From Candidatus Enterousia intestinigallinarum (GTDB taxonomy: Bacteria > Pseudomonadota > Alphaproteobacteria > Rs-D84): 64,000 nucleotides of DNA. The stretch lies in assembly GCA_944407095.1 (NCBI GenBank), contig OX097180.1, positions 62,001 to 126,000 of the forward strand. Reading direction: 5' to 3'. A program made the translations under genes and the position numbers. Below the pieces are notes generated by a model. It was not told the DNA's origin. It saw only the letters and a list, made by a program, of their open reading frames with translations, and did no database searches. Below are positions 1-64,000 of the stretch, in pieces. Numbering within the stretch: position 1 is the stretch's first letter; every line of letters starts with the position of its first letter.

Positions 1-340
1 CTGTGCATAACAGGCAAATGCGGTCAAGGGTGTCCAGAGTCATTCCCTCGGTTGGGTGGCGTGCGGCCAGCAATTCGCGATACATACGTTCGTAATCGGC
101 CTAGGTTATGTGACCGTCTTTGTATCCGGCAAGGATTTCTGATGTTGGGGCAAATTCAGGGTGATATTCGTACCGCGTCCCTAGCGCGGTCGCCAAACTG
201 TCGCCGCTATAGAACGGCACGTGTGTGCTGGAGCGCCATTGGCGTATGTCCCAAATTGCGCGCACTCGCACAGCGTTTAGCACATCCATAAACGCATCCG
301 GACTTTTCCCACTAAAACCAATTGTGAATATCTTTGGCAT
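1..340 (-). pseudogene. DUF488 family protein, broken by a nonsense codon and cut by the window edge
   Basis: The reading frame starts at 340 and matches, almost residue for residue, the intact DUF488 protein at 16024-16449 (same FTIGFSGKSPDAF start). After 79 codons it meets TAG at the place where the intact copy has the Trp of ITWPDYERMY, so TGG has become TAG. The same frame continues past the stop with ADYERMYRELLAAR and on to the LCT motif at the window edge, so this is a point nonsense mutation and not a truncation. DUF488 proteins are small uncharacterised proteins often found near nucleic-acid-related genes. Readthrough is possible but nothing suggests it. Confidence 0.8.
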
Positions 341-368
341 GTCATATATGGGTGCATATAAAGTAGTC

Positions 369-707
369 TTATTCCCTTATTATAATATGTTCAAACCATT
401 GTTCTTGGAACGCGGTTTCGTGCTCTATGGTTTTATCATCCAAATCGAGGCCGTCGGGCACCACAACCAGTTTGTCATCATTATCATTTGTGCGATGGAT
501 TATTGCGATACAGCGTCCTGTAAATTCATCTAGCAGCACATCGGGGCCCAGAACGTATGCGTCTAACTCTTCGCCGTTGCCGGAAACGGTTCCCGGGATA
601 TAGCCGTAATTTACAGGGTATTCCCAACCGTGTTTTGGGTGTTTTGTGCCGAGGGGCCGGTCCATTTTTACAGTGACGATTTTGTGTAGGTATAGTTTAA
701 TAGCCAT
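369..707 (-). CDS. short inorganic-pyrophosphatase-like protein
   Basis: A 112-residue protein resembling the core of family I inorganic pyrophosphatases, which hydrolyse PPi. It has a basic K-M-D-R-P-L-G start, the NYGYIPGT segment and the acidic GEELDAYVLG segment, where the Asp matches the metal-binding strand of the family. It is clearly shorter than the usual roughly 170-residue enzyme, so the C-terminal metal ligands are partly missing. Short relatives of this kind exist, so the gene need not be broken. It lies alone between the DUF488 remnant and the glycan genes on the same strand. Family assignment is fairly firm; catalytic activity is not shown. Confidence 0.65.
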   Translation of the reverse strand: MAIKLYLHKIVTVKMDRPLGTKHPKHGWEYPVNYGYIPGTVSGNGEELDAYVLGPDVLLDEFTGRCIAIIHRTNDNDDKLVVVPDGLDLDDKTIEHETAFQEQWFEHIIIRE

Positions 708-738
708 GAATGTTAGTGTATCATAAAATAGTTTTGGT

Positions 739-1917
739 TCATAGATGTTTATTGAGCCAGCGGCGTATATACGTTTTTGAGTTATATGTTAGCATTAGGC
801 GTGGCAATATATAAACCAGCGTCCGCTTAGTTTGATAACGCCAAAAGCCACCTTTCGCACGAAAGGCGGAACGATAAGCACGGCGAACAGATTTATCACA
901 CACAAAGTGTTGCGCATCATAGGTAAATTGAAAATCCCTTAAAAATTGCTCTAAATATTTGGTTGGGCCTATTATCTGCGGAAATTCCGACCAGTGATGC
1001 GTAGGTAAGATTTCACGCGCACAATCCACCAGTACAAAATCACAATTCTTGGTTTTACATAACAAATACTGTGTGTTTGCATTGTCTGCTGGCAGTTTGT
1101 TGCGCTTAATTTGTATCACTGTACCACCACAAGGCATAAATAGCGATAGGTGCAAGGCAGAGCCTGCGATGCCGGCCAGGCATTTGCAATGCTTCATATA
1201 ACAGATTTGCTCATACAAGGACAGTTGTTCTGGATAAATAACAGTAAAGCCATTTTTTTCAAACACGCGTTGTATCTGCTGTTCGCCAAATGTTGCGCGT
1301 TCAGGCAATCGCTCCCTGGATACATAAATTTTTTCGATCTGGTGCGCTGGCTGTGCATGTGCGGCCGCGGCATCAAATGTTTTACCAAAGGCAGATGATG
1401 ACATATTCGGTATTTCAAATGCAACAGGCGGGACATATAACCGTTTAACTTTTATATTATCGTTTATTACATAAACATCAGATTGCTTAATTCCCAACAT
1501 TTGCAGAAAATCAAAGACAAAATCCGGCACTGTTGGCAAGTTTCGGTTGTTTAATATGATATATTTCATATTTTTGTATTTGGCCTGTAAAAGCGGGTAC
1601 AGGCGGTTTGTATGCTCTAATAAAAAATGCCCAAAATGGTCTTCCAGGGTGCCAATATACACAGCTTCTATATCTAAAAAATTGGTCGGCGGTGTAAATT
1701 TCGGTGGTTCCTGTACAATTTTATTGCGTAATTGTAAGGAGGCTTGTATAAGTGAACCATTGTCATCAAATACCCCAAAACGCTGTGTCGTCGGCTCAAT
1801 TATAACCGTGGCATTATCTATGGCCTGTATGCGCAATGTGCGTGTAAATTTTATGTCGCCGATAGACTTTGCAAAAAAACGCTTGTAGCGATTAGAGGCA
1901 TAAATAGATTGTTTCAT
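739..1917 (-). CDS. glycosyltransferase family 61-like (DUF563) protein
   Basis: A 392-residue cytoplasmic protein with the GT61/DUF563 pattern: GHFLLEHTNRLYPL at about residues 95-109, a central region with YVSRERLPER, and the C-terminal GSALHLSLFMPCGG segment (about 253-266) typical of the nucleotide-sugar binding half. GT61 enzymes transfer sugars such as xylose or GlcNAc in glycan assembly. The start lies one base from the end of the upstream GT4 gene (1919), so the two are co-transcribed. The C-terminus is rich in Arg and Lys, which would suit peripheral membrane attachment (inference). The substrate cannot be read from the sequence. Confidence 0.72.
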   Translation of the reverse strand: MKQSIYASNRYKRFFAKSIGDIKFTRTLRIQAIDNATVIIEPTTQRFGVFDDNGSLIQASLQLRNKIVQEPPKFTPPTNFLDIEAVYIGTLEDHFGHFLLEHTNRLYPLLQAKYKNMKYIILNNRNLPTVPDFVFDFLQMLGIKQSDVYVINDNIKVKRLYVPPVAFEIPNMSSSAFGKTFDAAAAHAQPAHQIEKIYVSRERLPERATFGEQQIQRVFEKNGFTVIYPEQLSLYEQICYMKHCKCLAGIAGSALHLSLFMPCGGTVIQIKRNKLPADNANTQYLLCKTKNCDFVLVDCAREILPTHHWSEFPQIIGPTKYLEQFLRDFQFTYDAQHFVCDKSVRRAYRSAFRAKGGFWRYQTKRTLVYILPRLMLTYNSKTYIRRWLNKHL

Positions 1918-1918
1918 A

Positions 1919-3028
1919 CTACTTGCTCTGTGCTTGTATAATATCTTGATACAGACCGATTATGGCATCAATATTACTGTTCAGGTCATATTTGTTGGCA
2001 ACAGATTGCTGTAATTGTTTCGCCAACGATGTTTGACGCTCTCTATCACGCAACAACTGTACAATGGCCTTTGATAATACGTCTGTTGAGCCGCTTTTTA
2101 TTAGCACACCCGTTTTTTTGTTTATCAATTCTTTAATGCCGCCGACATCTGTTGCAATTACAGGCTTGCCCAGCAGGGCTAATTCTATAAGCGATGTTGG
2201 GATACTTTCAAATAAAGAGGGTTGCGCAAATATATCATGCTTACCGGCAACGGCACCTGGACCGCGTCGCGGATCAAATACGCCAGCGAAACAAACACTG
2301 TTACCCAAGCCCAGCGATAATGCCAAGCGTTCAAAATATGATTTGGCCCGACCATCGCCGTATAAATATAATTTTGCGTCCGGTACTTGTTTGATAACAT
2401 CTTTCCAGGCCACCAATAAAACGCCGATACCCTTTTCGGGCGACATGCGTGCAATGCAGGCTACTGAATTTGGCGTGCGCCGAGCACTGTATAAATGTGG
2501 CTTATTTATAAAATGTGGGATTATTTTTATTGGGCCGCAGAATTTATGAAAACGCTTAATGCCATTTGCAGATGCCGTGCAAGTCGCCACAAAAGCATCA
2601 ATGCTTTTCAAAATCTTATCAAAGTGCGCTGGATACCAAAAAGCAGAGTCTGTGCCGGGGGTTGTATGTTCTGTTGCGATAATCGGTAAATGTGGCGATT
2701 TTTTGTGTTTTAGGTATGCGGATAACATATTGGCGGCGGGGCTGGCATGGATAATGTCGGGCAACCACGCAATAAACTCGTCCATAATATCGGCGACAAA
2801 TTCTGTATCTATACTGCGGTCTTCACGGCTTTCACGGTGGCGTTTGGGTGCATAGGTTTTTATATTGTGTTTTTTTAAACGGTCAAACCAATATGGATTT
2901 TGCGGTTTTTCGCAAACAAACACCCGAACGTCTATGCCGCGTTTTTTTAATTCTAGTGCCAATGTTGCGTTGTAGTATTCCGTGCCGCCGAACGAATGCA
3001 GATAATCACAAAATATAGCGACTTTCAT
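1919..3028 (-). CDS. glycosyltransferase family 4 protein
   Basis: A 369-residue GT-B fold glycosyltransferase. The N-terminal domain opens with GGTEYYNATLALELKKRG, the usual acceptor-side start of GT4 proteins. The C-terminal half has VACIARMSPEKGIGVL (about 190-205), the E-x7-E type region QPSLFESIPTSLIELALLGK and PVIATDVGG, which bind the nucleotide sugar. It is first in a minus-strand pair with the GT61 gene and is divergent from the NDK-like gene, with 113 bp of shared upstream DNA. A role in capsule, LPS or another surface glycan is inferred from context; the sugar is unknown. Confidence 0.85.
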   Translation of the reverse strand: MKVAIFCDYLHSFGGTEYYNATLALELKKRGIDVRVFVCEKPQNPYWFDRLKKHNIKTYAPKRHRESREDRSIDTEFVADIMDEFIAWLPDIIHASPAANMLSAYLKHKKSPHLPIIATEHTTPGTDSAFWYPAHFDKILKSIDAFVATCTASANGIKRFHKFCGPIKIIPHFINKPHLYSARRTPNSVACIARMSPEKGIGVLLVAWKDVIKQVPDAKLYLYGDGRAKSYFERLALSLGLGNSVCFAGVFDPRRGPGAVAGKHDIFAQPSLFESIPTSLIELALLGKPVIATDVGGIKELINKKTGVLIKSGSTDVLSKAIVQLLRDRERQTSLAKQLQQSVANKYDLNSNIDAIIGLYQDIIQAQSK

Positions 3029-3141
3029 TTTTGCCTCTTTGTTGCAATATTACCAAGCAAACTTACATGACGCAACGATTTATAGAAATATTTGACAACT
3101 AAAAACAATGTGTTAGCCTTTATAGAATCACAGGGGCAATT

Positions 3142-3639
3142 ATGTCAGAAAAGACACTTTTCCTATTAAAACCGGACGCTCTACAACTGAGCTTGCGGAC
3201 TTTACGCGCTAAATTTGATTTTTATAAGCAACTGCGATCAAATGATTTATCTGTTTTGGCATCAGCAAAGTTTAAGATGACTTATGATATGCTTATAGGT
3301 TATCAGCCCGTGTTGGCACCCGACTATCAAACAGAAATGACGCAAGACTGGAAAGATGCAACAATAAATTATCAATTAGGCCCAGACCGTACCGGTAGGG
3401 AGCATTTATTGGTTATTGTTGAGGGGTATGATGCGCTGGCAATGGGGCCGCGGATTAAAAGATATATTCGTAATAAATATTGCATACCATGGGAAAAGTA
3501 TGCGCCGGGCAATTTAATACATGCCCCAGATAATAATGATGAATACGAAAGTGATTTGGATTCCTTGCAATCTGTGTTAAAATCGGCAACAGGTATTAGG
3601 AATTTAGATATTTTATATAATACAAGGAGGGTAAAATGA
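3142..3639 (+). CDS. divergent nucleoside-diphosphate-kinase-like protein
   Basis: A 165-residue protein with the two ends of the NDK fold: an N-terminal TLFLLKPDAL strand matching the conserved IKPDA motif, and GNLIHAPDNNDE matching NIIHGSDS, which contains the catalytic His. NDK transfers the gamma phosphate between nucleoside triphosphates through phospho-His. Identity with housekeeping NDK looks low and the middle differs, so it may be a specialised relative. It opens a plus-strand operon; its TGA stop overlaps the ATG of the Nudix gene (ATGA). The start has a GGGGCAA ribosome site close upstream. It could supply or sense nucleotides for nucleotide-sugar synthesis (inference). Confidence 0.6.
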   Translation: MSEKTLFLLKPDALQLSLRTLRAKFDFYKQLRSNDLSVLASAKFKMTYDMLIGYQPVLAPDYQTEMTQDWKDATINYQLGPDRTGREHLLVIVEGYDALAMGPRIKRYIRNKYCIPWEKYAPGNLIHAPDNNDEYESDLDSLQSVLKSATGIRNLDILYNTRRVK

Positions 3640-4103
3640 TAAAAGAAATAAGTTATGCGGCATACATTATCCCGGTGCGCATCGTTAACGGGAAAAAGCA
3701 GATTGCCATTTTGGAATACGCGCCCAGTGCCTATGGCACAATCGGGGGCCGATTTGATGACGGCGAAACCACCGCGGAACAGGCTTTGATACGAGAATTG
3801 GGCGAAGAATTGGGTAAAAAATCTGAATTTATGGTTGGTTTGGCCCAACAGGTTGCAGTCCCTTATAAATTTAAGGTTGCTGAGCATAAAATTGAAAAGC
3901 GCGGTGCCTATAACGAGGCCCACATATTCTTTGTAGCAAAGGTGCCAAGTGATACGGTGCTGGAATTTTGCGAAGAACGCGAGGATACAGTAAAGGTTGT
4001 GTGGTTGGATTCTGAGGCATTGGTTGATGAAAAAGTAATTGGATTCCCAGATCAGCGTGAATATTTTGAGCAAAATGTTATGCCGATTGTGCGTAATATA
4101 TAG
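3636..4103 (+). CDS. Nudix hydrolase
   Basis: A 155-residue Nudix-fold protein. The Nudix box is at about residues 33-56 (GGRFDDGE then RELGEELG), giving the Glu residues that bind metal for hydrolysis of nucleoside diphosphate derivatives. Spacing between the first Glu and the REL triplet is one residue longer than the canonical box, a small helix-side insertion. The start overlaps the end of the NDK-like gene, with AAGGAGGG just upstream, so the pair is translationally coupled. In this cluster a nucleotide-sugar or (d)NTP substrate is plausible but not demonstrated. Confidence 0.82.
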   Translation: MIKEISYAAYIIPVRIVNGKKQIAILEYAPSAYGTIGGRFDDGETTAEQALIRELGEELGKKSEFMVGLAQQVAVPYKFKVAEHKIEKRGAYNEAHIFFVAKVPSDTVLEFCEEREDTVKVVWLDSEALVDEKVIGFPDQREYFEQNVMPIVRNI

Positions 4104-4111
4104 AAATAACC

Positions 4112-5188
4112 ATGAACATACTGATTCATTATTACAGATTGGGGCATTACATCGGCGGGGCCGAGGTAATTGCCCTGAATCAGTGTGCCGAGTTTATCAA
4201 TCAAGGGCATAATATAACCATACTAACCGCAGATGTTGGCAGGCGGTCAAAAATCTTTGATGAATTTATAGCCAACCACCCGTCTGTAAAACTGGTTGAA
4301 TTGCCTTTAATAGTTCCGGCAAAAACTGGGGATACATGGACAGACATTGATATAGAATCATATTTATTTGGCAAATATGCGGCCGAGCATTTTTATGCCG
4401 GCAACACAGAACCATTTGATATTGTTGTTATTCACAATAAAACAGATGCCCTGTTTATACCAAATCACTATAAGACGGTTGTACATTTACACGGCTCGCC
4501 CGAACAGTTTGATAATTTAATGGAAATAGCATTATATAATGCGAATGGCCTGCTGGCGGTTTCTGAAAGTGTGAAAGATGCCTGGACGGCAAATATAAAA
4601 TCCCTGCGCCGCCCAATATCTGTTATTCATAATGGGGTTGATAGTTCGATATTCAAAAATACAAATCAACGCCGTGATATAGATGTTTTATTTGTCGGCA
4701 GGTTATACCCACACAAGGGTATTTTGGAATTGTTAGAAGCGGCAATCACACATAACTTTAATTTAGTGGTTGTAGGCGCAGGCCCATTAGAGGCAGAAAT
4801 TGCCAAATATTCACATGTTCAACATTACAAAAATGTATCAACCGAAGAATTAACACGCTTTTACAATCGTGCCAAAGTATTTGCATGCCCGTCCAGTGCC
4901 AAGGAAGGTGTTTTAACCACAATGTTAGAGGCTGCAATGTGTGGTTGTGCCATTATAACCACGAATTGCGCTGGTATGGTTGATTTTGCAAAGCATGAAT
5001 ATAACTCGCTATTGGTGCCTCCAAAAGATGTTAAAGCCCTATCAGACGCGATAACAGGATTGTTGACCGATGATGCAAAGCGTGCGCAAATTGCCCACAA
5101 CGCAGAGTTTGAAGCGGTTAATAATTGGAACATACAAAGACAAACAAATAAGTTGTTAGACTTTTACAAATCCATAATATGCGAATAA
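4112..5188 (+). CDS. glycosyltransferase family 4 protein
   Basis: A 358-residue GT-B glycosyltransferase. It starts with HYYRLGHYIGGAEVIALNQC, the usual GT4 N-terminal glycine-rich loop. It has VIHNGVDSSIF at the domain junction and DVLFVGRLYPHKGILELLEA at the start of the nucleotide-binding domain. ACPSSAKEGVLTTMLEAAMCG supplies the E-x7-E motif region. It ends inside the start of the HPr-kinase-like gene (10-nt overlap), so the two are coupled. Best read as a surface-glycan assembly enzyme; donor and acceptor are unknown. Confidence 0.86.
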   Translation: MNILIHYYRLGHYIGGAEVIALNQCAEFINQGHNITILTADVGRRSKIFDEFIANHPSVKLVELPLIVPAKTGDTWTDIDIESYLFGKYAAEHFYAGNTEPFDIVVIHNKTDALFIPNHYKTVVHLHGSPEQFDNLMEIALYNANGLLAVSESVKDAWTANIKSLRRPISVIHNGVDSSIFKNTNQRRDIDVLFVGRLYPHKGILELLEAAITHNFNLVVVGAGPLEAEIAKYSHVQHYKNVSTEELTRFYNRAKVFACPSSAKEGVLTTMLEAAMCGCAIITTNCAGMVDFAKHEYNSLLVPPKDVKALSDAITGLLTDDAKRAQIAHNAEFEAVNNWNIQRQTNKLLDFYKSIICE

Positions 5189-6006
5189 TAGTACAATCTT
5201 TGGGGCAAGATGTTGTATGCAACATACCGAAATACATACATGCGGCATTGGCGGCACATTACTTTTTGCCCGAATACATACCAAATGTATGTATAAAAGC
5301 ATCAAAATTGCCCGCCGAAATAACCGTGTGCCAAGGAGGCAAGTTTAATTGGCAAGACAAGACTATCACGATAACAGATGCAGACAGCGATTTGCGGTCC
5401 ATGATTGTTATCTTGGGGGCGTTATTAGAACAAAAAAGACAACAGCATAGATTGTACCAGGTGCATGGTTCTGCGGTTGCCATTGACGGCAACGCCGTTG
5501 CAATAATTGGCGGTATGTCTGGCATTGGCAAAACAACCCTGGCTCTTGCATTGCAAGATTTGCCGGGTGGCGCGTTTATTGGCGATGAAAAGTTTGTGTT
5601 GGACGGCCAAAAACAAGCCATTGTTGGCGCATGCCCGTTATCAAAAGATAATCGCAAAAGCGAAACAGCGTTTGATTTTTGCCTTAATATGTATAAGAAA
5701 CCAGCAAAATTGGTTTTGGTGGTTTTCCCGGTTATTACAACCGAAACAGAATTGACCTACTATAAATTGGATAAATTAAAACTGTTTTGGCATCTGTACG
5801 AAGAGGCAAGCCGGGATATACGAAATTTGAACTTTTTGTACAATAATTTTGCCGAAACGCAGAACAGTTTTGACACGCGCCGCATTATGAAACAGCGGCT
5901 TGCAGATATACAGAATATATCCGCCCATACCCCGGCATATTTCATACGGGGCAATATGGCCGATGTTTCTAAATTTATTTACAATTTGATGACCGCATCA
6001 ACATAA
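5179..6006 (+). CDS. HPr kinase/phosphorylase-like P-loop protein
   Basis: A 275-residue protein whose central part has the HPr-kinase-like P-loop: GGMSGIGKTTLALAL at about residues 111-125, followed by GGAFIGDEKFVLD, where the GDE/D pair fits the catalytic Asp and metal region of the HprK/PEP-carboxykinase-like fold. Upstream LYQVHGSAVAIDG is the usual lead-in to this domain. True HprK regulates the PTS by phosphorylating HPr; here no PTS gene is visible. Relatives of this kind are common in glycan and peptide-modification clusters with unknown targets. It overlaps the preceding GT4 and, on the opposite strand, the HAD gene end (5979-6006). Confidence 0.68.
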   Translation: MRIIVQSLGQDVVCNIPKYIHAALAAHYFLPEYIPNVCIKASKLPAEITVCQGGKFNWQDKTITITDADSDLRSMIVILGALLEQKRQQHRLYQVHGSAVAIDGNAVAIIGGMSGIGKTTLALALQDLPGGAFIGDEKFVLDGQKQAIVGACPLSKDNRKSETAFDFCLNMYKKPAKLVLVVFPVITTETELTYYKLDKLKLFWHLYEEASRDIRNLNFLYNNFAETQNSFDTRRIMKQRLADIQNISAHTPAYFIRGNMADVSKFIYNLMTAST

Positions 6007-6599
6007 TTGCTAACCAAAACGGCTTTAATACCCAGTAAATGTGCCGGCATAATATCAACCGCAACATTATCGCCAAATAAAACAGTGCGATCAATCGGCG
6101 TGTTTGTAATGCGCAAGATTTCCTCTAAATTGCTAATTGACGGCTTTGATTCTACTTGTTCCTCGCGGGCAAAGACCAATATATTGGGCGACAGTTGGTG
6201 CTTGCTGGTTATATAATCCACTTTTGCCTTTGATAAAGATGTATATAAACACACTTTTTTTGTTTCGCTTAATTTGTTAAGAAATTTTATAATCTCGGGC
6301 TTGATACGGTTCAAATCAAAATATGTATTTGCCAGCTCTTCCGCCTTGTCTTGATTTATTGTAATATTATTATCCGCCAGTGCGGCCGCAATATGTGATG
6401 CGGTTGAACTGCCTTTGCTTTTTTCGTATGCGCGTTCCATGCCGACATTTATTTTTGAAATTTGCAAATCAGATAGTTTCGGAAATGCCTCGGATAACGC
6501 TTTTACTTTTGCATCATGATTGTTATCCAATACACCGTTTATATCAAAAATCAACAAATCATAATGACTTGCATATTGCATGAAATCGTCTATAATCAT
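5979..6599 (-). CDS. HAD-superfamily hydrolase, motif I variant
   Basis: A 206-residue HAD protein from the ATG at 6599, which has an AAAGG site 8 nt upstream; a longer in-frame extension to 6782 would run through the divergent GT2 gene. Motif I is FDINGVLDNN, which keeps the nucleophile Asp but has Asn where the usual second Asp (acid/base) stands. Motif II is at LYTSLSKA, and motif IV is LFGDNVAVDIMPA, as in phosphatases of the class IIA/NagD or Gmh type. Phosphosugar dephosphorylation would fit the surrounding glycan genes. The Asn suggests altered chemistry or lower phosphatase activity (inference). Confidence 0.7.
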   Translation of the reverse strand: MIIDDFMQYASHYDLLIFDINGVLDNNHDAKVKALSEAFPKLSDLQISKINVGMERAYEKSKGSSTASHIAAALADNNITINQDKAEELANTYFDLNRIKPEIIKFLNKLSETKKVCLYTSLSKAKVDYITSKHQLSPNILVFAREEQVESKPSISNLEEILRITNTPIDRTVLFGDNVAVDIMPAHLLGIKAVLVSNYVDAVIKL

Positions 6600-6622
6600 A
6601 TATATACCTTTATCACTTGGAC

Positions 6623-7612
6623 ATGGCAATGATAACACCGCTAACGATTGGTATTCCAGTAAAAAATGAGGAAAATACAATATCCTCAACGCTGTTAGCA
6701 CTAAAACAAGCATTAAATCGTTTGGATAAGCATGTACAATTTGAAACAATTGTTTGCCTAAATGGAACAACCGATAACACACTGGCAGTAATACAAAGCC
6801 CCCAAAATTGCGCTTTGTGCAAAGATTTGCATTTGAGTGTTGTGCGTTCGCGTGCAGGCAAACTTGTGGCCGAACAGAAGATTGCCAATGTCCGTAAATT
6901 AAAAGGCTTTATATTATATTGTGATGCTGATGTTATAATAGATAAGTTGGCTATAAAGAAATTATATGAATGCATGTATGCAAATGATGCCTTGCGGGTT
7001 GTTTGTGCCAAGGTTTTACCCATTTTTAATGGGCGGCTTAATAACTTTCAAAAGATAATGAAAGCATACTATGAAATGCGTTATTTATTGCCGCAACGCG
7101 GTTGTTTCCATGGTCGCATGTTTATTGTCCGAGATGCACAGGATATTTTGAAAAAATACAATCTTGCACCAAGGTTAAAGCGTGTGCCACACAATGCTGT
7201 AAAAAAATTATATTTAGATAAAGGGCCAATATGTGATGATATTATATTATCCGCGGCGATTGTGCATAAATACGGTCAAGATGCAATAAGGCGTGTACCG
7301 ACTGCCAAAGTGTATTTTTACCCGCCGGATAACCGATATGACTTTTTCCTGGGCGTTCGCCGATATACTATTGAAATGCAACGCATCAATACGCTGTTTC
7401 CGGAATATGCTGCGATAAATACATCAAAACACTTTGAACGCCCGGTAAAAATAAACAAATGGACATTATTCCGGCGAAAAAAGCATCTGGCAGAAACGCT
7501 AATGGAATTTGAACTGTTTTTAAGCAATTTGGTAAAGAAATATGAACTTGAAAATCATAGCCTGGAACTATGGGAAACAGTAAAATCTAGCAAGCCCAAG
7601 CCTAGCAAATAG
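6623..7612 (+). CDS. glycosyltransferase family 2 protein
   Basis: A GT-A fold protein of about 330 residues. It has the classic GT2 opening TIGIPVKNEENTISSTLLAL, then QFETIVCLNGTTDNT and ILYCDADVI, the last being the DXD metal and nucleotide-sugar site. Two ATG codons, at 6623 and 6629, precede the conserved strand; 6623 is used here but 6629 is equally possible and there is no strong ribosome site. It is divergent from the HAD gene with only 23 bp between the starts, so the promoters must overlap coding DNA or be very close. It ends the glycan cluster before the accessory element. Confidence 0.82.
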   Translation: MAMITPLTIGIPVKNEENTISSTLLALKQALNRLDKHVQFETIVCLNGTTDNTLAVIQSPQNCALCKDLHLSVVRSRAGKLVAEQKIANVRKLKGFILYCDADVIIDKLAIKKLYECMYANDALRVVCAKVLPIFNGRLNNFQKIMKAYYEMRYLLPQRGCFHGRMFIVRDAQDILKKYNLAPRLKRVPHNAVKKLYLDKGPICDDIILSAAIVHKYGQDAIRRVPTAKVYFYPPDNRYDFFLGVRRYTIEMQRINTLFPEYAAINTSKHFERPVKINKWTLFRRKKHLAETLMEFELFLSNLVKKYELENHSLELWETVKSSKPKPSK

Positions 7613-7792
7613 TTAAATATATTTCCCTGTTCTGGGGAATTAAATTCCCTGTTATTTGTTTAGGGAATATTTTGTGGAAGTCGGGGAATGTGCCATGTGC
7701 GTGCGGGGCAAAATTTGTTTTTATGGCAAAAATTACAAAATTTCCCTGTAAATTCCCTGATGTTGTATGCGATTGACCGTAGAATTGTCTAA
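7613..7792. repeat. TTCCCTG-rich intergenic segment with a recombination half-site
   Basis: This non-coding stretch carries at least four TTCCCTG motifs and inverted GGGAA partners between 7622 and 7760. It ends with a 42-bp block (7749-7790) that recurs at 17243-17284 with four mismatches (common core GTTGTATGC ... GACCGTA ... AATTGTCTA). In the left copy this block abuts the 47-bp direct repeat at 7793; in the right copy about 180 bp separate them. Clusters of this kind flank serine-recombinase elements in other alphaproteobacteria, where they look like remains of the recombinase 3' region (family knowledge, moderate certainty). Confidence 0.55.
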
Positions 7793-7839
7793 CTCCGCCA
7801 GGAATATGACACATCCCGTGGTAACCCCGCGGGATGTTT
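7793..7839. repeat. left 47-bp direct repeat (attachment-site-like) with intrinsic terminator
   Basis: A perfect match to 17465-17511. It begins with CTCCGCCA, the last bases of tRNA-Ser genes, then GGAATATGAC and an intrinsic terminator hairpin (ACATCCCG at 7811-7818, CGGGATGT at 7830-7837, then a T run). This looks like the 3' end of a tRNA-Ser gene with its own terminator, copied at both ends of a 9.7 kb element. Confidence 0.75.
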
Positions 7840-8007
7840 TTTCGCCCGGTTTCCGGCGATTTTTATTGGCGACGGTACCAGTGTATACTCGCCATCGCGC
7901 TCAAATTCACCAAAAATCAAAACTTAGTATACATGAGGTATATTATCGAGTTCAGTAATGTTTTAATTTGGGATTGAATCTTAATAGAGTTTCACTATAT
8001 AGCTAAC

Positions 8008-8976
8008 ATGGCAGGCACAAAAAAACAACATTACATTCCGCAATTTTTATTAGAAAACTTTTCGTTCAACGAAAGGCATCAAATTAATGCGTTTGATAAA
8101 GAAACCGGTAAGCAGTGGATTGCTAATATTACAGATATTGCCCACGAAAATCATCTGTATGATATTAATACGGATAAAGGAACTAGAAGCTTAGAGCCTG
8201 CTTTTGCGGAACTTGAAAGTGCTGCTTCACCAATAATTAAGCAGATTGTTGAACGTAAATCTCTTCGCGAACTTGACGAAGATGATAAGGTTATATTATC
8301 TATATTCATTACCATTCAGTCGTTGCGTACTAGGTACGATATTGATAACAGCAAAAAAATGATGATAAATTTTCTTCGATGGGCATTGCCGATAGAAATA
8401 GCCGCATCGGATTATGAATTGCCAGACGAATTGAGAGCTGTCAATTTCATCGATTTGATAAAAGAAGCAAAGGTTGATGTAAAAGATGATTTTATTAAAT
8501 CGCTGCATTTTAAATCTGCTGCGGATATAGCACGTGAAGTGGTTCCTCAGATATTATCTATGGATTGGCTGTTATTTGAGACAATTCCAGATGATCCGTT
8601 TTTGATTGGCGATGGTGCTGTGGTAATGACTAATGAACATCCCTTTTTTAGGAAACGTGGACTTGGTTTTGCTGTGCCTTATATACAGATATATTTGCCA
8701 TTATCAAATACATTAATGCAGGGATTGTATTCGCCATTGATAAAAAAAGACATACGTGATAAACGTATAACGTTGCAAAAAAGCAATCCCGTATTGGCAA
8801 AAAATTTTACTAAAGTTAGTAATCCTTACTTTCGGGCGCTTGTCTCTAAACGACCACTCCTGCTAACCAAAGAGAATGTGGAATATTATAATCATTTACA
8901 AGTGCTTCAGTCTGGTAGATTTTTATATTCCAAGAGTGATGATTTTAGTCTTGCACGTGATATGTTAAAACTATAG
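8008..8976 (+). CDS. DUF4238 domain protein
   Basis: A 322-residue protein with the DUF4238 hallmark KKQHYIPQFLLENF at residues 5-18, NAFDKETGKQW shortly after, and the C-terminal IYLPLSNTLMQGLYSP region. DUF4238 proteins are soluble, of unknown biochemical function, and occur as stand-alone accessory genes in variable genome islands. Here it is the first gene inside the left repeat of the element, convergent with the recombinase remnant. Base composition is AT-rich like the rest of the element. A role in defence or element maintenance is only suggested by location. Confidence 0.8.
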   Translation: MAGTKKQHYIPQFLLENFSFNERHQINAFDKETGKQWIANITDIAHENHLYDINTDKGTRSLEPAFAELESAASPIIKQIVERKSLRELDEDDKVILSIFITIQSLRTRYDIDNSKKMMINFLRWALPIEIAASDYELPDELRAVNFIDLIKEAKVDVKDDFIKSLHFKSAADIAREVVPQILSMDWLLFETIPDDPFLIGDGAVVMTNEHPFFRKRGLGFAVPYIQIYLPLSNTLMQGLYSPLIKKDIRDKRITLQKSNPVLAKNFTKVSNPYFRALVSKRPLLLTKENVEYYNHLQVLQSGRFLYSKSDDFSLARDMLKL

Positions 8977-8984
8977 TGCCACGT

Positions 8985-10150
8985 TTATAATTGATGCTTT
9001 CGCGCCATAACAAATAATTCTGTAATAGATGTTGTGTATTTAGCGGCCAATATATCATTTACTATTGATGGCGACGTAAATGCTAAATCCAAGTATTTGA
9101 GCACATTTCTGACCGATGTGTTCTTCATTTTACTTATTTCATCAATGCCATTTCCTTTCTCATACATCTCGCGATACCGCCAAGCGGTGGCGAAGGCTTT
9201 AAGGATTAGGTGGTTATTATCGGTGATGCTCAAGACACCGTTCTTGGTTTTATCAAATACTGTATTTACATATTTTCGCAGGACAATCGGGACGGTAATT
9301 ACGATGCGACTATCGCTGATTGCGAATTCCATCAGTTCAGATTTCTGATTTATAAAGTTCTCGGTTACGAACGGCTGAAGTTTTGTTGTGTCGGGTACCA
9401 GATAAAATATTAGTTTATCCTGCGAGTATATAACTTTATCAACCAGTGATTGAATAAATGCTTTCTTTTCTGCGTATGGCATATTTTGAGTGTTTATGCG
9501 TTTCAGAATGTCAACGATCGCGGACGGCAGTGCCGAAAGGTCGACATCCAAGAACTGGGCGATGGTTTTAATGGTGATTTCATCAACTGTTGGCGCGGGC
9601 AGATAGAACCCTTTGGTTGCGTAATAATGAGTGTTGGTCTTGCCTTTGCCACATGTCCGATAAATCGCACACCGTTATGATTAAACAGTTTGCCGGTCAA
9701 CAGGTTGGGCGAACCGTGGCTTTCAGACTTGTTATTCGCATTGCTACGTAAGGCAATCTGTACGCGTTCAAACAGCTCAGTGGGTAATATCGCCTGATGC
9801 TCACCCTTTGCAACGGTGTTATCGATTTTGTTTACAATCTGGCCGACATAAGTCCGATCGCACAGGATGCGGTGCATACTCATTTTGGCAATTGGTCGTC
9901 CGCCTTTTACAACGCCTTTGGCGGTTGTCCATTGTTTGGCATATATTTTTTGCGCCGTGGCATATTCAGTCAGTGCATTTACAGATTGCAGTTCCAGATA
10001 CTTTTCAAAGAGCGTCCGAACGTTCGCGGCCTCAACCTCATTCGAAATCAATTTTTTATTTACCACATCATAACCCAATGGCGGGTTGCCGCTCATCCAC
10101 AGGCCTTTGGCTTTACTGACACAGATTTTATCGCGCACGCGTTCCAATAA
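8985..10150 (-). pseudogene. serine recombinase remnant, catalytic domain missing and frameshifted
   Basis: Reading from about 10150, LERVRDKICVSKAKGLW followed by GNPPLGYDV matches the recombinase domain that follows the resolvase catalytic domain in large serine recombinases. LLTGKLFNHNG marks the start of the zinc-ribbon region. Near 9650 the frame breaks: a one-base loss in a G run switches it. The correct continuation is GKTNTHYYATKGFYLPAP, which then joins the frame ending at 8985. The N-terminal roughly 120 residues with the catalytic Ser are absent; upstream DNA is a different decayed gene. The protein cannot be an active recombinase. It is probably the former integrase of the element bounded by the 47-bp repeats. 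Confidence 0.82.
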
Positions 10151-10588
10151 TATTTGTCGTTTGCAATGCATATAAAGATACCACTGTGGGTAAAACCGAT
10201 ATTAACCAATTTTTCTATACGTGATATGTCTTTCCAACAGTCATAACTACCTTCATCTTCGGCACCTTGTGGTTTTAATATGTCTCTGATCGGGATGCTA
10301 GTGTCTTCATATAGTTCGTCAGAGTCTTATCGTGTTGGTTTTGTATTTTAACTCAATGGGGAACCTTTGACCATCGGCAACAACCAAAACATCGATATAA
10401 ATTGTATGCCATCGGGTGTCATATACGTGCACAGGAAATTTACGGTATATTTTAACATCTGGTCGGTCATGAAATACCTGCGCCAGTTCTCATGTAAAAG
10501 ACGCCTGAAAAGCCGCCTCAGACACAAAGAACCGATGTTTTTGTTTCAGATTCATAAATGCAGAAACGATGGATTCTGTAATATTCAT
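10147..10588 (-). pseudogene. PD-(D/E)XK-type nuclease-like gene, broken
   Basis: From ATG 10588 the frame reads MNITESIVSAF, then HRFFVSEAAFQ, then a TGA at 10490-10492. It continues in the same frame with ELAQVFHDR, YIDVLVVADG and FPIELKYKT, a D...ExK core as in PD-(D/E)XK proteins. A second lesion follows; in another frame ELYEDTSIPIRDILKPQG, DISRIEKLV and ICIANDKYYW complete the family pattern. The TGA falls where relatives I recall carry a Trp (FQ..LAWEI), so it is probably TGG to TGA. The 3' end runs straight into the recombinase remnant. The gene starts 3 bp after the small membrane protein gene ends, so they formed an operon. Confidence 0.65.
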
Positions 10589-10590
10589 AT

Positions 10591-10821
10591 TTATTCCCAA
10601 TCGTCATCGTCCACATATGATTTTGGGGCAGCGGCTTCCAATCGTTCCCACGAAACATAATCCAGTGGTTTCTTTTTGGACTTTTTGCATTCTTCTACAT
10701 ATTCGGCATAGGCTTTGGCTTTACTATTCGTTGTTGCGCGCTTGATCATGCCACCTATAATCACGGTAATGCATACAACGAATAGAATTACTGAGAAATT
10801 TAAATCTGTAGTAATAATCAT
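10591..10821 (-). CDS. small single-span membrane protein
   Basis: A 76-residue protein from ATG 10821, preceded by an unusually G-rich ribosome site (run of eight G). One hydrophobic segment at about residues 8-28 (FSVILFVVCITVIIGGMI) is followed by a basic region and then a hydrophilic, acidic C-terminus ending DDDDWE. No family is recognised. It lies just downstream of the terminator of structured RNA A (10845-11028) on the same strand and just upstream of the broken nuclease-like gene. It may be the intact first gene of a decayed two-gene unit; a link to the RNA is possible but unproven. Confidence 0.55.
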   Translation of the reverse strand: MIITTDLNFSVILFVVCITVIIGGMIKRATTNSKAKAYAEYVEECKKSKKKPLDYVSWERLEAAAPKSYVDDDDWE

Positions 10822-10844
10822 ACCTATTCCCCCCCCTTGTTTAT

Positions 10845-11028
10845 AAATCAAAGACCGTCAACGGAATTGACGGCCGAGGAGTTGGTGTCAGCAAACGAAT
10901 GCTCCGCAGCCTTCGGGCAAGCCCTGTTTTATAGCGAACGGCTCCCCGACTAAAGTCGGGGGGATTTTAACGACAAATGCCGCGTCTGCGGGCCACCACA
11001 GCCCCGAACCCAATTCCCATTGGATTCA
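10845..11028 (-). ncRNA. candidate structured RNA, copy A of a three-copy family
   Basis: Transcribed right to left. It starts at GAATCC (11027) with a 5' hairpin GAATCCAAT/ATTGGGTTC and GGGA in the loop. TCGGGGC (11001-11007) then pairs with CCCCCGA near 10959. GTCGGGGAGCC (10940-10950) pairs with the AACTCCTCGGCC region near 10872-10883, and a terminator hairpin (10853-10874, GACCGTC/GACGGTC then T-rich) closes it. The promoter lies exactly upstream. The same order of elements is seen at 49233-49456 and 62718-62968. Stem sequences differ while pairing is kept. It sits inside the accessory element, between the divergent GHKL gene and the small membrane protein. It matches no RNA family I can name. 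Confidence 0.7.
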
Positions 11029-11033
11029 AGGGG

Positions 11034-11062
11034 AGTGTATCGCTAGAAACGAAGTAAATCAA
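11034..11062 (-). promoter_or_regulatory. sigma70-type promoter of structured RNA A
   Basis: On the minus strand TTGATT (11057-11062), 17 nt, TACACT (11034-11039), then 6 nt to the conserved GAATCC start. The same geometry occurs at the other two copies. Confidence 0.6.
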
Positions 11063-11070
11063 GCTGATTA

Positions 11071-11099
11071 TTGCAAAACCAAAATAATTATAGTAAACT
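11071..11099 (+). promoter_or_regulatory. promoter of the GHKL ATPase operon
   Basis: TTGCAA (11071-11076), 17 nt, TAAACT (11094-11099). A possible upstream TTG start for the ORF lies in the -35 box, which favours the downstream ATG at 11122. Confidence 0.5.
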
Positions 11100-11121
11100 C
11101 AATATATCAATCAAGGGTAAG

Positions 11122-13254
11122 ATGATGGAACAGTTTAAATTAAAAGCAAGATTGTTAAAGTTACTTGGTGAAGAACTTATTGCTTCACAGCATCTTGCCA
11201 TGTTTGAGCTTGTTAAAAACGCCTATGATGCGGATGCTACCTATGTAAATGTTACTATTGATAATCCATCTGATAAAAATAAAACACAAATATCCATTTT
11301 AGATGATGGATGCGGAATGACTCTAGATACGATAAAAAATAATTGGCTTGTCATTGGAACAGACGATAAAGAAAAAATGGCCAATGAAAACAAATTGTCG
11401 CCTATCTATCATAGATTTCCGTTGGGTGCGAAGGGGGTAGGACGATTTGCAGCCTATAAGCTTGGCGATAGAATTACTTTAAATACTAAATTTAAAAATT
11501 CGCCAGAATATGAATTGACTATAGATTTGGATGAGACGTCAAAAAACGAATTTATGGATGATATCAAACTGAATATCACTAAAGTTTCTAAGTGTGACGA
11601 AAAAATTAAATCCCAATCTGGAACTTTGATAACAATTACAAAAGTTAGAGATTCGTTATCGCCATTAACGATAAAAAAGCTTAATGAACAAATCAATACT
11701 ATCGTTTCGCCCTTTGTTAATGCGGGACTTGGGATAATAAATGATAATAATCCTTTTACTGTTAAGCTGCTTTGTAATGATAATGATGAAGCATACACCA
11801 GAAATATTGAAATAACGAATTTAGATGATATAATAAAAAAAGCAATTTATCGATTTGATTTTTCGTTTGAATCTGGTGAGCTAGACTTTAACTATAATTT
11901 TTGTCCAAGCCCAATATTACAAAGCCAAGCTAATGTAGAGACAAGGATAGAATCAGATAAAATAAAAAGGTTAGACATTGTTAACGAACATCGTAGTTTG
12001 TTTATGCAATCACTAGATGATTCTAAAAAATTTGGAAAAATTACGGGTGTTTTTTATGTGTTTGATTTTGGTAATGATGTTTTGCAGTACGAAAATGATA
12101 AAAAGATCCTAAAAGATTATGTAAGGGAAAATTATGGAATTCGTATATATCGTGATGGTATTAGAATCTATAATTATGGAATCCCAGGGAATGATTGGCT
12201 TAAATTAGATTTAGAGAGAATAAATCAACCGGGTGAACTGATTAGTAATAGAATGGTAATAGGTGCCATAAACCTAGAACATAGAAGTATAGCTGTATTG
12301 CGCGAAAAAACGGATCGTGATGGATTTATAGAAGACTCAATGTATGAATTGTTTCGTAGTATTATACAAAGCATAATTTCAAAGTTTACCTATTATAGAA
12401 ATCAAGATAAAGAAAAATTGCGACAAATACTAAAAAATCCATACGATAGAATTATAGATATGGAGAATCCAATAGCTGATTTAAAAAATAAATTAAATAA
12501 AAATAAGATGCTGGAAAAGCTTAAACCAGAAATTGATAAAGTAGAAAAAGCGTATAATCAGATGCGTAATGTAATGTTGAATTCTGGAACAGCATTGAAT
12601 GCGGCTATAACTATTCATGAGATAGAGAAAATATTATTTAGAATAAAATCTGATATAGCTAATAATGATATCTCATCGATAAAACAAGAAATTAATACAG
12701 CGGTTAGTCTGATAGAGGGTATTAGTGATTTGTTAAAGAAAGACTCTGTCAAAGAATATAGTATGAAAGCTATATTGGAGAATGTTTCATATCTTAATAA
12801 AAGACGCTTTGAGCGCCATGATATACATTTTATAAGTCCGTTATTAGAAAATATGCAAGAAGACGTTACTCTCAAATTTCCTAAACGTTTAATTACGAGC
12901 GCGATTATCAATTTAATAGATAATGCGATTTATTGGACGGATGTGAGATGGGATGGAATAAAAGATAGCCAGAAGAAGCTTTGTATCAACATTGATAAAA
13001 TTGATGGCAAGATTGCTCTGATTGTCGCTGATAATGGAACAGGTTTTCCAAAAGGAGATTGGGCAGAATTATTTCGTCCGTTTGTTACAACTAAGCCAAT
13101 GGGGGCAGGTATGGGATTGGGATTATATTTTGTTAAGACAATTATGGATAATATCAATGGGGAAGTTAGAATACTACTACCAGAAGACGTAAAATCATTA
13201 AAAAAGTTTGGGACTTTTGATGGGGCGGCCATTGCTCTTATTTTTAAGGATTAA
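11122..13254 (+). CDS. double-GHKL protein: Hsp90/MORC-like ATPase plus histidine-kinase-like domain
   Basis: A 710-residue protein from ATG 11122 (AAGGG upstream). The N-terminal GHKL ATPase has an intact N-box (ELVKNAYDADAT, Asn33), G1 (LDDGCGM, Asp61) and GAKGVGRFAAYKLG, as in Hsp90, MutL and prokaryotic MORC proteins. A long middle region leads to a helical segment with IHEIEK (His499), placed like a kinase H-box. A second complete HATPase follows: NLIDNAIYW (Asn601), VADNGTGFP (Asp637), FVTTKP and GAGMGLGLYFVK. There is no membrane segment, so it is cytoplasmic. It is followed 5 bp later by a receiver-like gene and convergently by an m5C methyltransferase. DNA is very AT-rich, which suggests transfer. 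Proposed role: ATP-driven sensor of a defence module (inference). Confidence 0.8.
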   Translation: MMEQFKLKARLLKLLGEELIASQHLAMFELVKNAYDADATYVNVTIDNPSDKNKTQISILDDGCGMTLDTIKNNWLVIGTDDKEKMANENKLSPIYHRFPLGAKGVGRFAAYKLGDRITLNTKFKNSPEYELTIDLDETSKNEFMDDIKLNITKVSKCDEKIKSQSGTLITITKVRDSLSPLTIKKLNEQINTIVSPFVNAGLGIINDNNPFTVKLLCNDNDEAYTRNIEITNLDDIIKKAIYRFDFSFESGELDFNYNFCPSPILQSQANVETRIESDKIKRLDIVNEHRSLFMQSLDDSKKFGKITGVFYVFDFGNDVLQYENDKKILKDYVRENYGIRIYRDGIRIYNYGIPGNDWLKLDLERINQPGELISNRMVIGAINLEHRSIAVLREKTDRDGFIEDSMYELFRSIIQSIISKFTYYRNQDKEKLRQILKNPYDRIIDMENPIADLKNKLNKNKMLEKLKPEIDKVEKAYNQMRNVMLNSGTALNAAITIHEIEKILFRIKSDIANNDISSIKQEINTAVSLIEGISDLLKKDSVKEYSMKAILENVSYLNKRRFERHDIHFISPLLENMQEDVTLKFPKRLITSAIINLIDNAIYWTDVRWDGIKDSQKKLCINIDKIDGKIALIVADNGTGFPKGDWAELFRPFVTTKPMGAGMGLGLYFVKTIMDNINGEVRILLPEDVKSLKKFGTFDGAAIALIFKD

Positions 13255-13259
13255 AATAA

Positions 13260-14558
13260 ATGAAAAATCTATCTAATGTAATAATAATTGATGATGTTCT
13301 TGCGGAAATTGATGCATTACGTGATGAATTTATAAAAGGTGGCTGTGTTCCTTTAATTTTAGATGTTAATAATGCAATCCCTACATATCAGGAATTACCA
13401 TTTATACCAAGAATAATTTGTTCTGACATAAAGATAATTGCAGGTGCTAGTGATGAACAAAATTATAGACAAATTGCTGATATTATAAGTACGTTAGTTT
13501 TAACAAATACAGTTTATGTTTTTATAGCTTGGACAAGCAATCCTACGGAATTTGAAAAATTAAAAACATATCTAGAAAATAGTGAAGAGTTAAATCAAAA
13601 GCAACCAATTCAGTTTTTGTGTTTAGATAAAAATAATTTCACTGTAAATATACTGAATTCTAAAATTCAAGAAATTGATAAAGATGTTTACTCTCTCTTT
13701 TATTGGAAACGTCTTGTGTCCCAAGCGGCTGAACAAACACTGGATAATTTATATGTCTTGTCAAAGTATGCTCAAGATACAACAATAGGAACAATATTAA
13801 ATTCATTAGCTCAAGTTAGTGTCGGTGAAGATCATATACATGGAAATGAGCCAAAAATTATAATAGAGCAATTGCATTACTTGCTTGCTGACACTTGTAA
13901 TCAGACAATTTTATCAAATTCATCGTCTAATACAATATTTTCTTCTGCTATTCATGGCGCGAGGAGTATAAATGGTGATTTAAAACCTGTATTAAATACG
14001 ATGTTGATTATCGATACGTCTAAAAATAATTCACGGTTTGTTTTTCCTGGAGATTTTCGTAGAATAAATTCTTGGAAGTTCGTTAAACTCTTTCTACAAA
14101 ACAATCCTGTATTAAAAGATAAAATAGGTTTGTTTTTCAAAAGCGCAAAGTTACGGAAACAGGAATTGTTATACGGGTATTTAGTTAAAAAGACTGATGC
14201 TCAAATGCAAAAAATCGATAATATTATAAATAAAGTAATATTCGGAGTTATAGATATAACGGCAGGGTGTGATTTTGCTAATGGGAAAGAGGGGTTACAT
14301 AAGATAGTCTTTTCCTTTTTAATGCCTAAAGTAGATGGGCTAAAGATTAAAACATCTGGGTCTATTATCAGTAAAGAAATTTCGTTGGATGACAATAAAT
14401 ATACTCTTATTATAGATGCAAAGTATCTAAGTGGTATAACCGCCAGAGATATTACTAAAAATACTTCCCATCTATTTAGAATAAGAGAAATGTCTATAAA
14501 TGATGTACGTCAAAAGGTCTTATTCTACAATGCTCGCATCGGAACAAGTACTTTTTAA
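13260..14558 (+). CDS. receiver-like N-terminal domain with large unknown C-terminal domain
   Basis: A 432-residue partner of the GHKL gene. The N-terminus resembles a response-regulator receiver: VIIIDDV (Asp11/Asp12, acidic pocket), PRIICSDIKI with Asp56 where the phospho-acceptor would be, and VFIAWTSNP with Thr92/Ser93 at the switch position. The remaining roughly 300 residues match no domain I recognise; they include IFSSAIHGARSINGD and a C-terminal SHLFRIREMSINDVRQKV block. With a His-containing double-GHKL protein encoded 5 bp upstream, a phosphorelay-like pair is a reasonable inference. The stop codon overlaps that of the convergent methyltransferase gene. Confidence 0.68.
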   Translation: MKNLSNVIIIDDVLAEIDALRDEFIKGGCVPLILDVNNAIPTYQELPFIPRIICSDIKIIAGASDEQNYRQIADIISTLVLTNTVYVFIAWTSNPTEFEKLKTYLENSEELNQKQPIQFLCLDKNNFTVNILNSKIQEIDKDVYSLFYWKRLVSQAAEQTLDNLYVLSKYAQDTTIGTILNSLAQVSVGEDHIHGNEPKIIIEQLHYLLADTCNQTILSNSSSNTIFSSAIHGARSINGDLKPVLNTMLIIDTSKNNSRFVFPGDFRRINSWKFVKLFLQNNPVLKDKIGLFFKSAKLRKQELLYGYLVKKTDAQMQKIDNIINKVIFGVIDITAGCDFANGKEGLHKIVFSFLMPKVDGLKIKTSGSIISKEISLDDNKYTLIIDAKYLSGITARDITKNTSHLFRIREMSINDVRQKVLFYNARIGTSTF

Positions 14559-15823
14559 TTCTCTGAGTTTTTTATATCTTTTTTGATGCTTTCTGCAATT
14601 TGTTTTGCAAGATACACTGGTACGGCGTTTCCTATTTGTTTGAATGCGCTAGATAAACATTCTTTGCCATCTGCAGATTCAAAACAATAGTTGTCAGGAA
14701 ACGTTTGTAGGCGGGCCGCTTCTCTTGGTGTTATGGAACGGTTTTGCTTTATGTCCGGATGGATATAATAATGACCATCTCTTGATATATGTGCAACAAC
14801 CGTATGTGAAGCCAACAAATCGCCCGCAACTACTTTGAATCTGTCTGTAAAAGCGGTTCTATTCCGATGAGTTTGCAATTTATTAGGTAAATCATTATAA
14901 TTTAAGCGTAAATGTCTATTGTTCCATTTTTCAACAGCTATCCGATATATTTCTAAATCTCGTTCATTGTGAGGACGTGATTTGTGCAGAGTGATTGGAA
15001 AATCATCTTTTAATCTCAAATCGTAAAGCTCTTTACAACCCTTCTTTGCTTTTACGGTATTTTTTGTTTTGTCGCCAGCCTGAATTGCTGGTAAATCAGC
15101 AAACAAATCTGCAATCCTTGCGGATAGTTTTTTGGGCGATAAATGTAACTTTATTGGTGCCAGATCTTTCCGCGTTCCGACAATTATAACCCTTTTTCGA
15201 CTCTGCGGAACCCCATACAGGTCTGCTGATACAATTTCAGGTACGGCAGAATATCCATTCTTGTCAAATTCTTGTAAAATTGTATCAAAATACTTTTCTC
15301 CGTTTCTATCTTTTGCCGACAACAACCCAAGAACATTTTCAAATACAAAATGTTTCGGCTTATATTTTTTCAAAAATTCAATATAATATTTAAATAACCA
15401 ATTGCGTTTATCGTCTTGCATGCCGCCAATTCTTTTTGTTGCACCACGCCCAATAAGCGAATAGGCCTGACAGGGTGGACCACCGACTATCAAATCTAGC
15501 TGTTTGTTTCCAAGGATAGTATCTATTTGCGCAAATATACTTTCAATTGTTTTATCGGATATTTCTGTATTTATTACAGAATCAATTATATGTTTTGGTA
15601 CTTTTGAATAAAGTTCCTCTCGGGTTATTGCGCCCTTTAGGTAGTCTGCATACAAATTTGCTTTTTTGTGTTTGGTAAGCCAATGAAACGCCATGCGCGT
15701 ACGTAAAGAGAAACATGCGGCCTTGTCCATTTCTACATGGGCAAGCGGTTCAAATCCCGCTTGTACGAAGCCCTCGGACAATCCTCCGCAGCCAGCAAAA
15801 AGGTCTATAAATGTTGGTTTCAT
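14555..15823 (-). CDS. DNA (cytosine-5) methyltransferase
   Basis: A 422-residue C5-methyltransferase with all main motifs in order. Motif I is FIDLFAGCGGLSEGF (5-19). Motif IV is GGPPCQAYS, with catalytic Cys118. Motif VI is FENVLGLL (161-168) and motif VIII is QSRKRVIIVGTR. The target recognition stretch comes before ITPREAARLQTFPD (IX), and QIGNAVPVYLA is motif X. It transfers a methyl group from SAM to C5 of cytosine at a specific site. No restriction endonuclease lies next to it; the partners are the convergent GHKL and receiver-like genes. The target site cannot be read from sequence. It looks intact. Confidence 0.93.
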   Translation of the reverse strand: MKPTFIDLFAGCGGLSEGFVQAGFEPLAHVEMDKAACFSLRTRMAFHWLTKHKKANLYADYLKGAITREELYSKVPKHIIDSVINTEISDKTIESIFAQIDTILGNKQLDLIVGGPPCQAYSLIGRGATKRIGGMQDDKRNWLFKYYIEFLKKYKPKHFVFENVLGLLSAKDRNGEKYFDTILQEFDKNGYSAVPEIVSADLYGVPQSRKRVIIVGTRKDLAPIKLHLSPKKLSARIADLFADLPAIQAGDKTKNTVKAKKGCKELYDLRLKDDFPITLHKSRPHNERDLEIYRIAVEKWNNRHLRLNYNDLPNKLQTHRNRTAFTDRFKVVAGDLLASHTVVAHISRDGHYYIHPDIKQNRSITPREAARLQTFPDNYCFESADGKECLSSAFKQIGNAVPVYLAKQIAESIKKDIKNSEN

Positions 15824-16023
15824 TAGAATACTACATTACTATTATGAATGCATTATACAATAAGAAGCCAAAATTTATCAATTTATATTTTATCATAAAA
15901 TGGTTATTTTACTGATATCAGAAACTAACAGCACATACGGAGTGGTTCAAGTTATTCATAGTGCTTCGCTTGTGACAATTTGTAGACATAACGCAATGCC
16001 TTTTGCTATAGCATTATTGCTAA

Positions 16024-16449
16024 TTACAGATGCACTATCTCAGTATCTGGGAATTGCTCTGCGATGTATTCAGCGGCCAGGCGGCGGTGGCATTGTAGTG
16101 CCGATTTTTCCGTGCATAACAGGCAAATGCGGTCAATGTCGTCCGAGGCGAGCCCATCGGCCGGTCGGCGCGTGGCCAATAATTCGCGATACATTCGTTC
16201 ATAATCGGGCCAGGTGATGCGACCGTCTTTGTACCCGGTCAAAATTTCGGCTATCGGTGCAAATTCTGGGTGATATTCGTACCGCGTCTCCAGCGTCGCC
16301 GCCAGATTATCGCCACTGTAAAACGGCACGTATGTGCTTGTCCGCCACAGGCGTATGTCCCAGACCGCGCGCACACGCACCGCGTTTAGTACATCCAGAA
16401 ACGCGTCAGGACTTTTACCACTGAAACCAATCGTAAAAATCTTTGCCAT
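16024..16449 (-). CDS. DUF488 family protein
   Basis: A 141-residue protein starting KIFTIGFSGKSPDAFLDVL, with a central WPDYERMYRELLA and a C-terminal RICLLCTEKSALQCHRRLAA. The Cys-rich LLC...CHR signature is shared by the DUF488 family. It is a close paralog of the broken copy at 1-340. It starts 1 bp after the dual-OB gene ends and so is its operon partner, a pairing often seen in genomes. Function is unknown; a nucleic-acid-related role is suggested by the OB partner. It lies inside the right end of the accessory element. Confidence 0.85.
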   Translation of the reverse strand: MAKIFTIGFSGKSPDAFLDVLNAVRVRAVWDIRLWRTSTYVPFYSGDNLAATLETRYEYHPEFAPIAEILTGYKDGRITWPDYERMYRELLATRRPADGLASDDIDRICLLCTEKSALQCHRRLAAEYIAEQFPDTEIVHL

Positions 16450-16450
16450 A

Positions 16451-17101
16451 TCAGTATAAAAATAACCCGTTTAACATTAAATAGCAATGATTTTCCTGCA
16501 TCAGGAATTTGCGTGCCAATCCTATACGACAATGGGCATATTGGCTGGCGGCAACGGCATTATTCAAATTTTCGACATCTTTACCTTTTTCAAATATATC
16601 GCGCAAGTATTTGCAACTGACTTTTAATTCATAGGTTTGTTTGGAATAGTCCGTGATACGTGCGCGCAGTTTACCGTCTTCTGTAAAGAATTCAATATTG
16701 TGTGCCGGAATCAATATGGCACCCAATGAAGGGCATTTGGTTTTCTGTGGCACATAGGCATTTTCTTTGACATGATGATGGAATATACCCTGGATATCTT
16801 TTGAAACGCTATCGCGCAAAGCATTGGCCAGCTCTTTTCCTGGTTCTAATTCTTGCAAAAACTCGATGGAGTCAAAGTTTATATTTACGTCTTCGGTTCT
16901 GTGTGGATAATCCCGTGGCTCTTTGAATTCTTCATTATCAACCAGTATTTCACAATACGAGGGCGGAATTTGATCTGCATTCCAATATCCACCGTCAATC
17001 ATCAGGCGCTTCATACGCTTTTCATAGGTGTCAAAACCGGCAATGCAGAACTTTTCTTTCATGCATGTTATGTCGGAAATGACTATATGTGATTTTTTCA
17101 T
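16451..17101 (-). CDS. dual OB-domain-like protein
   Basis: A 216-residue soluble protein. It opens HIVISDITCMKEKFCIAGFD, which fits the first OB strand of dual-OB proteins that pair with DUF488 genes. It then has RIGLARKF near the C-terminus in a second OB-like half. The ATG at 17101 is used; Met14 is an alternative start. It is the first gene of a two-gene operon with DUF488. Nucleic-acid binding is implied by the fold but no catalytic site is visible. Family assignment rests on the start motif and the neighbour, so it is moderate. Confidence 0.6.
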   Translation of the reverse strand: MKKSHIVISDITCMKEKFCIAGFDTYEKRMKRLMIDGGYWNADQIPPSYCEILVDNEEFKEPRDYPHRTEDVNINFDSIEFLQELEPGKELANALRDSVSKDIQGIFHHHVKENAYVPQKTKCPSLGAILIPAHNIEFFTEDGKLRARITDYSKQTYELKVSCKYLRDIFEKGKDVENLNNAVAASQYAHCRIGLARKFLMQENHCYLMLNGLFLY

Positions 17102-17237
17102 AGTTCTTCCTTTGGGTAATAAAAAAGCCCCGCCGGCATCGGGCAGAGCAATAAAAAACGGCGACGAAATCGCTTGCTTAACTTGCCGAGTATTATATCA
17201 AAAATTGGCTAAAAAATCAATAAAAAAGATAGATTTT

Positions 17238-17511
17238 GAATTAAATTCCCTGTTGTTGTATGCAATAGACCGTAAAATTGTCTACCACCGCTACAATACA
17301 AAACACGCCCCTGTGGCGTGATTTTTATTGTGTTTGATGATGTGGATTTGACCCCGGGACAAAAGGGTTCGAACCACTGCAAAAAGGCGGATGGGCGTAC
17401 GCCGGTTTGCGCGAATGCGCAAATTTTGCCGGGTGATGAAGCGTCTACGAAATAATCCCTTCGTCTCCGCCAGGAATATGACACATCCCGTGGTAACCCC
17501 GCGGGATGTTT
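17238..17511. repeat. right end of the accessory element: half-site and 47-bp direct repeat
   Basis: 17243-17284 repeats the left half-site with four mismatches. 17465-17511 is identical to the left 47-bp repeat and includes the terminator ACATCCCG/CGGGATGT. Just before it, 17454-17472 matches the last 19 bases of the tRNA-Ser at 45701-45790, so the right junction keeps more of a tRNA-Ser 3' end than the left. The 180 bp between the two blocks include a hairpin around CACGCCCC/GGCGTG (17305-17325) and no gene. I read this as the right boundary of an integrated element. Confidence 0.7.
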
Positions 17512-17583
17512 ATTAGAACAGCGTATTTGTATCAACCAGTGATTGAATATGTGTTCGTGTTTTTGCGTATCAGATTTTGTAAT

Positions 17584-17720
17584 TTGACAACTTGGTTTAT
17601 ATTGATAAAATATAGGCAAATATAAAGACGGGGTGCCAATGAATCGTATGTAAACTTATTCTTTCTATCAAGTTACTCGAATTATTCGGGGCGATTAAAG
17701 TTTACATAAAAGGCAACCTT
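17584..17720 (+). promoter_or_regulatory. promoter and attenuator-like leader of the ABC-F gene
   Basis: TTGACA (17584-17589), 16 nt, TAAAAT (17606-17611) form a near-consensus promoter. The leader holds a tiny ORF, ATG AAT CGT ATG TAA (17639-17653, MNRM). Its last codons form the left arm of a perfect 10-bp inverted repeat, ATGTAAACTT (17648-17657) with AAGTTTACAT (17698-17707). The right arm ends 13 nt before the ABC-F ATG and could hide its ribosome site. Ribosome stalling on the short ORF would change the fold, the known logic for antibiotic-induced ABC-F and methylase genes. Induction here is inferred. Confidence 0.6.
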
Positions 17721-19109
17721 ATGAAATCTATTTCTTTATTAAATATCAGCTTTGCATATCCCGGCTTGGACGATTTATTTACTGATTTATCGTATTCGTT
17801 CGGTGCGGATAAAATGGTCGCTATTATCGGGGACAATGGTGTCGGCAAGACAACATTATTAAAAATAATATCTGGTGATTTATTACCCGATTCTGGTCGG
17901 GTGGCACGTAATGCAACCCATCATTTATTAAATCAAATCAATATGGATGCAACAAAAAGTGGCGGTCAAAGCCAGCAACGGGCTTTGTCGCGTGCGTTTG
18001 ATTCTGGGGCGGATATTTTATTGTTGGATGAACCAACGAATAATCTGGATGCAAACGCCCGTCAGAACTTTTTCAAAAAACTGTTTTCTTATCGTGGCGG
18101 TGCAGTCATAGTATCGCACGACAGGGAATTATTAAATCAAATGGATGTTTTATTGGAATTGCACAATGGCAAGTTATCTGTATTCGGGGGCAACTATGAT
18201 TTCTATGTCGATCAGAAAAGACAACTGCAACAAAGCATAGAGTCCAGATATACTGATGCTCAGAAAGAGATTGCCAGGTTAAATGCCAGTGCAATGAAAT
18301 CTCAAAACACCCGCCAACATCACGAGGCCAAGCAACAAAAAGACAAGGCCAATAAATCGGCCGGATCAAAAATAGCGGCAAATGCGTTGAAGGGAAAAAG
18401 TCAAGAAACCGATGCAAAACGCAGAAATTTAATACAGACAAAATTAAACAAACAAATGGAACGCTCTGCTGAATTATCGGCACAAATGCGTGATGATATA
18501 ATAAAAATTCCATTGCCAAGTACAAAAGTTTATAACAAAGAAATCGTCAGGTTAGAAAATATATGTTTTTCTTATGGTGAAAAAAAGATTTTGTCAGATT
18601 TTGATTTCACAATGCGTACGGGCGAGCGTGTCAGGTTGGTCGGCGCTAATGGTTCCGGTAAAACTACACTTTTGAAATTGATAAGCGGTGATTTGTGCCC
18701 AACAGTGGGCAATGTAAAAGTATCGGGGAAAATAGCATATTTGAATCAGGATTTGTCTTTGTTGAAGCCCGACAAAACTGTTGTTGAAAATATTGCGGAT
18801 TATGCAGAAATTCTGCCACACGATGCGCATATTATTGCTGCGAATTTTGGATTTCGTGGTGACGCATCCAGGAAAAAAGTTCACGTTTTATCGGGTGGCG
18901 AATTATTAAAAGCAACGTTGGCGGCGGTGATTGGTGGCAAGCATCAGCCAGATTTACTGATATTGGATGAACCTACGAACAATCTGGACATAAAAAGTAC
19001 AACAGTGTTGGAAGATGCATTGAACCAGTATCGTGGTGCAATTTTAATCGTTTCACACGATGAAGTATTTATAAGCAATCTGCACATAGACAGATTTATA
19101 GCGATATAG
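17721..19109 (+). CDS. ABC-F family ATPase, ribosome-protection type likely
   Basis: A 462-residue protein with two ABC ATPase domains and no membrane segments. First Walker A is GDNGVGKTT (37-45), with a shortened helical part, a signature SGGQSQQRAL and ILLLDEPTNNLDA. A basic, coiled linker (about 170-260, many K, Q, R) follows. The second domain has GANGSGKTTLLKL, VLSGGELLKATLAA and LILDEPTNNLDI. ABC-F proteins bind the ribosomal E site; some give resistance to peptidyl-transferase drugs. Two ATPase signatures plus the short-ORF leader favour a resistance or translation-relief role over housekeeping Uup/EttA. It lies just outside the right repeat of the element. Confidence 0.82.
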   Translation: MKSISLLNISFAYPGLDDLFTDLSYSFGADKMVAIIGDNGVGKTTLLKIISGDLLPDSGRVARNATHHLLNQINMDATKSGGQSQQRALSRAFDSGADILLLDEPTNNLDANARQNFFKKLFSYRGGAVIVSHDRELLNQMDVLLELHNGKLSVFGGNYDFYVDQKRQLQQSIESRYTDAQKEIARLNASAMKSQNTRQHHEAKQQKDKANKSAGSKIAANALKGKSQETDAKRRNLIQTKLNKQMERSAELSAQMRDDIIKIPLPSTKVYNKEIVRLENICFSYGEKKILSDFDFTMRTGERVRLVGANGSGKTTLLKLISGDLCPTVGNVKVSGKIAYLNQDLSLLKPDKTVVENIADYAEILPHDAHIIAANFGFRGDASRKKVHVLSGGELLKATLAAVIGGKHQPDLLILDEPTNNLDIKSTTVLEDALNQYRGAILIVSHDEVFISNLHIDRFIAI

Positions 19110-19156
19110 TATTGATTTTTTACATAATTTATGATATAATTATTTCAAAATATTCA

Positions 19157-19202
19157 GGCGGCTGGATGCCGTCTTTTTTTATCCCGCATTGCGGGATTTT
19201 TT
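19157..19202 (+). terminator. terminator(s) after the ABC-F gene
   Basis: ATCCCGCATTGCGGGAT (19181-19197) followed by T residues is a clear intrinsic terminator. A weaker GGC...GCC hairpin with its own T run precedes it at 19157-19180. Confidence 0.7.
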
Positions 19203-19223
19203 ATTTATATAAAGGATTTTTCT

Positions 19224-19751
19224 ATGTACGACAGTAAATTTGACAAAGCGTATAAAATATTAGCAGAGCGTGAGGGCGGCTATACAGACGGTCGGAATCA
19301 AATTGATGATGAGCCGACAAATATGGGAATCCGTCAAAGCACAATAGACGCCTATGCCAGAAATCATCCTGAATCAAATATGCCAGATAATGTAAAAGAT
19401 TTAACCGCGGCTCAAGCACGCGAAATATATAAATCACAGTATTGGGATAATACTAATATACCGAAAATAGAAAACGACAGAATACGCAATGCGGTATTTG
19501 ATATGAACGTGATGAGTGGAATCAGCAATGCGGTCAGAACAGTACAAACGGCAATAAATAACACCGGCGGTAATGTTGCGGTTGATGGCGCATTGGGCAA
19601 GAATACTTTAGCCGCGCTAAATTCTATCCCTGTGGATAAAATTGCAGATTTTATGGATATGCTAAAAACTGTCCGATTGGATTTTTTGCAACAGACGCCA
19701 AATTGGCCAACCGCTAAAAATGGTTGGATTCGTCGGACTGGCGACTATTGA
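19224..19751 (+). CDS. glycoside hydrolase family 108-like muramidase
   Basis: A 175-residue phage-type lysozyme. It has EREGGYTD at residues 15-22, with Glu17 in the ExGGY catalytic motif. DEPTNMGIRQSTIDAY matches the GH108 TNxGI segment, and AREIYKSQYWD follows. The C-terminal NVAVDGALGKNTLAALN resembles a peptidoglycan-binding-3 repeat. No signal peptide is visible, as in phage endolysins and secretion-activating proteins, so export would need a holin-like route. Preceded by AAAGGA. It overlaps the convergent MmcQ gene by 7 bp. It may be a domesticated phage gene; no other phage genes are nearby. Confidence 0.85.
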   Translation: MYDSKFDKAYKILAEREGGYTDGRNQIDDEPTNMGIRQSTIDAYARNHPESNMPDNVKDLTAAQAREIYKSQYWDNTNIPKIENDRIRNAVFDMNVMSGISNAVRTVQTAINNTGGNVAVDGALGKNTLAALNSIPVDKIADFMDMLKTVRLDFLQQTPNWPTAKNGWIRRTGDY

Positions 19752-20140
19752 ACTTTCTTGCGTGGGCCGACCAACTTATAACTGGCATCCAACAGTGCAA
19801 AAATTTGTTCACGCGCGACGGTGCCATCTAATAAAACAGAAACCCACGTTCCGCCCATATGGTATCCACGCAAGATACCGCTTTCACCGTTTATGAACGC
19901 GTAAAGTCCGGCATCACATTTTACATTCAAAACATCAACCACATCCGTACCCGCCAGCCCCAGGCGATCACGTGGTACATCCAGGATTGCGCCATACCAT
20001 TTTTTATTGTCTGCACGGCGCAGAATTGCATAATTCGGCCACCGTGCCCACAGATATTCCGGCCGTGTGCCATATTTATCCATTGCGTATCGCAGGATTT
20101 CATCACGATATGATGATTGTTTTTTTATCGTTTTTTTCAT
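19745..20140 (-). CDS. MmcQ/YjbR family DNA-binding-fold protein
   Basis: A 131-residue protein of the MmcQ/YjbR (CyaY-like DNA-binding) family. YAMDKYGTRPEYLWARWPNY is the start of the core, followed by AILRRADNKKWYGAIL and GYHMGGTWVSVLLDG in the C-terminal half, all typical. Members are small cytoplasmic proteins of unclear function. The first ten residues are basic and probably flexible. A single-gene unit, convergent with the muramidase and divergent from ybaK. Confidence 0.85.
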   Translation of the reverse strand: MKKTIKKQSSYRDEILRYAMDKYGTRPEYLWARWPNYAILRRADNKKWYGAILDVPRDRLGLAGTDVVDVLNVKCDAGLYAFINGESGILRGYHMGGTWVSVLLDGTVAREQIFALLDASYKLVGPRKKVQ

Positions 20141-20181
20141 AGCGGTTTGATTATACCAAGTGCGACAATAAAATCAACAGA

Positions 20182-20211
20182 TTGACATTGTGCGCGCACC
20201 GGGTATATAGT
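20182..20211 (+). promoter_or_regulatory. promoter of the YbaK-like gene, near-leaderless
   Basis: TTGACA (20182-20187), 18 nt, TATAGT (20206-20211), then only 10 nt to the ATG at 20222. This predicts a leader of a few bases and no ribosome site. Confidence 0.5.
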
Positions 20212-20221
20212 TTTACTTGCT

Positions 20222-20701
20222 ATGGAAGTAAAAACAAACGTTATGCGAATTTTAGATGCGCACCGCGTGCCGTATCGGTCATACTGCTATGCTGATACTG
20301 GCGCGACCAGTGGTGATGCTGTGGCCGCGGCATTGGGGCAAAACCCGCACCAGGTATTCAAGACATTGGTTACTGTTTCGCGTTCTTGTAATCACTATGT
20401 TTTTATGGTGCCCGTGTGTGCGGAATTGGATTTGAAACGCGCCGCGGCTGCGGTTGGCGAAAAGTCCATAGATATGTTAAAAATGCGCGATTTATTGGGG
20501 CTGACGGGCTATGTTCACGGCGGGTGCAGTCCTATTGGGATGAAAAAGCAATTCAAAACCGTTGCCGATGCATCTGCACAAAACTTTGACACGATAATAT
20601 TCAGTGCTGGTCGGATTGGATACCAGGTACAGGTTTCGCCGACGGATTTGGCTAAATTGATACCGATTACTTTTTTCGATATTTGCGTGTCACGGAATTA
20701 A
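20222..20701 (+). CDS. ybaK: YbaK/ProX-type aminoacyl-tRNA deacylase
   Basis: A 159-residue protein of the YbaK family, which removes misacylated Cys from tRNA-Pro as a trans-editing factor. Visible family marks are VPYRSYCYADTGATSGDAVA, ALGQNPHQVFKTLVT with the conserved Lys, GGCSPIGMKKQF and the C-terminal FSAGRIGYQVQVSPTDLAKL. The length is normal. The 3' end overlaps the convergent hydrolase gene by 35 bp. Confidence 0.88.
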   Translation: MEVKTNVMRILDAHRVPYRSYCYADTGATSGDAVAAALGQNPHQVFKTLVTVSRSCNHYVFMVPVCAELDLKRAAAAVGEKSIDMLKMRDLLGLTGYVHGGCSPIGMKKQFKTVADASAQNFDTIIFSAGRIGYQVQVSPTDLAKLIPITFFDICVSRN

Positions 20702-21569
20702 AGAATTTCAGTATATCACGCTGAACCTGGTCGTAGTTTGTTTCCATCAGCAATTCGTGCCGTGCACCCGGATAAATTATTATCGTCAGATTGCGTACGT
20801 TTTCTGATTTATACATACGATACAGTGATGTTGCCAGCCGGCTGTTCATACTAACCAAATCGCGTCCGCCGCTGATAATCAATATTGGCAAATCCGGATT
20901 TACATAGCCGGATAATTTAATCAGATTTTTGAACAGTGAATAATAAAAACCATACGAAAAATATTTTGCACGCATTGGATCTGCATCGTGCAGGTCGGAT
21001 TGAGTTTTATCACGGGTCAGTTTGCTAGCCCCGCCGGATTTGCCGCGTATGGGTGAAAAGTATTCTATGAAGCGTGCCGGCGCGTTTGGGCCAAATAACT
21101 TCATACCAACAAAAGCCGTTGCTGCGGCTGGGGCCAAAAACGCCAATGGATATTTTGCCGACCCCGACAGACATACACCGGCGGCGGCCAAATCCGGTTC
21201 TTCTATTACACGCTGTGTTATGAAACTGCCGTAACTGTGCCCAAAAAGCAAAACCGGCAGTTTGTATTTCTTTTTCAGATATTTCAGTATTGCCAATTCG
21301 TCCGATACAGTTGACGCAAATAAATCAGCGTCGCCGTCTGGCTGACCAATTTTTGATATGTCGGCGGCCGTCCGCCCGTGTGCACGATGATCGTCGCCGA
21401 ACACTATATATCCATTATGATTCAGGAACTTTGCAAACCTGTCATAGCGGCCAACGTGTTCGTCCATACCGTGTATTATTTGGACCACACCGACGGGCTT
21501 GGCTACATCGTCCCACAGTGTGCATATCAATTTTTTCCCGTCACGGGCGGTGAATTTTATTTCCTGCAT
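20667..21569 (-). CDS. alpha/beta hydrolase, lysophospholipase/monoacylglycerol-lipase type
   Basis: About 300 residues from ATG 21569; an in-frame extension to 21650 adds 27 residues without family similarity. The hydrolase_4 pattern is clear: HGMDEHVGRYDRFAKFLN, GDDHRAHGRTA, nucleophile elbow FGHSYGSF, late acid region ILIISGGRDLV and catalytic His in YPGARHELLMET. It likely hydrolyses short-chain lipid esters such as lysophospholipids or monoglycerides in the cytoplasm. It sits 84 bp downstream of the BaiN-like gene on the same strand and may be co-transcribed with it. Confidence 0.87.
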   Translation of the reverse strand: MQEIKFTARDGKKLICTLWDDVAKPVGVVQIIHGMDEHVGRYDRFAKFLNHNGYIVFGDDHRAHGRTAADISKIGQPDGDADLFASTVSDELAILKYLKKKYKLPVLLFGHSYGSFITQRVIEEPDLAAAGVCLSGSAKYPLAFLAPAAATAFVGMKLFGPNAPARFIEYFSPIRGKSGGASKLTRDKTQSDLHDADPMRAKYFSYGFYYSLFKNLIKLSGYVNPDLPILIISGGRDLVSMNSRLATSLYRMYKSENVRNLTIIIYPGARHELLMETNYDQVQRDILKFFNSVTRKYRKK

Positions 21570-21653
21570 ATTTCTGCGCCCCCCTGTATGTTGCCAAGTG
21601 TACAATACAACAGATTGTAAATTATACAGGTTTGTTTTCCCGTGCATCAATTT

Positions 21654-22805
21654 TTACGCATTTTGACCGGCTACACGCCCGCTGGCCCACGCCCAGTGCA
21701 AATTGAATCCGCCTAAATCGCCGGCGATATCCAGAACTTCACCCGCAAAGAATAACCCCGGACACAATTTTGATTCCATTGTCTTTGATGATACTTTTGA
21801 TGTATCAACGCCGCCACGAACAACTTCGGCACTGATATTACCGTGCAGTTTAATGTCATTGTGCGGGATAATAATATTATTTACGCGTTGGGCAATTTTA
21901 CGTATATCATCGTCCCTGTAATCAGCAATATGCCGAACATCTGGACAAACCCATTTTGCCACACGCGCGGGCAGAATATCAGATAATACGCTGGCAACAC
22001 TTTTTCGACCAGCAGTTTTCTTGGCCACGCGTAACACATCATATACATCAATCCCCGGCGCCATATTTATATACAGATTATCAAAGTCCCTGATCGTTGC
22101 GCGATATACGGCCGGCCCACCGATACCAAAATGGGTGAACAGCATTGCATCACGAATCCGTTCGCCACCAACCGTTATTTCGACATCAAGTGAAATGCCG
22201 GCCAGTTGACTGTCAAAGATGCTTGTTTTAATAGCACACAGGGCGGGGCGCACTGGGATTATTTTATGACCAAACTGACGCGCGATTTTATAACCCACAT
22301 CAGATACCCCCAGTGTCGAGAAGGATGTGCCACCAGTTGTGACAATTACGGATTGTGATATAAATTGCGCATTAGCAGTTGAAACAATAAATTCGTTGTT
22401 TTTGTGTTCTACGTTTTGCACAAATGTATTTGTAAATATATCGACATTGTCAACGTCGTGCATAAGTGCATTTACCGCCGCCGCTGCGCCGGCCGCACAA
22501 AAATATTGTCCTGGTGATTTTTCTGTCCAGGAAATATTATGCCCACGTGCCCAATCCAGAATATCATCTGGTGTGACGCGTGCAAGTGCCCCGCGAACAA
22601 AGTCGGGATTTTGCCCGAAATATCTGTTTGCCGACGCGGCCGCATTTGTAAAGTTGCATCGGCCGCCGCCGGATGCGGCGACTTTGCGTGCGGGAACGTT
22701 GCCCATATCCAGTATGGCGACGCGTCGGCCGCGACTTTGCGCCTGGGCTGCTGCGGCTAATCCTGCCGCCCCGGCACCAATAATAATTACGTCATAATTT
22801 CTCAT
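21654..22805 (-). CDS. NAD(P)/FAD-dependent oxidoreductase, HI0933/BaiN-like
   Basis: A 383-residue flavoprotein from ATG 22805; the frame is open to 22886 but that part overlaps the terminator. The N-terminal FAD Rossmann motif is VIIIGAGAAGLAAAAQA, followed by the family marks GRRVAILDMG, SGGGRCNFTNA and VVTTGGTSF. The C-terminal LFFAGEVLDIAGDLGGFNLH region, including the WAWASGRVAG end, is diagnostic of the HI0933/YhiN family. Members reduce unsaturated substrates; BaiN acts on bile acids in gut bacteria. The substrate here is not readable. Confidence 0.9.
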   Translation of the reverse strand: MRNYDVIIIGAGAAGLAAAAQAQSRGRRVAILDMGNVPARKVAASGGGRCNFTNAAASANRYFGQNPDFVRGALARVTPDDILDWARGHNISWTEKSPGQYFCAAGAAAAVNALMHDVDNVDIFTNTFVQNVEHKNNEFIVSTANAQFISQSVIVTTGGTSFSTLGVSDVGYKIARQFGHKIIPVRPALCAIKTSIFDSQLAGISLDVEITVGGERIRDAMLFTHFGIGGPAVYRATIRDFDNLYINMAPGIDVYDVLRVAKKTAGRKSVASVLSDILPARVAKWVCPDVRHIADYRDDDIRKIAQRVNNIIIPHNDIKLHGNISAEVVRGGVDTSKVSSKTMESKLCPGLFFAGEVLDIAGDLGGFNLHWAWASGRVAGQNA

Positions 22806-22851
22806 AATGTTTATATTATATATGCGATGATAAATAAATCTATGAAATAAA

Positions 22852-22876
22852 AATCCCGCCGTTTGGCGGGATTTTG
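22852..22876. terminator. bidirectional intrinsic terminator
   Basis: AATCCCGCC GTTT GGCGGGATT with T on one side and A on the other. It ends the giant Cys-rich gene, which is transcribed leftward. Confidence 0.85.
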
Positions 22877-22879
22877 TTA

Positions 22880-25800
22880 TTACCACATTGTATAGCCCTC
22901 GTTACAGGTACGAACGCATTTCTTTCTGCCTTCGTCCCATACCATAGAACCAGTTTCGTCTTCATACAATTCGGTCGGACAAATCGGTACGCACTCATTG
23001 TTTTCCAGGTTGTACAATTCACCCTGGTACAGGCACGATGCGATTTCACATCCCTGGACGTAACTGCTGGCCGCCAGTTTGCCCAGTACGCTGTAGCGGT
23101 TTTTGCACTCGCCACACTGCTTGGTGCGTTCGTTTGTTTCAGCCGGATCGTTTGTATATCCCGGATTGCACATCGTTGCAACGCATTCGCCCCAGTCATT
23201 TATGTCGGAATCCCATTCCTTGAATCCGGAACCGTTTTCAACGTTGCAGGGTTGCATATCCGAAACGCACGCATTAGACGCCAGATGATATCCATATTCA
23301 CATTCTTTTATCATACAAGATCCAAATGCGTTCTTTTCAAAGTCCCACGTTCTTTCTGCAGATATCGCGTTTGGCGCACTGCATTCCTGAATGTTGACTT
23401 CGCACTTGTCACCGTTCGGATGATAGCCCAGCACGCATTCTGCCACCTGGCACGCGCCACCATCCTTGTACGACAGGGCATATTCGCGGTCGCACGGTAC
23501 ACAGGTGCCGTCCTTCATTTCATATCCAGCGTTACAGGATGTTTCCACACACACGCCGTCAATAATTTCGCACGGATTTCCTGTTGTGGATTCGCCCTTG
23601 TATTCGCATTCGTTCGGATAGAATGCCTTGTCGCTAACCGGAACGGCCGTTCCATTTACCACTTCGTACGCTTCACAGGCCTGATAGCAACCGCTTTCAT
23701 CCTTGGCGCCTGGTAATGACAATGCCCAGTCCCCGTTACCTAAATCAGCACAGGATTTCACATCATCACCCGGATTTTCCGGATCCGTTGTGCCGTCGCA
23801 GAAACTGCCTTCTGGACATTCGACGCATTGACCATTATCCAGTGTGTATCCCGCGGCGCAGCGCTTGATTTCACAGGTGTCCGGTATTCCATAGTAATCA
23901 CGTCCGTCCATTGCGGCGGCGTTTTGCGCCATTTCGCAATCACGATAGCACATTGCTTCATCGTCTGTACCCGCGTCAGAGTTCGGATATTGCCCGCCTG
24001 TCAGTGATGCACAGGTCTGCTGCTGGCCTTCGTTACATACGCTGCCGGCCGGACAGTTGATACAAGTGTTACCCACCTGCGAGAATCCTTCGTCGCACGA
24101 CGTTACATTACAGGTCTGACAGTCGGCTGTATAGTTACCGCCGGTTTCGTCATAGTTACAGGTCTGTTCACCCGAACCATTTTCGATATCACACGCCATA
24201 TCGTCGCGATAGCAATCCGAAGATGCGGCACTGGTTGTTGTTTCGGTTGTACCACCCAACGGACAGGCGTGGCGTGTCGTATCAACCGCCGGGCTGTAAT
24301 ACCCGATGCCCACGGCCATACAGTCGGTTGCCAATACCAGGTGGTCGTAATAGTATCCGGCATCGCAACTTGTCATCGTCGGCAGGTCGCAACTGGACGC
24401 ATATATAGCATCGTCATCTTCGCCACTGGTATAGTAGCACAGATATTCGCCAGTTCCGTGTTCTGCCTGGGTGTATGGCAGACCGTCCTTGTAACACAAC
24501 AGTATGCTGTCGGATGTTGTGCCGTTGGTCTTACCGTTCGCCGGGCAGGCGTGACGTTCAACGTCGCCAGAATCACTGTAGTAGTTCTGTTCAACCGCGA
24601 CGCAGTCAGTATCGTCCGGATTTTCCAGCCAATATCCGCCACGGCAACTGTCGATTACCTGGGTGTCACAGTCGCGCTGGTACACAGCGGACGCACCGTC
24701 CCCGCTGGAATAGAAGCAGCGTTGTGTTCCCGAACCATATACCGCTTCGTACGTCAGTCCTGTCTTAAAGCACTGCTGAACCATTGTTGCGGTTGTCGTA
24801 TCCGTATTGCCACCGTTCGGGCACTGGGTACGGGTGGTGATATCTTCACCGCTGTAGTATCCGTTGCCAACGGCCGCACAGTCCGGATTTTCATTTTCTG
24901 CATCTTCCAGCCAATATCCCGCGTCACAGGCCGTTATCACCTTATCCGTGCAGCTGGCGCTGTACGATGCCGCATCCGCGTCATAGTTACAGGTCTGTGT
25001 TCCGCTGCCGTGCGTTGCAGTGTATGTCAACTTGGTCTTATAGCATTTGGCTATAGAATCCGCGCCACTGGCCGATGAACCCTGTTCCGGACAGGCGTTT
25101 AATCCCTCGGGCGTGCCGCTGTCGGTTGCGAAGTTGCCGCCCGGGCAGTAGTGGTTTGCTGTACAGGTTTCACATTGTGTTCCGGTACCGGTATAGTATG
25201 TACCCGCTGCACAGTTTGTCGTTCCAGCCGACCATCTGGCGTATATAGTCGCCGGTTCGGTGGTTGTGAACGTCAATGCGGCTTCACTGGTCTGGAATTT
25301 ACCAGACGAACCGATTACTTGGGTGCCGCCAGATGTTTCGCTGTAATATCCCGCGAATTCGTATCCAGATTTTTCCGGAACGGTCGTCAGTGTATCTATT
25401 GACGTTGTCGCGCCTTCGTTACTGAACCAGCCGTTTGCGTATTTCAGATACACAGTTTCTGGTTCACCGTCAACATCGGCATTTTGGCCGTCCAGGTTCA
25501 CAGTGTACACGTTCGGCGTCCACATTGCATACAGTGTTGTATCCGTACCGTTTGCGGATATATTCGCACTGGTCGCCTGACCCGCATAATAGCACGGTCC
25601 GTTTCCATTACGGTCGGCACACCATCTGTCACCGCTGGTGTATCCCGGACGGGTTAGCCCACTTGTTGCGGGCAGGGTGCATTCGCCACTGTCGAACGTG
25701 CATTGCACGCTGGCCGGGGTGCTGCCAGTGCCACCGTTTTTATCCAGTGTAACTGTGTACTGGTTGGCCGCGCAGGACGGATTTTCAGAAACGTTGTTTT

Positions 25801-28800
25801 GTACCGTATAACCCGTTTTGCAGGTCACTGTAAACTCACAGGCCGCATATTCGTCGGCACTGATGCCGTACACAGTGTTTTCTGTTGCCGCGACTGATGT
25901 TGAATTGTCAACAGTCAAAGAACAGGTCTTATAGCAATCCGTGTAACTATCCGCATATTCGGATGATTCCACTTTGCCACCGGCCGTATCACGCGGACAC
26001 GCCGTTTGTTTTGTGTCACCAGCTGGGCTATAGAATCCACTTGTTGTGCCACTGCACAGGAACGAATTCTGTTGCGCGTACCAGTAACCAGCGATACAAC
26101 TCTTGACCTCTATGATGCTGCAGGCGTCATATTGTGATGTCGATGACTGATAGAAGCACTTTGCCGATGCAACACCATTCTTGAACCCATCATAAGGATC
26201 GAATATCTTATAGCACTGGGTTATAGATGTTGAACCCTTGTCTGATGTACCGCCATCCGGGCAGGCCAACGGGCTTGGTTCATCAGGCGGACAATAGTAT
26301 CCTTCGGGGCATTCATCGGTATCACCCCATACACAGGACGGATTCGCACTTGGGCTGTTCTGTGGGGTATAGTTCTCATCGCATTGCGCACGATATTGGC
26401 ATTGTGGATAGTTTGTGCCGTTATGGTACGCGTTGCCTGTCGATATACCCTGGCCGTTGTCAATTTCCAGTGTCGGCGCACAGGTCTTATAACAGTCGGT
26501 TATTGAAGTCGAACCCGCTGCGGACAGACCACTGTCTGGACACGCCTTGGCAATACCAGCTTCGCAGTAAGAGTTAGCGGGGCATTCTTCGGGTTCGCCT
26601 TCGTCAGAGCCACCCGGACAGGTTACACCGTCTTCGCACGGGGTACAGGTTGCACCCGTTGTTCCGTTTCCGGACGCGACATATCCCGCATCACAGTCCG
26701 CCGTGTATGTACAGGCCGGATATGTGCTGCCAGTCCAGTTGACCTTATCTTTATCCGCATTTGCTGTACCACCGGTTATCGGCTTGTCCGTACAGGTTTT
26801 GTAACACTGACTTTCAGCTGTTGCGCCACTGTCGGACGTACCACCGTCAGGACAGGCAATCGGACCACTGCCATCTTCTGGGCAGTATGAACCAGCCGGA
26901 CACGCATCTGGATCTGCCCAGACACAGGTCGGATTTGGTCCCGGACTGTTTTGTGCGGTATAGTTTTCGTCACACTGTGCCGTATATTGACAGGCCGGAT
27001 ATGCAGAACCAGTATAGTACGCATTACCATTTGATGTGGCTGTACCATTATCAATATCCAATGTCGGCGCACAGGTCTTATAGCAATCGGTTATATCACC
27101 CGCACCGGCCGCGGATGTACCACCCGACGGACAGGCCTTTACAATACCTTCTTCGCAGTATGAGCCAGCCGGACATTCTTCTGGTTCGGTGTCATCTGTA
27201 CCACCCGGGCAGTTCACACCGTCAGTACACTTTTCGCACGTTGCGCTTGCTGTGCCCTGATTCTTGGCAACATAGCCAGCATTACAGGTTGCAGTATATG
27301 TACAGGCCGGATATGACGAACCATTATAATTTGGTGTTTCATCAACTGGCGCGCGTGTTCCACCGGTGACTGAACCGCCAGAGCAGGTTATATAGCACGC
27401 AGTGTTGCTGGTTGAACCGGTTGGCGATGTACCAGCACCCGGACAGTCGGTTCCGCATCCAGCGGTACCGATATTTGCGCTGCCGGTACCCGGACAGAAC
27501 ATTCCCGCCGGACAGGTCACGTGTTCGGTGCCGTTATAGTACTTACCAGCTTGGCACGTGGTTGTTTGCTGTGACCAGCAGGCATATCTGGTTGCGGCAC
27601 TGGTAAATTTTTCCTGGAATATTCCGCTGGTGCAACCCGCAGACGTACCCCAACCAGTAAATGCATAACCATTACGTGTCAAACCAGACCCATCAGGCAG
27701 AGTGCACATTTGACCGTGCTTACAGGTTTGCACAGCATCATTTGTGCCGGTTGAACCATTTACAGTACCGGAACCACCGTTCTTTTTCAGTGTGATTGTA
27801 TATTCGTCTGGTTCGCAGCTTCTGCCGTCGCTGGACAGATGATATCCGTCGTTACATTCAAATGTTTCGCCACCACCCGGACAGGTCGCGTTCGGAACGC
27901 ACGCGGCGCATCCGCTGCCCGACAGATAGTAGTTTGCTGCACACGATGTTGCGGCACAGCTTCTGGTTCCGCCCTTGGTCACGGTTCCACTGACCGCGGT
28001 GGAATTGGCAACGTCCGCTGTTGTACAGTTGCGATAACATACGCTGTTTGTTTGTGAATTACATACATTATATGTACCCAATGTAAATCCAGAAACGCTG
28101 CTGCACGATACACTGCAGTTTGAACATCCCGAACCGTTTGGATACTGGGTTGGTCCACAGCTGCAGGTTCCGGCACCTGTCGGATTTGATGCACAGGCCG
28201 TCCATTGTGCGGTCAATGTTGTGTTGCTCGTTGTGTTATATACGTAATCACTGCTGGCGTTCGGATAACTGCCACCCCAACTTTTGAACGTATATCCCGG
28301 GCGAGTAAATGTGTTTGCCGCTTTGGTTGTAAAGTTTTCCTTGTACTTTACATTTTGGGTTTGATCTGCACCGGTGCCACCACCATTTTTATATGTAATG
28401 GTGTATGTTGCTGCTTCGCACGCGGTTCCAGCAGAATTTTTAACATATCCCGCATTACACGTGAATGACAAAGTACACGTTGATGCCGCCGCGCTGCACG
28501 AACCGCCATAATACTGCGTGCCACTGGTTGTTTGTGAACCGTGTGTACAGGTTGCATTTGCCGGACAAGTTTGCTTTGTACAGGCACGTGTACAGTTCTT
28601 GTAACATTTAGATGAACCGCCATCGTTGCCAGCCGCGGACAATTTGTATGTCCCGTCACCCACAGAGCTACACGCCGGGCAGGTTGTCCCATTGTCATAG
28701 TAACCCGCATTTGCCGTAACCGCCGCAACCGTTTTTGTACAGTTAGTTGGTGTACACGTTGTATCAGTCGCGCTTTGATAATCTTTATATGTGCAAGATC

Positions 28801-29680
28801 CCGGTGTACAGGCTGTCCACGATGTAACACTGGCGCAGTTGGCCGGAACACTGCCGTTCACCTGGGATCCTGTCTTCGTTTTTGTTACATAGCAGTACGC
28901 ACTGCTGATATTGCCGCCGTCGGATTTCGGATAACCAGACGGGCAGGCACTGCAGCTTGTTCCGTTCACATAGAAGTTTGCCTTTGCTGTGACGGCCTTT
29001 GGTGTTTTGGTACAGGATTCATTATTTGTGCTGCATCCGGACTTGATTGTGCCGTCACCATTGCCGGCTGCATTGGAATACGCGACATATTCGCACGCCG
29101 GATTAGAACAGGCATTCCACGATGTAACACTGGCGCAGTTTGTTGGCGTACTGCCGTTCACCTGGGAACCAGTCCACGCACGGGACTTTGTATTACTGTA
29201 GCAGTCGGTTATGGCATCGGAACCCGCGGCGGAGTTTGGATAGTTAGTGGGGCACGAGTCGGTTATACCCTGATCTTTTGTTGCGCTGTAACTATACTGT
29301 GTTCCGCCCTTGCAATAAGAACCCGCCGGGCAGTTTACACACGCCGTCTGACCCTTTGGCAGATATTTACCCGCCGCGCAGGTTACCTTGATAATAGAAC
29401 ACCCACTGGTGGATGTTGATGAACCAGACGCAGTTCCATTTGAACTGTATCCCTTGTTACAGGTACAAGTCGCTGCTGTGCCACCAGATGATGTTGAATT
29501 TGCACCACAGGCATTACAACTGTTACCGGCAACTTGCCCACCACTCATATAATAGTTGGTGTTACACGATGTATATTTTTTATATGATGGACACGAATAT
29601 CCCGCAGCCAACACATTGCCCGTAAAAAATGCAATGAATAAAGATGCAAAAATGCCCAGAAAATAGCGACTTTTTCCCAT
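22880..29680 (-). CDS. giant exported Cys-rich repeat protein with InlB-type repeats
   Basis: 2266 residues from ATG 29680, with GAGGAAAG just upstream. The first roughly 25 residues form a Sec signal peptide (FLGIFASLFIAFFTGNVLA). The rest is dense in CxxC-like units such as CPAGSYC, NCPAGS and ACPNGG, resembling ephrin-receptor/GCC2-GCC3-type EGF-like modules. At least four InlB/Flg_new-type repeats (YTITYKNGGG ... LTAQW, YTVTLDKNGG ... LYAMW) are interspersed. Two near-identical tandem units of about 195 residues lie near 26.2-27.25 kb. There is no C-terminal membrane anchor, sortase motif or autotransporter barrel; it ends EGYTMW. Probably a disulfide-rich surface or secreted adhesin-like protein. 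It is a single-gene unit. Confidence 0.85.
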   Translation of the reverse strand: MGKSRYFLGIFASLFIAFFTGNVLAAGYSCPSYKKYTSCNTNYYMSGGQVAGNSCNACGANSTSSGGTAATCTCNKGYSSNGTASGSSTSTSGCSIIKVTCAAGKYLPKGQTACVNCPAGSYCKGGTQYSYSATKDQGITDSCPTNYPNSAAGSDAITDCYSNTKSRAWTGSQVNGSTPTNCASVTSWNACSNPACEYVAYSNAAGNGDGTIKSGCSTNNESCTKTPKAVTAKANFYVNGTSCSACPSGYPKSDGGNISSAYCYVTKTKTGSQVNGSVPANCASVTSWTACTPGSCTYKDYQSATDTTCTPTNCTKTVAAVTANAGYYDNGTTCPACSSVGDGTYKLSAAGNDGGSSKCYKNCTRACTKQTCPANATCTHGSQTTSGTQYYGGSCSAAASTCTLSFTCNAGYVKNSAGTACEAATYTITYKNGGGTGADQTQNVKYKENFTTKAANTFTRPGYTFKSWGGSYPNASSDYVYNTTSNTTLTAQWTACASNPTGAGTCSCGPTQYPNGSGCSNCSVSCSSVSGFTLGTYNVCNSQTNSVCYRNCTTADVANSTAVSGTVTKGGTRSCAATSCAANYYLSGSGCAACVPNATCPGGGETFECNDGYHLSSDGRSCEPDEYTITLKKNGGSGTVNGSTGTNDAVQTCKHGQMCTLPDGSGLTRNGYAFTGWGTSAGCTSGIFQEKFTSAATRYACWSQQTTTCQAGKYYNGTEHVTCPAGMFCPGTGSANIGTAGCGTDCPGAGTSPTGSTSNTACYITCSGGSVTGGTRAPVDETPNYNGSSYPACTYTATCNAGYVAKNQGTASATCEKCTDGVNCPGGTDDTEPEECPAGSYCEEGIVKACPSGGTSAAGAGDITDCYKTCAPTLDIDNGTATSNGNAYYTGSAYPACQYTAQCDENYTAQNSPGPNPTCVWADPDACPAGSYCPEDGSGPIACPDGGTSDSGATAESQCYKTCTDKPITGGTANADKDKVNWTGSTYPACTYTADCDAGYVASGNGTTGATCTPCEDGVTCPGGSDEGEPEECPANSYCEAGIAKACPDSGLSAAGSTSITDCYKTCAPTLEIDNGQGISTGNAYHNGTNYPQCQYRAQCDENYTPQNSPSANPSCVWGDTDECPEGYYCPPDEPSPLACPDGGTSDKGSTSITQCYKIFDPYDGFKNGVASAKCFYQSSTSQYDACSIIEVKSCIAGYWYAQQNSFLCSGTTSGFYSPAGDTKQTACPRDTAGGKVESSEYADSYTDCYKTCSLTVDNSTSVAATENTVYGISADEYAACEFTVTCKTGYTVQNNVSENPSCAANQYTVTLDKNGGTGSTPASVQCTFDSGECTLPATSGLTRPGYTSGDRWCADRNGNGPCYYAGQATSANISANGTDTTLYAMWTPNVYTVNLDGQNADVDGEPETVYLKYANGWFSNEGATTSIDTLTTVPEKSGYEFAGYYSETSGGTQVIGSSGKFQTSEAALTFTTTEPATIYARWSAGTTNCAAGTYYTGTGTQCETCTANHYCPGGNFATDSGTPEGLNACPEQGSSASGADSIAKCYKTKLTYTATHGSGTQTCNYDADAASYSASCTDKVITACDAGYWLEDAENENPDCAAVGNGYYSGEDITTRTQCPNGGNTDTTTATMVQQCFKTGLTYEAVYGSGTQRCFYSSGDGASAVYQRDCDTQVIDSCRGGYWLENPDDTDCVAVEQNYYSDSGDVERHACPANGKTNGTTSDSILLCYKDGLPYTQAEHGTGEYLCYYTSGEDDDAIYASSCDLPTMTSCDAGYYYDHLVLATDCMAVGIGYYSPAVDTTRHACPLGGTTETTTSAASSDCYRDDMACDIENGSGEQTCNYDETGGNYTADCQTCNVTSCDEGFSQVGNTCINCPAGSVCNEGQQQTCASLTGGQYPNSDAGTDDEAMCYRDCEMAQNAAAMDGRDYYGIPDTCEIKRCAAGYTLDNGQCVECPEGSFCDGTTDPENPGDDVKSCADLGNGDWALSLPGAKDESGCYQACEAYEVVNGTAVPVSDKAFYPNECEYKGESTTGNPCEIIDGVCVETSCNAGYEMKDGTCVPCDREYALSYKDGGACQVAECVLGYHPNGDKCEVNIQECSAPNAISAERTWDFEKNAFGSCMIKECEYGYHLASNACVSDMQPCNVENGSGFKEWDSDINDWGECVATMCNPGYTNDPAETNERTKQCGECKNRYSVLGKLAASSYVQGCEIASCLYQGELYNLENNECVPICPTELYEDETGSMVWDEGRKKCVRTCNEGYTMW
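26210..27250 (-). repeat. tandem internal repeat within the giant protein
   Basis: Two successive units share DGV.CPGG, EPEECPA.SYCE, ITDCYKTCAPTL, CDENYT.QNSP and ACPDGGTSD in the same order, about 590 bp apart in their starting motifs. Recent duplication within the gene is the simplest reading. Confidence 0.65.
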
Positions 29681-29815
29681 ACTTTCCTCTCTTTTATATT
29701 TTATTCTAGAAAAAATCACTTATATCGTGCAAGGGAAAAATAAAGAAATATAAATATAAAATAATTATAGATAGCAAATTGATAATAAAAAACGCGCCAT
29801 CGGCGCGTAAATGTG

Positions 29816-29892
29816 TGGTGGGTTAGGTAGGACTTGAACCCACGACCAAAGCGTTATGAGCGCTCCGCTCTAACCAACTGAGCTACTAACCC
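29816..29892 (-). tRNA. tRNA with anticodon CAT, probably Ile2 (k2C)
   Basis: A 77-nt tRNA including encoded CCA. Acceptor stem is GGGTTAG/CTAACCC, D-arm AGCTCAGTTGGTTAGAGC, anticodon stem GAGCG/CGCTT with loop CTCATAA, T-arm GTGGGTTCAAGTCCTAC. The GCTCATAACG context and TTGGTCG variable loop look like the lysidine-modified tRNA-Ile2 more than elongator Met. The promoter upstream on the minus strand is TTGCAA (29924-29929), 16 nt, TATAAT (29902-29907). Confidence 0.85.
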
Positions 29893-29983
29893 ACGGACGC
29901 CATTATATACCTTTTCAATTTTGTTGCAAGTGATTTTTATTATCCGCTTTATTTTTATTGTGTGCTGTGCCAATATATATGCT

Positions 29984-31264
29984 ATGTCCGAACTGGTAAA
30001 AATCTTAAGCGATACGCAGATGAGTGCCTTCAACGCGATTGAACGCACCAATTCTAATTTATTGATTCTGGGCCAGGCGGGAACCGGTAAATCGACATTT
30101 GTAAATTATCTGAAAAGCGCGTCTAAAAAGCGTATAATTTGTGCCTGTCCGACCGCGGTGTCGGCGTTGAATGTGGGGGGTCAGACGATTCATTCGCTGT
30201 TTCAAATTCAGCCGCGTGATTTCATTATGCCAGAATTGTTAAAGTTAAAGGCCAAACCACGTAATATATTAAATGCCGCCGACGTGTTGATAATTGATGA
30301 AATATCAATGGTGGCACCCGACTTGTTGGACGCGATTGATATATTGGCGCGCGGTGCGCGGCGAAATAATGCGCCGTTTGGTGGTCTGCAGGTGGTGGCC
30401 ATTGGCGATTTGTTCCAACTGCCGCCGGTTATTACGCGCGATGCAATGGAATACTATCGCGCAGAATACGGACACGACAATGCCTATTTCTTTGACAGTA
30501 ATGCATATCGGCGTGCGGATTTTTTACGTTATGATTTTGATTTGGTATATCGGCAAAGTGATGCCGCGCTGTTGGAAAACCTGCGTCGGTTGCGCCATAA
30601 TGATATTAGTGCGTTGGATTTCTTTAATAATTGTCAGATTGCGGACGCATCGCGCCGTGAAAACGCGGTTATTATTACGCCGTTTCGTGCGGTTGCCGAA
30701 CGAATAAATGCGTCGCGCCTGGGACAGATAGACGCCCCGGAAATCACATATACTGGGGAATTAAATGGAAACTTTTCCGAACGCGACGTACCGGCGCCGA
30801 TGAATTTAACGTTAAAGGTTGGCGCACTGGTTGTTTTTGTGAAAAACGGGGATAAGTGGCATAACGGGTCTATGGGTATAGTTCGTACATTGGGCGCGCG
30901 CGAAATAACGGTTGAGTTATTAAACAACACGCGCGACATCGTCACTGTAAAGCCAGACATATGGCAGAAAATAGAATATGTTCGTGATGAAAATGACCGT
31001 CTGCAGGAAAACGAAGTTGGCAGTTTCAAACAATTTCCACTGAATCTGGGATATGCGATGACTATACACAAGGCCCAGGGAAAGACACTGGACAGTGTGA
31101 TTGTTGACATTTCGCGTGGTGCGTTTGCCCACGGCCAGACATATGTTGCACTGTCGCGTACACGTAATGCGTCCGATATGCATATTGCATCGCCCCTGCG
31201 ACCGCGTGACGTTATTTTTGATAATCGCGTTTTAGATTTTGTTGACGCAAATCATTCAGCATAA
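29984..31264 (+). CDS. Pif1/RecD-like AAA helicase
   Basis: A 426-residue SF1 helicase from ATG 29984; an upstream in-frame extension would be a hydrophobic artefact. Motif I is LGQAGTGKSTFVN (29-41). ACPTAVSALNVGGQTIHSLF is the Pif1-type motif Ia region, VLIIDEISMV is motif II, and AIGDLFQLPPV is motif III. The C-terminal AMTIHKAQGKTLDSVIVD and YVALSRTRNASDM are motifs V and VI. It would unwind DNA 5'-3', for example at G-quadruplexes or stalled forks. It overlaps the convergent unknown gene by 53 bp. Confidence 0.88.
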   Translation: MSELVKILSDTQMSAFNAIERTNSNLLILGQAGTGKSTFVNYLKSASKKRIICACPTAVSALNVGGQTIHSLFQIQPRDFIMPELLKLKAKPRNILNAADVLIIDEISMVAPDLLDAIDILARGARRNNAPFGGLQVVAIGDLFQLPPVITRDAMEYYRAEYGHDNAYFFDSNAYRRADFLRYDFDLVYRQSDAALLENLRRLRHNDISALDFFNNCQIADASRRENAVIITPFRAVAERINASRLGQIDAPEITYTGELNGNFSERDVPAPMNLTLKVGALVVFVKNGDKWHNGSMGIVRTLGAREITVELLNNTRDIVTVKPDIWQKIEYVRDENDRLQENEVGSFKQFPLNLGYAMTIHKAQGKTLDSVIVDISRGAFAHGQTYVALSRTRNASDMHIASPLRPRDVIFDNRVLDFVDANHSA

Positions 31265-32306
31265 CTTTATACAGTATTTCGCCGTTCTTTTTCAGTTGGG
31301 CAAAATCAATACCGTTACCGTCAACCATTTGTTCGGCGGACAGAACAGGCGCGCCGACAGTTGCGTGCTGGGCTGCACGAACCAATGCGTTGCGTTCGGC
31401 CCCGAAAATAATTTTGCCGTCCGCCGTCAGCGGCCAGATATCTTCGTCTGTGGCCGCCAATCCGGAATGGTCGTGTTCACGGAACGATTTTTCTTTTAGT
31501 CGTCCGGCAACAAAAATATTTCCTTTGGTCCCGTCAAAGAAACTTGGCACTATGTCTGCCGAGTTTTCATAAATCCAATCGGCAAATAAATTATTGTGAT
31601 GTTGCATCATTGTGTCTTCGGCTGATGCAAACGACAGTGTTGTAAAGCGTTGGCCTGTCAGTGGGGCGATTGGACTGTGTTGGATTACAAATACTTCGTG
31701 TTGAATACGTTGGGTTTCTGCGGGTGTATAACCCAGTTTTTTCATATCTTCATACATCAGGTTTGCCATTTGCCACAGTGTTGACGCACCGTGACAATGC
31801 GCATAGAACTTTATACGGTGTACACGCGAAATCGCATCGTCAACATTGACCGGCGCGCCGGCGGCGTCCGTAATACGCGGTCGCATCAGAATATTGTACA
31901 GTTGCCGTACATAGTTTGGGACTGGTTCGTTTTTACGCATATCGCGCAGTGTCAATTCGCGCGTATGTTGCACAATCGGATTCAGATTTTCATCTTTTAC
32001 CAGACGGCGACCGGCAATGCGGTACTGTTCCGCCCGTTCCAGGCCAGGATTGCTGGAACCAAAATGATATGTAACAGAATATACATCAACACCATACACT
32101 TTGTTTTCGTTCAAAACATTTTGCAGTGTTTTTGCATACGAATTTGCGGCCTGTGCTGTTGTCGTCAATTCGCCGCCCAGTGCAACAACTGACGGCGTGT
32201 CAACTGGAACGCTGTTGACGGTAATGCAACCATATTGATTGTCGGGCGTTTTGGGAACGCGTTTTATAATTTCAGCGCTGGTTGGAATGTATGATGATTT
32301 GGTCAT
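31212..32306 (-). CDS. protein of unknown function at the end of the lon-like/tsaB/rimI operon
   Basis: A 364-residue soluble protein not assigned to a family. FYAHCHGASTLWQMANLM (about residues 168-185) resembles a nucleophile elbow between a strand and helix, and VIQHSPIAPLTGQ lies later, so a divergent alpha/beta-hydrolase fold is possible but weak. Its start overlaps the rimI stop (ATGA), so it is translationally coupled to rimI. The last 53 bp overlap the end of the Pif1-like gene. Codon use matches neighbours, so it is a resident gene. Confidence 0.6.
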   Translation of the reverse strand: MTKSSYIPTSAEIIKRVPKTPDNQYGCITVNSVPVDTPSVVALGGELTTTAQAANSYAKTLQNVLNENKVYGVDVYSVTYHFGSSNPGLERAEQYRIAGRRLVKDENLNPIVQHTRELTLRDMRKNEPVPNYVRQLYNILMRPRITDAAGAPVNVDDAISRVHRIKFYAHCHGASTLWQMANLMYEDMKKLGYTPAETQRIQHEVFVIQHSPIAPLTGQRFTTLSFASAEDTMMQHHNNLFADWIYENSADIVPSFFDGTKGNIFVAGRLKEKSFREHDHSGLAATDEDIWPLTADGKIIFGAERNALVRAAQHATVGAPVLSAEQMVDGNGIDFAQLKKNGEILYKVMLNDLRQQNLKRDYQK

Positions 32307-32689
32307 AGCGTTTTCTCCATCAATATAGCGTCGGTGCCGTCATAATATTTTGGGCGGACGCCTATGTTGACATATCCGTTTTTTTCATACAGTGCGCGTG
32401 CTGGCTGATTATCGGCGGCCACTTCTAAAAAAATTTTTGTTCCGCCACGCTTTTTTACGTCGTTTTCAACCAGTGTCAGCATTGCGGGCGCAATACCAGT
32501 GCCACGTGCGTCGGGGTGTACACCAATCGTTATAATTTCTGCTTCGTCCGCGACAACACGCCATACGACAAAACCGTTCTGGCTGGCCATAATGTCACAG
32601 CCGGATTTTTTCAAGTCCGCAAAATCTGACGCTGTCCACGGTTTGTGTGGAAAACAGGTACGATGAAGATTTTCCAGTGTGTCCAACAT
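32303..32689 (-). CDS. rimI: ribosomal protein S18-alanine N-acetyltransferase-like
   Basis: A 128-residue GNAT protein. ITIGVHPDARGTGIAPAML is the acetyl-CoA binding loop (R-G-T-G-I-A), and FLEVAADNQPARALYEKNGY is the typical RimI/GNAT C-terminal segment. RimI acetylates the N-terminal Ala of ribosomal protein S18. It directly follows tsaB (start adjacent to its end), the usual tsaB-rimI arrangement, which supports this over a generic GNAT. Confidence 0.85.
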   Translation of the reverse strand: MLDTLENLHRTCFPHKPWTASDFADLKKSGCDIMASQNGFVVWRVVADEAEIITIGVHPDARGTGIAPAMLTLVENDVKKRGGTKIFLEVAADNQPARALYEKNGYVNIGVRPKYYDGTDAILMEKTL

Positions 32690-33229
32690 TTATTTTTTAT
32701 TTTGTTCCGCGTAACTGGGGCGCAGATACATCGGAACAACAGGTTCTATATTCCCGGAATTCAATTTGTCGGAAACAATCGCCACCGCATTGTGCAAATC
32801 AAATGGTTTATGTCCGACTGTGCGTGGCCAATCCATTTGGCGAACCTCTACATCATCAATAGACATAGTGCAGGGTGCTAGGCCGTCGGCCGCGACAAAG
32901 AAATCCCCACGCCCAGAATCTATTGCAACAAATGCGTCCGGTGTCGCGCGCAGATATATTTCAAACGCGTTTACTGGCACAACCGGTATATTCAGCCCCA
33001 GTGCCAATCCCTTGGCATATGCGATGCCCAGTCGTATTCCAGTAAAACTGCCCGGGCCGACGACGACACCGATTGCCGTTAAATCAGACCATTGTGCACC
33101 GCATTCGGCCAGGAATTTTTCCGCCTGATCGGGCAGGGCAATCGATTGTTTTTCCGCATCAATATGTTTGTATTTGTCATCCAGCACAAATTCCAAACCC
33201 GTACCAGATGTGTTTATTACCAAAATCAT
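32690..33229 (-). CDS. tsaB: tRNA threonylcarbamoyladenosine biosynthesis protein TsaB
   Basis: A 179-residue ASKHA-fold protein. It has the N-terminal ILVINTSGTGLEFVL and VVGPGSFTGIRLGIAYAKGL, the TsaB signature. It partners TsaD and TsaE in making t6A37 of tRNAs reading ANN codons. It is shorter than typical (about 210-230), as in several reduced alphaproteobacteria, with the C-terminal half compressed. It follows the lon-like gene by 9 bp and precedes rimI directly. Confidence 0.88.
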   Translation of the reverse strand: MILVINTSGTGLEFVLDDKYKHIDAEKQSIALPDQAEKFLAECGAQWSDLTAIGVVVGPGSFTGIRLGIAYAKGLALGLNIPVVPVNAFEIYLRATPDAFVAIDSGRGDFFVAADGLAPCTMSIDDVEVRQMDWPRTVGHKPFDLHNAVAIVSDKLNSGNIEPVVPMYLRPSYAEQNKK

Positions 33230-33238
33230 TTTATTTCC

Positions 33239-34996
33239 TTATATACGAACGCCGAATCCGATACGCTTTGACATTGCCGCCGATTTTCGCATACGCAACA
33301 GGTCGTCTATTTTCTGTGGTGTGAATTCGGTTTTAACATCTTCGCCGTCGTGTTCCAGCAGAGTGCGCCGCAACAATGCCGTCAATTCACGTTGCAGCTC
33401 ACGCACACCGTCTTCGGATGTATAATTGCGTATCAAGTGACGCAGCGCATCATCGCTGATAATTACGTTTTCAATATTCCAGCCCGTATCACGCGCCGCA
33501 CGCGCAATCAAATGTTCACGTGCGATTTGGACTTTTTCATCTTCGCTGTATCCGGGGATTTCAATAATTTCCATACGGTCTTTCAGCGCATTGGACATAT
33601 TCAAACTGTTCGCAGTTGCAATAAACAGCACGTTGGACAGGTCAAAGTCAACCTCTAGATAATGATCACGGAAAGATTTGTTTTGTTCCGGGTCCAGTAT
33701 TTCCAACAACGCGGATTCTGGGTCGCCGCGCCAATCGCGTCCCATTTTATCAATTTCGTCCAGTACGATTACCGGATTGTTTGCCTTGCAACGTTTCAGG
33801 GCGTCCATAATACGCCCCGTCTGGGCGCCGATGTATGTTTTGCGATGCCCGCGGAAATGCGCTTCGTCTGAAATTCCGCCCAAGGATATGCGCTGATACT
33901 TGCGCCCCAGTGCGTCTGCAATCGATTTGCACAATGATGTTTTGCCAACACCCGGTGCGCCGACGAAGCATAAAATGCTGCCCTGATTGCCGCCGGTTTT
34001 CTTCATAACGGCGATGTGTTCCAAAATACGTTCTTTGACCGGTTGCATCCCGGAATGCTGGGAATCCAGCACCGCGCGCGCAGTTTTCAGGTCAATCGGC
34101 TGGTTGTCTGATTTATCCCACGGCATAGACAACAATTCTTCGATGTATGTTTTTAACAGTGCGCCTTCGTTTGACATTGGTGACATACTGCGCATACGCT
34201 TCCATTCCGACATTGCCTTTTCTTTGGCGTCACGCGGCATCGCAGAACGTTCAATGCGCTTACGCAGGTTTTCAGTATCCATTTCGTCGCTGTCGCCACC
34301 CATTTCACGTTGAATTGCGCGCATTTTTTCCTGCAGAATTGCTTCGCGGCGGCCACTTTCCATTTGTTCGTGAACACGGCGGTTGATAGAATCTTCGATT
34401 TTTGCAGTTTCAACCAACAGGTTTATGCGTTCTAATAACAGCATCAGTTTTTCACGCCACGAACCTGCGCGCAGAATACGTACCGCATCATCATTATCCA
34501 ACTCAATCGTTTGAATAATGGAATCGACAAAGGCCGCCATTGGATAATTCTGAATTATGGCGCGAATTTTATCCATTTTGAATTTGCGTGTTGTGGCCAG
34601 TAATTGCAGATTTTCCACCACTTTGTCACGCAAAGCAATCGTCTGTTCCAGATTGCTGTCGTCCCGGATTTCAACTGGGGTTGTGTCCGCTGTAAATATG
34701 CCGTTTTCGACGGTTATGTTGGACAGTTGAACAACATCTGTTGTTCGCAGAATCAAATGCACCGTGTTATCCGGCAGGCGTAAAACCTGGGCGATTTCGC
34801 CAACGGTGCCGACATCAAACAAATCACTTGGGTTTGTTGGATATGACCAACTGCGCTGTGGCGTGATGACCAGTTTTTGATTGGCCGCGGCGGCGGCCTC
34901 TACACACGCGACAGACACGGTGTTGTCAATATATGCCGGCACTGTCAGACCAGGGTGTACAACTAAATCACGAAAAGGTAAAATATAGTTTCTCAT
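33239..34996 (-). CDS. Lon-like AAA+ protein lacking the protease domain
   Basis: A 585-residue protein aligning with Lon from its N-terminus: RNYILPFRDLVVHPG is the start of the LON substrate domain. A helical segment (KMRAIQREMG, EELLSMPWD) leads to an AAA+ module with Walker A GAPGVGKTS (346-354), Walker B VIVLDEIDKM and sensor FIATANSLN. It ends at RIGFGVRI, where the Ser-Lys protease domain (about 200 residues) should begin. tsaB starts 9 bp later, so no domain is hidden downstream and no frameshift is seen. It may act as an unfoldase/chaperone or work with a separate peptidase (inference). Confidence 0.85.
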   Translation of the reverse strand: MRNYILPFRDLVVHPGLTVPAYIDNTVSVACVEAAAAANQKLVITPQRSWSYPTNPSDLFDVGTVGEIAQVLRLPDNTVHLILRTTDVVQLSNITVENGIFTADTTPVEIRDDSNLEQTIALRDKVVENLQLLATTRKFKMDKIRAIIQNYPMAAFVDSIIQTIELDNDDAVRILRAGSWREKLMLLLERINLLVETAKIEDSINRRVHEQMESGRREAILQEKMRAIQREMGGDSDEMDTENLRKRIERSAMPRDAKEKAMSEWKRMRSMSPMSNEGALLKTYIEELLSMPWDKSDNQPIDLKTARAVLDSQHSGMQPVKERILEHIAVMKKTGGNQGSILCFVGAPGVGKTSLCKSIADALGRKYQRISLGGISDEAHFRGHRKTYIGAQTGRIMDALKRCKANNPVIVLDEIDKMGRDWRGDPESALLEILDPEQNKSFRDHYLEVDFDLSNVLFIATANSLNMSNALKDRMEIIEIPGYSEDEKVQIAREHLIARAARDTGWNIENVIISDDALRHLIRNYTSEDGVRELQRELTALLRRTLLEHDGEDVKTEFTPQKIDDLLRMRKSAAMSKRIGFGVRI

Positions 34997-35044
34997 AGTG
35001 CTTTTAATATAAGTGTTTTTTTGTGCGTTTTCAAGGTGTATGAA

Positions 35045-35068
35045 AAAGTCCCCGATAACGGGGACTTT
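35045..35068 (-). terminator. intrinsic terminator
   Basis: AAGTCCCC GATAAC GGGGACTT follows the small membrane protein gene on the minus strand and separates it from the lon-like operon. Confidence 0.75.
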
Positions 35069-35094
35069 CGTGTCATTATATTCAGTTGTTTTAT

Positions 35095-35322
35095 TTAACG
35101 ACGACGACCATACCCGTTATATTGCGCGTTGTTGCTGGAACGCTTTGACAGATAACGTGCGGCAATCAGTGCCAGCCATTCAAACGCCAGCATACCCATC
35201 CAGGCCAGTTTACCATCAATACCCGGAACCCAGCCCAGGATATAAACAATCTGTGCAACAAAAGAAATATACAAAATGCCGAACATACCAGTAAAGAACA
35301 CTTTTTTAACTTTTCCAAACAT
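35095..35322 (-). CDS. small two-span membrane protein
   Basis: 75 residues: a basic N-terminus (MFGKVKKV), hydrophobic spans at about 8-30 and 39-56, and an Arg-rich tail ending YGRRR. No family recognised. It starts 23 bp downstream of the coding-piece end of tmRNA on the same strand, with AAAAAGG as ribosome site, so it may share the tmRNA promoter by read-through. The intrinsic terminator follows it. Confidence 0.6.
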   Translation of the reverse strand: MFGKVKKVFFTGMFGILYISFVAQIVYILGWVPGIDGKLAWMGMLAFEWLALIAARYLSKRSSNNAQYNGYGRRR

Positions 35323-35344
35323 CTTAAAACCTTTTTAGTTGTTT

Positions 35345-35680
35345 TATCCCCTGTGAATCAATTTGCCGGGTTTCTGTTGCCGGGCACCCGGTCGGCCCCG
35401 CAATAAGCCAAACGGATATAATCAACAATCGCCAATTATATCCAATCCATTATTAGGCGGCCATTGCAAGGCGAACGTTGTCGTTCGCAGCGATTCTATC
35501 GCCATTCAGTTTTTATTCGGCTTTTAACGACGCCACGTCGGATTCAACCGATTTGCCTTTACTTCGCCTGTCGAAACTATGTCAGCCCCATAATGTTTAA
35601 TGGTGGAGCTGTGGGGTACCGCCCCCCAGTCCAAAACGACTATTCCGCAACGGATTCAGAATCATCATCACTTTTGTGAC
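35345..35680 (-). ncRNA. ssrA: two-piece (circularly permuted) tmRNA
   Basis: Read on the minus strand, the 5' part is the acceptor piece, ending GGTACCCCACAGCTCCACCA (about 35597-35616). A short spacer follows, and then the coding piece starts GGGGCTGACATAGTTTCGAC. The tag ORF (35450-35488) reads ANDNVRLAMAA with tandem TAA stops, a standard alphaproteobacterial tag type. Near the 3' end GATTCACAG (about 35351-35359) can pair with CTGAATC in the acceptor piece, forming P2 between the two pieces. This order (acceptor first, tag second) is the alphaproteobacterial permuted form, processed to two RNAs. It rescues stalled ribosomes with SmpB. Exact ends are estimated. Confidence 0.9.
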
Positions 35681-35686
35681 GAAATA

Positions 35687-35714
35687 ATTATAATATTTAT
35701 GGTGGTAATTGCAA
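35687..35714 (-). promoter_or_regulatory. tmRNA promoter
   Basis: Minus strand TTGCAA (35709-35714), 16 nt, TATAAT (35687-35692), predicting a start near 35680. It has the same -35 form as the tRNA promoters in the window. Confidence 0.7.
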
Positions 35715-35746
35715 GTTTTTAAGTTATAATGACCAAAAACAAAGAT

Positions 35747-35826
35747 AAACAGATGAAGTTTCTAGACAAGGCAAAAATTCATATCAAGGCGGGTGACGGT
35801 GGCAACGGCAGTGCCAGTTTCCGCCG
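35747..35826 (+). repeat. duplicated 5' end of obgE (first copy)
   Basis: 80 bp identical to 35921-36000, spanning the ribosome-site region and the first 24 codons plus two bases of obgE. It encodes a mini-ORF at 35753-35851: 24 residues identical to Obg, then ESARNGS and TAA. The 94 bp between copies contain a near-palindrome, GTTCTTAAC (35844-35852) with GTTTAGAAC (35874-35882), that could form a hairpin. An insertion with target duplication or a recent tandem duplication would explain it; the mini-ORF could affect obgE translation. Confidence 0.8.
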
Positions 35827-35851
35827 AGAATCCGCACGTAACGGTTCTTAA

Positions 35852-37415
<1,564 letters not shown>

Positions 37416-37441
37416 CCAAAAATCACGTTATTATGGAAAAT

Positions 37442-37470
37442 TTGCTTTTTGGATATTTATCTGGTAAGAT
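37442..37470 (+). promoter_or_regulatory. promoter of rubrerythrin
   Basis: TTGCTT (37442-37447), 17 nt, TAAGAT (37465-37470). The ribosome site AAGGAG follows at about 37495. Confidence 0.55.
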
Positions 37471-37508
37471 TTGGACACAAATCATAAAACATCGAAGGAG
37501 AATAGAAA

Positions 37509-38135
37509 ATGGCATTGTCATTAAAAGGCACACAAACTGAAAAGAATTTATTGATTGCGTTTGCCGGTGAATCTCAGGCGCGCAACCGCTATACTTTCTT
37601 TGCATCCCGGGCCAAGGACGAAGGTTACCAGGCAATTTCAAAAATCTTTTTGGAAACGGCCGAACAGGAAAAGGAACACGCGTCCCGTTTGTTTAAGTTC
37701 TTGGAAGGGGGCGATTTGGAAATAACCGCGTCATATCCGGCGGGCAAAATCGGCACAACATTGGAAAACCTGCAGGCGGCCGCATACGGTGAACACGAAG
37801 AAAACACCTATATGTATCCAAAATTTGCACAAATTGCGGCCCAGGAAGGTTTTGATTCCATCGCCGAAGTGCTGAAAAATATCGGCTATGCGGAACGCTA
37901 TCACGAATCACGTTATCGTGCATTGATTGACGCGATTGAATCCGGCACATTGTTCAAACAGGATAAAATCGTTATGTGGCGTTGCACAAACTGCGGTATG
38001 TGGCACATTGGAACCGAGGCACCAAAAGTTTGCCCGGCCTGCCTGCATCCACAGGGCTATTTCATCAGCGAAGGTACAATTTCCCGCTGTGACACGAACG
38101 AAGGTTTTTGTGAATACGCAAAAATCGACGACTAA
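37509..38135 (+). CDS. rbr: rubrerythrin
   Basis: A 208-residue protein with the erythrin-like four-helix di-iron domain: LLIAFAGESQARNRY (Glu ligand), ETAEQEKEHA (E-x-x-H), AYGEHEENT and IGYAERYHESRY. A C-terminal rubredoxin-like FeS4 domain follows, WRCTNCGMWHIG and APKVCPACLHP (CxxC pairs). Rubrerythrin reduces hydrogen peroxide in anaerobes using rubredoxin or NADH-linked donors. A full-length gene with AAGGAG; single unit with terminator. It supports an anaerobic or microaerobic habit. Confidence 0.93.
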   Translation: MALSLKGTQTEKNLLIAFAGESQARNRYTFFASRAKDEGYQAISKIFLETAEQEKEHASRLFKFLEGGDLEITASYPAGKIGTTLENLQAAAYGEHEENTYMYPKFAQIAAQEGFDSIAEVLKNIGYAERYHESRYRALIDAIESGTLFKQDKIVMWRCTNCGMWHIGTEAPKVCPACLHPQGYFISEGTISRCDTNEGFCEYAKIDD

Positions 38136-38158
38136 TTGTTGTTGTGTAAATAAAAAAA

Positions 38159-38178
38159 ATCCGCCGTTTGGCGGATTT
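38159..38178 (+). terminator. bidirectional terminator after rubrerythrin
   Basis: AATCCGCC GTTT GGCGGATT with A tract before and T tract after; it also ends the convergent Cys-rich gene. Confidence 0.85.
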
Positions 38179-38179
38179 T

Positions 38180-38872
38180 TTATTCGCTGTAATAGCATTT
38201 GCCGCCAACAACTGTGTACTGTCCAGTTTTGTCGGCGATAAAATTATCTGTGCCTATACCGTCTATATAGCATTTTTCTATGCTTTCATTATCCCCCGCG
38301 TCACTGGTTATACGGTATGATTCATCAACATAGTCAACTTTGTCCGGAACGTCGGGACAGGCGGTGCAACCACTGCAAACGGTTCCAACATTTATAATTG
38401 TTCTGCAGCTTGGTTTCGCGCCATAATATCCGGCGGCACACCTGTATTCTGTTGTATGTGTACAAACGCACGTCTCGGTGTTACACGTTGCGTTTGTGCG
38501 TGACTGGTATCCTAAATTGGCAGAAACATCTCTCCAGAATGTGCTAAGGCAAAAATCACAGGTACCGTCACACTCTTCGCCACCTCCGGATTCGGCCTCG
38601 CAATTATTCCAGGTTGTTTGATAGCTGCAGCTACTCTCTGATGTATTATACTCCTTTAATGCATATCCGGTTTTACACGACGTGCACGATTTATATGCAT
38701 TGTCACCGTAACAAAATATATCATATGTTCCACAATTTTGCGGATTGTTGACTGGCTCTTTGCCAGTTTGGGCGCATCTTGTTTTTATACACATTTGTGT
38801 CAGGGCAAATGTTGGTTGTATGGTTGCGATTATACACGCAATCGCAAAAATAGTTGTGATATGACATCTCAT
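38180..38872 (-). CDS. exported Cys-rich protein
   Basis: 230 residues from ATG 38872; a longer frame to 38992 has no support. Signal peptide ITTIFAIACIIATIQPTFA. The mature part has about 24 Cys, with CTSCKTGYALKEYN, CDGTCDFC, CNTETCVCTHTTEYRCAAGYYG and CSGCTACPD. It is a paralog of the divergent neighbour at 39082-39720 (same CDGTCD-C, CNTxTCVC, RCAAGYYG order) and shares the GYxL and CPxG style with the giant protein. Probably secreted and disulfide-bonded; role unknown. Confidence 0.8.
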   Translation of the reverse strand: MRCHITTIFAIACIIATIQPTFALTQMCIKTRCAQTGKEPVNNPQNCGTYDIFCYGDNAYKSCTSCKTGYALKEYNTSESSCSYQTTWNNCEAESGGGEECDGTCDFCLSTFWRDVSANLGYQSRTNATCNTETCVCTHTTEYRCAAGYYGAKPSCRTIINVGTVCSGCTACPDVPDKVDYVDESYRITSDAGDNESIEKCYIDGIGTDNFIADKTGQYTVVGGKCYYSE

Positions 38873-38984
38873 AATTTCAAACTCCCGTTTTTGCCGAATA
38901 AAATCGGTCGATATAAAACGGCAAAAATAATGTTGACGCAGGCGTGGAAATTGGGGTAAAATAGAATCAAATAAATGCCGAAAA

Positions 38985-39015
38985 TAAACCACCGATTAAA
39001 ATCGGTGTTTTTATT
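38985..39015. terminator. terminator-like hairpin between the divergent Cys-rich genes
   Basis: ACCGATT AAA ATCGGT followed by GTTTTTATTTTT. It lies in the shared upstream region, so it may be an attenuator in the leader of 39082-39720 or the end of an unseen short RNA. Confidence 0.5.
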
Positions 39016-39081
39016 TTTGTAAAAATCCCCGATTCCTGCACTTTTTGTTTCTCCCGTTTATGTCGAAAATAATCGGGCAAA

Positions 39082-39720
39082 ATGAAACGAACACAAATTG
39101 TGTTTATACTAATGTCGGGTCTAGTAATAATGTTGCAATGTGGTACGGCACATTCTATAGCAATAGGACAGTGCCTGGTAACATCCTGTCAAGCAAATTC
39201 CGTAATGGAATCGTCTGTATCGAATTGCAGGAGTTATACAGATACTTGTTATGCGTATGCTATGGTAGGTTCGTACGGGGATCCAACAACATTTAAAATC
39301 AGAAATTGTACCGCCTGTAATGCTGGATATACATTGACAGAAGAAAGCGTGCTTGTTGGAAATGGCTGTAACAAAACATATACATATAATACCTGTACCG
39401 GCAGCGGGATTGTATGTGACGGCACGTGTGATGATTGTGAATCAACTGATTGGGTCAGCGGTGCTAATGGCGTAGAACGCAGAACTCAGGCGACCTGTAA
39501 TACCCAGACGTGTGTTTGTTCCAAAATGTTTCAATCCAGATGTGCCGCCGGATATTATGGAACAGGAGTGGCTCCTCTGGGGGAGGCGCCGTGCACGCAG
39601 TGTCCATCCCCCGGAACATCATCAGCGGGAACAACAAGCATTGATGGATGCTGTGTCAGTACTGGTGGTACCGACAGCAACGGAACATACGTGTATACTC
39701 AACCCTGTTGCTACTCATAA
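39082..39720 (+). CDS. exported Cys-rich protein, paralog of 38180-38872
   Basis: 212 residues. Signal peptide IVFILMSGLVIMLQCGTAHS. Mature part: CTACNAGYTLTEE, CDGTCDDCESTDW, CNTQTCVCSKMFQSRCAAGYYG and a C-terminal CTQCPSPGTSSAGT motif that matches the ACPNGGTTxTT units of the giant protein; it ends TQPCCYS. It is divergent from its paralog, an arrangement suggesting inverted duplication. No anchor. Function unknown. Confidence 0.8.
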   Translation: MKRTQIVFILMSGLVIMLQCGTAHSIAIGQCLVTSCQANSVMESSVSNCRSYTDTCYAYAMVGSYGDPTTFKIRNCTACNAGYTLTEESVLVGNGCNKTYTYNTCTGSGIVCDGTCDDCESTDWVSGANGVERRTQATCNTQTCVCSKMFQSRCAAGYYGTGVAPLGEAPCTQCPSPGTSSAGTTSIDGCCVSTGGTDSNGTYVYTQPCCYS

Positions 39721-39723
39721 AAA

Positions 39724-39750
39724 ACAGCGACATAAAGTCGCTGTTTTTTT
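39724..39750 (+). terminator. intrinsic terminator
   Basis: ACAGCGAC ATAAA GTCGCTGT followed by a T run, directly after the stop. Confidence 0.85.
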
Positions 39751-40174
39751 ATATCAATCCAGTTTTCATTTCATCACCGACATAGAATTTATATGATGTC
39801 GGTCTGATGCGCAATAATACAAAATTGGTATCCGACGGGCCGGTGTATCCAAATTTCTTGTAATCATCGTGCCACATTTTTTCACGCGTTGCGGTATCTG
39901 CAACTTCGGCAATTTCACCAAACAGGCGTACGGCATATCGCGTCTGGGGGTTAAAATAATACAGACAGCACTTTGGATTTTTTTGAATCTGTTTGAACTT
40001 TGGCGTTTCACGTCCGGTTAAAAAGTGCAATTCTAAATCGCCAATTTCGCGGTTCATTGCGTTCATAACGTGCCGCGTTTCAGGATAGCCGTCCAGGCGG
40101 GTTGTACATAATTGCACATCATCGCACGATTTGATAACGTCTATTACGGATTGAATATCATTGTTGGCTGACAT
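39749..40174 (-). CDS. pyridoxamine 5'-phosphate oxidase-fold protein
   Basis: A 141-residue split-barrel flavin-binding protein of the general-stress/PNPOx-like family. It has VQLCTTRLDGYPETRHV at the first strand pair, LHFLTGRETPKFKQIQKNPK for the FMN phosphate region, and RLFGEIAEVADTATREKMW. Likely an FMN- or heme-binding oxidoreductase; not the vitamin B6 enzyme itself, which is longer. The start overlaps the lipoprotein gene end by 17 bp, so the two are an operon. Confidence 0.82.
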   Translation of the reverse strand: MSANNDIQSVIDVIKSCDDVQLCTTRLDGYPETRHVMNAMNREIGDLELHFLTGRETPKFKQIQKNPKCCLYYFNPQTRYAVRLFGEIAEVADTATREKMWHDDYKKFGYTGPSDTNFVLLRIRPTSYKFYVGDEMKTGLI

Positions 40175-40631
40175 TTTTTACCTCCATTTCATCCAATATA
40201 TCATCCAGCATCCGCAGCGCACTGTTTTGACACGCACGTCCGCGCCACGCCAATAGTTCGGTGCCTGTTTTTTGGTCGGCAATGGAAATATTAAAATTCC
40301 ACCACCAGAAACCGTTAAACGGGCACCAGAACGGATTAAACTTTTCGCGTCGTTCGGATACCTTTACTATATAGCGTGCATCATCCGGCACAACAGCGGA
40401 ATCTATTTCTATGCTTTCCGCATTTGTTGTGGCATCGCGACTGGACACGGCGGTTCCGACGATGACATTATATCCGCGTTCATCCATTTTTTGCTTTATG
40501 CTTTTACGCATACCGTAACCGCCGCGGTCGGCATAAAATACCTGGGTCGGGTCAATAGAGTTTGGCTGAAAATAAACACTGTTGCACGCGGCCAGCAGTA
40601 TCAGTGTCAATATCATAGAAAGAAACTTCAT
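40158..40631 (-). CDS. lipoprotein of unknown function
   Basis: 157 residues. Signal peptide MKFLSMILTLILLAAC with lipobox LAAC, so Cys16 would be lipidated. Asn at +2 of the mature form gives no clear inner-membrane retention signal. The mature domain has an alternating strand pattern (YNVIVGTAVSS, ARYIVKVSERR) and a WWWNFNISI segment, resembling small DUF4136-like outer-membrane lipoproteins but not firmly. Coupled to the PNPOx-like gene. Confidence 0.7.
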   Translation of the reverse strand: MKFLSMILTLILLAACNSVYFQPNSIDPTQVFYADRGGYGMRKSIKQKMDERGYNVIVGTAVSSRDATTNAESIEIDSAVVPDDARYIVKVSERREKFNPFWCPFNGFWWWNFNISIADQKTGTELLAWRGRACQNSALRMLDDILDEMEVKNVSQQ

Positions 40632-40700
40632 TTATCACATCCCCCGTGCAATGCAGTGTACAGTAAAAGGGATGTTGAATACAAGAATATTGTTAAATTC

Positions 40701-40728
40701 TTGCATTTTGTATGGGGATATTTATAAT
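40701..40728 (+). promoter_or_regulatory. tRNA-Arg promoter
   Basis: TTGCAT (40701-40706), 16 nt, TATAAT (40723-40728), start of the tRNA 12 nt later. Confidence 0.7.
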
Positions 40729-40739
40729 AAGCGTGACTT

Positions 40740-40816
40740 GCACCCGTGGCTCAACTGGATAGAGCATCGCCCTCCGAAGGCGGGGACTGCGCGTTCGAAT
40801 CGCGCCGGGTGCGCCA
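40740..40816 (+). tRNA. tRNA-Arg (CCG)
   Basis: 77 nt with encoded CCA. Acceptor GCACCCG/CGGGTGC, anticodon stem TCGCC/GGCGG with loop CTCCGAA, T-arm CGCGTTCGAATCGCG. An intrinsic terminator (CCCACG CGAAGC CGTGGG, T8) follows at once. Confidence 0.93.
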
Positions 40817-41055
40817 AAATAAAGTCCCACGCGAAGCCGTGGGGATTTTTTTTGCGTGTGCGCCCCGCGATTTGAACGCGCAGCGTTCGACAATGAGTAG
40901 TTGAGCACAAGCAAATATTGCGCCGTGCGAAACGTTACGAATGCCACGCAGGCAATATTTATTATTGCCGAGTGAATCCGCCCCCCAGTGCGCCAAAATA
41001 AAGTCCCACGCGAAGCCGTGGGGATTTTTTTGTGTGTGCGCCCCGCGATTTGAAT
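40809..41055. repeat. duplicated tRNA-Arg 3' end and terminator
   Basis: About 67 bp starting GTGCGCCA (40809) recur at 40988 with one T-run difference and one substitution; the offset is 179 bp. The unit covers the last eight tRNA bases, the terminator hairpin and CGCCCCGCGATTTGAA. The 110 bp between the copies hold no ORF but contain GCAAATATTGC and GCAATATTTATTATTGC as imperfect inverted repeats. This looks like a small insertion or tandem duplication at a tRNA 3' end. Confidence 0.75.
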
Positions 41056-41075
41056 GTGCAGTCGTTGGGATTTTG

Positions 41076-41882
41076 TTATCTGGATTTAATGCGTCCCGCA
41101 CCACGCCATAATATATGCTTGCCCATATTGGTTATGTCGGTAATGGTACGGATTTTTTTATGATTCAGGGCGCGTCCGGTTTGGTTTTCATAATAATCAA
41201 TCAAATCGGTAATATCATAGCCCATTTTTTGGTACTTGGCCGCCATCATAGCAAAGGCATAATTTTTATCAGCGATTGCAACTTCGTCCAAATCAATCAG
41301 GGCCTTGAAATTCCCATTATCATCCAACAGAACATTTTTTGGTGTAATTCCGCAATGATATACACCGATGTCGCCGGCAGTGCCATTGTTCATCAATCGT
41401 ACAGCACCCGCGAACAAGCTGCCAAATGTCGCATTGTTGGCGTCAGATATGTTTGTTTTTGCGACCTGATATGAGTATTTGTATTGTGTATCACGCAGTA
41501 CAGATACGTCTATGGAATCCATTTTTGCAAATACATCGACGATATTTTTGTACACGTGCTTGATTTGTTCATCTGATAATCCGTCGCCAATATATTCGTA
41601 TAGTGTTTTACCTGGAATCATTGGATAAACTTCCATCCAGTAATTGTTGTAATTATAAATACCAATATTCGGGGCGGTAATTCCGCGTATGCGTAGACTG
41701 TTACCAGCGACCGCGTTTTTTACCGCTAATTCACGATGGTTAAATTTGCATACAAAGCTGCCGTCAACAGATTTTACAATAAATACACTGCGTAAACTGC
41801 CCGGAACATCTGGTTGTGCAATACTGTATGCATATGGAATAACACTGCGTATCGCTGAAAAAGAACGAAGTATCTTTGACAT
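41076..41882 (-). CDS. aminoglycoside-phosphotransferase-fold protein with altered catalytic loop
   Basis: A 268-residue protein of the APH/choline-kinase-like fold. N-lobe strands are SVFIVKSVDGSFVCKFN, with a candidate nucleotide Lys. The C-lobe has VYHCGITPKNVLL and KALIDLDEVAI. In active members the loop is H-x-D-x4-N; here it is H-C-G-I-T-P-K-N, so the catalytic Asp is Gly while the Asn and the following DxD (IDLDE) remain. It may be a pseudokinase or use a different base. Its neighbours (tRNA-Arg, prfB) give no pathway. Confidence 0.65.
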   Translation of the reverse strand: MSKILRSFSAIRSVIPYAYSIAQPDVPGSLRSVFIVKSVDGSFVCKFNHRELAVKNAVAGNSLRIRGITAPNIGIYNYNNYWMEVYPMIPGKTLYEYIGDGLSDEQIKHVYKNIVDVFAKMDSIDVSVLRDTQYKYSYQVAKTNISDANNATFGSLFAGAVRLMNNGTAGDIGVYHCGITPKNVLLDDNGNFKALIDLDEVAIADKNYAFAMMAAKYQKMGYDITDLIDYYENQTGRALNHKKIRTITDITNMGKHILWRGAGRIKSR

Positions 41883-41946
41883 TTTATCCTTGTTTGTTTG
41901 TTGTCAAAGATATTTTATGTCAACATTTGTTGCAAGTCAAGTAAGA

Positions 41947-43024
41947 TTATTTCACTGCCGCGTCGCGTTGCAGCACCGCCAGCATAAAATCGTCCAAATC
42001 CCCGTCCAAGACCGCATTTGAATCTGTTTTTTCAACACCAGTTCGAACGTCTTTGACTAACTGGTACGGATACAGGACATAGTTGCGAATTTGGCTACCC
42101 CATTCGATTTTCTTTTGTTGGGCCAGGGCGGCATTTTCCTGTTCTGCGCGTTTTTGCATTTCCAGTTCGTACAGGCGGCTGCGCAGCATTTTCATTGCCA
42201 TTTCTTTGTTTTGAATTTGGCTGCGTTCGTTTTGACAGGTTACAACCACGCCTGTTGGAATATGGGTTATGCGTACTGCACTGTCTGTTTTATTGACGTG
42301 TTGGCCGCCGGCGCCGGATGAACGATATGTATCAATTCGTAAATCTTTGTCATTGATTTCAATTTCAATGGAATCATCAACATCCGGCCATACATCGACG
42401 GACGCAAAACTGGTCTGGCGTTTACCATTGGCGTTAAACGGCGATATACGAACCAGACGGTGAACACCGATTTCATTTTTCAGCCATCCATATGCACGGT
42501 CGCCAGTAATGCGATACGTAATATTTTTGATTCCGGCGGTGTCGCCCAGGTGTTCTTCGATAACTTCGCATCCAAATCCGTGACGTTCGGCCCATCGCAC
42601 ATACATACGCGCCAGCATTTGAGCCCAGTCCTGGGCTTCGGTTCCGCCGGCGCCGGCCTGGATGAACAGGAACGCACCGTTATTGTCGGCCGGGTCGCGA
42701 AACAGGGTGATAAATTTTGCGCGATGTGCCGCATCGGCCAGCTTTTCAATCGCCGCAACAACATCGGCGTCGTCCGGCGCCAATTCATATAATTCGGCCA
42801 GGTTTTTATATTCCGCCTCCATTGACAGCAGATTATTTAACGCTTTTTCCAATCCTGATTTTTTTTGCAGCAAAGCACGCGCATTATCTGGGTTGTTCCA
42901 CAGATTTGCATCGTTTGTCTGTTCGTTTAATTCGGAAATTTGTTTAGCCAGTTTTTCCGGGTCAAAGAAACCCCCTGACGGCGGAAATGTCGTCTGAAAT
43001 CTGGTTCAAAAGTTCGTTGATCAT
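41947..43024 (-). CDS. prfB: peptide chain release factor 2 with programmed +1 frameshift
   Basis: ATG 43024 opens MINELLNQISDD and runs 20 codons to an in-frame TGA (42962-42964). The slip site is complete: an AGGGGG Shine-Dalgarno-like element, then CTT TGA C. After +1 shifting the frame reads FDPEKLAKQISELNEQ and continues to 41947. Later marks are the GGQ motif in RSSGAGGQHVNKTDSAVR and the stop-codon-recognising tripeptide region between domains. RF2 reads TAA and TGA; the internal TGA gives autoregulation. It confirms that TGA is a stop in this genome. Confidence 0.96.
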
Positions 43025-43098
43025 AATCATAGCGTATTTATATTATCAAGTTATCCGTTCAAATCAATAAAATTGTATTTTCAATATAAAATGAACGA

Positions 43099-43127
43099 TT
43101 GCGTTTTTTCTCGCAATGTGTTAAAAT
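43099..43127 (+). promoter_or_regulatory. promoter of the exported protein gene 43153-44406
   Basis: TTGCGT (43099-43104), 17 nt, TAAAAT (43122-43127). GAGAGGGG serves as ribosome site before ATG 43153. Confidence 0.55.
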
Positions 43128-43152
43128 TTTTCTAACGAGAGGGGATTCCACT

Positions 43153-44406
43153 ATGAAAAATACTTTTCTGGCATTTGGTTTTATTGCGTGTTTTTGTACG
43201 TCGGGCGCGTTTGCGGTATCGGCGGGAACCGTTGCAACAGACGCTGTTACACGTGGTACGGCCGCATATGCTACGTCTGGTACAACAACTAACACCGTAA
43301 ATCGTGGGTACCAGGGCTTGGCAAACTCATACGTCACAAACCAGCGTAATACATATTATATGGTGACCCAGCCGGACGTTGACACCGCTTGTCGGGAAAA
43401 GATTTATAATTGTTTGGCGGAATATTGTGGTGACGTAACCGTGGTGCCCGGCCAGCGTACCGGCCGGTGCCAGTATGCAACGGAAACAGAATTATATAAC
43501 TATGCGCTGTTGTGCCTGCAACGTGATACGTCCGTATTATTGCCGCAATACAATACAAATACGCGTACGGGAACGGGTGGTCTGAATACCGCGGCGCGTC
43601 TGTGCCCGCCGTATGTCCAGCAAGAAGTTATGTCATACCTGTCTATGGCGAATATGGCGGACGAATTGTCCAAATCGCACAGTGACCTGTGCCTGCAGCG
43701 TCGCCAGGAATTAGAAGCCGCAATGGCCTGTCATTCGGTGGCGTTGGCGTATGGTAATGAAACAACCAGTATGTTGACAACTCAACTAACTGATGCCTGT
43801 GGTGCTGGTGTGCCGGGCGGGTCGGCGGAAATGGTGACACGTTTTGCCAACGCGGGAAATGTTGGTGCAAATGTTTGGGGCTGGGCCGAAAAAATTCTGA
43901 ATCTGGATATGAATCAAAAGGGTGAAGATTGGCAAATGGCGGTTGATTCTGTCTTGGCAAGTTATACAAATCGTATGAATTTGGCCTGTGGCGATAATCT
44001 GCAGATAAATACGGCATCTACATCAACATCGGATTCGTCACAGCCGTCAACATTGCAAACTGTTGCGGCATTGGCAACGGGTGTTGCGTTCCCGACAACG
44101 TCGGCAAATGTCGAAAATCCGTATGAAAACCAAAGTTTATATATGGAACAGACAACATTGTCCGAAGTATACGATTACAACACCGCGTACCAGTTAGTTC
44201 AGGCCGCAATGAGTAATCCATCCACGACGCAAAATGCATTTCTGACCACTGCGCAGTTGAGTGCGATGCAAACTGCATATATCCGTGGAACCAAGGTGTT
44301 TATTATTCGCGACAGTGCACGTTGCTATATCATACCGGTACAGACAATGACAACCCAGGAAACAAACCTGATTGCACAAATGTTTGCCAGTTGTATAAGT
44401 AAATAA
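43153..44406 (+). CDS. exported protein of unknown function
   Basis: 417 residues from ATG 43153; the upstream in-frame start lies in the promoter. Signal peptide NTFLAFGFIACFCTSGAFA. The mature protein is rich in Thr, Ala and Asn at first (AYATSGTTTNTVNRGYQGLA). It then has scattered Cys (CREKIYNCLAEYCGDV, GRCQYATETELYNYALLCLQ, SDLCLQRRQELEAAMAC). The tail is CYIIPVQTM and ends FASCISK. No membrane anchor. It resembles no family I can name. A strong promoter and terminator suggest abundant expression. Confidence 0.7.
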   Translation: MKNTFLAFGFIACFCTSGAFAVSAGTVATDAVTRGTAAYATSGTTTNTVNRGYQGLANSYVTNQRNTYYMVTQPDVDTACREKIYNCLAEYCGDVTVVPGQRTGRCQYATETELYNYALLCLQRDTSVLLPQYNTNTRTGTGGLNTAARLCPPYVQQEVMSYLSMANMADELSKSHSDLCLQRRQELEAAMACHSVALAYGNETTSMLTTQLTDACGAGVPGGSAEMVTRFANAGNVGANVWGWAEKILNLDMNQKGEDWQMAVDSVLASYTNRMNLACGDNLQINTASTSTSDSSQPSTLQTVAALATGVAFPTTSANVENPYENQSLYMEQTTLSEVYDYNTAYQLVQAAMSNPSTTQNAFLTTAQLSAMQTAYIRGTKVFIIRDSARCYIIPVQTMTTQETNLIAQMFASCISK

Positions 44407-44421
44407 AATAAATATACAAAG

Positions 44422-44446
44422 CCGCCCGTAACAGGGCGGTTTTTAT
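44422..44446 (+). terminator. intrinsic terminator
   Basis: CCGCCC GTAACA GGGCGG followed by TTTTTATT. Confidence 0.85.
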
Positions 44447-44459
44447 TCCTGTATAAAAC

Positions 44460-44488
44460 TTGAACGGGGACTGATTTTTTGATATAAT
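44460..44488 (+). promoter_or_regulatory. promoter of amiC, leaderless
   Basis: TTGAAC, 17 nt, TATAAT (44483-44488), then 8 nt to the ATG at 44497. The expected start of transcription is at or next to the ATG, and no ribosome site fits. Confidence 0.6.
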
Positions 44489-44496
44489 ATTGGCAA

Positions 44497-45657
44497 ATGC
44501 AATTCACCAGACGTACTCTTTTGAAAGTCACGGGATTGACAACGGTTATTGTCGCATTGTTGCCGCGTATGGCGTTTGCGGCGCGTAATTCACTGCGTAC
44601 TGTACGAACGGGAATTCAGCCCGGAAATAAAACCCGCCTGGTGATCGAAACAGCCGAACGGCCGTCGTATTCCATATCATATCCTGCGAACCAGTTGGTA
44701 ATAACGCTGTCAAACACGGCGGCAAATGCGTCGCTGGCACCCGCAATGGCGTCCGGTACATTGGTGACCGCCATTACCCAGATTCAATCCGGGGATAAAT
44801 TACAGATTGTTGCCGACCTGGCTAAACCTATAAATGAAATTCCGCGTGACAGCATTATGTTATTAAATCCAAATGGCGATAATGACTATCGCTTGGTGTT
44901 AGATTTCGCCGCGGGTTCCGGTGCGGTTGCGGCGGCCACTTCATCGGCCAAAGCGTCCCAGAAAACAACCACACCGTCACGCAAATATGTCGTTGTGATT
45001 GATGCCGGCCACGGGGGCAAGGATCCTGGTTGTATCGGCAAGGGTGGAACCCAGGAAAAGGTTGTCGTTTTGTCTGTGGCAAAGAAATTAAAAAATAAAC
45101 TGGACGCGGCGGGATTCCGAACATATTTAACACGCAGTAATGATACATATTTGAAGTTGGCGCATCGTGCGTCCATTGGTGAAAAGAAACACGCGGATTT
45201 GTTCTTGTCGCTGCACGCAAATGCGAACCCCAGTCGCGCTATGAAGGGTTTTTCAATTTATACATTGTCTGAAAAGGCATCGGATGAAGAGGCCGCTAAA
45301 CTGGCCGATGCAGAAAACGCCGCGGATAAAATCGACGTCAGCGGTTTTGAGCAGTTTGATAAGGATATTCGAATTGCACTGTCATCGTTACAGCAGCACG
45401 CGGTCGCGGCAATGTCTGTTGAATACGCCAATGGTGCCGCATCTGCGTTTAAGCGTGCGAAAATAACGCAGCAGCCCGGTCCAGATGTTCGTCACGCACC
45501 ATTTGCGGTGTTGCGTTCAACTGTTCCGGGGGCGCTGATTGAATTGGGGCACCTGTCCAACGCGACCGAAGAAAAATTACTAAAATCATCTGCGCACCAG
45601 GATAAATTGGTTGCAGCAATCGTAAAATCTGTTCAGGGTTATAATTTTGATGTTTAA
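44497..45657 (+). CDS. amiC: N-acetylmuramoyl-L-alanine amidase, AmiC-type
   Basis: 386 residues. The signal sequence FTRRTLLKVTGL with twin Arg fits Tat export, as for AmiA/AmiC. An AMIN domain (about 35-135, VRTGIQPGNKTRLVIETAE) is followed by a spacer and an Amidase_3 domain. That domain has VVVIDAGHGGKDPGC (Zn His), a Glu in ETHE-position segments, DLFLSLHAN (Zn His) and GALIELGHLSN (catalytic Glu). It cleaves septal peptidoglycan during cell separation. A PBP1A often follows in alphaproteobacteria; here a tRNA does. Confidence 0.92.
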   Translation: MQFTRRTLLKVTGLTTVIVALLPRMAFAARNSLRTVRTGIQPGNKTRLVIETAERPSYSISYPANQLVITLSNTAANASLAPAMASGTLVTAITQIQSGDKLQIVADLAKPINEIPRDSIMLLNPNGDNDYRLVLDFAAGSGAVAAATSSAKASQKTTTPSRKYVVVIDAGHGGKDPGCIGKGGTQEKVVVLSVAKKLKNKLDAAGFRTYLTRSNDTYLKLAHRASIGEKKHADLFLSLHANANPSRAMKGFSIYTLSEKASDEEAAKLADAENAADKIDVSGFEQFDKDIRIALSSLQQHAVAAMSVEYANGAASAFKRAKITQQPGPDVRHAPFAVLRSTVPGALIELGHLSNATEEKLLKSSAHQDKLVAAIVKSVQGYNFDV

Positions 45658-45661
45658 TCGC

Positions 45662-45689
45662 TTGCAAATAAAAACGAAATCTGTATAAT
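45662..45689 (+). promoter_or_regulatory. tRNA-Ser(CGA) promoter
   Basis: TTGCAA (45662-45667), 16 nt, TATAAT (45684-45689). Confidence 0.7.
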
Positions 45690-45700
45690 CACGACTTGTC

Positions 45701-45790
45701 GGAGACGTGGCAGAGTGGTTGAATGCGCGCGACTCGAAATCGCGTATACGGGCAACCGTATCAAGGGTTCAAATCCCTTCGTCTCCGCCA
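45701..45790 (+). tRNA. tRNA-Ser (CGA)
   Basis: 90 nt with long variable arm and encoded CCA. Acceptor GGAGACG/CGTCTCC, anticodon loop CTCGAAA, variable stem TACGGG CAA CCGTA. Its last 19 bases reappear at 17454-17472 at the right end of the accessory element. Confidence 0.93.
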
Positions 45791-45813
45791 GATTTTATAT
45801 TTGCATAATTACG

Positions 45814-46158
45814 ATGAAAACTTTCAACGAACAGGTTTATGACATAGTTGCACGTATTCCGGCGGGGCGTGTTGCGACATTTGGACAGATTGCGCGTATG
45901 ATTGGCCGGCCGCGTATGGCGCGATTTGTGGGATACGCGTCAAATAATAAAAACAGTTGGCATTTACCCTGGCATCGTGTTGTGTTCAAGGACGGCAGTT
46001 TGTGCGGCCCCGGATTTTTTGAACAACAGTACAAGGCATTAAAGGCCGAAGGCGTCAAATTCACCCGTGACAAGCGTGTAAAGATGGATGAATTTCAATG
46101 GGATCCTGAACGTGACGGCGTACCGTTGGATATTCGTGATTTTCCATTGGTGTTTTAA
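45814..46158 (+). CDS. alkyltransferase-like protein (ATL), MGMT family without Cys
   Basis: 114 residues from ATG 45814; the frame upstream belongs to the tRNA. It has the DNA-binding half of O6-alkylguanine transferases: VARIPAGRVATFGQIARMIG and RMARFVGYASNN. The active-site motif is PWHRVV, with Trp replacing the alkyl-accepting Cys of PCHRV. ATL proteins bind O6-alkylguanine and hand it to nucleotide excision repair. Single gene with a strong terminator. Confidence 0.9.
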   Translation: MKTFNEQVYDIVARIPAGRVATFGQIARMIGRPRMARFVGYASNNKNSWHLPWHRVVFKDGSLCGPGFFEQQYKALKAEGVKFTRDKRVKMDEFQWDPERDGVPLDIRDFPLVF

Positions 46159-46161
46159 TAA

Positions 46162-46188
46162 AAAACGGGGCGGGACCCCGTTTTTTAT
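46162..46188. terminator. bidirectional terminator
   Basis: AAAACGGGG CGGGA CCCCGTTTT between the convergent ATL and peroxiredoxin genes. Confidence 0.85.
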
Positions 46189-46961
46189 TTCTTGGTGTCG
46201 CGTTTATGCACTGATTTTTTATTCAGTTTTTCCATAACTGTTTGTTCTGGTAATTTTTTTAGTGTCAAAAACCACGCACGCACGTCCAAGTCCCGTTCCG
46301 GCTTGTCAATACGGTTGTGCATCGCCGCGGTTGTCGACGGCGCGGACACCAGTACATCATCACCCGGTCGCCAATCCGCGGGTGTTGAAACGCCAAATGC
46401 ATCGGTTGTTTGCAACGCCATCAACAGGCGCAGTATTTCGTCCATATTACGCCCGGTGGTCAGCGGATAATACAATATTGCGCGAATTACGCCGGCCGGA
46501 TCTATGATGAATACGGCGCGCACGGCCTTGCTGTCGGACGCGTTGGGGTGAATCATACCGTACTGTTTCGCAATGTGCATATTCATATCGTCTATGATTG
46601 GAAATGAAATTTCCACATTTTGCCAACCGCGGTAATCTATTTCGCGTATTGCGTCTATCCAGGCCAAATGCCCGCTTAGTGTGCCGACGGACAACCCGAC
46701 CAGTTCGGTATTCAGTTCGCGCAGTTTTTCCATTATTGATTGAAACGCCATAAATTCGGTTGTGCATACGGGCGTAAAATCCGCCGGGTGCGAAAACAGA
46801 ATCACCCATTTGCCGGCATAGTCCGCCGGAAAATTCATAACTCCGTTTGTGGTGCTGGCTGTAAATGCTGGCGCCATATCGCCAATCAGCGGCATATGTG
46901 CTGGCAAATCACTGCCTGTACAGTTTGGACAACCGCAATGTTCGTGCATCATATCGTGCAT
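46185..46961 (-). CDS. peroxiredoxin, Prx6-like
   Basis: 259 residues from ATG 46961 with AAAGGAG upstream. After a His/Cys-rich N-terminus (HDMMHEHCGCPNCTG, possibly metal binding), the thioredoxin fold contains SHPADFTPVCTTEF, the peroxidatic Cys motif P-x3-T/P-V-C-T, and AVFIIDPAGVIRAILYYP. The long C-terminal part (RLLMALQTTDAFGVSTPADW) is typical of the Prx6/AhpC-TSA-1Cys group. It reduces peroxides. The extended Cys-His N-terminus is unusual. Confidence 0.9.
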   Translation of the reverse strand: MHDMMHEHCGCPNCTGSDLPAHMPLIGDMAPAFTASTTNGVMNFPADYAGKWVILFSHPADFTPVCTTEFMAFQSIMEKLRELNTELVGLSVGTLSGHLAWIDAIREIDYRGWQNVEISFPIIDDMNMHIAKQYGMIHPNASDSKAVRAVFIIDPAGVIRAILYYPLTTGRNMDEILRLLMALQTTDAFGVSTPADWRPGDDVLVSAPSTTAAMHNRIDKPERDLDVRAWFLTLKKLPEQTVMEKLNKKSVHKRDTKK

Positions 46962-47118
46962 AATGTTATCTCCTTTGGTTATATGCCGGATTATAGCGGC
47001 GGCATACAAAATTTATAACAGGCATATAATCCGCGGGATTGCGGGGGTAAAAAACTTTGTTCTTGATAAACCGCGCCAACAATTCAATAATAGTGGGTAA
47101 ACGAAAAAGGAAAAAGAA

Positions 47119-47397
47119 ATGAAGCGTTCTGATATTGTACGTTCTATACAGGTTCAGTTTAAGCATATGCGTGCCACGGATGCGGCCGCAATATTGGACA
47201 CGGTTGCCGACCATATGATTGAATCGGTTGCCGACGGTAATCGCATAGAGGTGCGTGGTTTCGGCACGTTTCAGCCGCGCGCGCGCGCAACCAAGATTGG
47301 CTATAATCCCTGTACCGGCCAGCCGATGCATTTGGATGCCAGTACGACAATCTTGTTTAAGCCCAGCCGCGAACTAACCAAAAAGATGAACGAGTAA
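47119..47397 (+). CDS. HU/IHF family DNA-binding protein, IHF-beta-like
   Basis: 92 residues with the HU/IHF fold. It has RSDIVRSIQVQ, EVRGFGTFQPRARA and GYNPCTGQPM, where the Pro at the arm tip intercalates into DNA in IHF. IHF beta is the closest match because of RIEVRGFGTF and the N-terminus. It bends DNA for replication, recombination and transcription. It is followed 4 bp later by accDA. Confidence 0.88.
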   Translation: MKRSDIVRSIQVQFKHMRATDAAAILDTVADHMIESVADGNRIEVRGFGTFQPRARATKIGYNPCTGQPMHLDASTTILFKPSRELTKKMNE

Positions 47398-47401
47398 TAA
47401 G

Positions 47402-49147
47402 ATGTTATTTGGAAAAAAATCTGGAATAAAAAATCGCAATCGCGAACGTTATGACCGAATACGCCGCCTGATGTGGATAAAGTGCGAATCCTGTGGGCAT
47501 TTGGTGTATTACAAGGATTACAAGACAAATCATTATATATGTCCGCGCTGTGGCCGTGCGTTTATTATGACGCCAAAGCAGCGGTTTGATTTGTTGTTTG
47601 ATAATAACGAGTGGGAACGTCTGGTATTGCCGACGGTAACGGACGATCCGTTGAACTTTGTGGATCGCAAGGCATATAAAGACCGCCTGGCCGAAGCGCG
47701 TGCTGAAACCGGATACAACGATGCAATCACCACGGCCGACGGTGTAATTGGCGGCATTCCGACGACCATATGCGTTTTGAACGGTGATTTTATGTTGGGT
47801 TCTATGGGGCGTGCGGCTGGTGACGGCATTGTTGCCAGTATGGAGCACGCCATTGAAACCCGTCGGCCGTTTATTATGGTAACGTGCAGTGGTGGCGCCC
47901 GTATGCAGGAAAATATTCTGTCACTGATGCAAATGGCGCGTACGACGGTTGCGGTGAATAAACTGCACGCGAACGGAATCCCGTACATCGTATTATTGAC
48001 AGACCCGACGTTTGGCGGTGTTACGGCATCGTTCGCAATGCTGGGGGATATTCATATCGCGGAAAAGGGCGCACGCATTGGATTTGCCGGTCGCCGCGTA
48101 ATTGAACAAAATATACGTGAAAAATTGCCGGCGGATTTCCAGACGGCAGAATACCTGTACACACACGGTATGGTCGATATGGTCGTGCCCCGTGCAGAAT
48201 TAAAGGCGCATTTGGAAAAAATCCTGGCCGTGCTGACTAAACAGCCGCACCCCGCCAAGAATATAAACATTGCGACCCCCGCGGCGGATAATAAAAAGGT
48301 TCGCGGTATGGGCGAAAACGACGCCTATGACAAGGTTTTATTGGCACGCAATGAAAACCGTCCGCACTTTTTGGATTACATAAACGGCATAGTGGACGAT
48401 TGGACATACCTGGCGGGTGATCGTCTGTTTGGCGAAGACCCGGCGATGTGTGGCGGTATTGGATATTGGCGTGGCGACATACCAGCCGTCATAATCGGCC
48501 AGGAAAAGGGTCGTACCATCGAAACTCGTCAATTCCACCGCTTTGGTATGCCAAACCCCGAAGGTTATCGTAAATCCCAGCGTTTAATGCGCCTGGCGGA
48601 AAAGTTCCAGTTGCCGGTTATAACGTTGTTTGATACGGCGGGTGCGTTCGCGGGCAGTGCCGCCGAAGAACGCGGTCAGTCCCAGGCCGTTGCATCATCA
48701 ATCGCGACGGGATTGTCGATTAAAACGCCATACGTTGCCGTCAACGTGGGCGAGGGCGGCAGTGGCGGTGCCATTGCCATTGGTACTGGGGATCGCGTTT
48801 TAATGTTGGAAAACACGATTTATTCGGTGATTGCCCCCGAATCCTGTGCCAGTATTCTGTGGAAGGATAACAAGTTCAAGGCCACTGCGGCCGCGGCAAT
48901 GAAATTGACCGCGCGTGATATGGCGGATTTGAACGTTATCGACCAGATAGTGGACGAACCGGCGGGCGGCGCACACACCGATTGGCAAACAACAATGGAA
49001 TTGTTGTCAACGGCGGTCGCCGACCAGATTATTGATTTACAGAAAATCCCGGTTGATGAATTGCCGGCACGTCGTGCGGAAAAGTTCCTGGCGATGACGC
49101 GTGATGTTGAATTATGCGCGCCCGACAACGACGCCGACGATAAATAA
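47402..49147 (+). CDS. accDA: fused acetyl-CoA carboxylase carboxyltransferase AccD-AccA
   Basis: 581 residues joining both carboxyltransferase subunits. Residues 1-290 are AccD (beta): zinc ribbon CESCGHLVYY ... CPRCGRAF with four Cys, TCSGGARMQENILSLMQMA and AMLGDIHIAEKGARIGFAG. A roughly 30-residue linker follows. Residues 315-570 are AccA (alpha): GRTIETRQFHRFGMPNPEGY, LFDTAGAFAGSAAEERGQS, VGEGGSGGAIAIG and SVIAPESCASILWKD. It transfers carboxyl from biotin to acetyl-CoA in fatty-acid synthesis. Most alphaproteobacteria encode two separate genes. Coupled to the IHF-like gene. Confidence 0.93.
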   Translation: MLFGKKSGIKNRNRERYDRIRRLMWIKCESCGHLVYYKDYKTNHYICPRCGRAFIMTPKQRFDLLFDNNEWERLVLPTVTDDPLNFVDRKAYKDRLAEARAETGYNDAITTADGVIGGIPTTICVLNGDFMLGSMGRAAGDGIVASMEHAIETRRPFIMVTCSGGARMQENILSLMQMARTTVAVNKLHANGIPYIVLLTDPTFGGVTASFAMLGDIHIAEKGARIGFAGRRVIEQNIREKLPADFQTAEYLYTHGMVDMVVPRAELKAHLEKILAVLTKQPHPAKNINIATPAADNKKVRGMGENDAYDKVLLARNENRPHFLDYINGIVDDWTYLAGDRLFGEDPAMCGGIGYWRGDIPAVIIGQEKGRTIETRQFHRFGMPNPEGYRKSQRLMRLAEKFQLPVITLFDTAGAFAGSAAEERGQSQAVASSIATGLSIKTPYVAVNVGEGGSGGAIAIGTGDRVLMLENTIYSVIAPESCASILWKDNKFKATAAAAMKLTARDMADLNVIDQIVDEPAGGAHTDWQTTMELLSTAVADQIIDLQKIPVDELPARRAEKFLAMTRDVELCAPDNDADDK

Positions 49148-49150
49148 AAA

Positions 49151-49173
49151 ACGCCCGATTGGGCGTTTTTTTG
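49151..49173 (+). terminator. intrinsic terminator after accDA
   Basis: ACGCCC GATT GGGCGT followed by T7. Confidence 0.85.
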
Positions 49174-49232
49174 TTCCACTCCACCGTATGCCAAAGGAGA
49201 GAGAATTTTTCCCAATCACACGGAATACGGAA

Positions 49233-49456
49233 CAAAAATCGACCACACTAAAAAGGTGGTCGGGGTGCTAGAAAAATCATCCAAAACAAATGACCTGTTG
49301 GTATTCCGGTTTCCCGTGTTCTATTCCCAACACACCCCGACATTTCCGGGGATATAACGATGCAGGTGCACCATTATATCGGATAACAATGCATCGCTGC
49401 ATCGGTTTTGGACAGGGTTTTCTAGGCCCCGTGAATCCATATCCCTATGGATTCGA
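49233..49456 (-). ncRNA. candidate structured RNA, copy C of a three-copy family
   Basis: Minus strand, starting GAATCC (49454). The 5' hairpin GAATCCATA GGGA TATGGATTC is near-perfect. ACGGGGCC (49424-49432) pairs with CCCCGG (49346-49351). Between them is a CGATGCAG/CTGCATCG stem. GTCGGGGTGT then pairs with GCACCCCGAC (about 49258-49268). The inner loop keeps GGTCATTTGTTTTGG and ATGATTTTTC, close to copy B. The RNA ends at a terminator CGACCAC ... GTGGTCG + T5 (49240-49262). The next gene downstream, accDA, is on the opposite strand, so this copy cannot be a riboswitch for a neighbour and argues for a trans-acting RNA. Confidence 0.75.
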
Positions 49457-49461
49457 TGTGA

Positions 49462-49489
49462 ATTATATCATCACATTATCAAAAAGCAA
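49462..49489 (-). promoter_or_regulatory. promoter of structured RNA C
   Basis: Minus strand TTGCTT (49484-49489), 16 nt, TATAAT (49462-49467), 7 nt to GAATCC. Confidence 0.65.
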
Positions 49490-49562
49490 AGGAGAATATG
49501 TTCCTATGGCACGGGTTCAGTTATGCGGTTTTATTTTTGTTCCGGTGGTGGTTATTTCTGAC

Positions 49563-49591
49563 TTGCATTTAATTTTGGGTTTCTGTATAAT
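49563..49591 (+). promoter_or_regulatory. tRNA-Ser(GCT) promoter
   Basis: TTGCAT (49563-49568), 17 nt, TATAAT (49586-49591). Confidence 0.7.
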
Positions 49592-49608
49592 AACCCACGC
49601 AACCACGC

Positions 49609-49697
49609 GGAGCGTTGGCAGAGTGGTAATGCAGCAGATTGCTAATCTGTGACCGTGTTTTAGCGGTCCATAGGTTCGAGTCCTATACGCTCCGCCA
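49609..49697 (+). tRNA. tRNA-Ser (GCT)
   Basis: 89 nt with long variable arm and encoded CCA. Acceptor GGAGCGT/ACGCTCC, anticodon stem CAGAT/ATCTG with loop TGCTA region giving GCT, variable stem GACCG/CGGTC. A perfect hairpin GCAAACG TTTT CGTTTGC at 49770-49787 with a following T run may end the transcript. Confidence 0.92.
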
Positions 49698-49841
49698 GGA
49701 TTGTGTTTTATTACAATGACAATCAGATTTATTGATTTTTACTGTTGTTGTCGCTGAATTGTCGTTTGGGCAAACGTTTTCGTTTGCAATAGTTTTTCCA
49801 TTTAACTATCATTTTTATATCAATCATCAAAGGATACGCAT

Positions 49842-51269
49842 ATGAATATCAGATTATTTAATACTATGAGTCGCAGAATCGAAGATTTCAAACCGCTGAC
49901 CCCGGGTAAAATGGGCTTCTATTCGTGCGGACCGACTGTTTATCATTATGCGCATATCGGTAATCTGCGTACAATGATTCATAATGATATATTAAAGCGT
50001 ATGTTTATCGAAAACGGGTATGATGTGCATCACGTTATGAACATTACTGACGTCGGACATTTGACCAGTGACGATGCCGACAGTGGCGATGATAAAATGG
50101 AGCGCGGCGCCGCACGTGAAAATAAAAATGTTTGGGATATCGCAAAATTTTACACGGATGAATTTTTGCGTGACTATGACGATTTGAACATAATCCGTCC
50201 GACTGATATGCCGCGCGCAACGGACTATATCGCCGAACAAATCGATTTGGTAAAAAAACTGGAAGAATTGGGTTACACATACGAAATTCCTGGCGACGGT
50301 ATTTATTATGACACCAGTAAATTTGCCGCATACGGCCAGTTGACCGGTGGTTCAATGTCTGGCAATCGTGCGGGGGCGCGTGTGGAATTTAACGATGCCA
50401 AGCGTAATCCAACCGATTTTGCGTTGTGGAAATTTTCACCAACCGATCACAAGCGTCAAATGGAATGGGACAGTCCCTGGGGCGTTGGTTTTCCAGGGTG
50501 GCACGCGGAATGCAGCGCGATGAGTATGAAGTTATTGGGCAATCATTTTGATATTCACACTGGTGGCGAAGATCTGTCGCGTATTCATCATACAAATGAA
50601 ATCGCGCAAAGCGAACCGATAACTGGCGCGCCGTGGGTGAATTATTGGGTACATTTCAGTTTCCTGGTTGACAAGTCCGGCGAAAAAATGAGCAAATCTA
50701 CCGGTGAATTCTTGGGGCTGGACGCGGTGCGCAAACGTGGATATGATCCGATGGTGTATCGTTATTTCATATTGTTGGGACATTACCAAACTCAACTGCG
50801 TTTTTCGTGGGATGCGATGGATTCCGCCGCCGCCGGGTATAAAAACCTGGTTCGGCGCGTGGCAGAAATCCTGGCTGATACAGAACCTGGTGCAATGGAT
50901 GAGCAAACATATAACCTGTGGCACGATAAAATCTTGGCACCGGCATCGGATAATATGAAAACGGCCGAAGCGCTGGTGCAAATTCAAAATATGCTGAAAG
51001 ACAAGGATATAAACGCGTCCACTAAAATCGCATTGTTGGAATTTGTTGACAGATTATTGGGGTTGCAGTTTATTGAACGTGCGAAACATCTGAATGATGC
51101 AGAATCTGAAGCGGCACCGGCGGAAATCGTAGATTTAGCCAACGCACGTGCTGCGGCCAAGGCCGCCAAAGATTGGGCGCGCGCCGATGAAATCAGGGCA
51201 CAAATTGACGCGGCCGGTTGGACTGTTGTCGATACGCGTGATGGCACGAAAATCGTTAAAAAAGTTTAA
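49842..51269 (+). CDS. cysS: cysteinyl-tRNA synthetase
   Basis: 475-residue class I synthetase. SCGPTVYHYAHIGNLRT holds a zinc Cys and the HIGH-type motif (AHIGN). GWHAECSAMS and HTGGEDLSRIHHTNEIAQSE contain the other zinc ligands, and KMSKSTGEF is the KMSKS loop. The C-terminal helical DALR-like part (AKDWARADEIRAQIDAAGW) is complete. It charges tRNA-Cys, which must be well supplied given the very Cys-rich exported proteins. An AAAGGA site precedes ATG 49842. Confidence 0.96.
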   Translation: MNIRLFNTMSRRIEDFKPLTPGKMGFYSCGPTVYHYAHIGNLRTMIHNDILKRMFIENGYDVHHVMNITDVGHLTSDDADSGDDKMERGAARENKNVWDIAKFYTDEFLRDYDDLNIIRPTDMPRATDYIAEQIDLVKKLEELGYTYEIPGDGIYYDTSKFAAYGQLTGGSMSGNRAGARVEFNDAKRNPTDFALWKFSPTDHKRQMEWDSPWGVGFPGWHAECSAMSMKLLGNHFDIHTGGEDLSRIHHTNEIAQSEPITGAPWVNYWVHFSFLVDKSGEKMSKSTGEFLGLDAVRKRGYDPMVYRYFILLGHYQTQLRFSWDAMDSAAAGYKNLVRRVAEILADTEPGAMDEQTYNLWHDKILAPASDNMKTAEALVQIQNMLKDKDINASTKIALLEFVDRLLGLQFIERAKHLNDAESEAAPAEIVDLANARAAAKAAKDWARADEIRAQIDAAGWTVVDTRDGTKIVKKV

Positions 51270-51288
51270 TGTGCCGTAAAAATAAACT

Positions 51289-51324
51289 ATTACACCCGGG
51301 AATTTTATCCCGGGGGTGTAAATT
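51289..51324 (+). terminator. intrinsic terminator after cysS
   Basis: TTACACCC GGGA ... CCCGGGGGTGTAA, a long GC-rich hairpin followed by ATTTGTG; stem strong, T run weak. Confidence 0.6.
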
Positions 51325-51338
51325 TGTGTAAAAAAGGC

Positions 51339-51367
51339 TTGAATTTAGGGGCATTTTAGTGTATATT
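51339..51367 (+). promoter_or_regulatory. promoter of the trcR-rpoD operon
   Basis: TTGAAT (51339-51344), 17 nt, TATATT (51362-51367). It overlaps a possible upstream start at 51359, which is therefore rejected in favour of ATG 51395. Confidence 0.6.
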
Positions 51368-51394
51368 GCACCCCAGCAACAAGAGGAACGTTCT

Positions 51395-51925
51395 ATGAAT
51401 TACCCATATATGCCAAAGTCCACAGCGTTGTGGTTGATTGAAAACACGTCATTGACGTTTGAACAAATCGCTGATTTTTGCGGTCTGCACGAATTAGAGG
51501 TTAAAAATATCGCCGATGCCGAAACCACCAAGGTTCAGGGATTAAATCCAATCTTGAACGGCCAGTTGACGCGTGAAGACATTGAACGGTGCGAAGCGGA
51601 TCCGTCGGCACGACTGAACCTGCGCGAAGAAATTGTGTTGGCGCAAAAGGCCCAGAATAAAAAGGGCGTCGGATACACACCGAAACTGCATCGCCAGAAC
51701 CGTCTGGGGGGCATTTTATGGATTTTGAAAAACTATCCGGAATTGTCGGACGGTCAGGTTGCGCGCCTGATGCGCAGCACAAATCCGACGGTTGCATCTG
51801 TCCGCAACAAAACGCACAAATCGTATTCAATTATTCAAATCCAAAGCCCGATTGTTTTGGGGCTGGTGTCGGAATCCGCGTTGCACGACGCTGTTGCCAA
51901 GGCAAGAAAACAAAACAATAAATAA
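51395..51925 (+). CDS. DUF1013 family cell-cycle regulator TrcR-like
   Basis: 176 residues from ATG 51395 (AGAGGAAC upstream). The DUF1013 pattern is clear: MPKSTALWLIENTSLTFEQI, FCGLHELEVKNIADAE, GLNPILNGQLTREDIE and YPELSDGQVARLMRSTNPTV, a helix-turn-helix-like end. The family is found in alphaproteobacteria, where a member (TrcR) is linked to cell-cycle transcription. It lies 33 bp upstream of rpoD and is probably co-transcribed with it. This is one of the best class-level markers in the window. Confidence 0.9.
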   Translation: MNYPYMPKSTALWLIENTSLTFEQIADFCGLHELEVKNIADAETTKVQGLNPILNGQLTREDIERCEADPSARLNLREEIVLAQKAQNKKGVGYTPKLHRQNRLGGILWILKNYPELSDGQVARLMRSTNPTVASVRNKTHKSYSIIQIQSPIVLGLVSESALHDAVAKARKQNNK

Positions 51926-51958
51926 AAACACACACATACACACGGGAAGGGTTTGTTT

Positions 51959-54043
51959 ATGGCTAAAAAACTGGACGAGGCAACCAAGTTACTGATTGAT
52001 TCATTACCGGAAAATCTGCAGAAACTGGCCACCAGTGCGGTGGATGTTGGGTATCTGTCGAAAATTGATTTTGACGATGCGACCGATGCGGACGAAGTGC
52101 CCAACGATGAAAAAGAAGAAGTATTGGATTTCTTTCAACAGGATTTAGGTCTGGAAATTCTGGAAACGGACAATTATGCCCAGAATATGGACAAATACTA
52201 CGACGATGATTCTGACGAGCCGTTGGACAAAACCCGCAACTTGCTGAATGCCGATGCCGAACAGGTTGACGTCAACGATGATGATTATGAACATTATGCA
52301 AAGCAGTTGGAACGCAGCCAGACTGGTAACCTGGTGTTGGGTGTTCAGGATTCTGTTCAGTCGTATTTGAAACAAATCGGCACGGTACAGTTGCTGACCG
52401 CCGCCGGTGAAGTTGCCATCGCTCAACGTATCGAGGCCGCATCCCGTTTGATGGTCTATGGCCTGTGTGAAAGTCCGATGACTATCCAAGCAATGTTGGA
52501 TTGGTATCAACAATTATTAAACGAAGATATTCGTTTGCGCTATATTGTAAATCTGGAAGTGATGTATTCCAGCGACGCTGAACAAAAATCATTGGCGGCA
52601 CTGTCTGAAACATTGAAATCCAAGGGTGTCGAGCACGTCGATGAACTAGACGATGATGATTTGGACGATTTGGAAGAATCCGCTATGTCCGATGACGAAG
52701 ACGACGATGAAGATGATGACACGGACGATGACGGCATCAAAAAAGAAGATACGCCGCGCGGCACATCTGGTGTTCCAATTCCTGTTATGGAAGAAGCGTT
52801 GATGCCAATGGTTATGGAACTGTTCGGCAAGATAAAGCGCGTGTTCAACAATATGCAAAAACTGCAGGCAAAACGTCTGGAAAATTTGGAAACATCGTCA
52901 AAACCGGACGAAGCACTGGAAAAGAAATATACAAAAATGCGTCTGGAATTGTTCGAACACGTCAGCAAAATCCGTCTGAATGACGACCGCATTGCGGAAA
53001 TTCTGGACCAGTTGACCAAGCGTGACCAGTTGCTGATGGGACTGGAAGGTAAATTGTTGCGTCTGGCGATGGCAAATAAAATCAAGCGCGAAGATTTTCT
53101 GGCCGAATACACTGGCAACGAAATCAATCGCAACTGGGTCAAAAAACTGATGCGCAGTAAAAATCCGACCTGGGCGAACTTTGCCAAGAAACACGAAAAA
53201 GATATTTTGAAAATTCAGGAAGACATCACTGCAATCGCCGTTGAAACGGGTCAACCGACCGCCGAATACAAAAAGGTTGTTGAATTGGTTCGCCGCGGCC
53301 AGGCCGAAGCCGCCCGCGCCAAACGCGAAATGATAGAGGCCAACCTGCGTCTGGTGATAAAGTTTGCGAAAAAATCCAGCAACCGTGGATTGGGACTGGA
53401 CTTTTCTGATTTGGTTCAAGACGGCAACATTGGTCTGATGAAGGCGGTTGATAAATTCGACTATCGTTTGGGGAATAAATTTTCAACCTATGCCACCAAC
53501 TGGATTCAGCAGGGTATTTCGCGCAGTATCGCCGACCAGGCCCGCACAATCCGTATCCCGGTGCATATGATTGACAATATACACAAAATTCAGCGTGCCA
53601 CGCGCCAGTTTATGCATAAATATGGTCGCCAGCCCACACCCGAAGAATTGTCAAAAATTATCTATCTGCCGGTGGATAAGATTCACAAGGCGTTAAAGGT
53701 GAACCTGAAACCAATTTCATTAGAGGCACCCGTCGGCACCGAAGATGACAGCAGTCGTATTGAAATCATTGCGGATGAAACAGCGAAAAATCCATTTGTT
53801 TCGGCGGCGCAAAAGAATCTGCGTAAAATTGTCACCCAGATTCTGTCTGAATTGGATCCCAAGGAAGAAACCGTTCTGCGCCAGCGTTTCGGGATGAGCA
53901 CGAATAAAACCAGCACCCTGGAAGAAGTTGGTGAATACATCGGGGTCACCCGTGAACGTATCCGCCAAATTGAGCAAAAGGCGCTGAATAAGCTGAAGCA
54001 TCCGACACGTGCACGTAAATTGCGCAGCTTTCTGGAGGATTAA
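51959..54043 (+). CDS. rpoD: RNA polymerase primary sigma factor
   Basis: 694 residues from ATG 51959 (GGAAGGG upstream). Region 1.1 is at the N-terminus (LLIDSLPENLQKLATSAVDVGYLS). QDSVQSYLKQIGTVQLLTA is region 1.2. A highly acidic non-conserved insert follows (many D/E, about 220-260). Region 2 is LRLVIKFAKKSSNRGLGLDF to FSTYATNWIQQGI, region 3 RQPTPEELSKII, and region 4 HTH TLEEVGEYIGVTRERIRQIE. It directs housekeeping transcription. The promoters visible here (TTGCNN or TTGAMN, TATAAT) should be its targets. Confidence 0.97.
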   Translation: MAKKLDEATKLLIDSLPENLQKLATSAVDVGYLSKIDFDDATDADEVPNDEKEEVLDFFQQDLGLEILETDNYAQNMDKYYDDDSDEPLDKTRNLLNADAEQVDVNDDDYEHYAKQLERSQTGNLVLGVQDSVQSYLKQIGTVQLLTAAGEVAIAQRIEAASRLMVYGLCESPMTIQAMLDWYQQLLNEDIRLRYIVNLEVMYSSDAEQKSLAALSETLKSKGVEHVDELDDDDLDDLEESAMSDDEDDDEDDDTDDDGIKKEDTPRGTSGVPIPVMEEALMPMVMELFGKIKRVFNNMQKLQAKRLENLETSSKPDEALEKKYTKMRLELFEHVSKIRLNDDRIAEILDQLTKRDQLLMGLEGKLLRLAMANKIKREDFLAEYTGNEINRNWVKKLMRSKNPTWANFAKKHEKDILKIQEDITAIAVETGQPTAEYKKVVELVRRGQAEAARAKREMIEANLRLVIKFAKKSSNRGLGLDFSDLVQDGNIGLMKAVDKFDYRLGNKFSTYATNWIQQGISRSIADQARTIRIPVHMIDNIHKIQRATRQFMHKYGRQPTPEELSKIIYLPVDKIHKALKVNLKPISLEAPVGTEDDSSRIEIIADETAKNPFVSAAQKNLRKIVTQILSELDPKEETVLRQRFGMSTNKTSTLEEVGEYIGVTRERIRQIEQKALNKLKHPTRARKLRSFLED

Positions 54044-54054
54044 ATACAATCACC

Positions 54055-54078
54055 AATCCCGCCACGGCGGGATTTTCA
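54055..54078 (+). terminator. intrinsic terminator after rpoD
   Basis: AATCCCGCC AC GGCGGGATT followed by TTCATTTTT. Confidence 0.8.
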
Positions 54079-54105
54079 TTTTTACAAATACAAATGGGGG
54101 AATTT

Positions 54106-54804
54106 ATGAACAATGGATATATGATTGCAGTCGAGGGTACTGACAAGGCCGGCAAACACACCCAGGTTATGAATATAGTGAATTATTTGCAGTCGCGTGG
54201 AATCGCGGCGGAAACGTTGGATTTTCCACAGTACAACGCGTTTTTTGGACGACTGGTGCGCGATTATTTGAACGGGAAATTTGGTTCTACACGCGATTTG
54301 CCCGCCGAATATACAATGTTGCCGTATGCACTGGACAGATTGCAACACCAACCGAAAATTGCCGGGTGGTTGCGTGACGGCAAATGGGTTGTGCTGGATA
54401 GATACACATACAGTAATTCTTTTTCGGTTGCGAAATATCCGCGCGACCAGTGGGCGCAAAAAATCCAATTTATGGAAGATTTAGAATTTAATCAAATGGG
54501 TATAATTCGTCCAGACCATAATATATATTTGTACCTGGATCCGCGTATATCTTACAATATGCGCAATACCGGCCTAAAGCAGTATCAAAACGGTCGCCCA
54601 GACATTCACGAAAGTGACTTTCAGTTACTGTACGATGTATCAAATGTATATAAACAAATAGCCGCCGCCAACCCCAAAACCTGGACCGTGGTTGACGAAA
54701 TGCGCGCCGATGGCACCCGTATGGGGATAGACGAAGTATTTTCACACCTGCGCCCGGTGATAGACAATTTAATCCGCACGGGGATTTATACCCGTAACAG
54801 ATAA
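54106..54804 (+). CDS. thymidylate-kinase-like protein
   Basis: 232 residues from ATG 54106, preceded by GGGGGAA. The P-loop is VEGTDKAGKHTQ at about 9-20 (GxDxxGKxTQ form, with His where Ser/Thr is usual after Lys). LDFPQYNAFFGRLVRDYLNG matches the dTMP-binding DR-x-P region, VLDRYTYSNSFSVAK the DRY/H motif, and YLYLDPRISYNMRNTG precedes a LID-like part. It would phosphorylate dTMP or a similar nucleotide. Similarity is to eukaryote-like/viral tmk forms rather than E. coli type, so dTMP specificity is likely but not sure. Confidence 0.8.
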   Translation: MNNGYMIAVEGTDKAGKHTQVMNIVNYLQSRGIAAETLDFPQYNAFFGRLVRDYLNGKFGSTRDLPAEYTMLPYALDRLQHQPKIAGWLRDGKWVVLDRYTYSNSFSVAKYPRDQWAQKIQFMEDLEFNQMGIIRPDHNIYLYLDPRISYNMRNTGLKQYQNGRPDIHESDFQLLYDVSNVYKQIAAANPKTWTVVDEMRADGTRMGIDEVFSHLRPVIDNLIRTGIYTRNR

Positions 54805-54817
54805 TCTGTATAATAAT

Positions 54818-55096
54818 ATGTATAATAATACAAATGGTATGGAAGTATTGACGCTATATCCCGATATATCAAATTTGGAACGTGAATACAATGCGGCGGT
54901 TGCGCGGGAGCAATCATTGGCGAACCGTATGCTGGGTGCGGCGACGTGGGCGGCGCAGCGCGCGGATACGCAATCACAATTAAAGACGGGCGGCATTGTC
55001 GGTGGGGTTGGCGTTGTTGGTGGTGCGGTTGGGAATATTATTGAAAATACAACATATAATGGACAGTCAAACACGGACGTAAAACAGTCGCGTTGA
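54818..55096 (+). CDS. small protein of unknown function
   Basis: 92 residues, no family. A charged helical N-terminal half (ISNLEREYNAAVAREQSLAN) precedes a Gly-rich hydrophobic stretch GGIVGGVGVVGGAVGNII (about 58-75), like glycine-zipper segments that insert in membranes. It lies 13 bp after the tmk-like gene, so operonic. Followed by an intrinsic terminator (55120-55142). Confidence 0.5.
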   Translation: MYNNTNGMEVLTLYPDISNLEREYNAAVAREQSLANRMLGAATWAAQRADTQSQLKTGGIVGGVGVVGGAVGNIIENTTYNGQSNTDVKQSR

Positions 55097-55119
55097 TTTT
55101 CATATTATTTCTATAAAAA

Positions 55120-55142
55120 TACCCCCCCAACGGGGGTGTTTT
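55120..55142. terminator. terminator between convergent genes
   Basis: ACACCCCC/GGGGGTGT-type hairpin (ACCCCCCCAACGGGGGTGT) with T and A tracts on the two sides. Confidence 0.75.
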
Positions 55143-57072
55143 ATAAATGGCCCTTTAATGCAATATAAATCTGACCCAGGTCGGTTTTTGCCAATGTACC
55201 GGCCAACTTATCGGTGCCGTCCGCATTGCGTGCCGCGGTCAGTATTTTATCAAAACCGCGCACAAACTGGGTTGCTTGGGAACGAAACGCTGCATTGTTT
55301 TTCAGCATTTCACGAACCTGTTTCTTGTCGGCCGCGGTCATAATTTTTGCAAACCATTTGGAAAACACTGTTGTGTCGCCGCCGTGATATTTTTTCCATA
55401 TGACATCTGGAATTTCAACCCCAGCCGCACGCGTCAAATCTAATGTCTGTTCGTGCAGTTTTTCAAACATACGTTCGCTTTGTTTCAAGAAATCCTGGGT
55501 GTTGACGCGGCCATATGCCGGTGTGCCAGTCGGTGTCGTATTGATTGCATCCATAGGGGCGGTGGCACGCGCAACCATCATTTGTTTGTTTAATGTCTGC
55601 ATAGTATTTACGGCCTTGGTATAATCAGACATTAAATCAATCATTTGTTGGCGTGACTGGCCGGCCAAATCTTCCAATTTTACGGCCGATTCCGAAATAG
55701 CGGTTGTGGAATCAGACACCGTCTGGCGCATTAGACCGATTTTTTCGTTCAGGTTTTCCACAATCTTTTGCAGATTATCCCCGGTCGCCACGGAATCACG
55801 CGCCAAATCGGGCAGAGCCGAATAATACTTTTCTATCAATTCGGACAGGGGTTGTAACTGTGCCGTCGTTTCGGCCGACATTTTTATCAGGTTTTCTGAT
55901 TGGCCAGATAATTGCGTGTGCGCCGTGTTCATTTCTATCAACGTTTCGCGCACGCCGGTCGCCATTGCGCGCACAGATTCAGAAAACGCGCCAGCCGCTG
56001 TCTTGGTGTTTTCCAATGTGGAATTTGCAACCCCGGAAACAGTTTTTAATTCGCCAACAATATCATTGGTGAAGCCGGTGATGTCTTTGTTAAAGTGATT
56101 GCACAGTTCGGTCAGTTCCTTGGAAATATTACGCACGGCGGATTCGGTCGAAGTGGCTGACTGCATCAGTGTTTCAACCGCGTCGGTCAGTTTTCGTACC
56201 TGGGATTCTATGGACGTTTCAGACAATCGTACTTGGCCGGCGACAACGTTTGCGGTATTTGTCAGGGTATTCACCTGGCTGGTCAGTTGTTTTTTTGCCT
56301 GTTTGCCAAATGTGTCCAGTTTTAACAGGTGGCCGTCCAGCAACTTATTATTATTTTCCATAATTTCGGCGTAATCGGTTGCAGATGTTTTGACGTTATC
56401 AAATCCGGTTGCGGTTGTTGCCGCCAAATCAGTTAAATTCTGGCGCATAGTATCGTATTCTGCGTTCAGATTTTTCATCTGTTCGGTATTGGAATCAAAT
56501 TCGGATTTTAACTGTTGGCTTAAAGTATCGCCAGCGGCCAGCCATTTATCTATATTGGATTGAATACGCGCCACACGTTCGTCGGTGTTCGCGGTTGTTG
56601 CATCTATTTTGCCCAACAGGTCATTTACACTGGCGCTGAATCTGTCGGTGGAATGTTCCACATCTTGCCAATCGTTTGATTCAACAATTCCGCGCAAATC
56701 TGAAACCGTGTTTTCCAGACGCTGGGCCATAATGGCGATTTTCTTTGTTGCGTCGTCCGTTGTTGCGGTCAGACGAGAATTCTGATCGTCCAAATTGTTT
56801 TTTAATTCGGTTGCCGCCGTAATTTGTGCGTTCAGTTCATCACGTATATTTTGAAAATTAGATTCCATTTTTATCATTTCATCGGCCAGTATGGCGTTTA
56901 GCACGCGCACGGCGTCCTGGACACGGGCACGTTCCGGGCGCATCATTATATCCAGCAGCGATTTCATAACCTTTTGGGATCGTCTGGAAACAAAAAATAA
57001 CACTATCAACGATATAAACAGCAGTCCGGCCAATACACCGCCCGCAATCAAATAAACTTGTCCGAAATCCAT
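55141..57072 (-). CDS. membrane-anchored coiled-coil protein
   Basis: 643 residues from ATG 57072, with GGGGGGA upstream. One membrane span near the start (VYLIAGGVLAGLLFISLIVLFFV, residues 6-28) is followed by a basic stop-transfer and a long coiled coil to about residue 500 with many T, N, Q and A, like methyl-accepting or apolipoprotein-type helices (ITAATELKNNLDDQNSRLTA). The C-terminal 130 residues look globular (DVIWKKYHGGDTTVFSKWFA). No HAMP, kinase or nuclease motif is seen. It is a single gene, divergent from addA. Function unknown; a scaffold role at the inner membrane is a guess. Confidence 0.6.
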   Translation of the reverse strand: MDFGQVYLIAGGVLAGLLFISLIVLFFVSRRSQKVMKSLLDIMMRPERARVQDAVRVLNAILADEMIKMESNFQNIRDELNAQITAATELKNNLDDQNSRLTATTDDATKKIAIMAQRLENTVSDLRGIVESNDWQDVEHSTDRFSASVNDLLGKIDATTANTDERVARIQSNIDKWLAAGDTLSQQLKSEFDSNTEQMKNLNAEYDTMRQNLTDLAATTATGFDNVKTSATDYAEIMENNNKLLDGHLLKLDTFGKQAKKQLTSQVNTLTNTANVVAGQVRLSETSIESQVRKLTDAVETLMQSATSTESAVRNISKELTELCNHFNKDITGFTNDIVGELKTVSGVANSTLENTKTAAGAFSESVRAMATGVRETLIEMNTAHTQLSGQSENLIKMSAETTAQLQPLSELIEKYYSALPDLARDSVATGDNLQKIVENLNEKIGLMRQTVSDSTTAISESAVKLEDLAGQSRQQMIDLMSDYTKAVNTMQTLNKQMMVARATAPMDAINTTPTGTPAYGRVNTQDFLKQSERMFEKLHEQTLDLTRAAGVEIPDVIWKKYHGGDTTVFSKWFAKIMTAADKKQVREMLKNNAAFRSQATQFVRGFDKILTAARNADGTDKLAGTLAKTDLGQIYIALKGHL

Positions 57073-57182
57073 AAAATCCCCCCGTGGTTTGTTTTGGAAA
57101 TATGCGGCGCGCACCGCGCCAGATATATCCTTGCAGTTCTATGAAATATATACTAAAATCCCATAAATAAAGCAAGGGCATA

Positions 57183-59843
57183 ATGGCTAAAAAATTCACT
57201 CTTTCACCGGCCCAGGATACCGCCGCAAATCCCGCGGAAAACGTCTGGGTTCAGGCAAACGCCGGCACTGGCAAAACCAGTGTTCTGGTACAACGGTTGC
57301 TGCGTATATTGTTCCGCAGTGATAATATAGACGACAGTGGCATTTTATGTCTGACATATACCAAGGCGGCGGCCGGTGAAATGCGCAACAGAATCCTGCG
57401 CGAATTGCAGAAATGGGCAATGGCGACGGATGCGGAGCTGCGCGACTTATTGGATGGTGTTGCACAAAATAAGCCGGCAACGGACGATGATATTGCACAC
57501 GCCCGAACCGTGTTTTTTAAGTATATCGATAACCCAGATTTGCTAAAAATAAAAACTATTCACGGATTTTGTGAAGAAATACTGCATCGTTTCCCGATTG
57601 AGGCAGGAATATCTCCGGCCTGGACACTGGTGTCTGACGATACGCAACGTACATTGTTACAGGACGCATTTTCACACCTGGTAAATTCATCAAATGATGC
57701 ACGTGTCAATGATGCTTTTACATATCTAGTTGGTCGAACTGATGAATCGCGCGTAGGCGACCTGATGGCGATTTTAAGTGAACGGTACAAGGACTTTTTT
57801 CAATTAAATAACGTTGATAACTATCGAAAATATTTTATTGATACGACTAAAGAATTTTTACAATTAGACAAACCGGTTCAAACACAAATTTCGACCACAG
57901 AATTACAAAAAATCATTGATGCAACAACAGAAGATATAAAAACATCAAAAAAGCCGGCAGAATATTTACTAAACATTATCAATTTAACAAAACAATATAT
58001 TGATACGACGATAGATTTTGAAAAATACAAAACTGCATATTTAACCGATAAAGATATGCCAAAAGCATTGGTGGCAAAAAAAAGTTATTTAGTTGAAGAA
58101 CAGGCGCGTGTCTATGCCGTAAATCAATATAATTTGGCCCGGCGAATATTTGATGATACTATGGCCGTTTTTGATTTATCGGCGGCGTTTGCAAAAATAT
58201 ATGCCGACATAAAATCAAAACGCAATCTGTTGGACTTTGAAGATTTGATTTTGTACACCCGCAAATTGTTTTCTTCGCCCGATGTTATGGGGTGGGTTTT
58301 ATCGCAGTTAAATATTCGTCTGACGCATATTCTTGTGGATGAAGCCCAGGATACCAGTCCTGCCCAATGGGATATTTTAAGATTGTTGTCAGGCGATTTC
58401 TTTACCGATGGTGACACTGATAAAAATCCGCACTCGCTGTTTATTGTTGGCGACACCAAACAATCGATTTACGGTTTTCAGGGCGCCGATCCACGTGCGT
58501 TTGACGCCAGTCGCGATGAAATAAAGCGTCAAATAGAACAAAATATGCGCACAATTCAGGAAATTCCACTGGTGCAAAGTTTCCGTTCTATGCCGCAAAT
58601 ATTGTATGCGGTTGATGCGTTTTTTAACGACGATATCGTGCGTGAAAAGACAGGTTTTGTAAATAATTCCCATAAATGGGTAAAATCGGACGACGGCGCA
58701 TTTGTTGAACTGCATAAATTGGTTGATTGTAACGCAGACGACGATGTCGATATGCTGTCGTACATTGAAAATATTGCCGCTAAAATCCAAGATGTTCTGA
58801 ACGAAGGAAACTTTGCGCCCGGTGACATAATGATTTTGGTTCAAAACCGTGAACCGATGGGACCGCTGTTGGTGCGCGAATTAAAGCGGCGCAATATTCC
58901 AGTCGCGGGCAGTGACAGAATAACACTGCCAGATTTTCCGGCGATACGCGACCTGTTAAATCTGGTCAGATTCTGTATAAATACGGGCGATGATTATAGT
59001 TTGTGTTGTGTATTAAAAAGTCCGATTTTCAGATTGACTGAACGCGATATTTTTAATGTTTGTAAAATTAAAAATGATGCGAACAAATCGCTAAAGTCGC
59101 AATCTGGCGAATATGTTCCGGTAACGGTTTTTAATGTTTTGCGTGATACGCACCCAAATATATATGAACGACTGGTACAGATGGTTGATTGGTCGAAAAC
59201 GCTGGCACCATATTCGTTTTTTACGCGTGTGCTGAATACGAACAATACGCGTGAAAGTATGATTTCGGCACTGGGAAATCAAATTATCGATCCGTTGGAA
59301 GAATTTTTAACCATATGCCTGGCATATGAGCGTACGCAATGTGGCACGTTGTATCATTTTTTGAAATGGTTTATCACTGGTGGCAGTCAAATAAAGCGCG
59401 ATATGGACAGCAGTGCTGGTGTTCGCATTGTCACTGTTCACGGCAGCAAGGGGCTGGAAGCGCCGGTCATATTCCTGATAGATACTGTTCGTACGCCAAA
59501 ATCAGAAAAAATCTTTCCAATCACGCCGGAACTGCAATCGGCGCGACTGCGCGCGTCTGGCACGGCATATCCGACGCCGTGGATATGGTCGCCGCGCCGT
59601 GACACCAGTGAAGTTCGGGCGCGTGCCGAAGAGGGTTTGAACAAAACCAGGATTGCCGAATATTATCGATTGTTGTATGTTGCGATGACACGCGCTATAA
59701 AACGCCTGTATGTTTATGGATTTGCCCAGAAAAATCGACCGGCGTCCGAAATGTCGTGGCATACGCAACTGTGGCGTGTGCTATCGGCTGATGCGCACGC
59801 AGTTGTAACAGATGAAACCGTCAGGATAGAAAATGTCAAATAA
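57183..59843 (+). CDS. addA: AddA-type UvrD/Rep helicase, C-terminal nuclease encoded separately
   Basis: 886-residue SF1A helicase. Motif I is VQANAGTGKTSVLVQRLL (26-43), Ia is LCLTYTKAAAGEM, and IKTIHGFCEEILHRFP matches AddA rather than UvrD. Motif II is ILVDEAQDTSPAQW, III is IFIVGDTKQSIYGFQGA-like, and VTVHGSKGLEAPVIFLID is motif V. YRLLYVAMTRAIKRLYVYG is motif VI. It stops about where the C-terminal nuclease domain starts in fused AddA. The nuclease follows as a separate overlapping ORF. It resects double-strand breaks with AddB, which is not in the window. Confidence 0.9.
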   Translation: MAKKFTLSPAQDTAANPAENVWVQANAGTGKTSVLVQRLLRILFRSDNIDDSGILCLTYTKAAAGEMRNRILRELQKWAMATDAELRDLLDGVAQNKPATDDDIAHARTVFFKYIDNPDLLKIKTIHGFCEEILHRFPIEAGISPAWTLVSDDTQRTLLQDAFSHLVNSSNDARVNDAFTYLVGRTDESRVGDLMAILSERYKDFFQLNNVDNYRKYFIDTTKEFLQLDKPVQTQISTTELQKIIDATTEDIKTSKKPAEYLLNIINLTKQYIDTTIDFEKYKTAYLTDKDMPKALVAKKSYLVEEQARVYAVNQYNLARRIFDDTMAVFDLSAAFAKIYADIKSKRNLLDFEDLILYTRKLFSSPDVMGWVLSQLNIRLTHILVDEAQDTSPAQWDILRLLSGDFFTDGDTDKNPHSLFIVGDTKQSIYGFQGADPRAFDASRDEIKRQIEQNMRTIQEIPLVQSFRSMPQILYAVDAFFNDDIVREKTGFVNNSHKWVKSDDGAFVELHKLVDCNADDDVDMLSYIENIAAKIQDVLNEGNFAPGDIMILVQNREPMGPLLVRELKRRNIPVAGSDRITLPDFPAIRDLLNLVRFCINTGDDYSLCCVLKSPIFRLTERDIFNVCKIKNDANKSLKSQSGEYVPVTVFNVLRDTHPNIYERLVQMVDWSKTLAPYSFFTRVLNTNNTRESMISALGNQIIDPLEEFLTICLAYERTQCGTLYHFLKWFITGGSQIKRDMDSSAGVRIVTVHGSKGLEAPVIFLIDTVRTPKSEKIFPITPELQSARLRASGTAYPTPWIWSPRRDTSEVRARAEEGLNKTRIAEYYRLLYVAMTRAIKRLYVYGFAQKNRPASEMSWHTQLWRVLSADAHAVVTDETVRIENVK

Positions 59844-60276
59844 ATTACGGGATATTATCGACCAAATGGTGCGCCAGGATTACGCCACAGACGCCGGACG
59901 TAAAATGCACGCGCGTATGCAGCGAATTGTTATTGATGGCGACGCGTCACGCGGTGATATGGACATCCGTGCAAAGATATTAGAAAATCCAACGCTGGCG
60001 CAAATGTTTTTACCCGCATCCCGGACCGAGGTTCCCATTGCCGGCACCATAAACGGGCGTTTTATCAGTCGTCGCATAGACCGCCTGTTCACGGATGCCG
60101 AAAACAAACGCGTGTATGTCCTGGACTACAAGACGGACACGGATCGCGCCGCATTTCACGACAAATATGTTGAACAGATAAACGAATATAAAACACTGTT
60201 GCGCGACATATATCCGAATTATGAAATACGCGGTTATATATTATGGCTGCACGATTTTTCTGTTGAAGAAATCTGA
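59833..60276 (+). CDS. PD-(D/E)XK nuclease, split-off AddA nuclease domain
   Basis: 147 residues beginning 11 bp before the addA stop. GRFISRRIDRLFTDAENKRVYVLDYKTDT contains the D-x-n-D-Y-K core of RecB/AddA nucleases (I-D-R-L ... V-L-D-Y-K-T), and QINEYKTLL is the QhxxY motif. The N-terminal helix region includes the upstream AddA segment (ARMQRIVIDGDAS). As the ATG TCA AAT overlap is neat, this is a stable two-ORF form and not a simple sequencing frameshift, though that should be tested. The two products would form the AddA subunit. Confidence 0.85.
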   Translation: MSNKLRDIIDQMVRQDYATDAGRKMHARMQRIVIDGDASRGDMDIRAKILENPTLAQMFLPASRTEVPIAGTINGRFISRRIDRLFTDAENKRVYVLDYKTDTDRAAFHDKYVEQINEYKTLLRDIYPNYEIRGYILWLHDFSVEEI

Positions 60277-60285
60277 TTAAAAATC

Positions 60286-60315
60286 TTGAAATCTGGGTCG
60301 TGGTGCGACTATAAT
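60286..60315 (+). promoter_or_regulatory. promoter of recN, leaderless
   Basis: TTGAAA (60286-60291), 18 nt, TATAAT (60310-60315), then only 6 nt to ATG 60322. The start of transcription should coincide with the A of ATG. No ribosome site lies upstream of it. Confidence 0.6.
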
Positions 60316-60321
60316 CCCGAT

Positions 60322-61974
60322 ATGCTGACACGTCTGTATATTTCAAATATTGTTCTGATTGAAAAGCTGAATCTAGAATTCGGAGCTGGGTTAAATATTC
60401 TGACCGGCGAAACCGGTGCGGGTAAAAGTATATTGTTGGACGCGCTGGCTTTGGCATTGGGTGCACGGTCGGATGCCGGACTGGTGCGGCACGGATGTGA
60501 CAGCGCCACCGTTATTGCCGAATTTGATGATGTAGACCCCACAACGCGTTCCGTATTGGATGAAAACGGAATTGAATTTGACGGTTCGTTGATATTGCGG
60601 CGCACATTATCACCGGACGGCAAAAGTCGCGCGTGGGCAAACGATACACCGATATCTGTAAAGACATTAAAACTTATCGGCGACAACCTGGTTGAAATTC
60701 ACGGACAATTTGCGAACCACGCATTACTAAATCCAGCAACACACCGCGAATCACTGGATGCATTTGCTGCAATAAACAATCCGAAATACAATGAGTTGTT
60801 GGCAACAGTTCGCACAAATTATAACGTGTATCACACGGCGGTTGAACATCTGCGCGAATTGGAGCAGATGCTGGAAAAATCGGCGACAGAACGTGAATTT
60901 CTGGAACACAATGTACGTGAATTGGAATCGTTAAACGTCCGTCCTGGTGAAGAAGACGAATTGGCCACCAAGCGTACCGCAATGATGAACGCGGAAAAGG
61001 ACGCGGCAATTTTATCGGATGCCGTTGCGGCACTGAATCCACGTGGTGAATCACTGGATGCACAAATATTTTCGGTTGCACATATCTTGCAACGTATCAA
61101 GACGGAACCGAACCCGTATGCCGAACAAATAGATGCACTATATAATGCGGCGCAAATTGTGTCTGATGTCGCGGAAAAACTGGCGCCGGCAGATATAGAT
61201 GTCGATAATCTGGACGCAATAGAAGAACGCCTGTTTGCAATTCGTGCAGCTGCGCGCAAACATCGCGTCAGTGCCGATGAATTGCCGGCAAAGTTGGAAC
61301 AAATGTCCGCACAGTTGAATACGATTGAAAATTCTGATGCGGAATTGAAAAAAACACGTGCAATGGTTGATTCCGCACGTGCGGCGTTTAATACCGCGGC
61401 AAATGCGCTGACGACGGCACGCGACAGGGCGGCAACGAATTTGCGCGACCGCATATTGGCGGAATTGCCGGACTTAAAATTGGGCTCGGTTGATTTTATG
61501 GTTGAACGTACGCCAACAGCACCGTCCGCAAATGGTGTTGATGATGTTGTATTTATGATAAAAACAAATCCCGGTATGCCGTTTGCACCATTGCATCGGG
61601 CGGCGTCGGGTGGAGAATTGTCACGTTTGATGTTGGCGTTGCGTGTTGTTCTGGCTCAGACGGGCGGGGCGCATACATTTGTGTTTGATGAAATCGACAC
61701 TGGTATCAGCGGCGCCACCGCCAGTGCCGTGGGACAACGCTTAAACCGCCTGGCACAATCGTCCCAGGCATTGGTTATAACGCATTCCGCCCAGGTGGCC
61801 GGATTTGCAGATAAACATTTCAAGATTTCTAAAAGCAGTGAAAACAACACCACAACGACCAGCGTTGCCGAAATCAACGGCGACGACCGCGTAAACGAAA
61901 TTGCGCGCATAATCAGCGGTGCGGAAATAACACCAGAATCACTGGCAACCGCCCGCACATTAATGAAACACTAA
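60322..61974 (+). CDS. recN: DNA repair protein RecN
   Basis: 550-residue SMC-like ATPase. The N-terminal MLTRLYISNIVLIEKLNLEF and Walker A LTGETGAGKSILLDALAL (about 29-46) lead to coiled coil arms (LRELEQMLEKSATEREFLEH ... LEQMSAQLNTIENSD). The C-terminal half has ASGGELSRLMLALR (signature) and FVFDEIDTGISGATA (Walker B). VITHSAQVAGFADKHFKISK is the H-loop. It acts in double-strand break repair, consistent with the adjacent addA genes. The upstream in-frame TTG is the -35 box, not a start. Confidence 0.95.
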   Translation: MLTRLYISNIVLIEKLNLEFGAGLNILTGETGAGKSILLDALALALGARSDAGLVRHGCDSATVIAEFDDVDPTTRSVLDENGIEFDGSLILRRTLSPDGKSRAWANDTPISVKTLKLIGDNLVEIHGQFANHALLNPATHRESLDAFAAINNPKYNELLATVRTNYNVYHTAVEHLRELEQMLEKSATEREFLEHNVRELESLNVRPGEEDELATKRTAMMNAEKDAAILSDAVAALNPRGESLDAQIFSVAHILQRIKTEPNPYAEQIDALYNAAQIVSDVAEKLAPADIDVDNLDAIEERLFAIRAAARKHRVSADELPAKLEQMSAQLNTIENSDAELKKTRAMVDSARAAFNTAANALTTARDRAATNLRDRILAELPDLKLGSVDFMVERTPTAPSANGVDDVVFMIKTNPGMPFAPLHRAASGGELSRLMLALRVVLAQTGGAHTFVFDEIDTGISGATASAVGQRLNRLAQSSQALVITHSAQVAGFADKHFKISKSSENNTTTTSVAEINGDDRVNEIARIISGAEITPESLATARTLMKH

Positions 61975-62008
61975 ACAACAATCCGCAAAATGCGGATTGT
62001 TGTTTTTT
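61973..62008. terminator. bidirectional terminator
   Basis: AACAATCCGC AAAA TGCGGATTGTT followed by TTTTTTATT between recN and the convergent Cys-rich gene. Confidence 0.85.
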
Positions 62009-62693
62009 ATTGCACATATTGACAGGGACCACTTAATACGAAAGTACCTGAATTATCCTTATATGTTCTGTATTGTTCTGGTATGCCGGCTGAAATAGGG
62101 CCGGCCTTGCAATTAGTAATATTTGTACTGGGGGCTTTTTCATTATCCGTCAGTAACACAAAGTTATTATGAGTCCACCCACACAACGGGGCATTGCCGT
62201 AAGTGTTTACTACATTATTATCACAGGGGCACTTTGTGCACGCGCCGGATGTTGATTGACTCATTAGTTGCCGGCTGCCATAAAATGATACATCACAAAA
62301 GCAATACAGGTTTTCACAAGTATAATTATATGTTCCATCACCATTATCAGTCATTCTATATGATTTACCATTTGTCTTATCTGCGACCGTAAGTTGATTA
62401 GCATCTGCACATTTACACTTGTTGATTATGTCTAATGCTGCATTGTTTGCACAACAATATGTATAGTCAGATTCAATGCCCATAGTTCTGCATTGCTGAC
62501 TTGTAACCATTGTGCCGTACATAGTGTTGCCATATCGATTTTTGCACCACGTCGAGCATTGTGGCGCAACGACATAATCACTGCCGGTCAATGGACATTC
62601 GGCACCAAATCCAATATCGCTTATATAAACACCGGAATATACCGGTTTGGCATAAAGTGCCATTATTGCAATGATAATTGTTGATTTTTTCAT
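62007..62693 (-). CDS. exported Cys-rich protein
   Basis: 228 residues. Signal peptide TIIIAIMALYAKPVYSG. The mature part has about 22 Cys (ECPLTGSDYVVAPQCSTWC, YCCANNAALDIINKCKCAD, CENLYCFCDVSF, CTKCPCDNN) and a TDNGDGTYNYTC segment. It ends LSGPCQYVQ. It lacks the GYYxP repeats of the giant protein, so it is a separate family with a similar lifestyle. It lies 24 bp below the terminator of structured RNA B on the same strand. Confidence 0.75.
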   Translation of the reverse strand: MKKSTIIIAIMALYAKPVYSGVYISDIGFGAECPLTGSDYVVAPQCSTWCKNRYGNTMYGTMVTSQQCRTMGIESDYTYCCANNAALDIINKCKCADANQLTVADKTNGKSYRMTDNGDGTYNYTCENLYCFCDVSFYGSRQLMSQSTSGACTKCPCDNNVVNTYGNAPLCGWTHNNFVLLTDNEKAPSTNITNCKAGPISAGIPEQYRTYKDNSGTFVLSGPCQYVQ

Positions 62694-62717
62694 TTTTGCG
62701 TCCCCTTTTTGCTAGCA

Positions 62718-62968
62718 AAACAAAACCGCCAAATCAGTGGCGGTCGGGGAGTTCAAAAAATCATAATCAAAGAAATGACCCCGCTGGCCTTTGGATAAAA
62801 ATCCTGTTATATAACCAGCGGCTCCCCGACAAATAATCGGGGTATACAAAACACAAATGGCGCAACTGCGCCGCGTGTTTGTACAGCGGATTTATTTCAG
62901 TGTATTAAACACTGCTTTGATTATGGGCTTTTTGACGACCCCGAACCCAGTATCCACCCGGATTCAAA
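62718..62968 (-). ncRNA. candidate structured RNA, copy B of a three-copy family
   Basis: Minus strand, starting GAATCC (62965) with a 5' hairpin GAATCC ... GGGTTC. CGGGGTC (62938-62944) pairs with CCCCGA (62837-62842). The domain between them holds hairpins CAGTGT/ACACTG and GGCGCA/TGCGCC. GTCGGGGAGCC (62820-62830) pairs with GAACTCCCCGAC (about 62742-62753), enclosing CCGCTGG/CCAGCGG and the conserved ACAGG and GGTCATTTCTTTG. A terminator CCGCC ACTGATTT GGCGG + TTTTG (62725-62742) closes it. It is the longest copy. Confidence 0.75.
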
Positions 62969-62972
62969 AATT

Positions 62973-63001
62973 AGTATATGTTATTGATTGATAAAAAGCA
63001 A
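62973..63001 (-). promoter_or_regulatory. promoter of structured RNA B
   Basis: Minus strand TTGCTT (62996-63001), 17 nt, TATACT (62973-62978), 7 nt to GAATCC. The -35 box lies next to the xseA stop. Confidence 0.65.
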
Positions 63002-63006
63002 GCGTA

Positions 63007-64000
63007 TTAAATTTTTACCACACCGTCAGCAAATTCTATTGATGCGGGACGTGCGCCATCGGCGCGACTGATGATGTTGTTTTCGTCGTCGCGTACAATC
63101 GCATATCCACGGGATAAAACGTTTTTATAACTCAATGAATTTAACATTTGCCCCAAATGAGCAATCGACTGACCCAGTGTTGACATTTTGTTTTGCATTA
63201 TGTTTGGGAACGCGGACAATGCATCCATACGCTGGCGTGCAGTTGCGATTTTGCCATTGATTATTATGTTCAGCGTCCGCGTTATATCATCCAGACGCTG
63301 CTGTTGTTCCATAACAACCTGTTTCGGGCTTTTAACAACAATCGATTCCACGCGTGCACGCGCGTTGGTCAGGCGTGTTGTGAAATTATTTGACAGTCGA
63401 TGCCACAGGTTGTCCAGTTCCTGAATCAATGACAATTTGGTCGGCACCACCATTTCCGCCGCCCCGGTTGGTGTCGGCGCGCGGACATCGGCCGCAAAAT
63501 CAATCAGCATCCAGTCCGGTTCGTGGCCAACCCCGGATATCAGTGGGATTTCACTGGCCGCAGCGGCACGAACAACGGTTTCTTCTGAAAAGGGCAACAA
63601 ATCTTCCAATGCGCCGCCGCCACGCGCAACAATTATAACATCAACATTTTTTGCGCGGTTAAAGTATTCAATGCCGGCGGCAACCTCGGCCGCGGCGGTT
63701 GTGCCCTGGACAGTTGCAGGATACAAAACAACCGTTACTGGAAAACGTTCGCGCAAGCGGTTTTGAATATCCTGAAATGCGGCGCCGGTCGGGCTGGTAA
63801 CGACGCCGATACGTTGGGGCAGACGTGGCAATGGCTTTTTACGTGCCTGGTCGAATAATCCCTCGGCGGCCAGTTTGCGTTTGCGTTCCTCTAACATTTT
63901 CAGTATTGCACCAACACCGGCCATTTCGATTTCTGATACTATGATTTGATAATTACTGCGTGCTGGATATGTTGTAAAGCGGCCGGTAATAATAACCTCT
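63007..64000 (-). CDS. xseA: exodeoxyribonuclease VII large subunit, 5' end outside the window
   Basis: At least 331 codons are visible, continuing off the right edge; the frame upstream of 63924 reads EVIITGRFTTYPARSNYQII, part of the OB domain of XseA. Core motifs: AGVGAILKMLEERK, PQRIGVVTSPTGAAFQDI, DVIIVARGGGALEDLLPF, LISGVGHEPDWMLIDFAADV and RAPTPTGAAE. A coiled-coil region and LSRGYAIVRDDENN follow. With XseB it degrades single-stranded DNA from both ends, fitting the nearby recN and addA repair genes. Internal Met at 63924 is not the real start. Confidence 0.95.
   Translation of the reverse strand, partial: EVIITGRFTTYPARSNYQIIVSEIEMAGVGAILKMLEERKRKLAAEGLFDQARKKPLPRLPQRIGVVTSPTGAAFQDIQNRLRERFPVTVVLYPATVQGTTAAAEVAAGIEYFNRAKNVDVIIVARGGGALEDLLPFSEETVVRAAAASEIPLISGVGHEPDWMLIDFAADVRAPTPTGAAEMVVPTKLSLIQELDNLWHRLSNNFTTRLTNARARVESIVVKSPKQVVMEQQQRLDDITRTLNIIINGKIATARQRMDALSAFPNIMQNKMSTLGQSIAHLGQMLNSLSYKNVLSRGYAIVRDDENNIISRADGARPASIEFADGVVKI

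Follow-up and report, generated by a model that had tools for sequence, protein, structure and literature searches.

A histidine kinase-like and response regulator-like gene pair beside a cytosine methylase on an apparently decayed mobile island: a possible immune module

The window analysed here is a 64,000-nucleotide stretch of the genome of Candidatus Enterousia intestinigallinarum (contig OX097180.1, positions 62,001 to 126,000). Within it lies a three-gene locus encoding a histidine kinase-like (HK-like) protein, a response regulator-like (RR-like) protein and an m5C methylase. The features of the locus and its surroundings are listed below, in window positions.

7793-7839, + strand: 47-bp direct repeat, left copy, containing a strong terminator-like hairpin
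8008-8976, + strand: DUF4238 gene, at the left end of the element
8985-10171, - strand: serine recombinase remnant (PF07508), two ORFs, frame-broken and without the catalytic N-terminus
11122-13254, + strand: HK-like P0001, 710 aa
residues 1 to about 400 of P0001: ATPase module, MORC/BbrUII-type GHKL, followed by a helical linker that leads to the DHp
12616-12618, + strand: His499 codon, in the DHp of P0001
residues 591-684 of P0001: HATPase_c
13260-14558, + strand: RR-like P0002, 432 aa, starting 5 bp past P0001
residues 1-125 of P0002: receiver, with D11/D12, D56 (nt 13425-13427), T92 and K124
residues 126-240 of P0002: helical middle
13980-14555, + strand: C-terminal Cys-Asp domain of P0002 (residues 241-432), with C337-D338 (nt 14268-14273), R407, R409 and R426
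14555-15823, - strand: m5C methylase P0003, convergent with P0002, the two sharing 4 bp at their stops
16024-17101, - strand: DUF488 and DuOB-like genes, cargo kept with the module in the related locus L110, for which module membership is not claimed
17465-17511, + strand: 47-bp direct repeat, right copy

The three ORFs were found exactly where the original prediction had placed them, with the 5-bp gap and the overlapping stops that it described. The observation of a three-gene module is confirmed as real; a chance arrangement is far exceeded, since the HK-RR adjacency recurs in 93 of 95 loci (see below).

The two copies of the 47-bp repeat are identical, bracket positions 7793-17511 and, by a pattern search of the 1.0-Mb genome, are the sole ones present. 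They probably delimit the element, and the repeat may be either the core of an att site or the end of a transcript that was duplicated. Besides the module, the element carries DUF4238, recombinase, DUF488 and DuOB genes (Pfam), and an Rfam search over it gave no match. A search for an empty site yielded none, since in the relatives searched the genes on the two sides of the element do not adjoin each other. L110, a prophage-like contig from IMG/VR, encodes a terminase and a related recombinase and has the module flanked by the same cargo; its DUF488/DuOB-like pair (11621-12698) shows about 87% nucleotide identity to that of the window. Between its recombinase and its module (1882-5031), L110 encodes a ParB/N6-N4 methylase as well as the terminase, which places a relative of the island in prophage-like DNA. 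The locus had been predicted to lie inside a mobile element, and the bracketing repeat agrees with this, but the recombinase is broken and the module looks to sit on a decayed island, partly syntenic with L110.

P0001 matched HATPase_c_3 over residues 24-168 (PF13589, E 3e-23) and HATPase_c over residues 591-684 (PF02518, E 2e-20), and both domains were present in 69/69 HK homologues. In these homologues E29, N33, D61 and the G-boxes of the first GHKL site were invariant, as were H499, N597, D600, N601 and D637 of the H-box and second site (69/69). When the predicted structure (pLDDT 85, pTM 0.63) was searched with Foldseek, its N-terminal half matched the ATPase modules of SMCHD1, MORC and Hsp90, and its C-terminal half the HK853 core. 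The receiver of P0002, whose fold was predicted with confidence by AF2 (whole protein pLDDT 90.6, pTM 0.84), was conserved to a similar degree: among 78 RRs, D11, D56 and K124 were found in 78/78 and D12 in 76/78, and position 92 was T or S in 72/78. The pair therefore shows the hallmarks of a two-component system, namely an invariant acceptor His with N and G boxes on one side and the receiver DD, D, T/S and K on the other. These results uphold the two complete GHKL sites, the Hsp90/MORC likeness (Asn33, Asp61), the H-box-like His499 and the receiver-like N-terminus (Asp11/12, Asp56, Thr92) of the original prediction, whose residue list lacked K124.

The C-terminal domain of P0002 is marked by G264, C337 and D338, which are invariant in the 78 RRs. 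No significant match to P0002 was obtained in Pfam, PADLOC or NCBIfam, and a Foldseek search of its model against PDB and BFVD matched receivers, leaving the C-terminus without a convincing match. In this region Pfam and Foldseek revealed no nuclease family or fold, whether PD-(D/E)xK, HNH or another, and no DNA-binding family was found there by Pfam, across the 78 RRs or by Foldseek. It had been described as a large unassigned domain, and this stands by both profile and predicted structure; with no family or PDB fold matched, it was not identified with any known housekeeping output. In 398 Pseudomonadota genomes, matches to a profile of the domain were confined to RRs of the window's own RR family, and a search of phage records found no match to P0002. 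The 78 RRs gave stray single matches only in PADLOC; one homologue matched the model PD-Lambda-5_A (E 1.5e-4).

P0003 contains m5C motifs I, IV (PC), VI (ENV), VIII, IX and X and matched PF00145 (E 5e-64), as expected of the complete, convergent DNA cytosine methyltransferase that had been predicted. Its best PADLOC model was DrmMII of DISARM. We rejected DISARM as an identity for the locus, since the DrmMII-like methylase alone matches and DrmA helicase, DrmB, DrmC and DrmE were not found.

Relatives were gathered with the HK alignment as query, the RR alignment being too divergent for a genome scan; P0002 alone as query retrieved few and distant homologues. This gave 296 HK relatives in genome contigs, of which the best 80 of 296 were kept, and 23 in viral contigs. 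Gene neighbourhoods were examined in 95 loci, and residues were counted on 69 HKs and 78 RRs. The hosts include Pseudomonadota, Acidobacteriota, Chlorobiota, Myxococcota, Actinomycetota, Bacteroidota, Chloroflexota and Spirochaetia, and the carriers of the module include a mobile island, plasmids and one contig with a terminase gene.

An RR homologue directly follows the HK in 93/95 loci, mostly with a junction of -3 to +6 bp; in the other two the contig stops within the HK (L031) or the RR is not readable (L055). A C5 methylase lies nearby in 84/95 loci and Vsr in 49/95. Co-occurrence in other genomes had been proposed as a check, and the HK-RR linkage proved nearly perfect; the suggested tie of a MORC-type ATPase to restriction-modification (R-M) is likewise borne out by the methylase and Vsr counts. 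The methylase may stand upstream, downstream or convergent with the RR as in the window, and its subfamily, side and orientation vary from locus to locus; the convergent overlap with the RR is shared by unrelated hosts (window, L018, Campylobacter). The original remark that the module has no nuclease holds for the window but not as a general rule, since relatives occur with Vsr, with AspBHI-N/Mrr (10 of the 95 loci) or with MvaI/BcnI nucleases (8 loci), and loci such as L038, L065 and L076 carry a full set of methylase, Vsr and MvaI/BcnI-type nuclease. The AspBHI-N/Mrr proteins, whose family cuts m5C-modified DNA, adjoin an m5C methylase in L035 (11762-12745) and nine other loci. In L030, whose HK is 91% identical, two D12 methylases and RE_AlwI, which form an R-M set of the AlwI type, lie beside the module at 7027-10557.

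The original prediction could not name this combination of genes, yet its kind has already been described. Bellieny-Rabelo et al. (2021; PMC8011034) linked HK-like proteins of the order HATPase_c_3, HEF_HK and HATPase_c to RR-like proteins and C5 methylases, with support from a shuffling test, found Vsr and type II nucleases near such pairs as well, and proposed that the two-component-like pairs control neighbouring R-M genes. The locus shares with these pairs the architecture of HATPase_c_3, His box and HATPase_c, the adjacent RR-like gene, the nearby C5 methylase, Vsr and type II nucleases among its relatives, and the C-terminal CD and RxG motifs of the RR. However, the HEF_HK kinase has about 1000 aa against about 710 in the window's branch, and the Response_reg_2 RR about 600 aa against about 430. 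PF19191 (HEF_HK) matched 0/69 HK homologues and PF19192 (Response_reg_2) 0/78 RR homologues and nothing in the window's own genome, while the control locus L020 matched both (PF19191 at 1.8e-22). Of the 398 Pseudomonadota genomes, 10 have the Response_reg_2 family and 3, the window's own among them, have the RR family of the window. A whole-length profile comparison of the two RR families was weak (E 0.0019, probability 14%), and placed the receiver Asp, the CD motif and the terminal RxG in register. A third RR type, which is shorter, is encoded next to P0003 relatives on plasmids of Campylobacter and Hymenobacter; the Campylobacter receiver matches Response_reg at E 2.8e-5, below the curated cut-off, and its C-terminus aligns with the window's family across the same motifs. 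The Cys-Asp/Arg-Gly signature is thus common to three RR families, and their alignment over the same motifs suggests that the common part is receiver plus Cys-Asp domain. Judged from these comparisons, the window's module is a separate branch of the described kind. New here are the shared RR output signature, the apparent exchange of the pair for restriction nucleases next to members of a single methylase family, and the allele swapping of the RR.

The interchange concerns the BbrUII/HgiDII restriction enzymes. The N-terminus of P0001 matched their profile NF050001 (E 4.6e-26), the match being partial (it covers positions 4-183 of the 659 in the profile and scores 91 bits, where the cut-off is 550), and the PADLOC model REase_II matched 69/69 HK homologues, at residues 15-191 for P0001. 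On plasmids, methylases with 55% and 48.5% identity to P0003 adjoin NF050001-type proteins that match nearly the whole profile length, yet below the cut-off, one of them with a C-terminal D...ExK motif; other methylases of the P0003 family (43-50% identical) pair with HK and RR. The homologous N-terminal GHKL ATPase and the partner methylase family are therefore shared, whereas the nuclease-like D...ExK C-terminus of these enzymes gives way in P0001 to a predicted kinase core signalling to a separate RR. Since one methylase family stands beside either GHKL-nuclease enzymes or HK and RR, it seems, from neighbourhood and homology, that the HK-RR pair replaces the nuclease half of BbrUII-type enzymes.

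The RR gene behaves differently from its neighbours. Window and L110 are 96% identical in the HK and 94% in the methylase, but 38% in the RR, and at the nucleotide level an identity of about 0.9 gives way to one of about 0.5 just inside both ends of the RR gene. In pairs with HK identity of 0.8-0.9, RR C-termini are often near 0.43-0.49 and otherwise at 0.65-0.82, and in L057/L065 the break lies inside the RR, with identity of 0.8-0.9 to about residue 190 and 0.3-0.6 past 215. In AU tests on quick trees, with groups chosen after the RR tree was seen, HK clades were rejected by the RR C-terminal data (L041+L050, p 1.1e-5; L070+L083, 9.9e-6; L073+L085, 3e-53) and RR clades by the HK data (L041+L062, p 3.9e-5; L083+L085, 1.8e-3). 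These patterns indicate that allele swapping affects the RR, above all at its C-terminus, under a conserved HK and methylase. Of the two partners in an ordinary two-component system, it is usually the sensor that varies more, so a hypervariable RR would be unusual. Its variability fits a component exposed to counter-adaptation in an arms race. RR alleles did not track the methylase: the partial correlation was -0.08 over 104 related pairs, and a matching of RR C-terminal alleles to methylase specificity is not supported.

Among known systems, Detocs also provides phage defence via a histidine kinase and a receiver, with a sensor and effector that differ from those of the window's module. The parallel drawn in the original prediction holds for the kinase/receiver pair but not for the gene set: in place of dtcABC there are two signalling genes, with no third component and no phosphatase family in P0002 or its neighbours, whereas Detocs has a phosphatase-type effector. 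Detocs is at most an analogy. Bacterial MORC/paraMORC ATPases occur in R-M operons (Iyer et al. 2008, PMC2292703) and share with P0001 the GHKL and S5-type module beside cytosine methylases and Vsr, and the SMCHD1/MORC fold; the described families have no kinase or receiver, and their operons usually contain SFII helicases and fused nucleases. VcSduA, a Shedu protein with a GHKL N-terminus, likewise has a GHKL ATPase, which phage tests showed to be required for its defence output (PMC12137116); that output, unlike the separate RR here, is a DUF4263 nuclease fused in a single protein.

A defence-or-signalling reading of the module is plausible, and we infer its phosphotransfer, trigger, output and anti-phage role as follows. 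The module could be an R-M-like immune module in which a phosphorelay replaces the nuclease output, a proposal to which we give somewhat less than an even chance. The methylase would mark the host's own DNA, and the MORC/paraMORC-type ATPase of P0001 would clamp on, or be triggered by, unmarked invading DNA or, alternatively, a DNA state brought about by a phage. Closure of the dimer, driven by ATP, would then switch on the fused histidine-kinase core, which would phosphorylate His499, and the phosphate would pass to Asp56 of P0002, freeing its Cys-Asp domain for an output that would most likely be damage to the invading DNA or the infected cell. As a target of invaders, the Cys-Asp domain would diversify through recombination. 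This proposal draws on the invariant kinase and receiver residues with the SMCHD1/MORC and HK853 fold matches; the linkage of HK with RR, methylase and Vsr; the BbrUII/HgiDII homology, with a single methylase family found next to either of two kinds of partner; the C-terminal signature of three RR families and the swapping of the RR under a conserved HK and methylase; and the presence of such modules on a mobile island, on plasmids and on a terminase contig. Counting against it, no methylase lies within reach in 11/95 loci, some of them on short contigs, no system in PADLOC-DB 2023 matches the module, and the lack of tracking between RR alleles and methylase leaves a tie between output domain and methylated site unsupported.

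It would not be unreasonable to suppose instead that the pair is a regulatory two-component system tuning neighbouring R-M genes, with an RR C-terminus that binds DNA or protein. The HK-RR architecture, the R-M genes in the neighbourhood, the control suggested in PMC8011034 and the full sets of L038, L065 and L076 speak for it. Yet many loci, including the window, offer no nuclease gene to control, the RR C-terminus belongs to no DNA-binding family searched for, and an invariant Cys-Asp with Arg is odd for a plain DNA-binding domain; nor would a dedicated regulator with a constant methylase partner be expected to be allele-swapped, so we consider this unlikely. More unlikely still is that P0002 is itself the restriction nuclease, its C-terminal domain cutting unmethylated sites once phosphorylated: it does occupy the place of the nuclease half in BbrUII-type enzymes and has invariant polar residues, but no nuclease family or fold was found in it, and the RR alleles do not co-vary with the methylase as those of a sequence-specific nuclease should. 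That the HK-RR pair and the methylase are independent, non-cooperating passengers of the same defence islands, as varying methylase subfamily, side and orientation and differing island cargo (L110 against L030) might suggest, is improbable given the methylase in 84/95 loci, the convergent overlap recurring in unrelated hosts and the published shuffling test (PMC8011034).

If the proposed immune module is real, a restriction enzyme's DNA-sensing ATPase can be rewired to a signalling output, bacterial MORC relatives would gain a tractable function, and there would be a two-component pair whose hypervariable part is the regulator and not the sensor. The Cys-Asp ... Arg-Gly signature ties together three RR families, of which Pfam Response_reg_2 misses two. 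It is possible, though doubtful at present, that the module represents a class of immunity in which MORC-clamp DNA sensing is coupled by phosphorelay to a new-fold effector, and in which the effector regulator is a cassette that can be exchanged beneath a conserved kinase and has been diversified by an arms race.

Follow-up and report, generated by a model that had tools for sequence, protein, structure and literature searches.

A Minimal Leader ORF Within a Conserved Hairpin as a Putative Translational Attenuator of an Alphaproteobacterial ABC-F Gene

Organization of the ABC-F Locus

The stretch of DNA analysed (64 kb, hereafter the window) carries an ABC-F gene preceded by a promoter, a leader ORF of four codons with its own ribosome-binding site, and an inverted repeat (Table 1). 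The promoter agrees with the consensus at 11 of 12 positions and has a TG preceding the −10 box; promoter-like sites (at least 8 of 12) were also found in 67 of the 69 orthologue upstreams with enough sequence. The initial annotation had described a promoter followed by the ORF M-N-R-M-stop, together with a 10-bp inverted repeat that uses the end of the ORF as its left arm and places its right arm just upstream of the ABC-F ribosome site, and each of these elements was recovered. The arms are ATGTAAACTT (17648-17657) and AAGTTTACAT (17698-17707), forming 11 bp when U17647-A17708 is counted, and the right arm ends at 17707, with the ribosome site starting at 17708. An outer helix that was absent from that annotation, P1, takes in the ABC-F ribosome site itself, pairing 17630-17637 with 17712-17720.

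Table 1. Features of the ABC-F leader region and gene in the window.
Feature	Position	Strand	Basis
Sigma-70-type promoter, TTGACA (17584-17589), 16-nt spacer, TAAAAT (17606-17611)	17584-17611	+	Sequence; similar sites in relatives
Leader ribosome-binding site, GACGGGG	17627-17633	+	Sequence; Shine-Dalgarno-like word in 70/71 leaders
Helix P1, 5' strand (GGGGUGCC), directly 5' of leader ATG	17630-17637	+	Fold; covariation in relatives
Leader ORF, M-N-R-M-stop (ATG AAT CGT ATG TAA)	17639-17653	+	Sequence and conservation
Helix P2, 5' strand, shared with the final codon and stop of the leader ORF	17647-17657	+	Repeat, fold, covariation
Helix P3, apical hairpin (CUCGAAUUAUUCGGG)	17676-17690	+	Fold; covariation in relatives
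Helix P2, 3' strand	17698-17708	+	Repeat, fold
ABC-F ribosome-binding site, AAAAGG	17708-17713	+	Sequence
Helix P1, 3' strand (GGCAACCUU), ABC-F ribosome site and spacer	17712-17720	+	Fold
ABC-F gene, ribosomal-protection-like, 462 aa, ATG at 17721	17721-19109	+	ORF and protein-family searches

The frequency of such an arrangement was estimated with a strict scan, requiring an ATG with two or three more codons and a stop, a Shine-Dalgarno sequence in front, and a perfect arm of at least 8 bp starting inside the ORF. Only 1 of 982 segments of 260 bases, taken over both strands of the window, contained an ORF in a repeat of this kind, and the single hit among the 121 ORF upstreams of the window was the ABC-F leader site; the same scan flagged 44 of 71 orthologue upstreams. 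Searches against the Rfam leader families returned nothing above the gathering score near the site, and no match with an E-value up to 10 in the region 17200-17800 overlapped positions 17584-17720. The assignment of the DNA to Alphaproteobacteria agrees with an alpha-type tmRNA.

Upstream of this locus, identical 47-bp direct repeats (7793-7839 and 17465-17511) flank about 9.7 kb encoding a broken recombinase, a GHKL/restriction-like ATPase, a C5 methyltransferase (DrmMII/MTase_II), and DUF488 and DUF4238 proteins. The segment resembles an integrated island of the defence type, and its end lies 73 bp upstream of the ABC-F promoter. Overlapping the 47-bp repeat, 20 bases (17454-17473) are identical to the 3' end of the tRNA-Ser located at 45701-45790 and may represent an attachment-site remnant; a tmRNA considered at 17338-17520 was discarded, as there was no significant match to the tmRNA and the tRNA-Ser 3' end was found there instead. 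On the opposite strand, positions 22880-29719 hold an ORF of 2279 aa that is Cys-rich and repetitive.

Characteristics of the ABC-F Protein

The product of the gene was assigned by NCBIfam to the ribosomal-protection-like ABC-F family NF000355, with a score of 380.5 that lies just at the curated cut-off of 380. The Vga, Msr, and EttA models ranked next, far below their own cut-offs; the Uup score was also far below its cut-off. Five orthologues scored between 377 and 398 against NF000355, two of them above 380 and three at 377-379. The protein has two ABC domains, and in the first of them the distance from Walker A to the signature is 42 aa, compared with 102-130 aa in the other ABC-Fs where both motifs were found, so that the insertion present in those proteins is absent. 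The linker between the H-switch and the second Walker A (177 aa) is as long as in the resistance ABC-Fs Vga (173), MsrE (177), LsaE (173), and MsrA (176); shorter linkers were observed in OptrA (143), PoxtA (152), and the other ABC-F of the genome (152). In the ABC-F tree, the leader-bearing clade forms one group (100/100) whose sister comprises ABC-Fs of Dyadobacter, rhizobia, and enterobacterial plasmids (90/86), with Msr, Vga, and Lsa apart; some long branches meet in this tree (MsrE/MsrA, OptrA/Rhizobium), and one Lachnospiraceae row was dropped from it. The product is a probable ribosome-protecting protein. The other ABC-F of the genome (L134, at about 592 kb of G000:C1) groups with PoxtA at full support and may be a housekeeping relative.

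Conservation of the Leader ORF

Of the 156 genomes of the genus, 76 encode the ABC-F orthologue, which also occurs in six other genera of the family within a set of 201 genomes of the order. The initial annotation had named a lack of conservation of the leader among the findings that would speak against its proposal; the leader is conserved, as an ORF of three or four codons closed by TAA precedes the gene in 74 of the 76 congeners, and leaders are also found in all six of the other genera (MRMI and MRIM twice each, MNIM, and MRMM; one closed by TGA). The two remaining congeners are G172, in which the match begins at residue 57 and the 5' end is altered, and G175, whose contig begins inside the gene. 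Leaders were searched as ORFs of three to four codons lying 70-100 bases before the gene start; the gene start was set by hand for L012, L015, and L061 and the leader for L015, while the other frame of L061 was dropped, the second frame of L066 ignored, and the longer frame of L077 used.

All 71 upstream regions compared carry a leader of three or four codons that always ends in TAA, starting with ATG (66), GTG (3), or TTG (2). The encoded peptides are MRM (31), MSRM (14), MRI (5), MSI (4), MSR (3), MNRM, MRK, MSK, and MNK (two each), and MNRI, MSL, MSM, MLRM, MHM, and MCL (one each). Three additional congeners (G017, G060, and G177) carry MCK, MRI, and MSRM, and in G026, where the genus protein search missed the protein, MSR precedes an ABC-F start. 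The constant elements are the start codon, a stop after three or four codons, and the distance to the helix. The left arm begins somewhere from leader base 6 to base 14, close enough for a ribosome positioned on the start codon to reach it. In contrast, a second ABC-F (33-34% identity) encoded by four congeners (L129-L132) has no such leader.

Beyond the family, tiny leaders were recognized by eye before sister ABC-F genes on Klebsiella, E. coli, and Salmonella plasmids, encoding MNK (L139), MNN (L146), and MRI (L147), in each case with a repeat arm that begins at the stop codon of the leader; none of the three was flagged by the strict scan. The L139 leader occurs in 24 plasmid records, 20 of which hold a version that is 90-95% identical, and the one version of these 20 that was inspected (L151) has a shorter MNK leader without the left arm. 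Such a leader was not found in the upstream listing of the rhizobial relative L136; for L137, the listing began inside the gene, and the leader region was viewed as raw sequence only. A 37%-identical ABC-F of another family (L133, genome G058) possibly has a longer leader, MRHEEITFLKY, with codons that by eye could pair with the ribosome site of the gene.

Structure and Covariation of the Leader RNA

The leader RNA folds into one hairpin with three helices. P1 pairs the bases between the leader ribosome site and the leader AUG with the ABC-F ribosome site and its spacer (for example, GAUAAAAACC with GGUUUUUAUC), P2 pairs the leader stop and the bases that follow with those preceding the ABC-F ribosome site, and P3 is apical. 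In the window, P1 is short and bulged (7 bp). Taken by itself, the leader sequence of the window shows no unusual stability (z −1.03, with 33 of 200 shuffled versions folding equally well), and the case for the structure therefore rests on conservation and covariation among the relatives.

For this comparison, 48 three-codon leaders were aligned with MAFFT (alignment A2), which omits all the four-codon ones, G160 and G009 (near copies of G118), G164, G163, and G178. In the three helices, 91.1% of the cells are paired, compared with 85.1% (sd 0.4) in shuffles and 35-47% in slid versions. Two-sided changes were observed at 13 pairs, and covariation reached 0.275 against 0.170 in a shuffle control that leaves the relatedness of the rows in. 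Several pairs at helix ends are often broken, such as 33-103 in 18 of 44 cells. The TAA of the leader is invariant in the 48 rows, although the pairs that involve its two A residues are disrupted or gapped in 22 and 12 rows, respectively, so that the stop is conserved in its own right.

Counts of pairs may be biased by relatedness among the rows; the changes were therefore mapped by parsimony onto one protein tree comprising 38 of the 48 rows. A total of 27 two-sided pair-to-pair changes was inferred (5 in P1, 4 in P2, and 18 in P3), compared with 0-9 for partners slid by one to three columns, while changes to or from the unpaired state numbered 59, compared with 105-145 for slid partners. In addition, for both P1 and P2 the strands pair better with their own partners than with swapped ones (0 of 20000 permutations). 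The clade of the window has its own arm sequence, in which L039 shows a two-sided change from AUGUAAACUU/AAGUUUACAU to AUAUAAACUU/AAGUUUAUAU. Although this clade was excluded when the covariance model was built, the model still recovers the site in the window (29.3 bits) as well as those of the six other genera (21.7-42.8 bits). In the genus, 56 of 57 matches of the RNA model lie before an ABC-F start, as judged by coordinates, with G026 and G017 inspected. Second matches in G120:C17 (38.9 bits) and G050:C47 (34.8 bits) lie at hairpins behind genes, with no gene with a leader following, and no other gene was thus found under the motif among the matches inspected; further matches occur in G155:C6 and G142:C1 (E 0.03-0.05).

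Modelled Effect of a Ribosome on the Leader

The accessibility of the ABC-F ribosome site was calculated with a folding model that assumes a ribosome footprint of 15 bases on either side. Over the 71 sequences, a ribosome on the leader start lowers the mean cost of opening the site (−13 to +3) from 8.18 to 3.53 kcal/mol, the gain exceeding 1 kcal/mol in 68 sequences and remaining below that value in three. A ribosome at the leader stop gives a similar value (3.78 kcal/mol), whereas the cost stays at 7.60 kcal/mol with the ribosome on P3 instead, and shuffled leaders show no drop (5.58 to 5.48 kcal/mol). Disruption of this leader-bearing structure, whose helices covary, is thus predicted to free the ABC-F site. 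For the plasmid leaders, the modelled release is clear for L146 (14.9 to 3.8) and L139 (15.1 to 8.5) and small for L147 (11.6 to 9.8).

Proposed Mechanism and Alternative Explanations

These observations favour, with a probability of roughly 0.78, a 5' leader that acts as a one-hairpin translational attenuator and responds to ribosomes stalled at initiation or immediately thereafter. The attenuator has a strong basis in the conserved leader, the conserved and covarying helices, the conserved geometry, the modelled release, and a leader in the window that holds no terminator-like site. The attenuator layout proposed in the initial annotation is likewise supported, since leader, helices, and position are conserved in the genus and six further genera, and the protein is ribosomal-protection-like. 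In the absence of drug, the RNA segment between roughly 17630 and 17720 would fold back on itself, leaving the ABC-F ribosome site up to the AUG paired with the bases before the leader AUG (P1), with P1 stacked on P2 and P3. We infer that the leader is translated and that ribosomes starting on it would complete its three or four codons at once and leave. An antibiotic, presumably of the pleuromutilin, lincosamide, or streptogramin A type, would hold ribosomes at or just after initiation; a ribosome held on the leader AUG would occupy the 5' strand of P1 together with the beginning of P2, the two helices would open, and the ABC-F protein could be translated and free the ribosomes, conferring resistance. 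In this way, an antibiotic-stalled ribosome could probably turn the protection on.

An alternative is that the peptide, not the start codon, is informative, a short Arg-containing sequence and a macrolide- or phenicol-like drug halting leader translation at one particular codon, as happens in the erm or msrD leaders. Arg is indeed encoded in 59 of 71 leaders through five different codons (CGT 46, CGC 5, AGA 4, CGA 2, CGG 2), R, K, or H in 64, and five of the six leaders of other genera begin with M-R; the consensus published for cplR is MR[I/M]. However, 12 of the 71 leaders lack Arg (MSI, MSK, MNK, MSL, MSM, MHM, and MCL), seven lack R, K, and H altogether, and the leaders of vmlR work without Arg, so that the minimal Arg stall sequence suggested in the initial annotation did not find support; with peptides as varied as MRM, MSRM, MSI, and MNK, a strict Arg-dependent stall is unlikely. 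Moreover, a peptide of three residues barely extends into the exit tunnel, the site of macrolide action, and the modelled release is alike for a ribosome at the start or at the stop, which means that the geometry does not need a later stall. We consider this explanation improbable, and we give still less credit to an always-on coupling, in which ordinary leader translation, free of any arrest, would prevent the hairpin from closing and set a constant ABC-F level with no drug sensing. Both leader and gene have start codons and ribosome sites, and sequence proves no signal; but an ORF of three or four codons would be occupied only briefly, a strongly conserved occluding helix would be pointless, and the known three-codon leaders of the same gene class are drug-induced.

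Transcription attenuation, with all or part of the hairpin acting as a terminator prevented by leader translation, as in vmlR, cplR, and msrD, would match the published ABC-F leaders, where terminators are the rule, and a U run lies some bases past P2 in many three-codon relatives. However, A and G residues intervene between P2 and this run, which is absent in the clade of the window (GGCAACCUU), and P2 is A-U rich. The scan of the window found no intrinsic terminator between leader and gene (17612-17900), the relatives having been inspected by eye, and the sole terminator-like site in 17300-17900 is upstream of the promoter, which leaves this mechanism very little probability. Least credible of all, with hardly any weight, is a DNA operator for a regulator with the tiny ORF as a coincidence. 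A 10-bp dyad downstream of a promoter can serve in that role, but its sequence changes while the pairing is kept, 133 of 1254 paired cells in the alignment are G-U, three helices are nested, and the ORF occurs in 71 of 71 upstreams.

Comparison with Known ABC-F Leaders

In attenuators of the cat-86/cmlA type, the ribosome site of the resistance gene is sequestered in a single hairpin, which opens when a ribosome occupies a short leader that overlaps the left arm. Those leaders are longer, and the ribosome stalls at a set inner codon by drug- and peptide-specific arrest. The leader described here is likewise a one-hairpin translational attenuator in its layout, but unlike them it has only three to four codons. 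It also resembles streptococcal msrD (PMC10314930) in placing an ABC-F gene under leader control; the msrD leader differs in relying on a macrolide-specific elongation arrest and a terminator (as cited in PMC9226507).

The closest parallels are drug-induced three-codon uORFs with terminators, responding to start-arresting drugs, which have been described for vmlR and cplR (PMC9226507, PMC10201436). According to the vmlR report, the Bacillus subtilis gene is preceded by a three-codon uORF (MIN) that has its own ribosome site and lies in a stem bulge before the ABC-F gene (Takada 2022, PMC9226507). Its start codon and ribosome site are essential and its peptide is variable (MIN, MDN, MDK, MRK), MIN, MDN, and MDK being functional without Arg and MRK the least efficient, and the toeprint is located 16 bases downstream of the A (PMC9226507). 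The leader described here shares the tiny ORF with its own ribosome site, the location within a structure, the ABC-F gene downstream, and the variable peptide. In contrast, vmlR combines a terminator/anti-terminator over 219 nt with a separate hairpin on its ribosome site (PMC9226507), while the leader described here spans about 100 nt, a single hairpin directly occludes the ribosome site, and no terminator was found. The uORF consensus of Clostridioides difficile cplR, MR[I/M] (Obana 2023, PMC10201436), is matched here by MRI and MRM (5 and 31 of 71), also with an ABC-F gene downstream; the cplR terminator, however, also hides the ribosome site, in a 212-nt leader of a member of Bacillota and not of Alphaproteobacteria (PMC10201436). 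Further related literature includes PMC6310831, PMC11550727, and PMC10219788.

A wider proposal is that such ORFs act as start-codon sensors, the peptide being nearly irrelevant, which report initiation-frozen ribosomes through one hairpin and constitute an old, pseudomonadota-wide control of ABC-F genes that includes the sister genes on enterobacterial resistance plasmids; we put this forward only tentatively and regard it as rather doubtful in that breadth. Within one alphaproteobacterial family, many species together offer about 80 natural variants of a leader of three to four codons, and with these the question whether start-arresting drugs care about the first codons becomes testable. The leader also suggests an inducible intrinsic ribosome protection in these Alphaproteobacteria, and the scan rule can be applied to leaders too short for gene callers.

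By titles and abstract openings, no leader of an alphaproteobacterial or Gram-negative ABC-F gene was found in the literature, which is weak evidence of novelty as subscription journals lie mostly outside this coverage. The drug-sensing ABC-F leaders described so far in the sources consulted belong to Bacillota and have terminators (PMC9226507, PMC10201436). What seems new is the compact, apparently purely translational form in Alphaproteobacteria, whose terminator-free one-hairpin design sets it apart from the transcription attenuators of vmlR and cplR.
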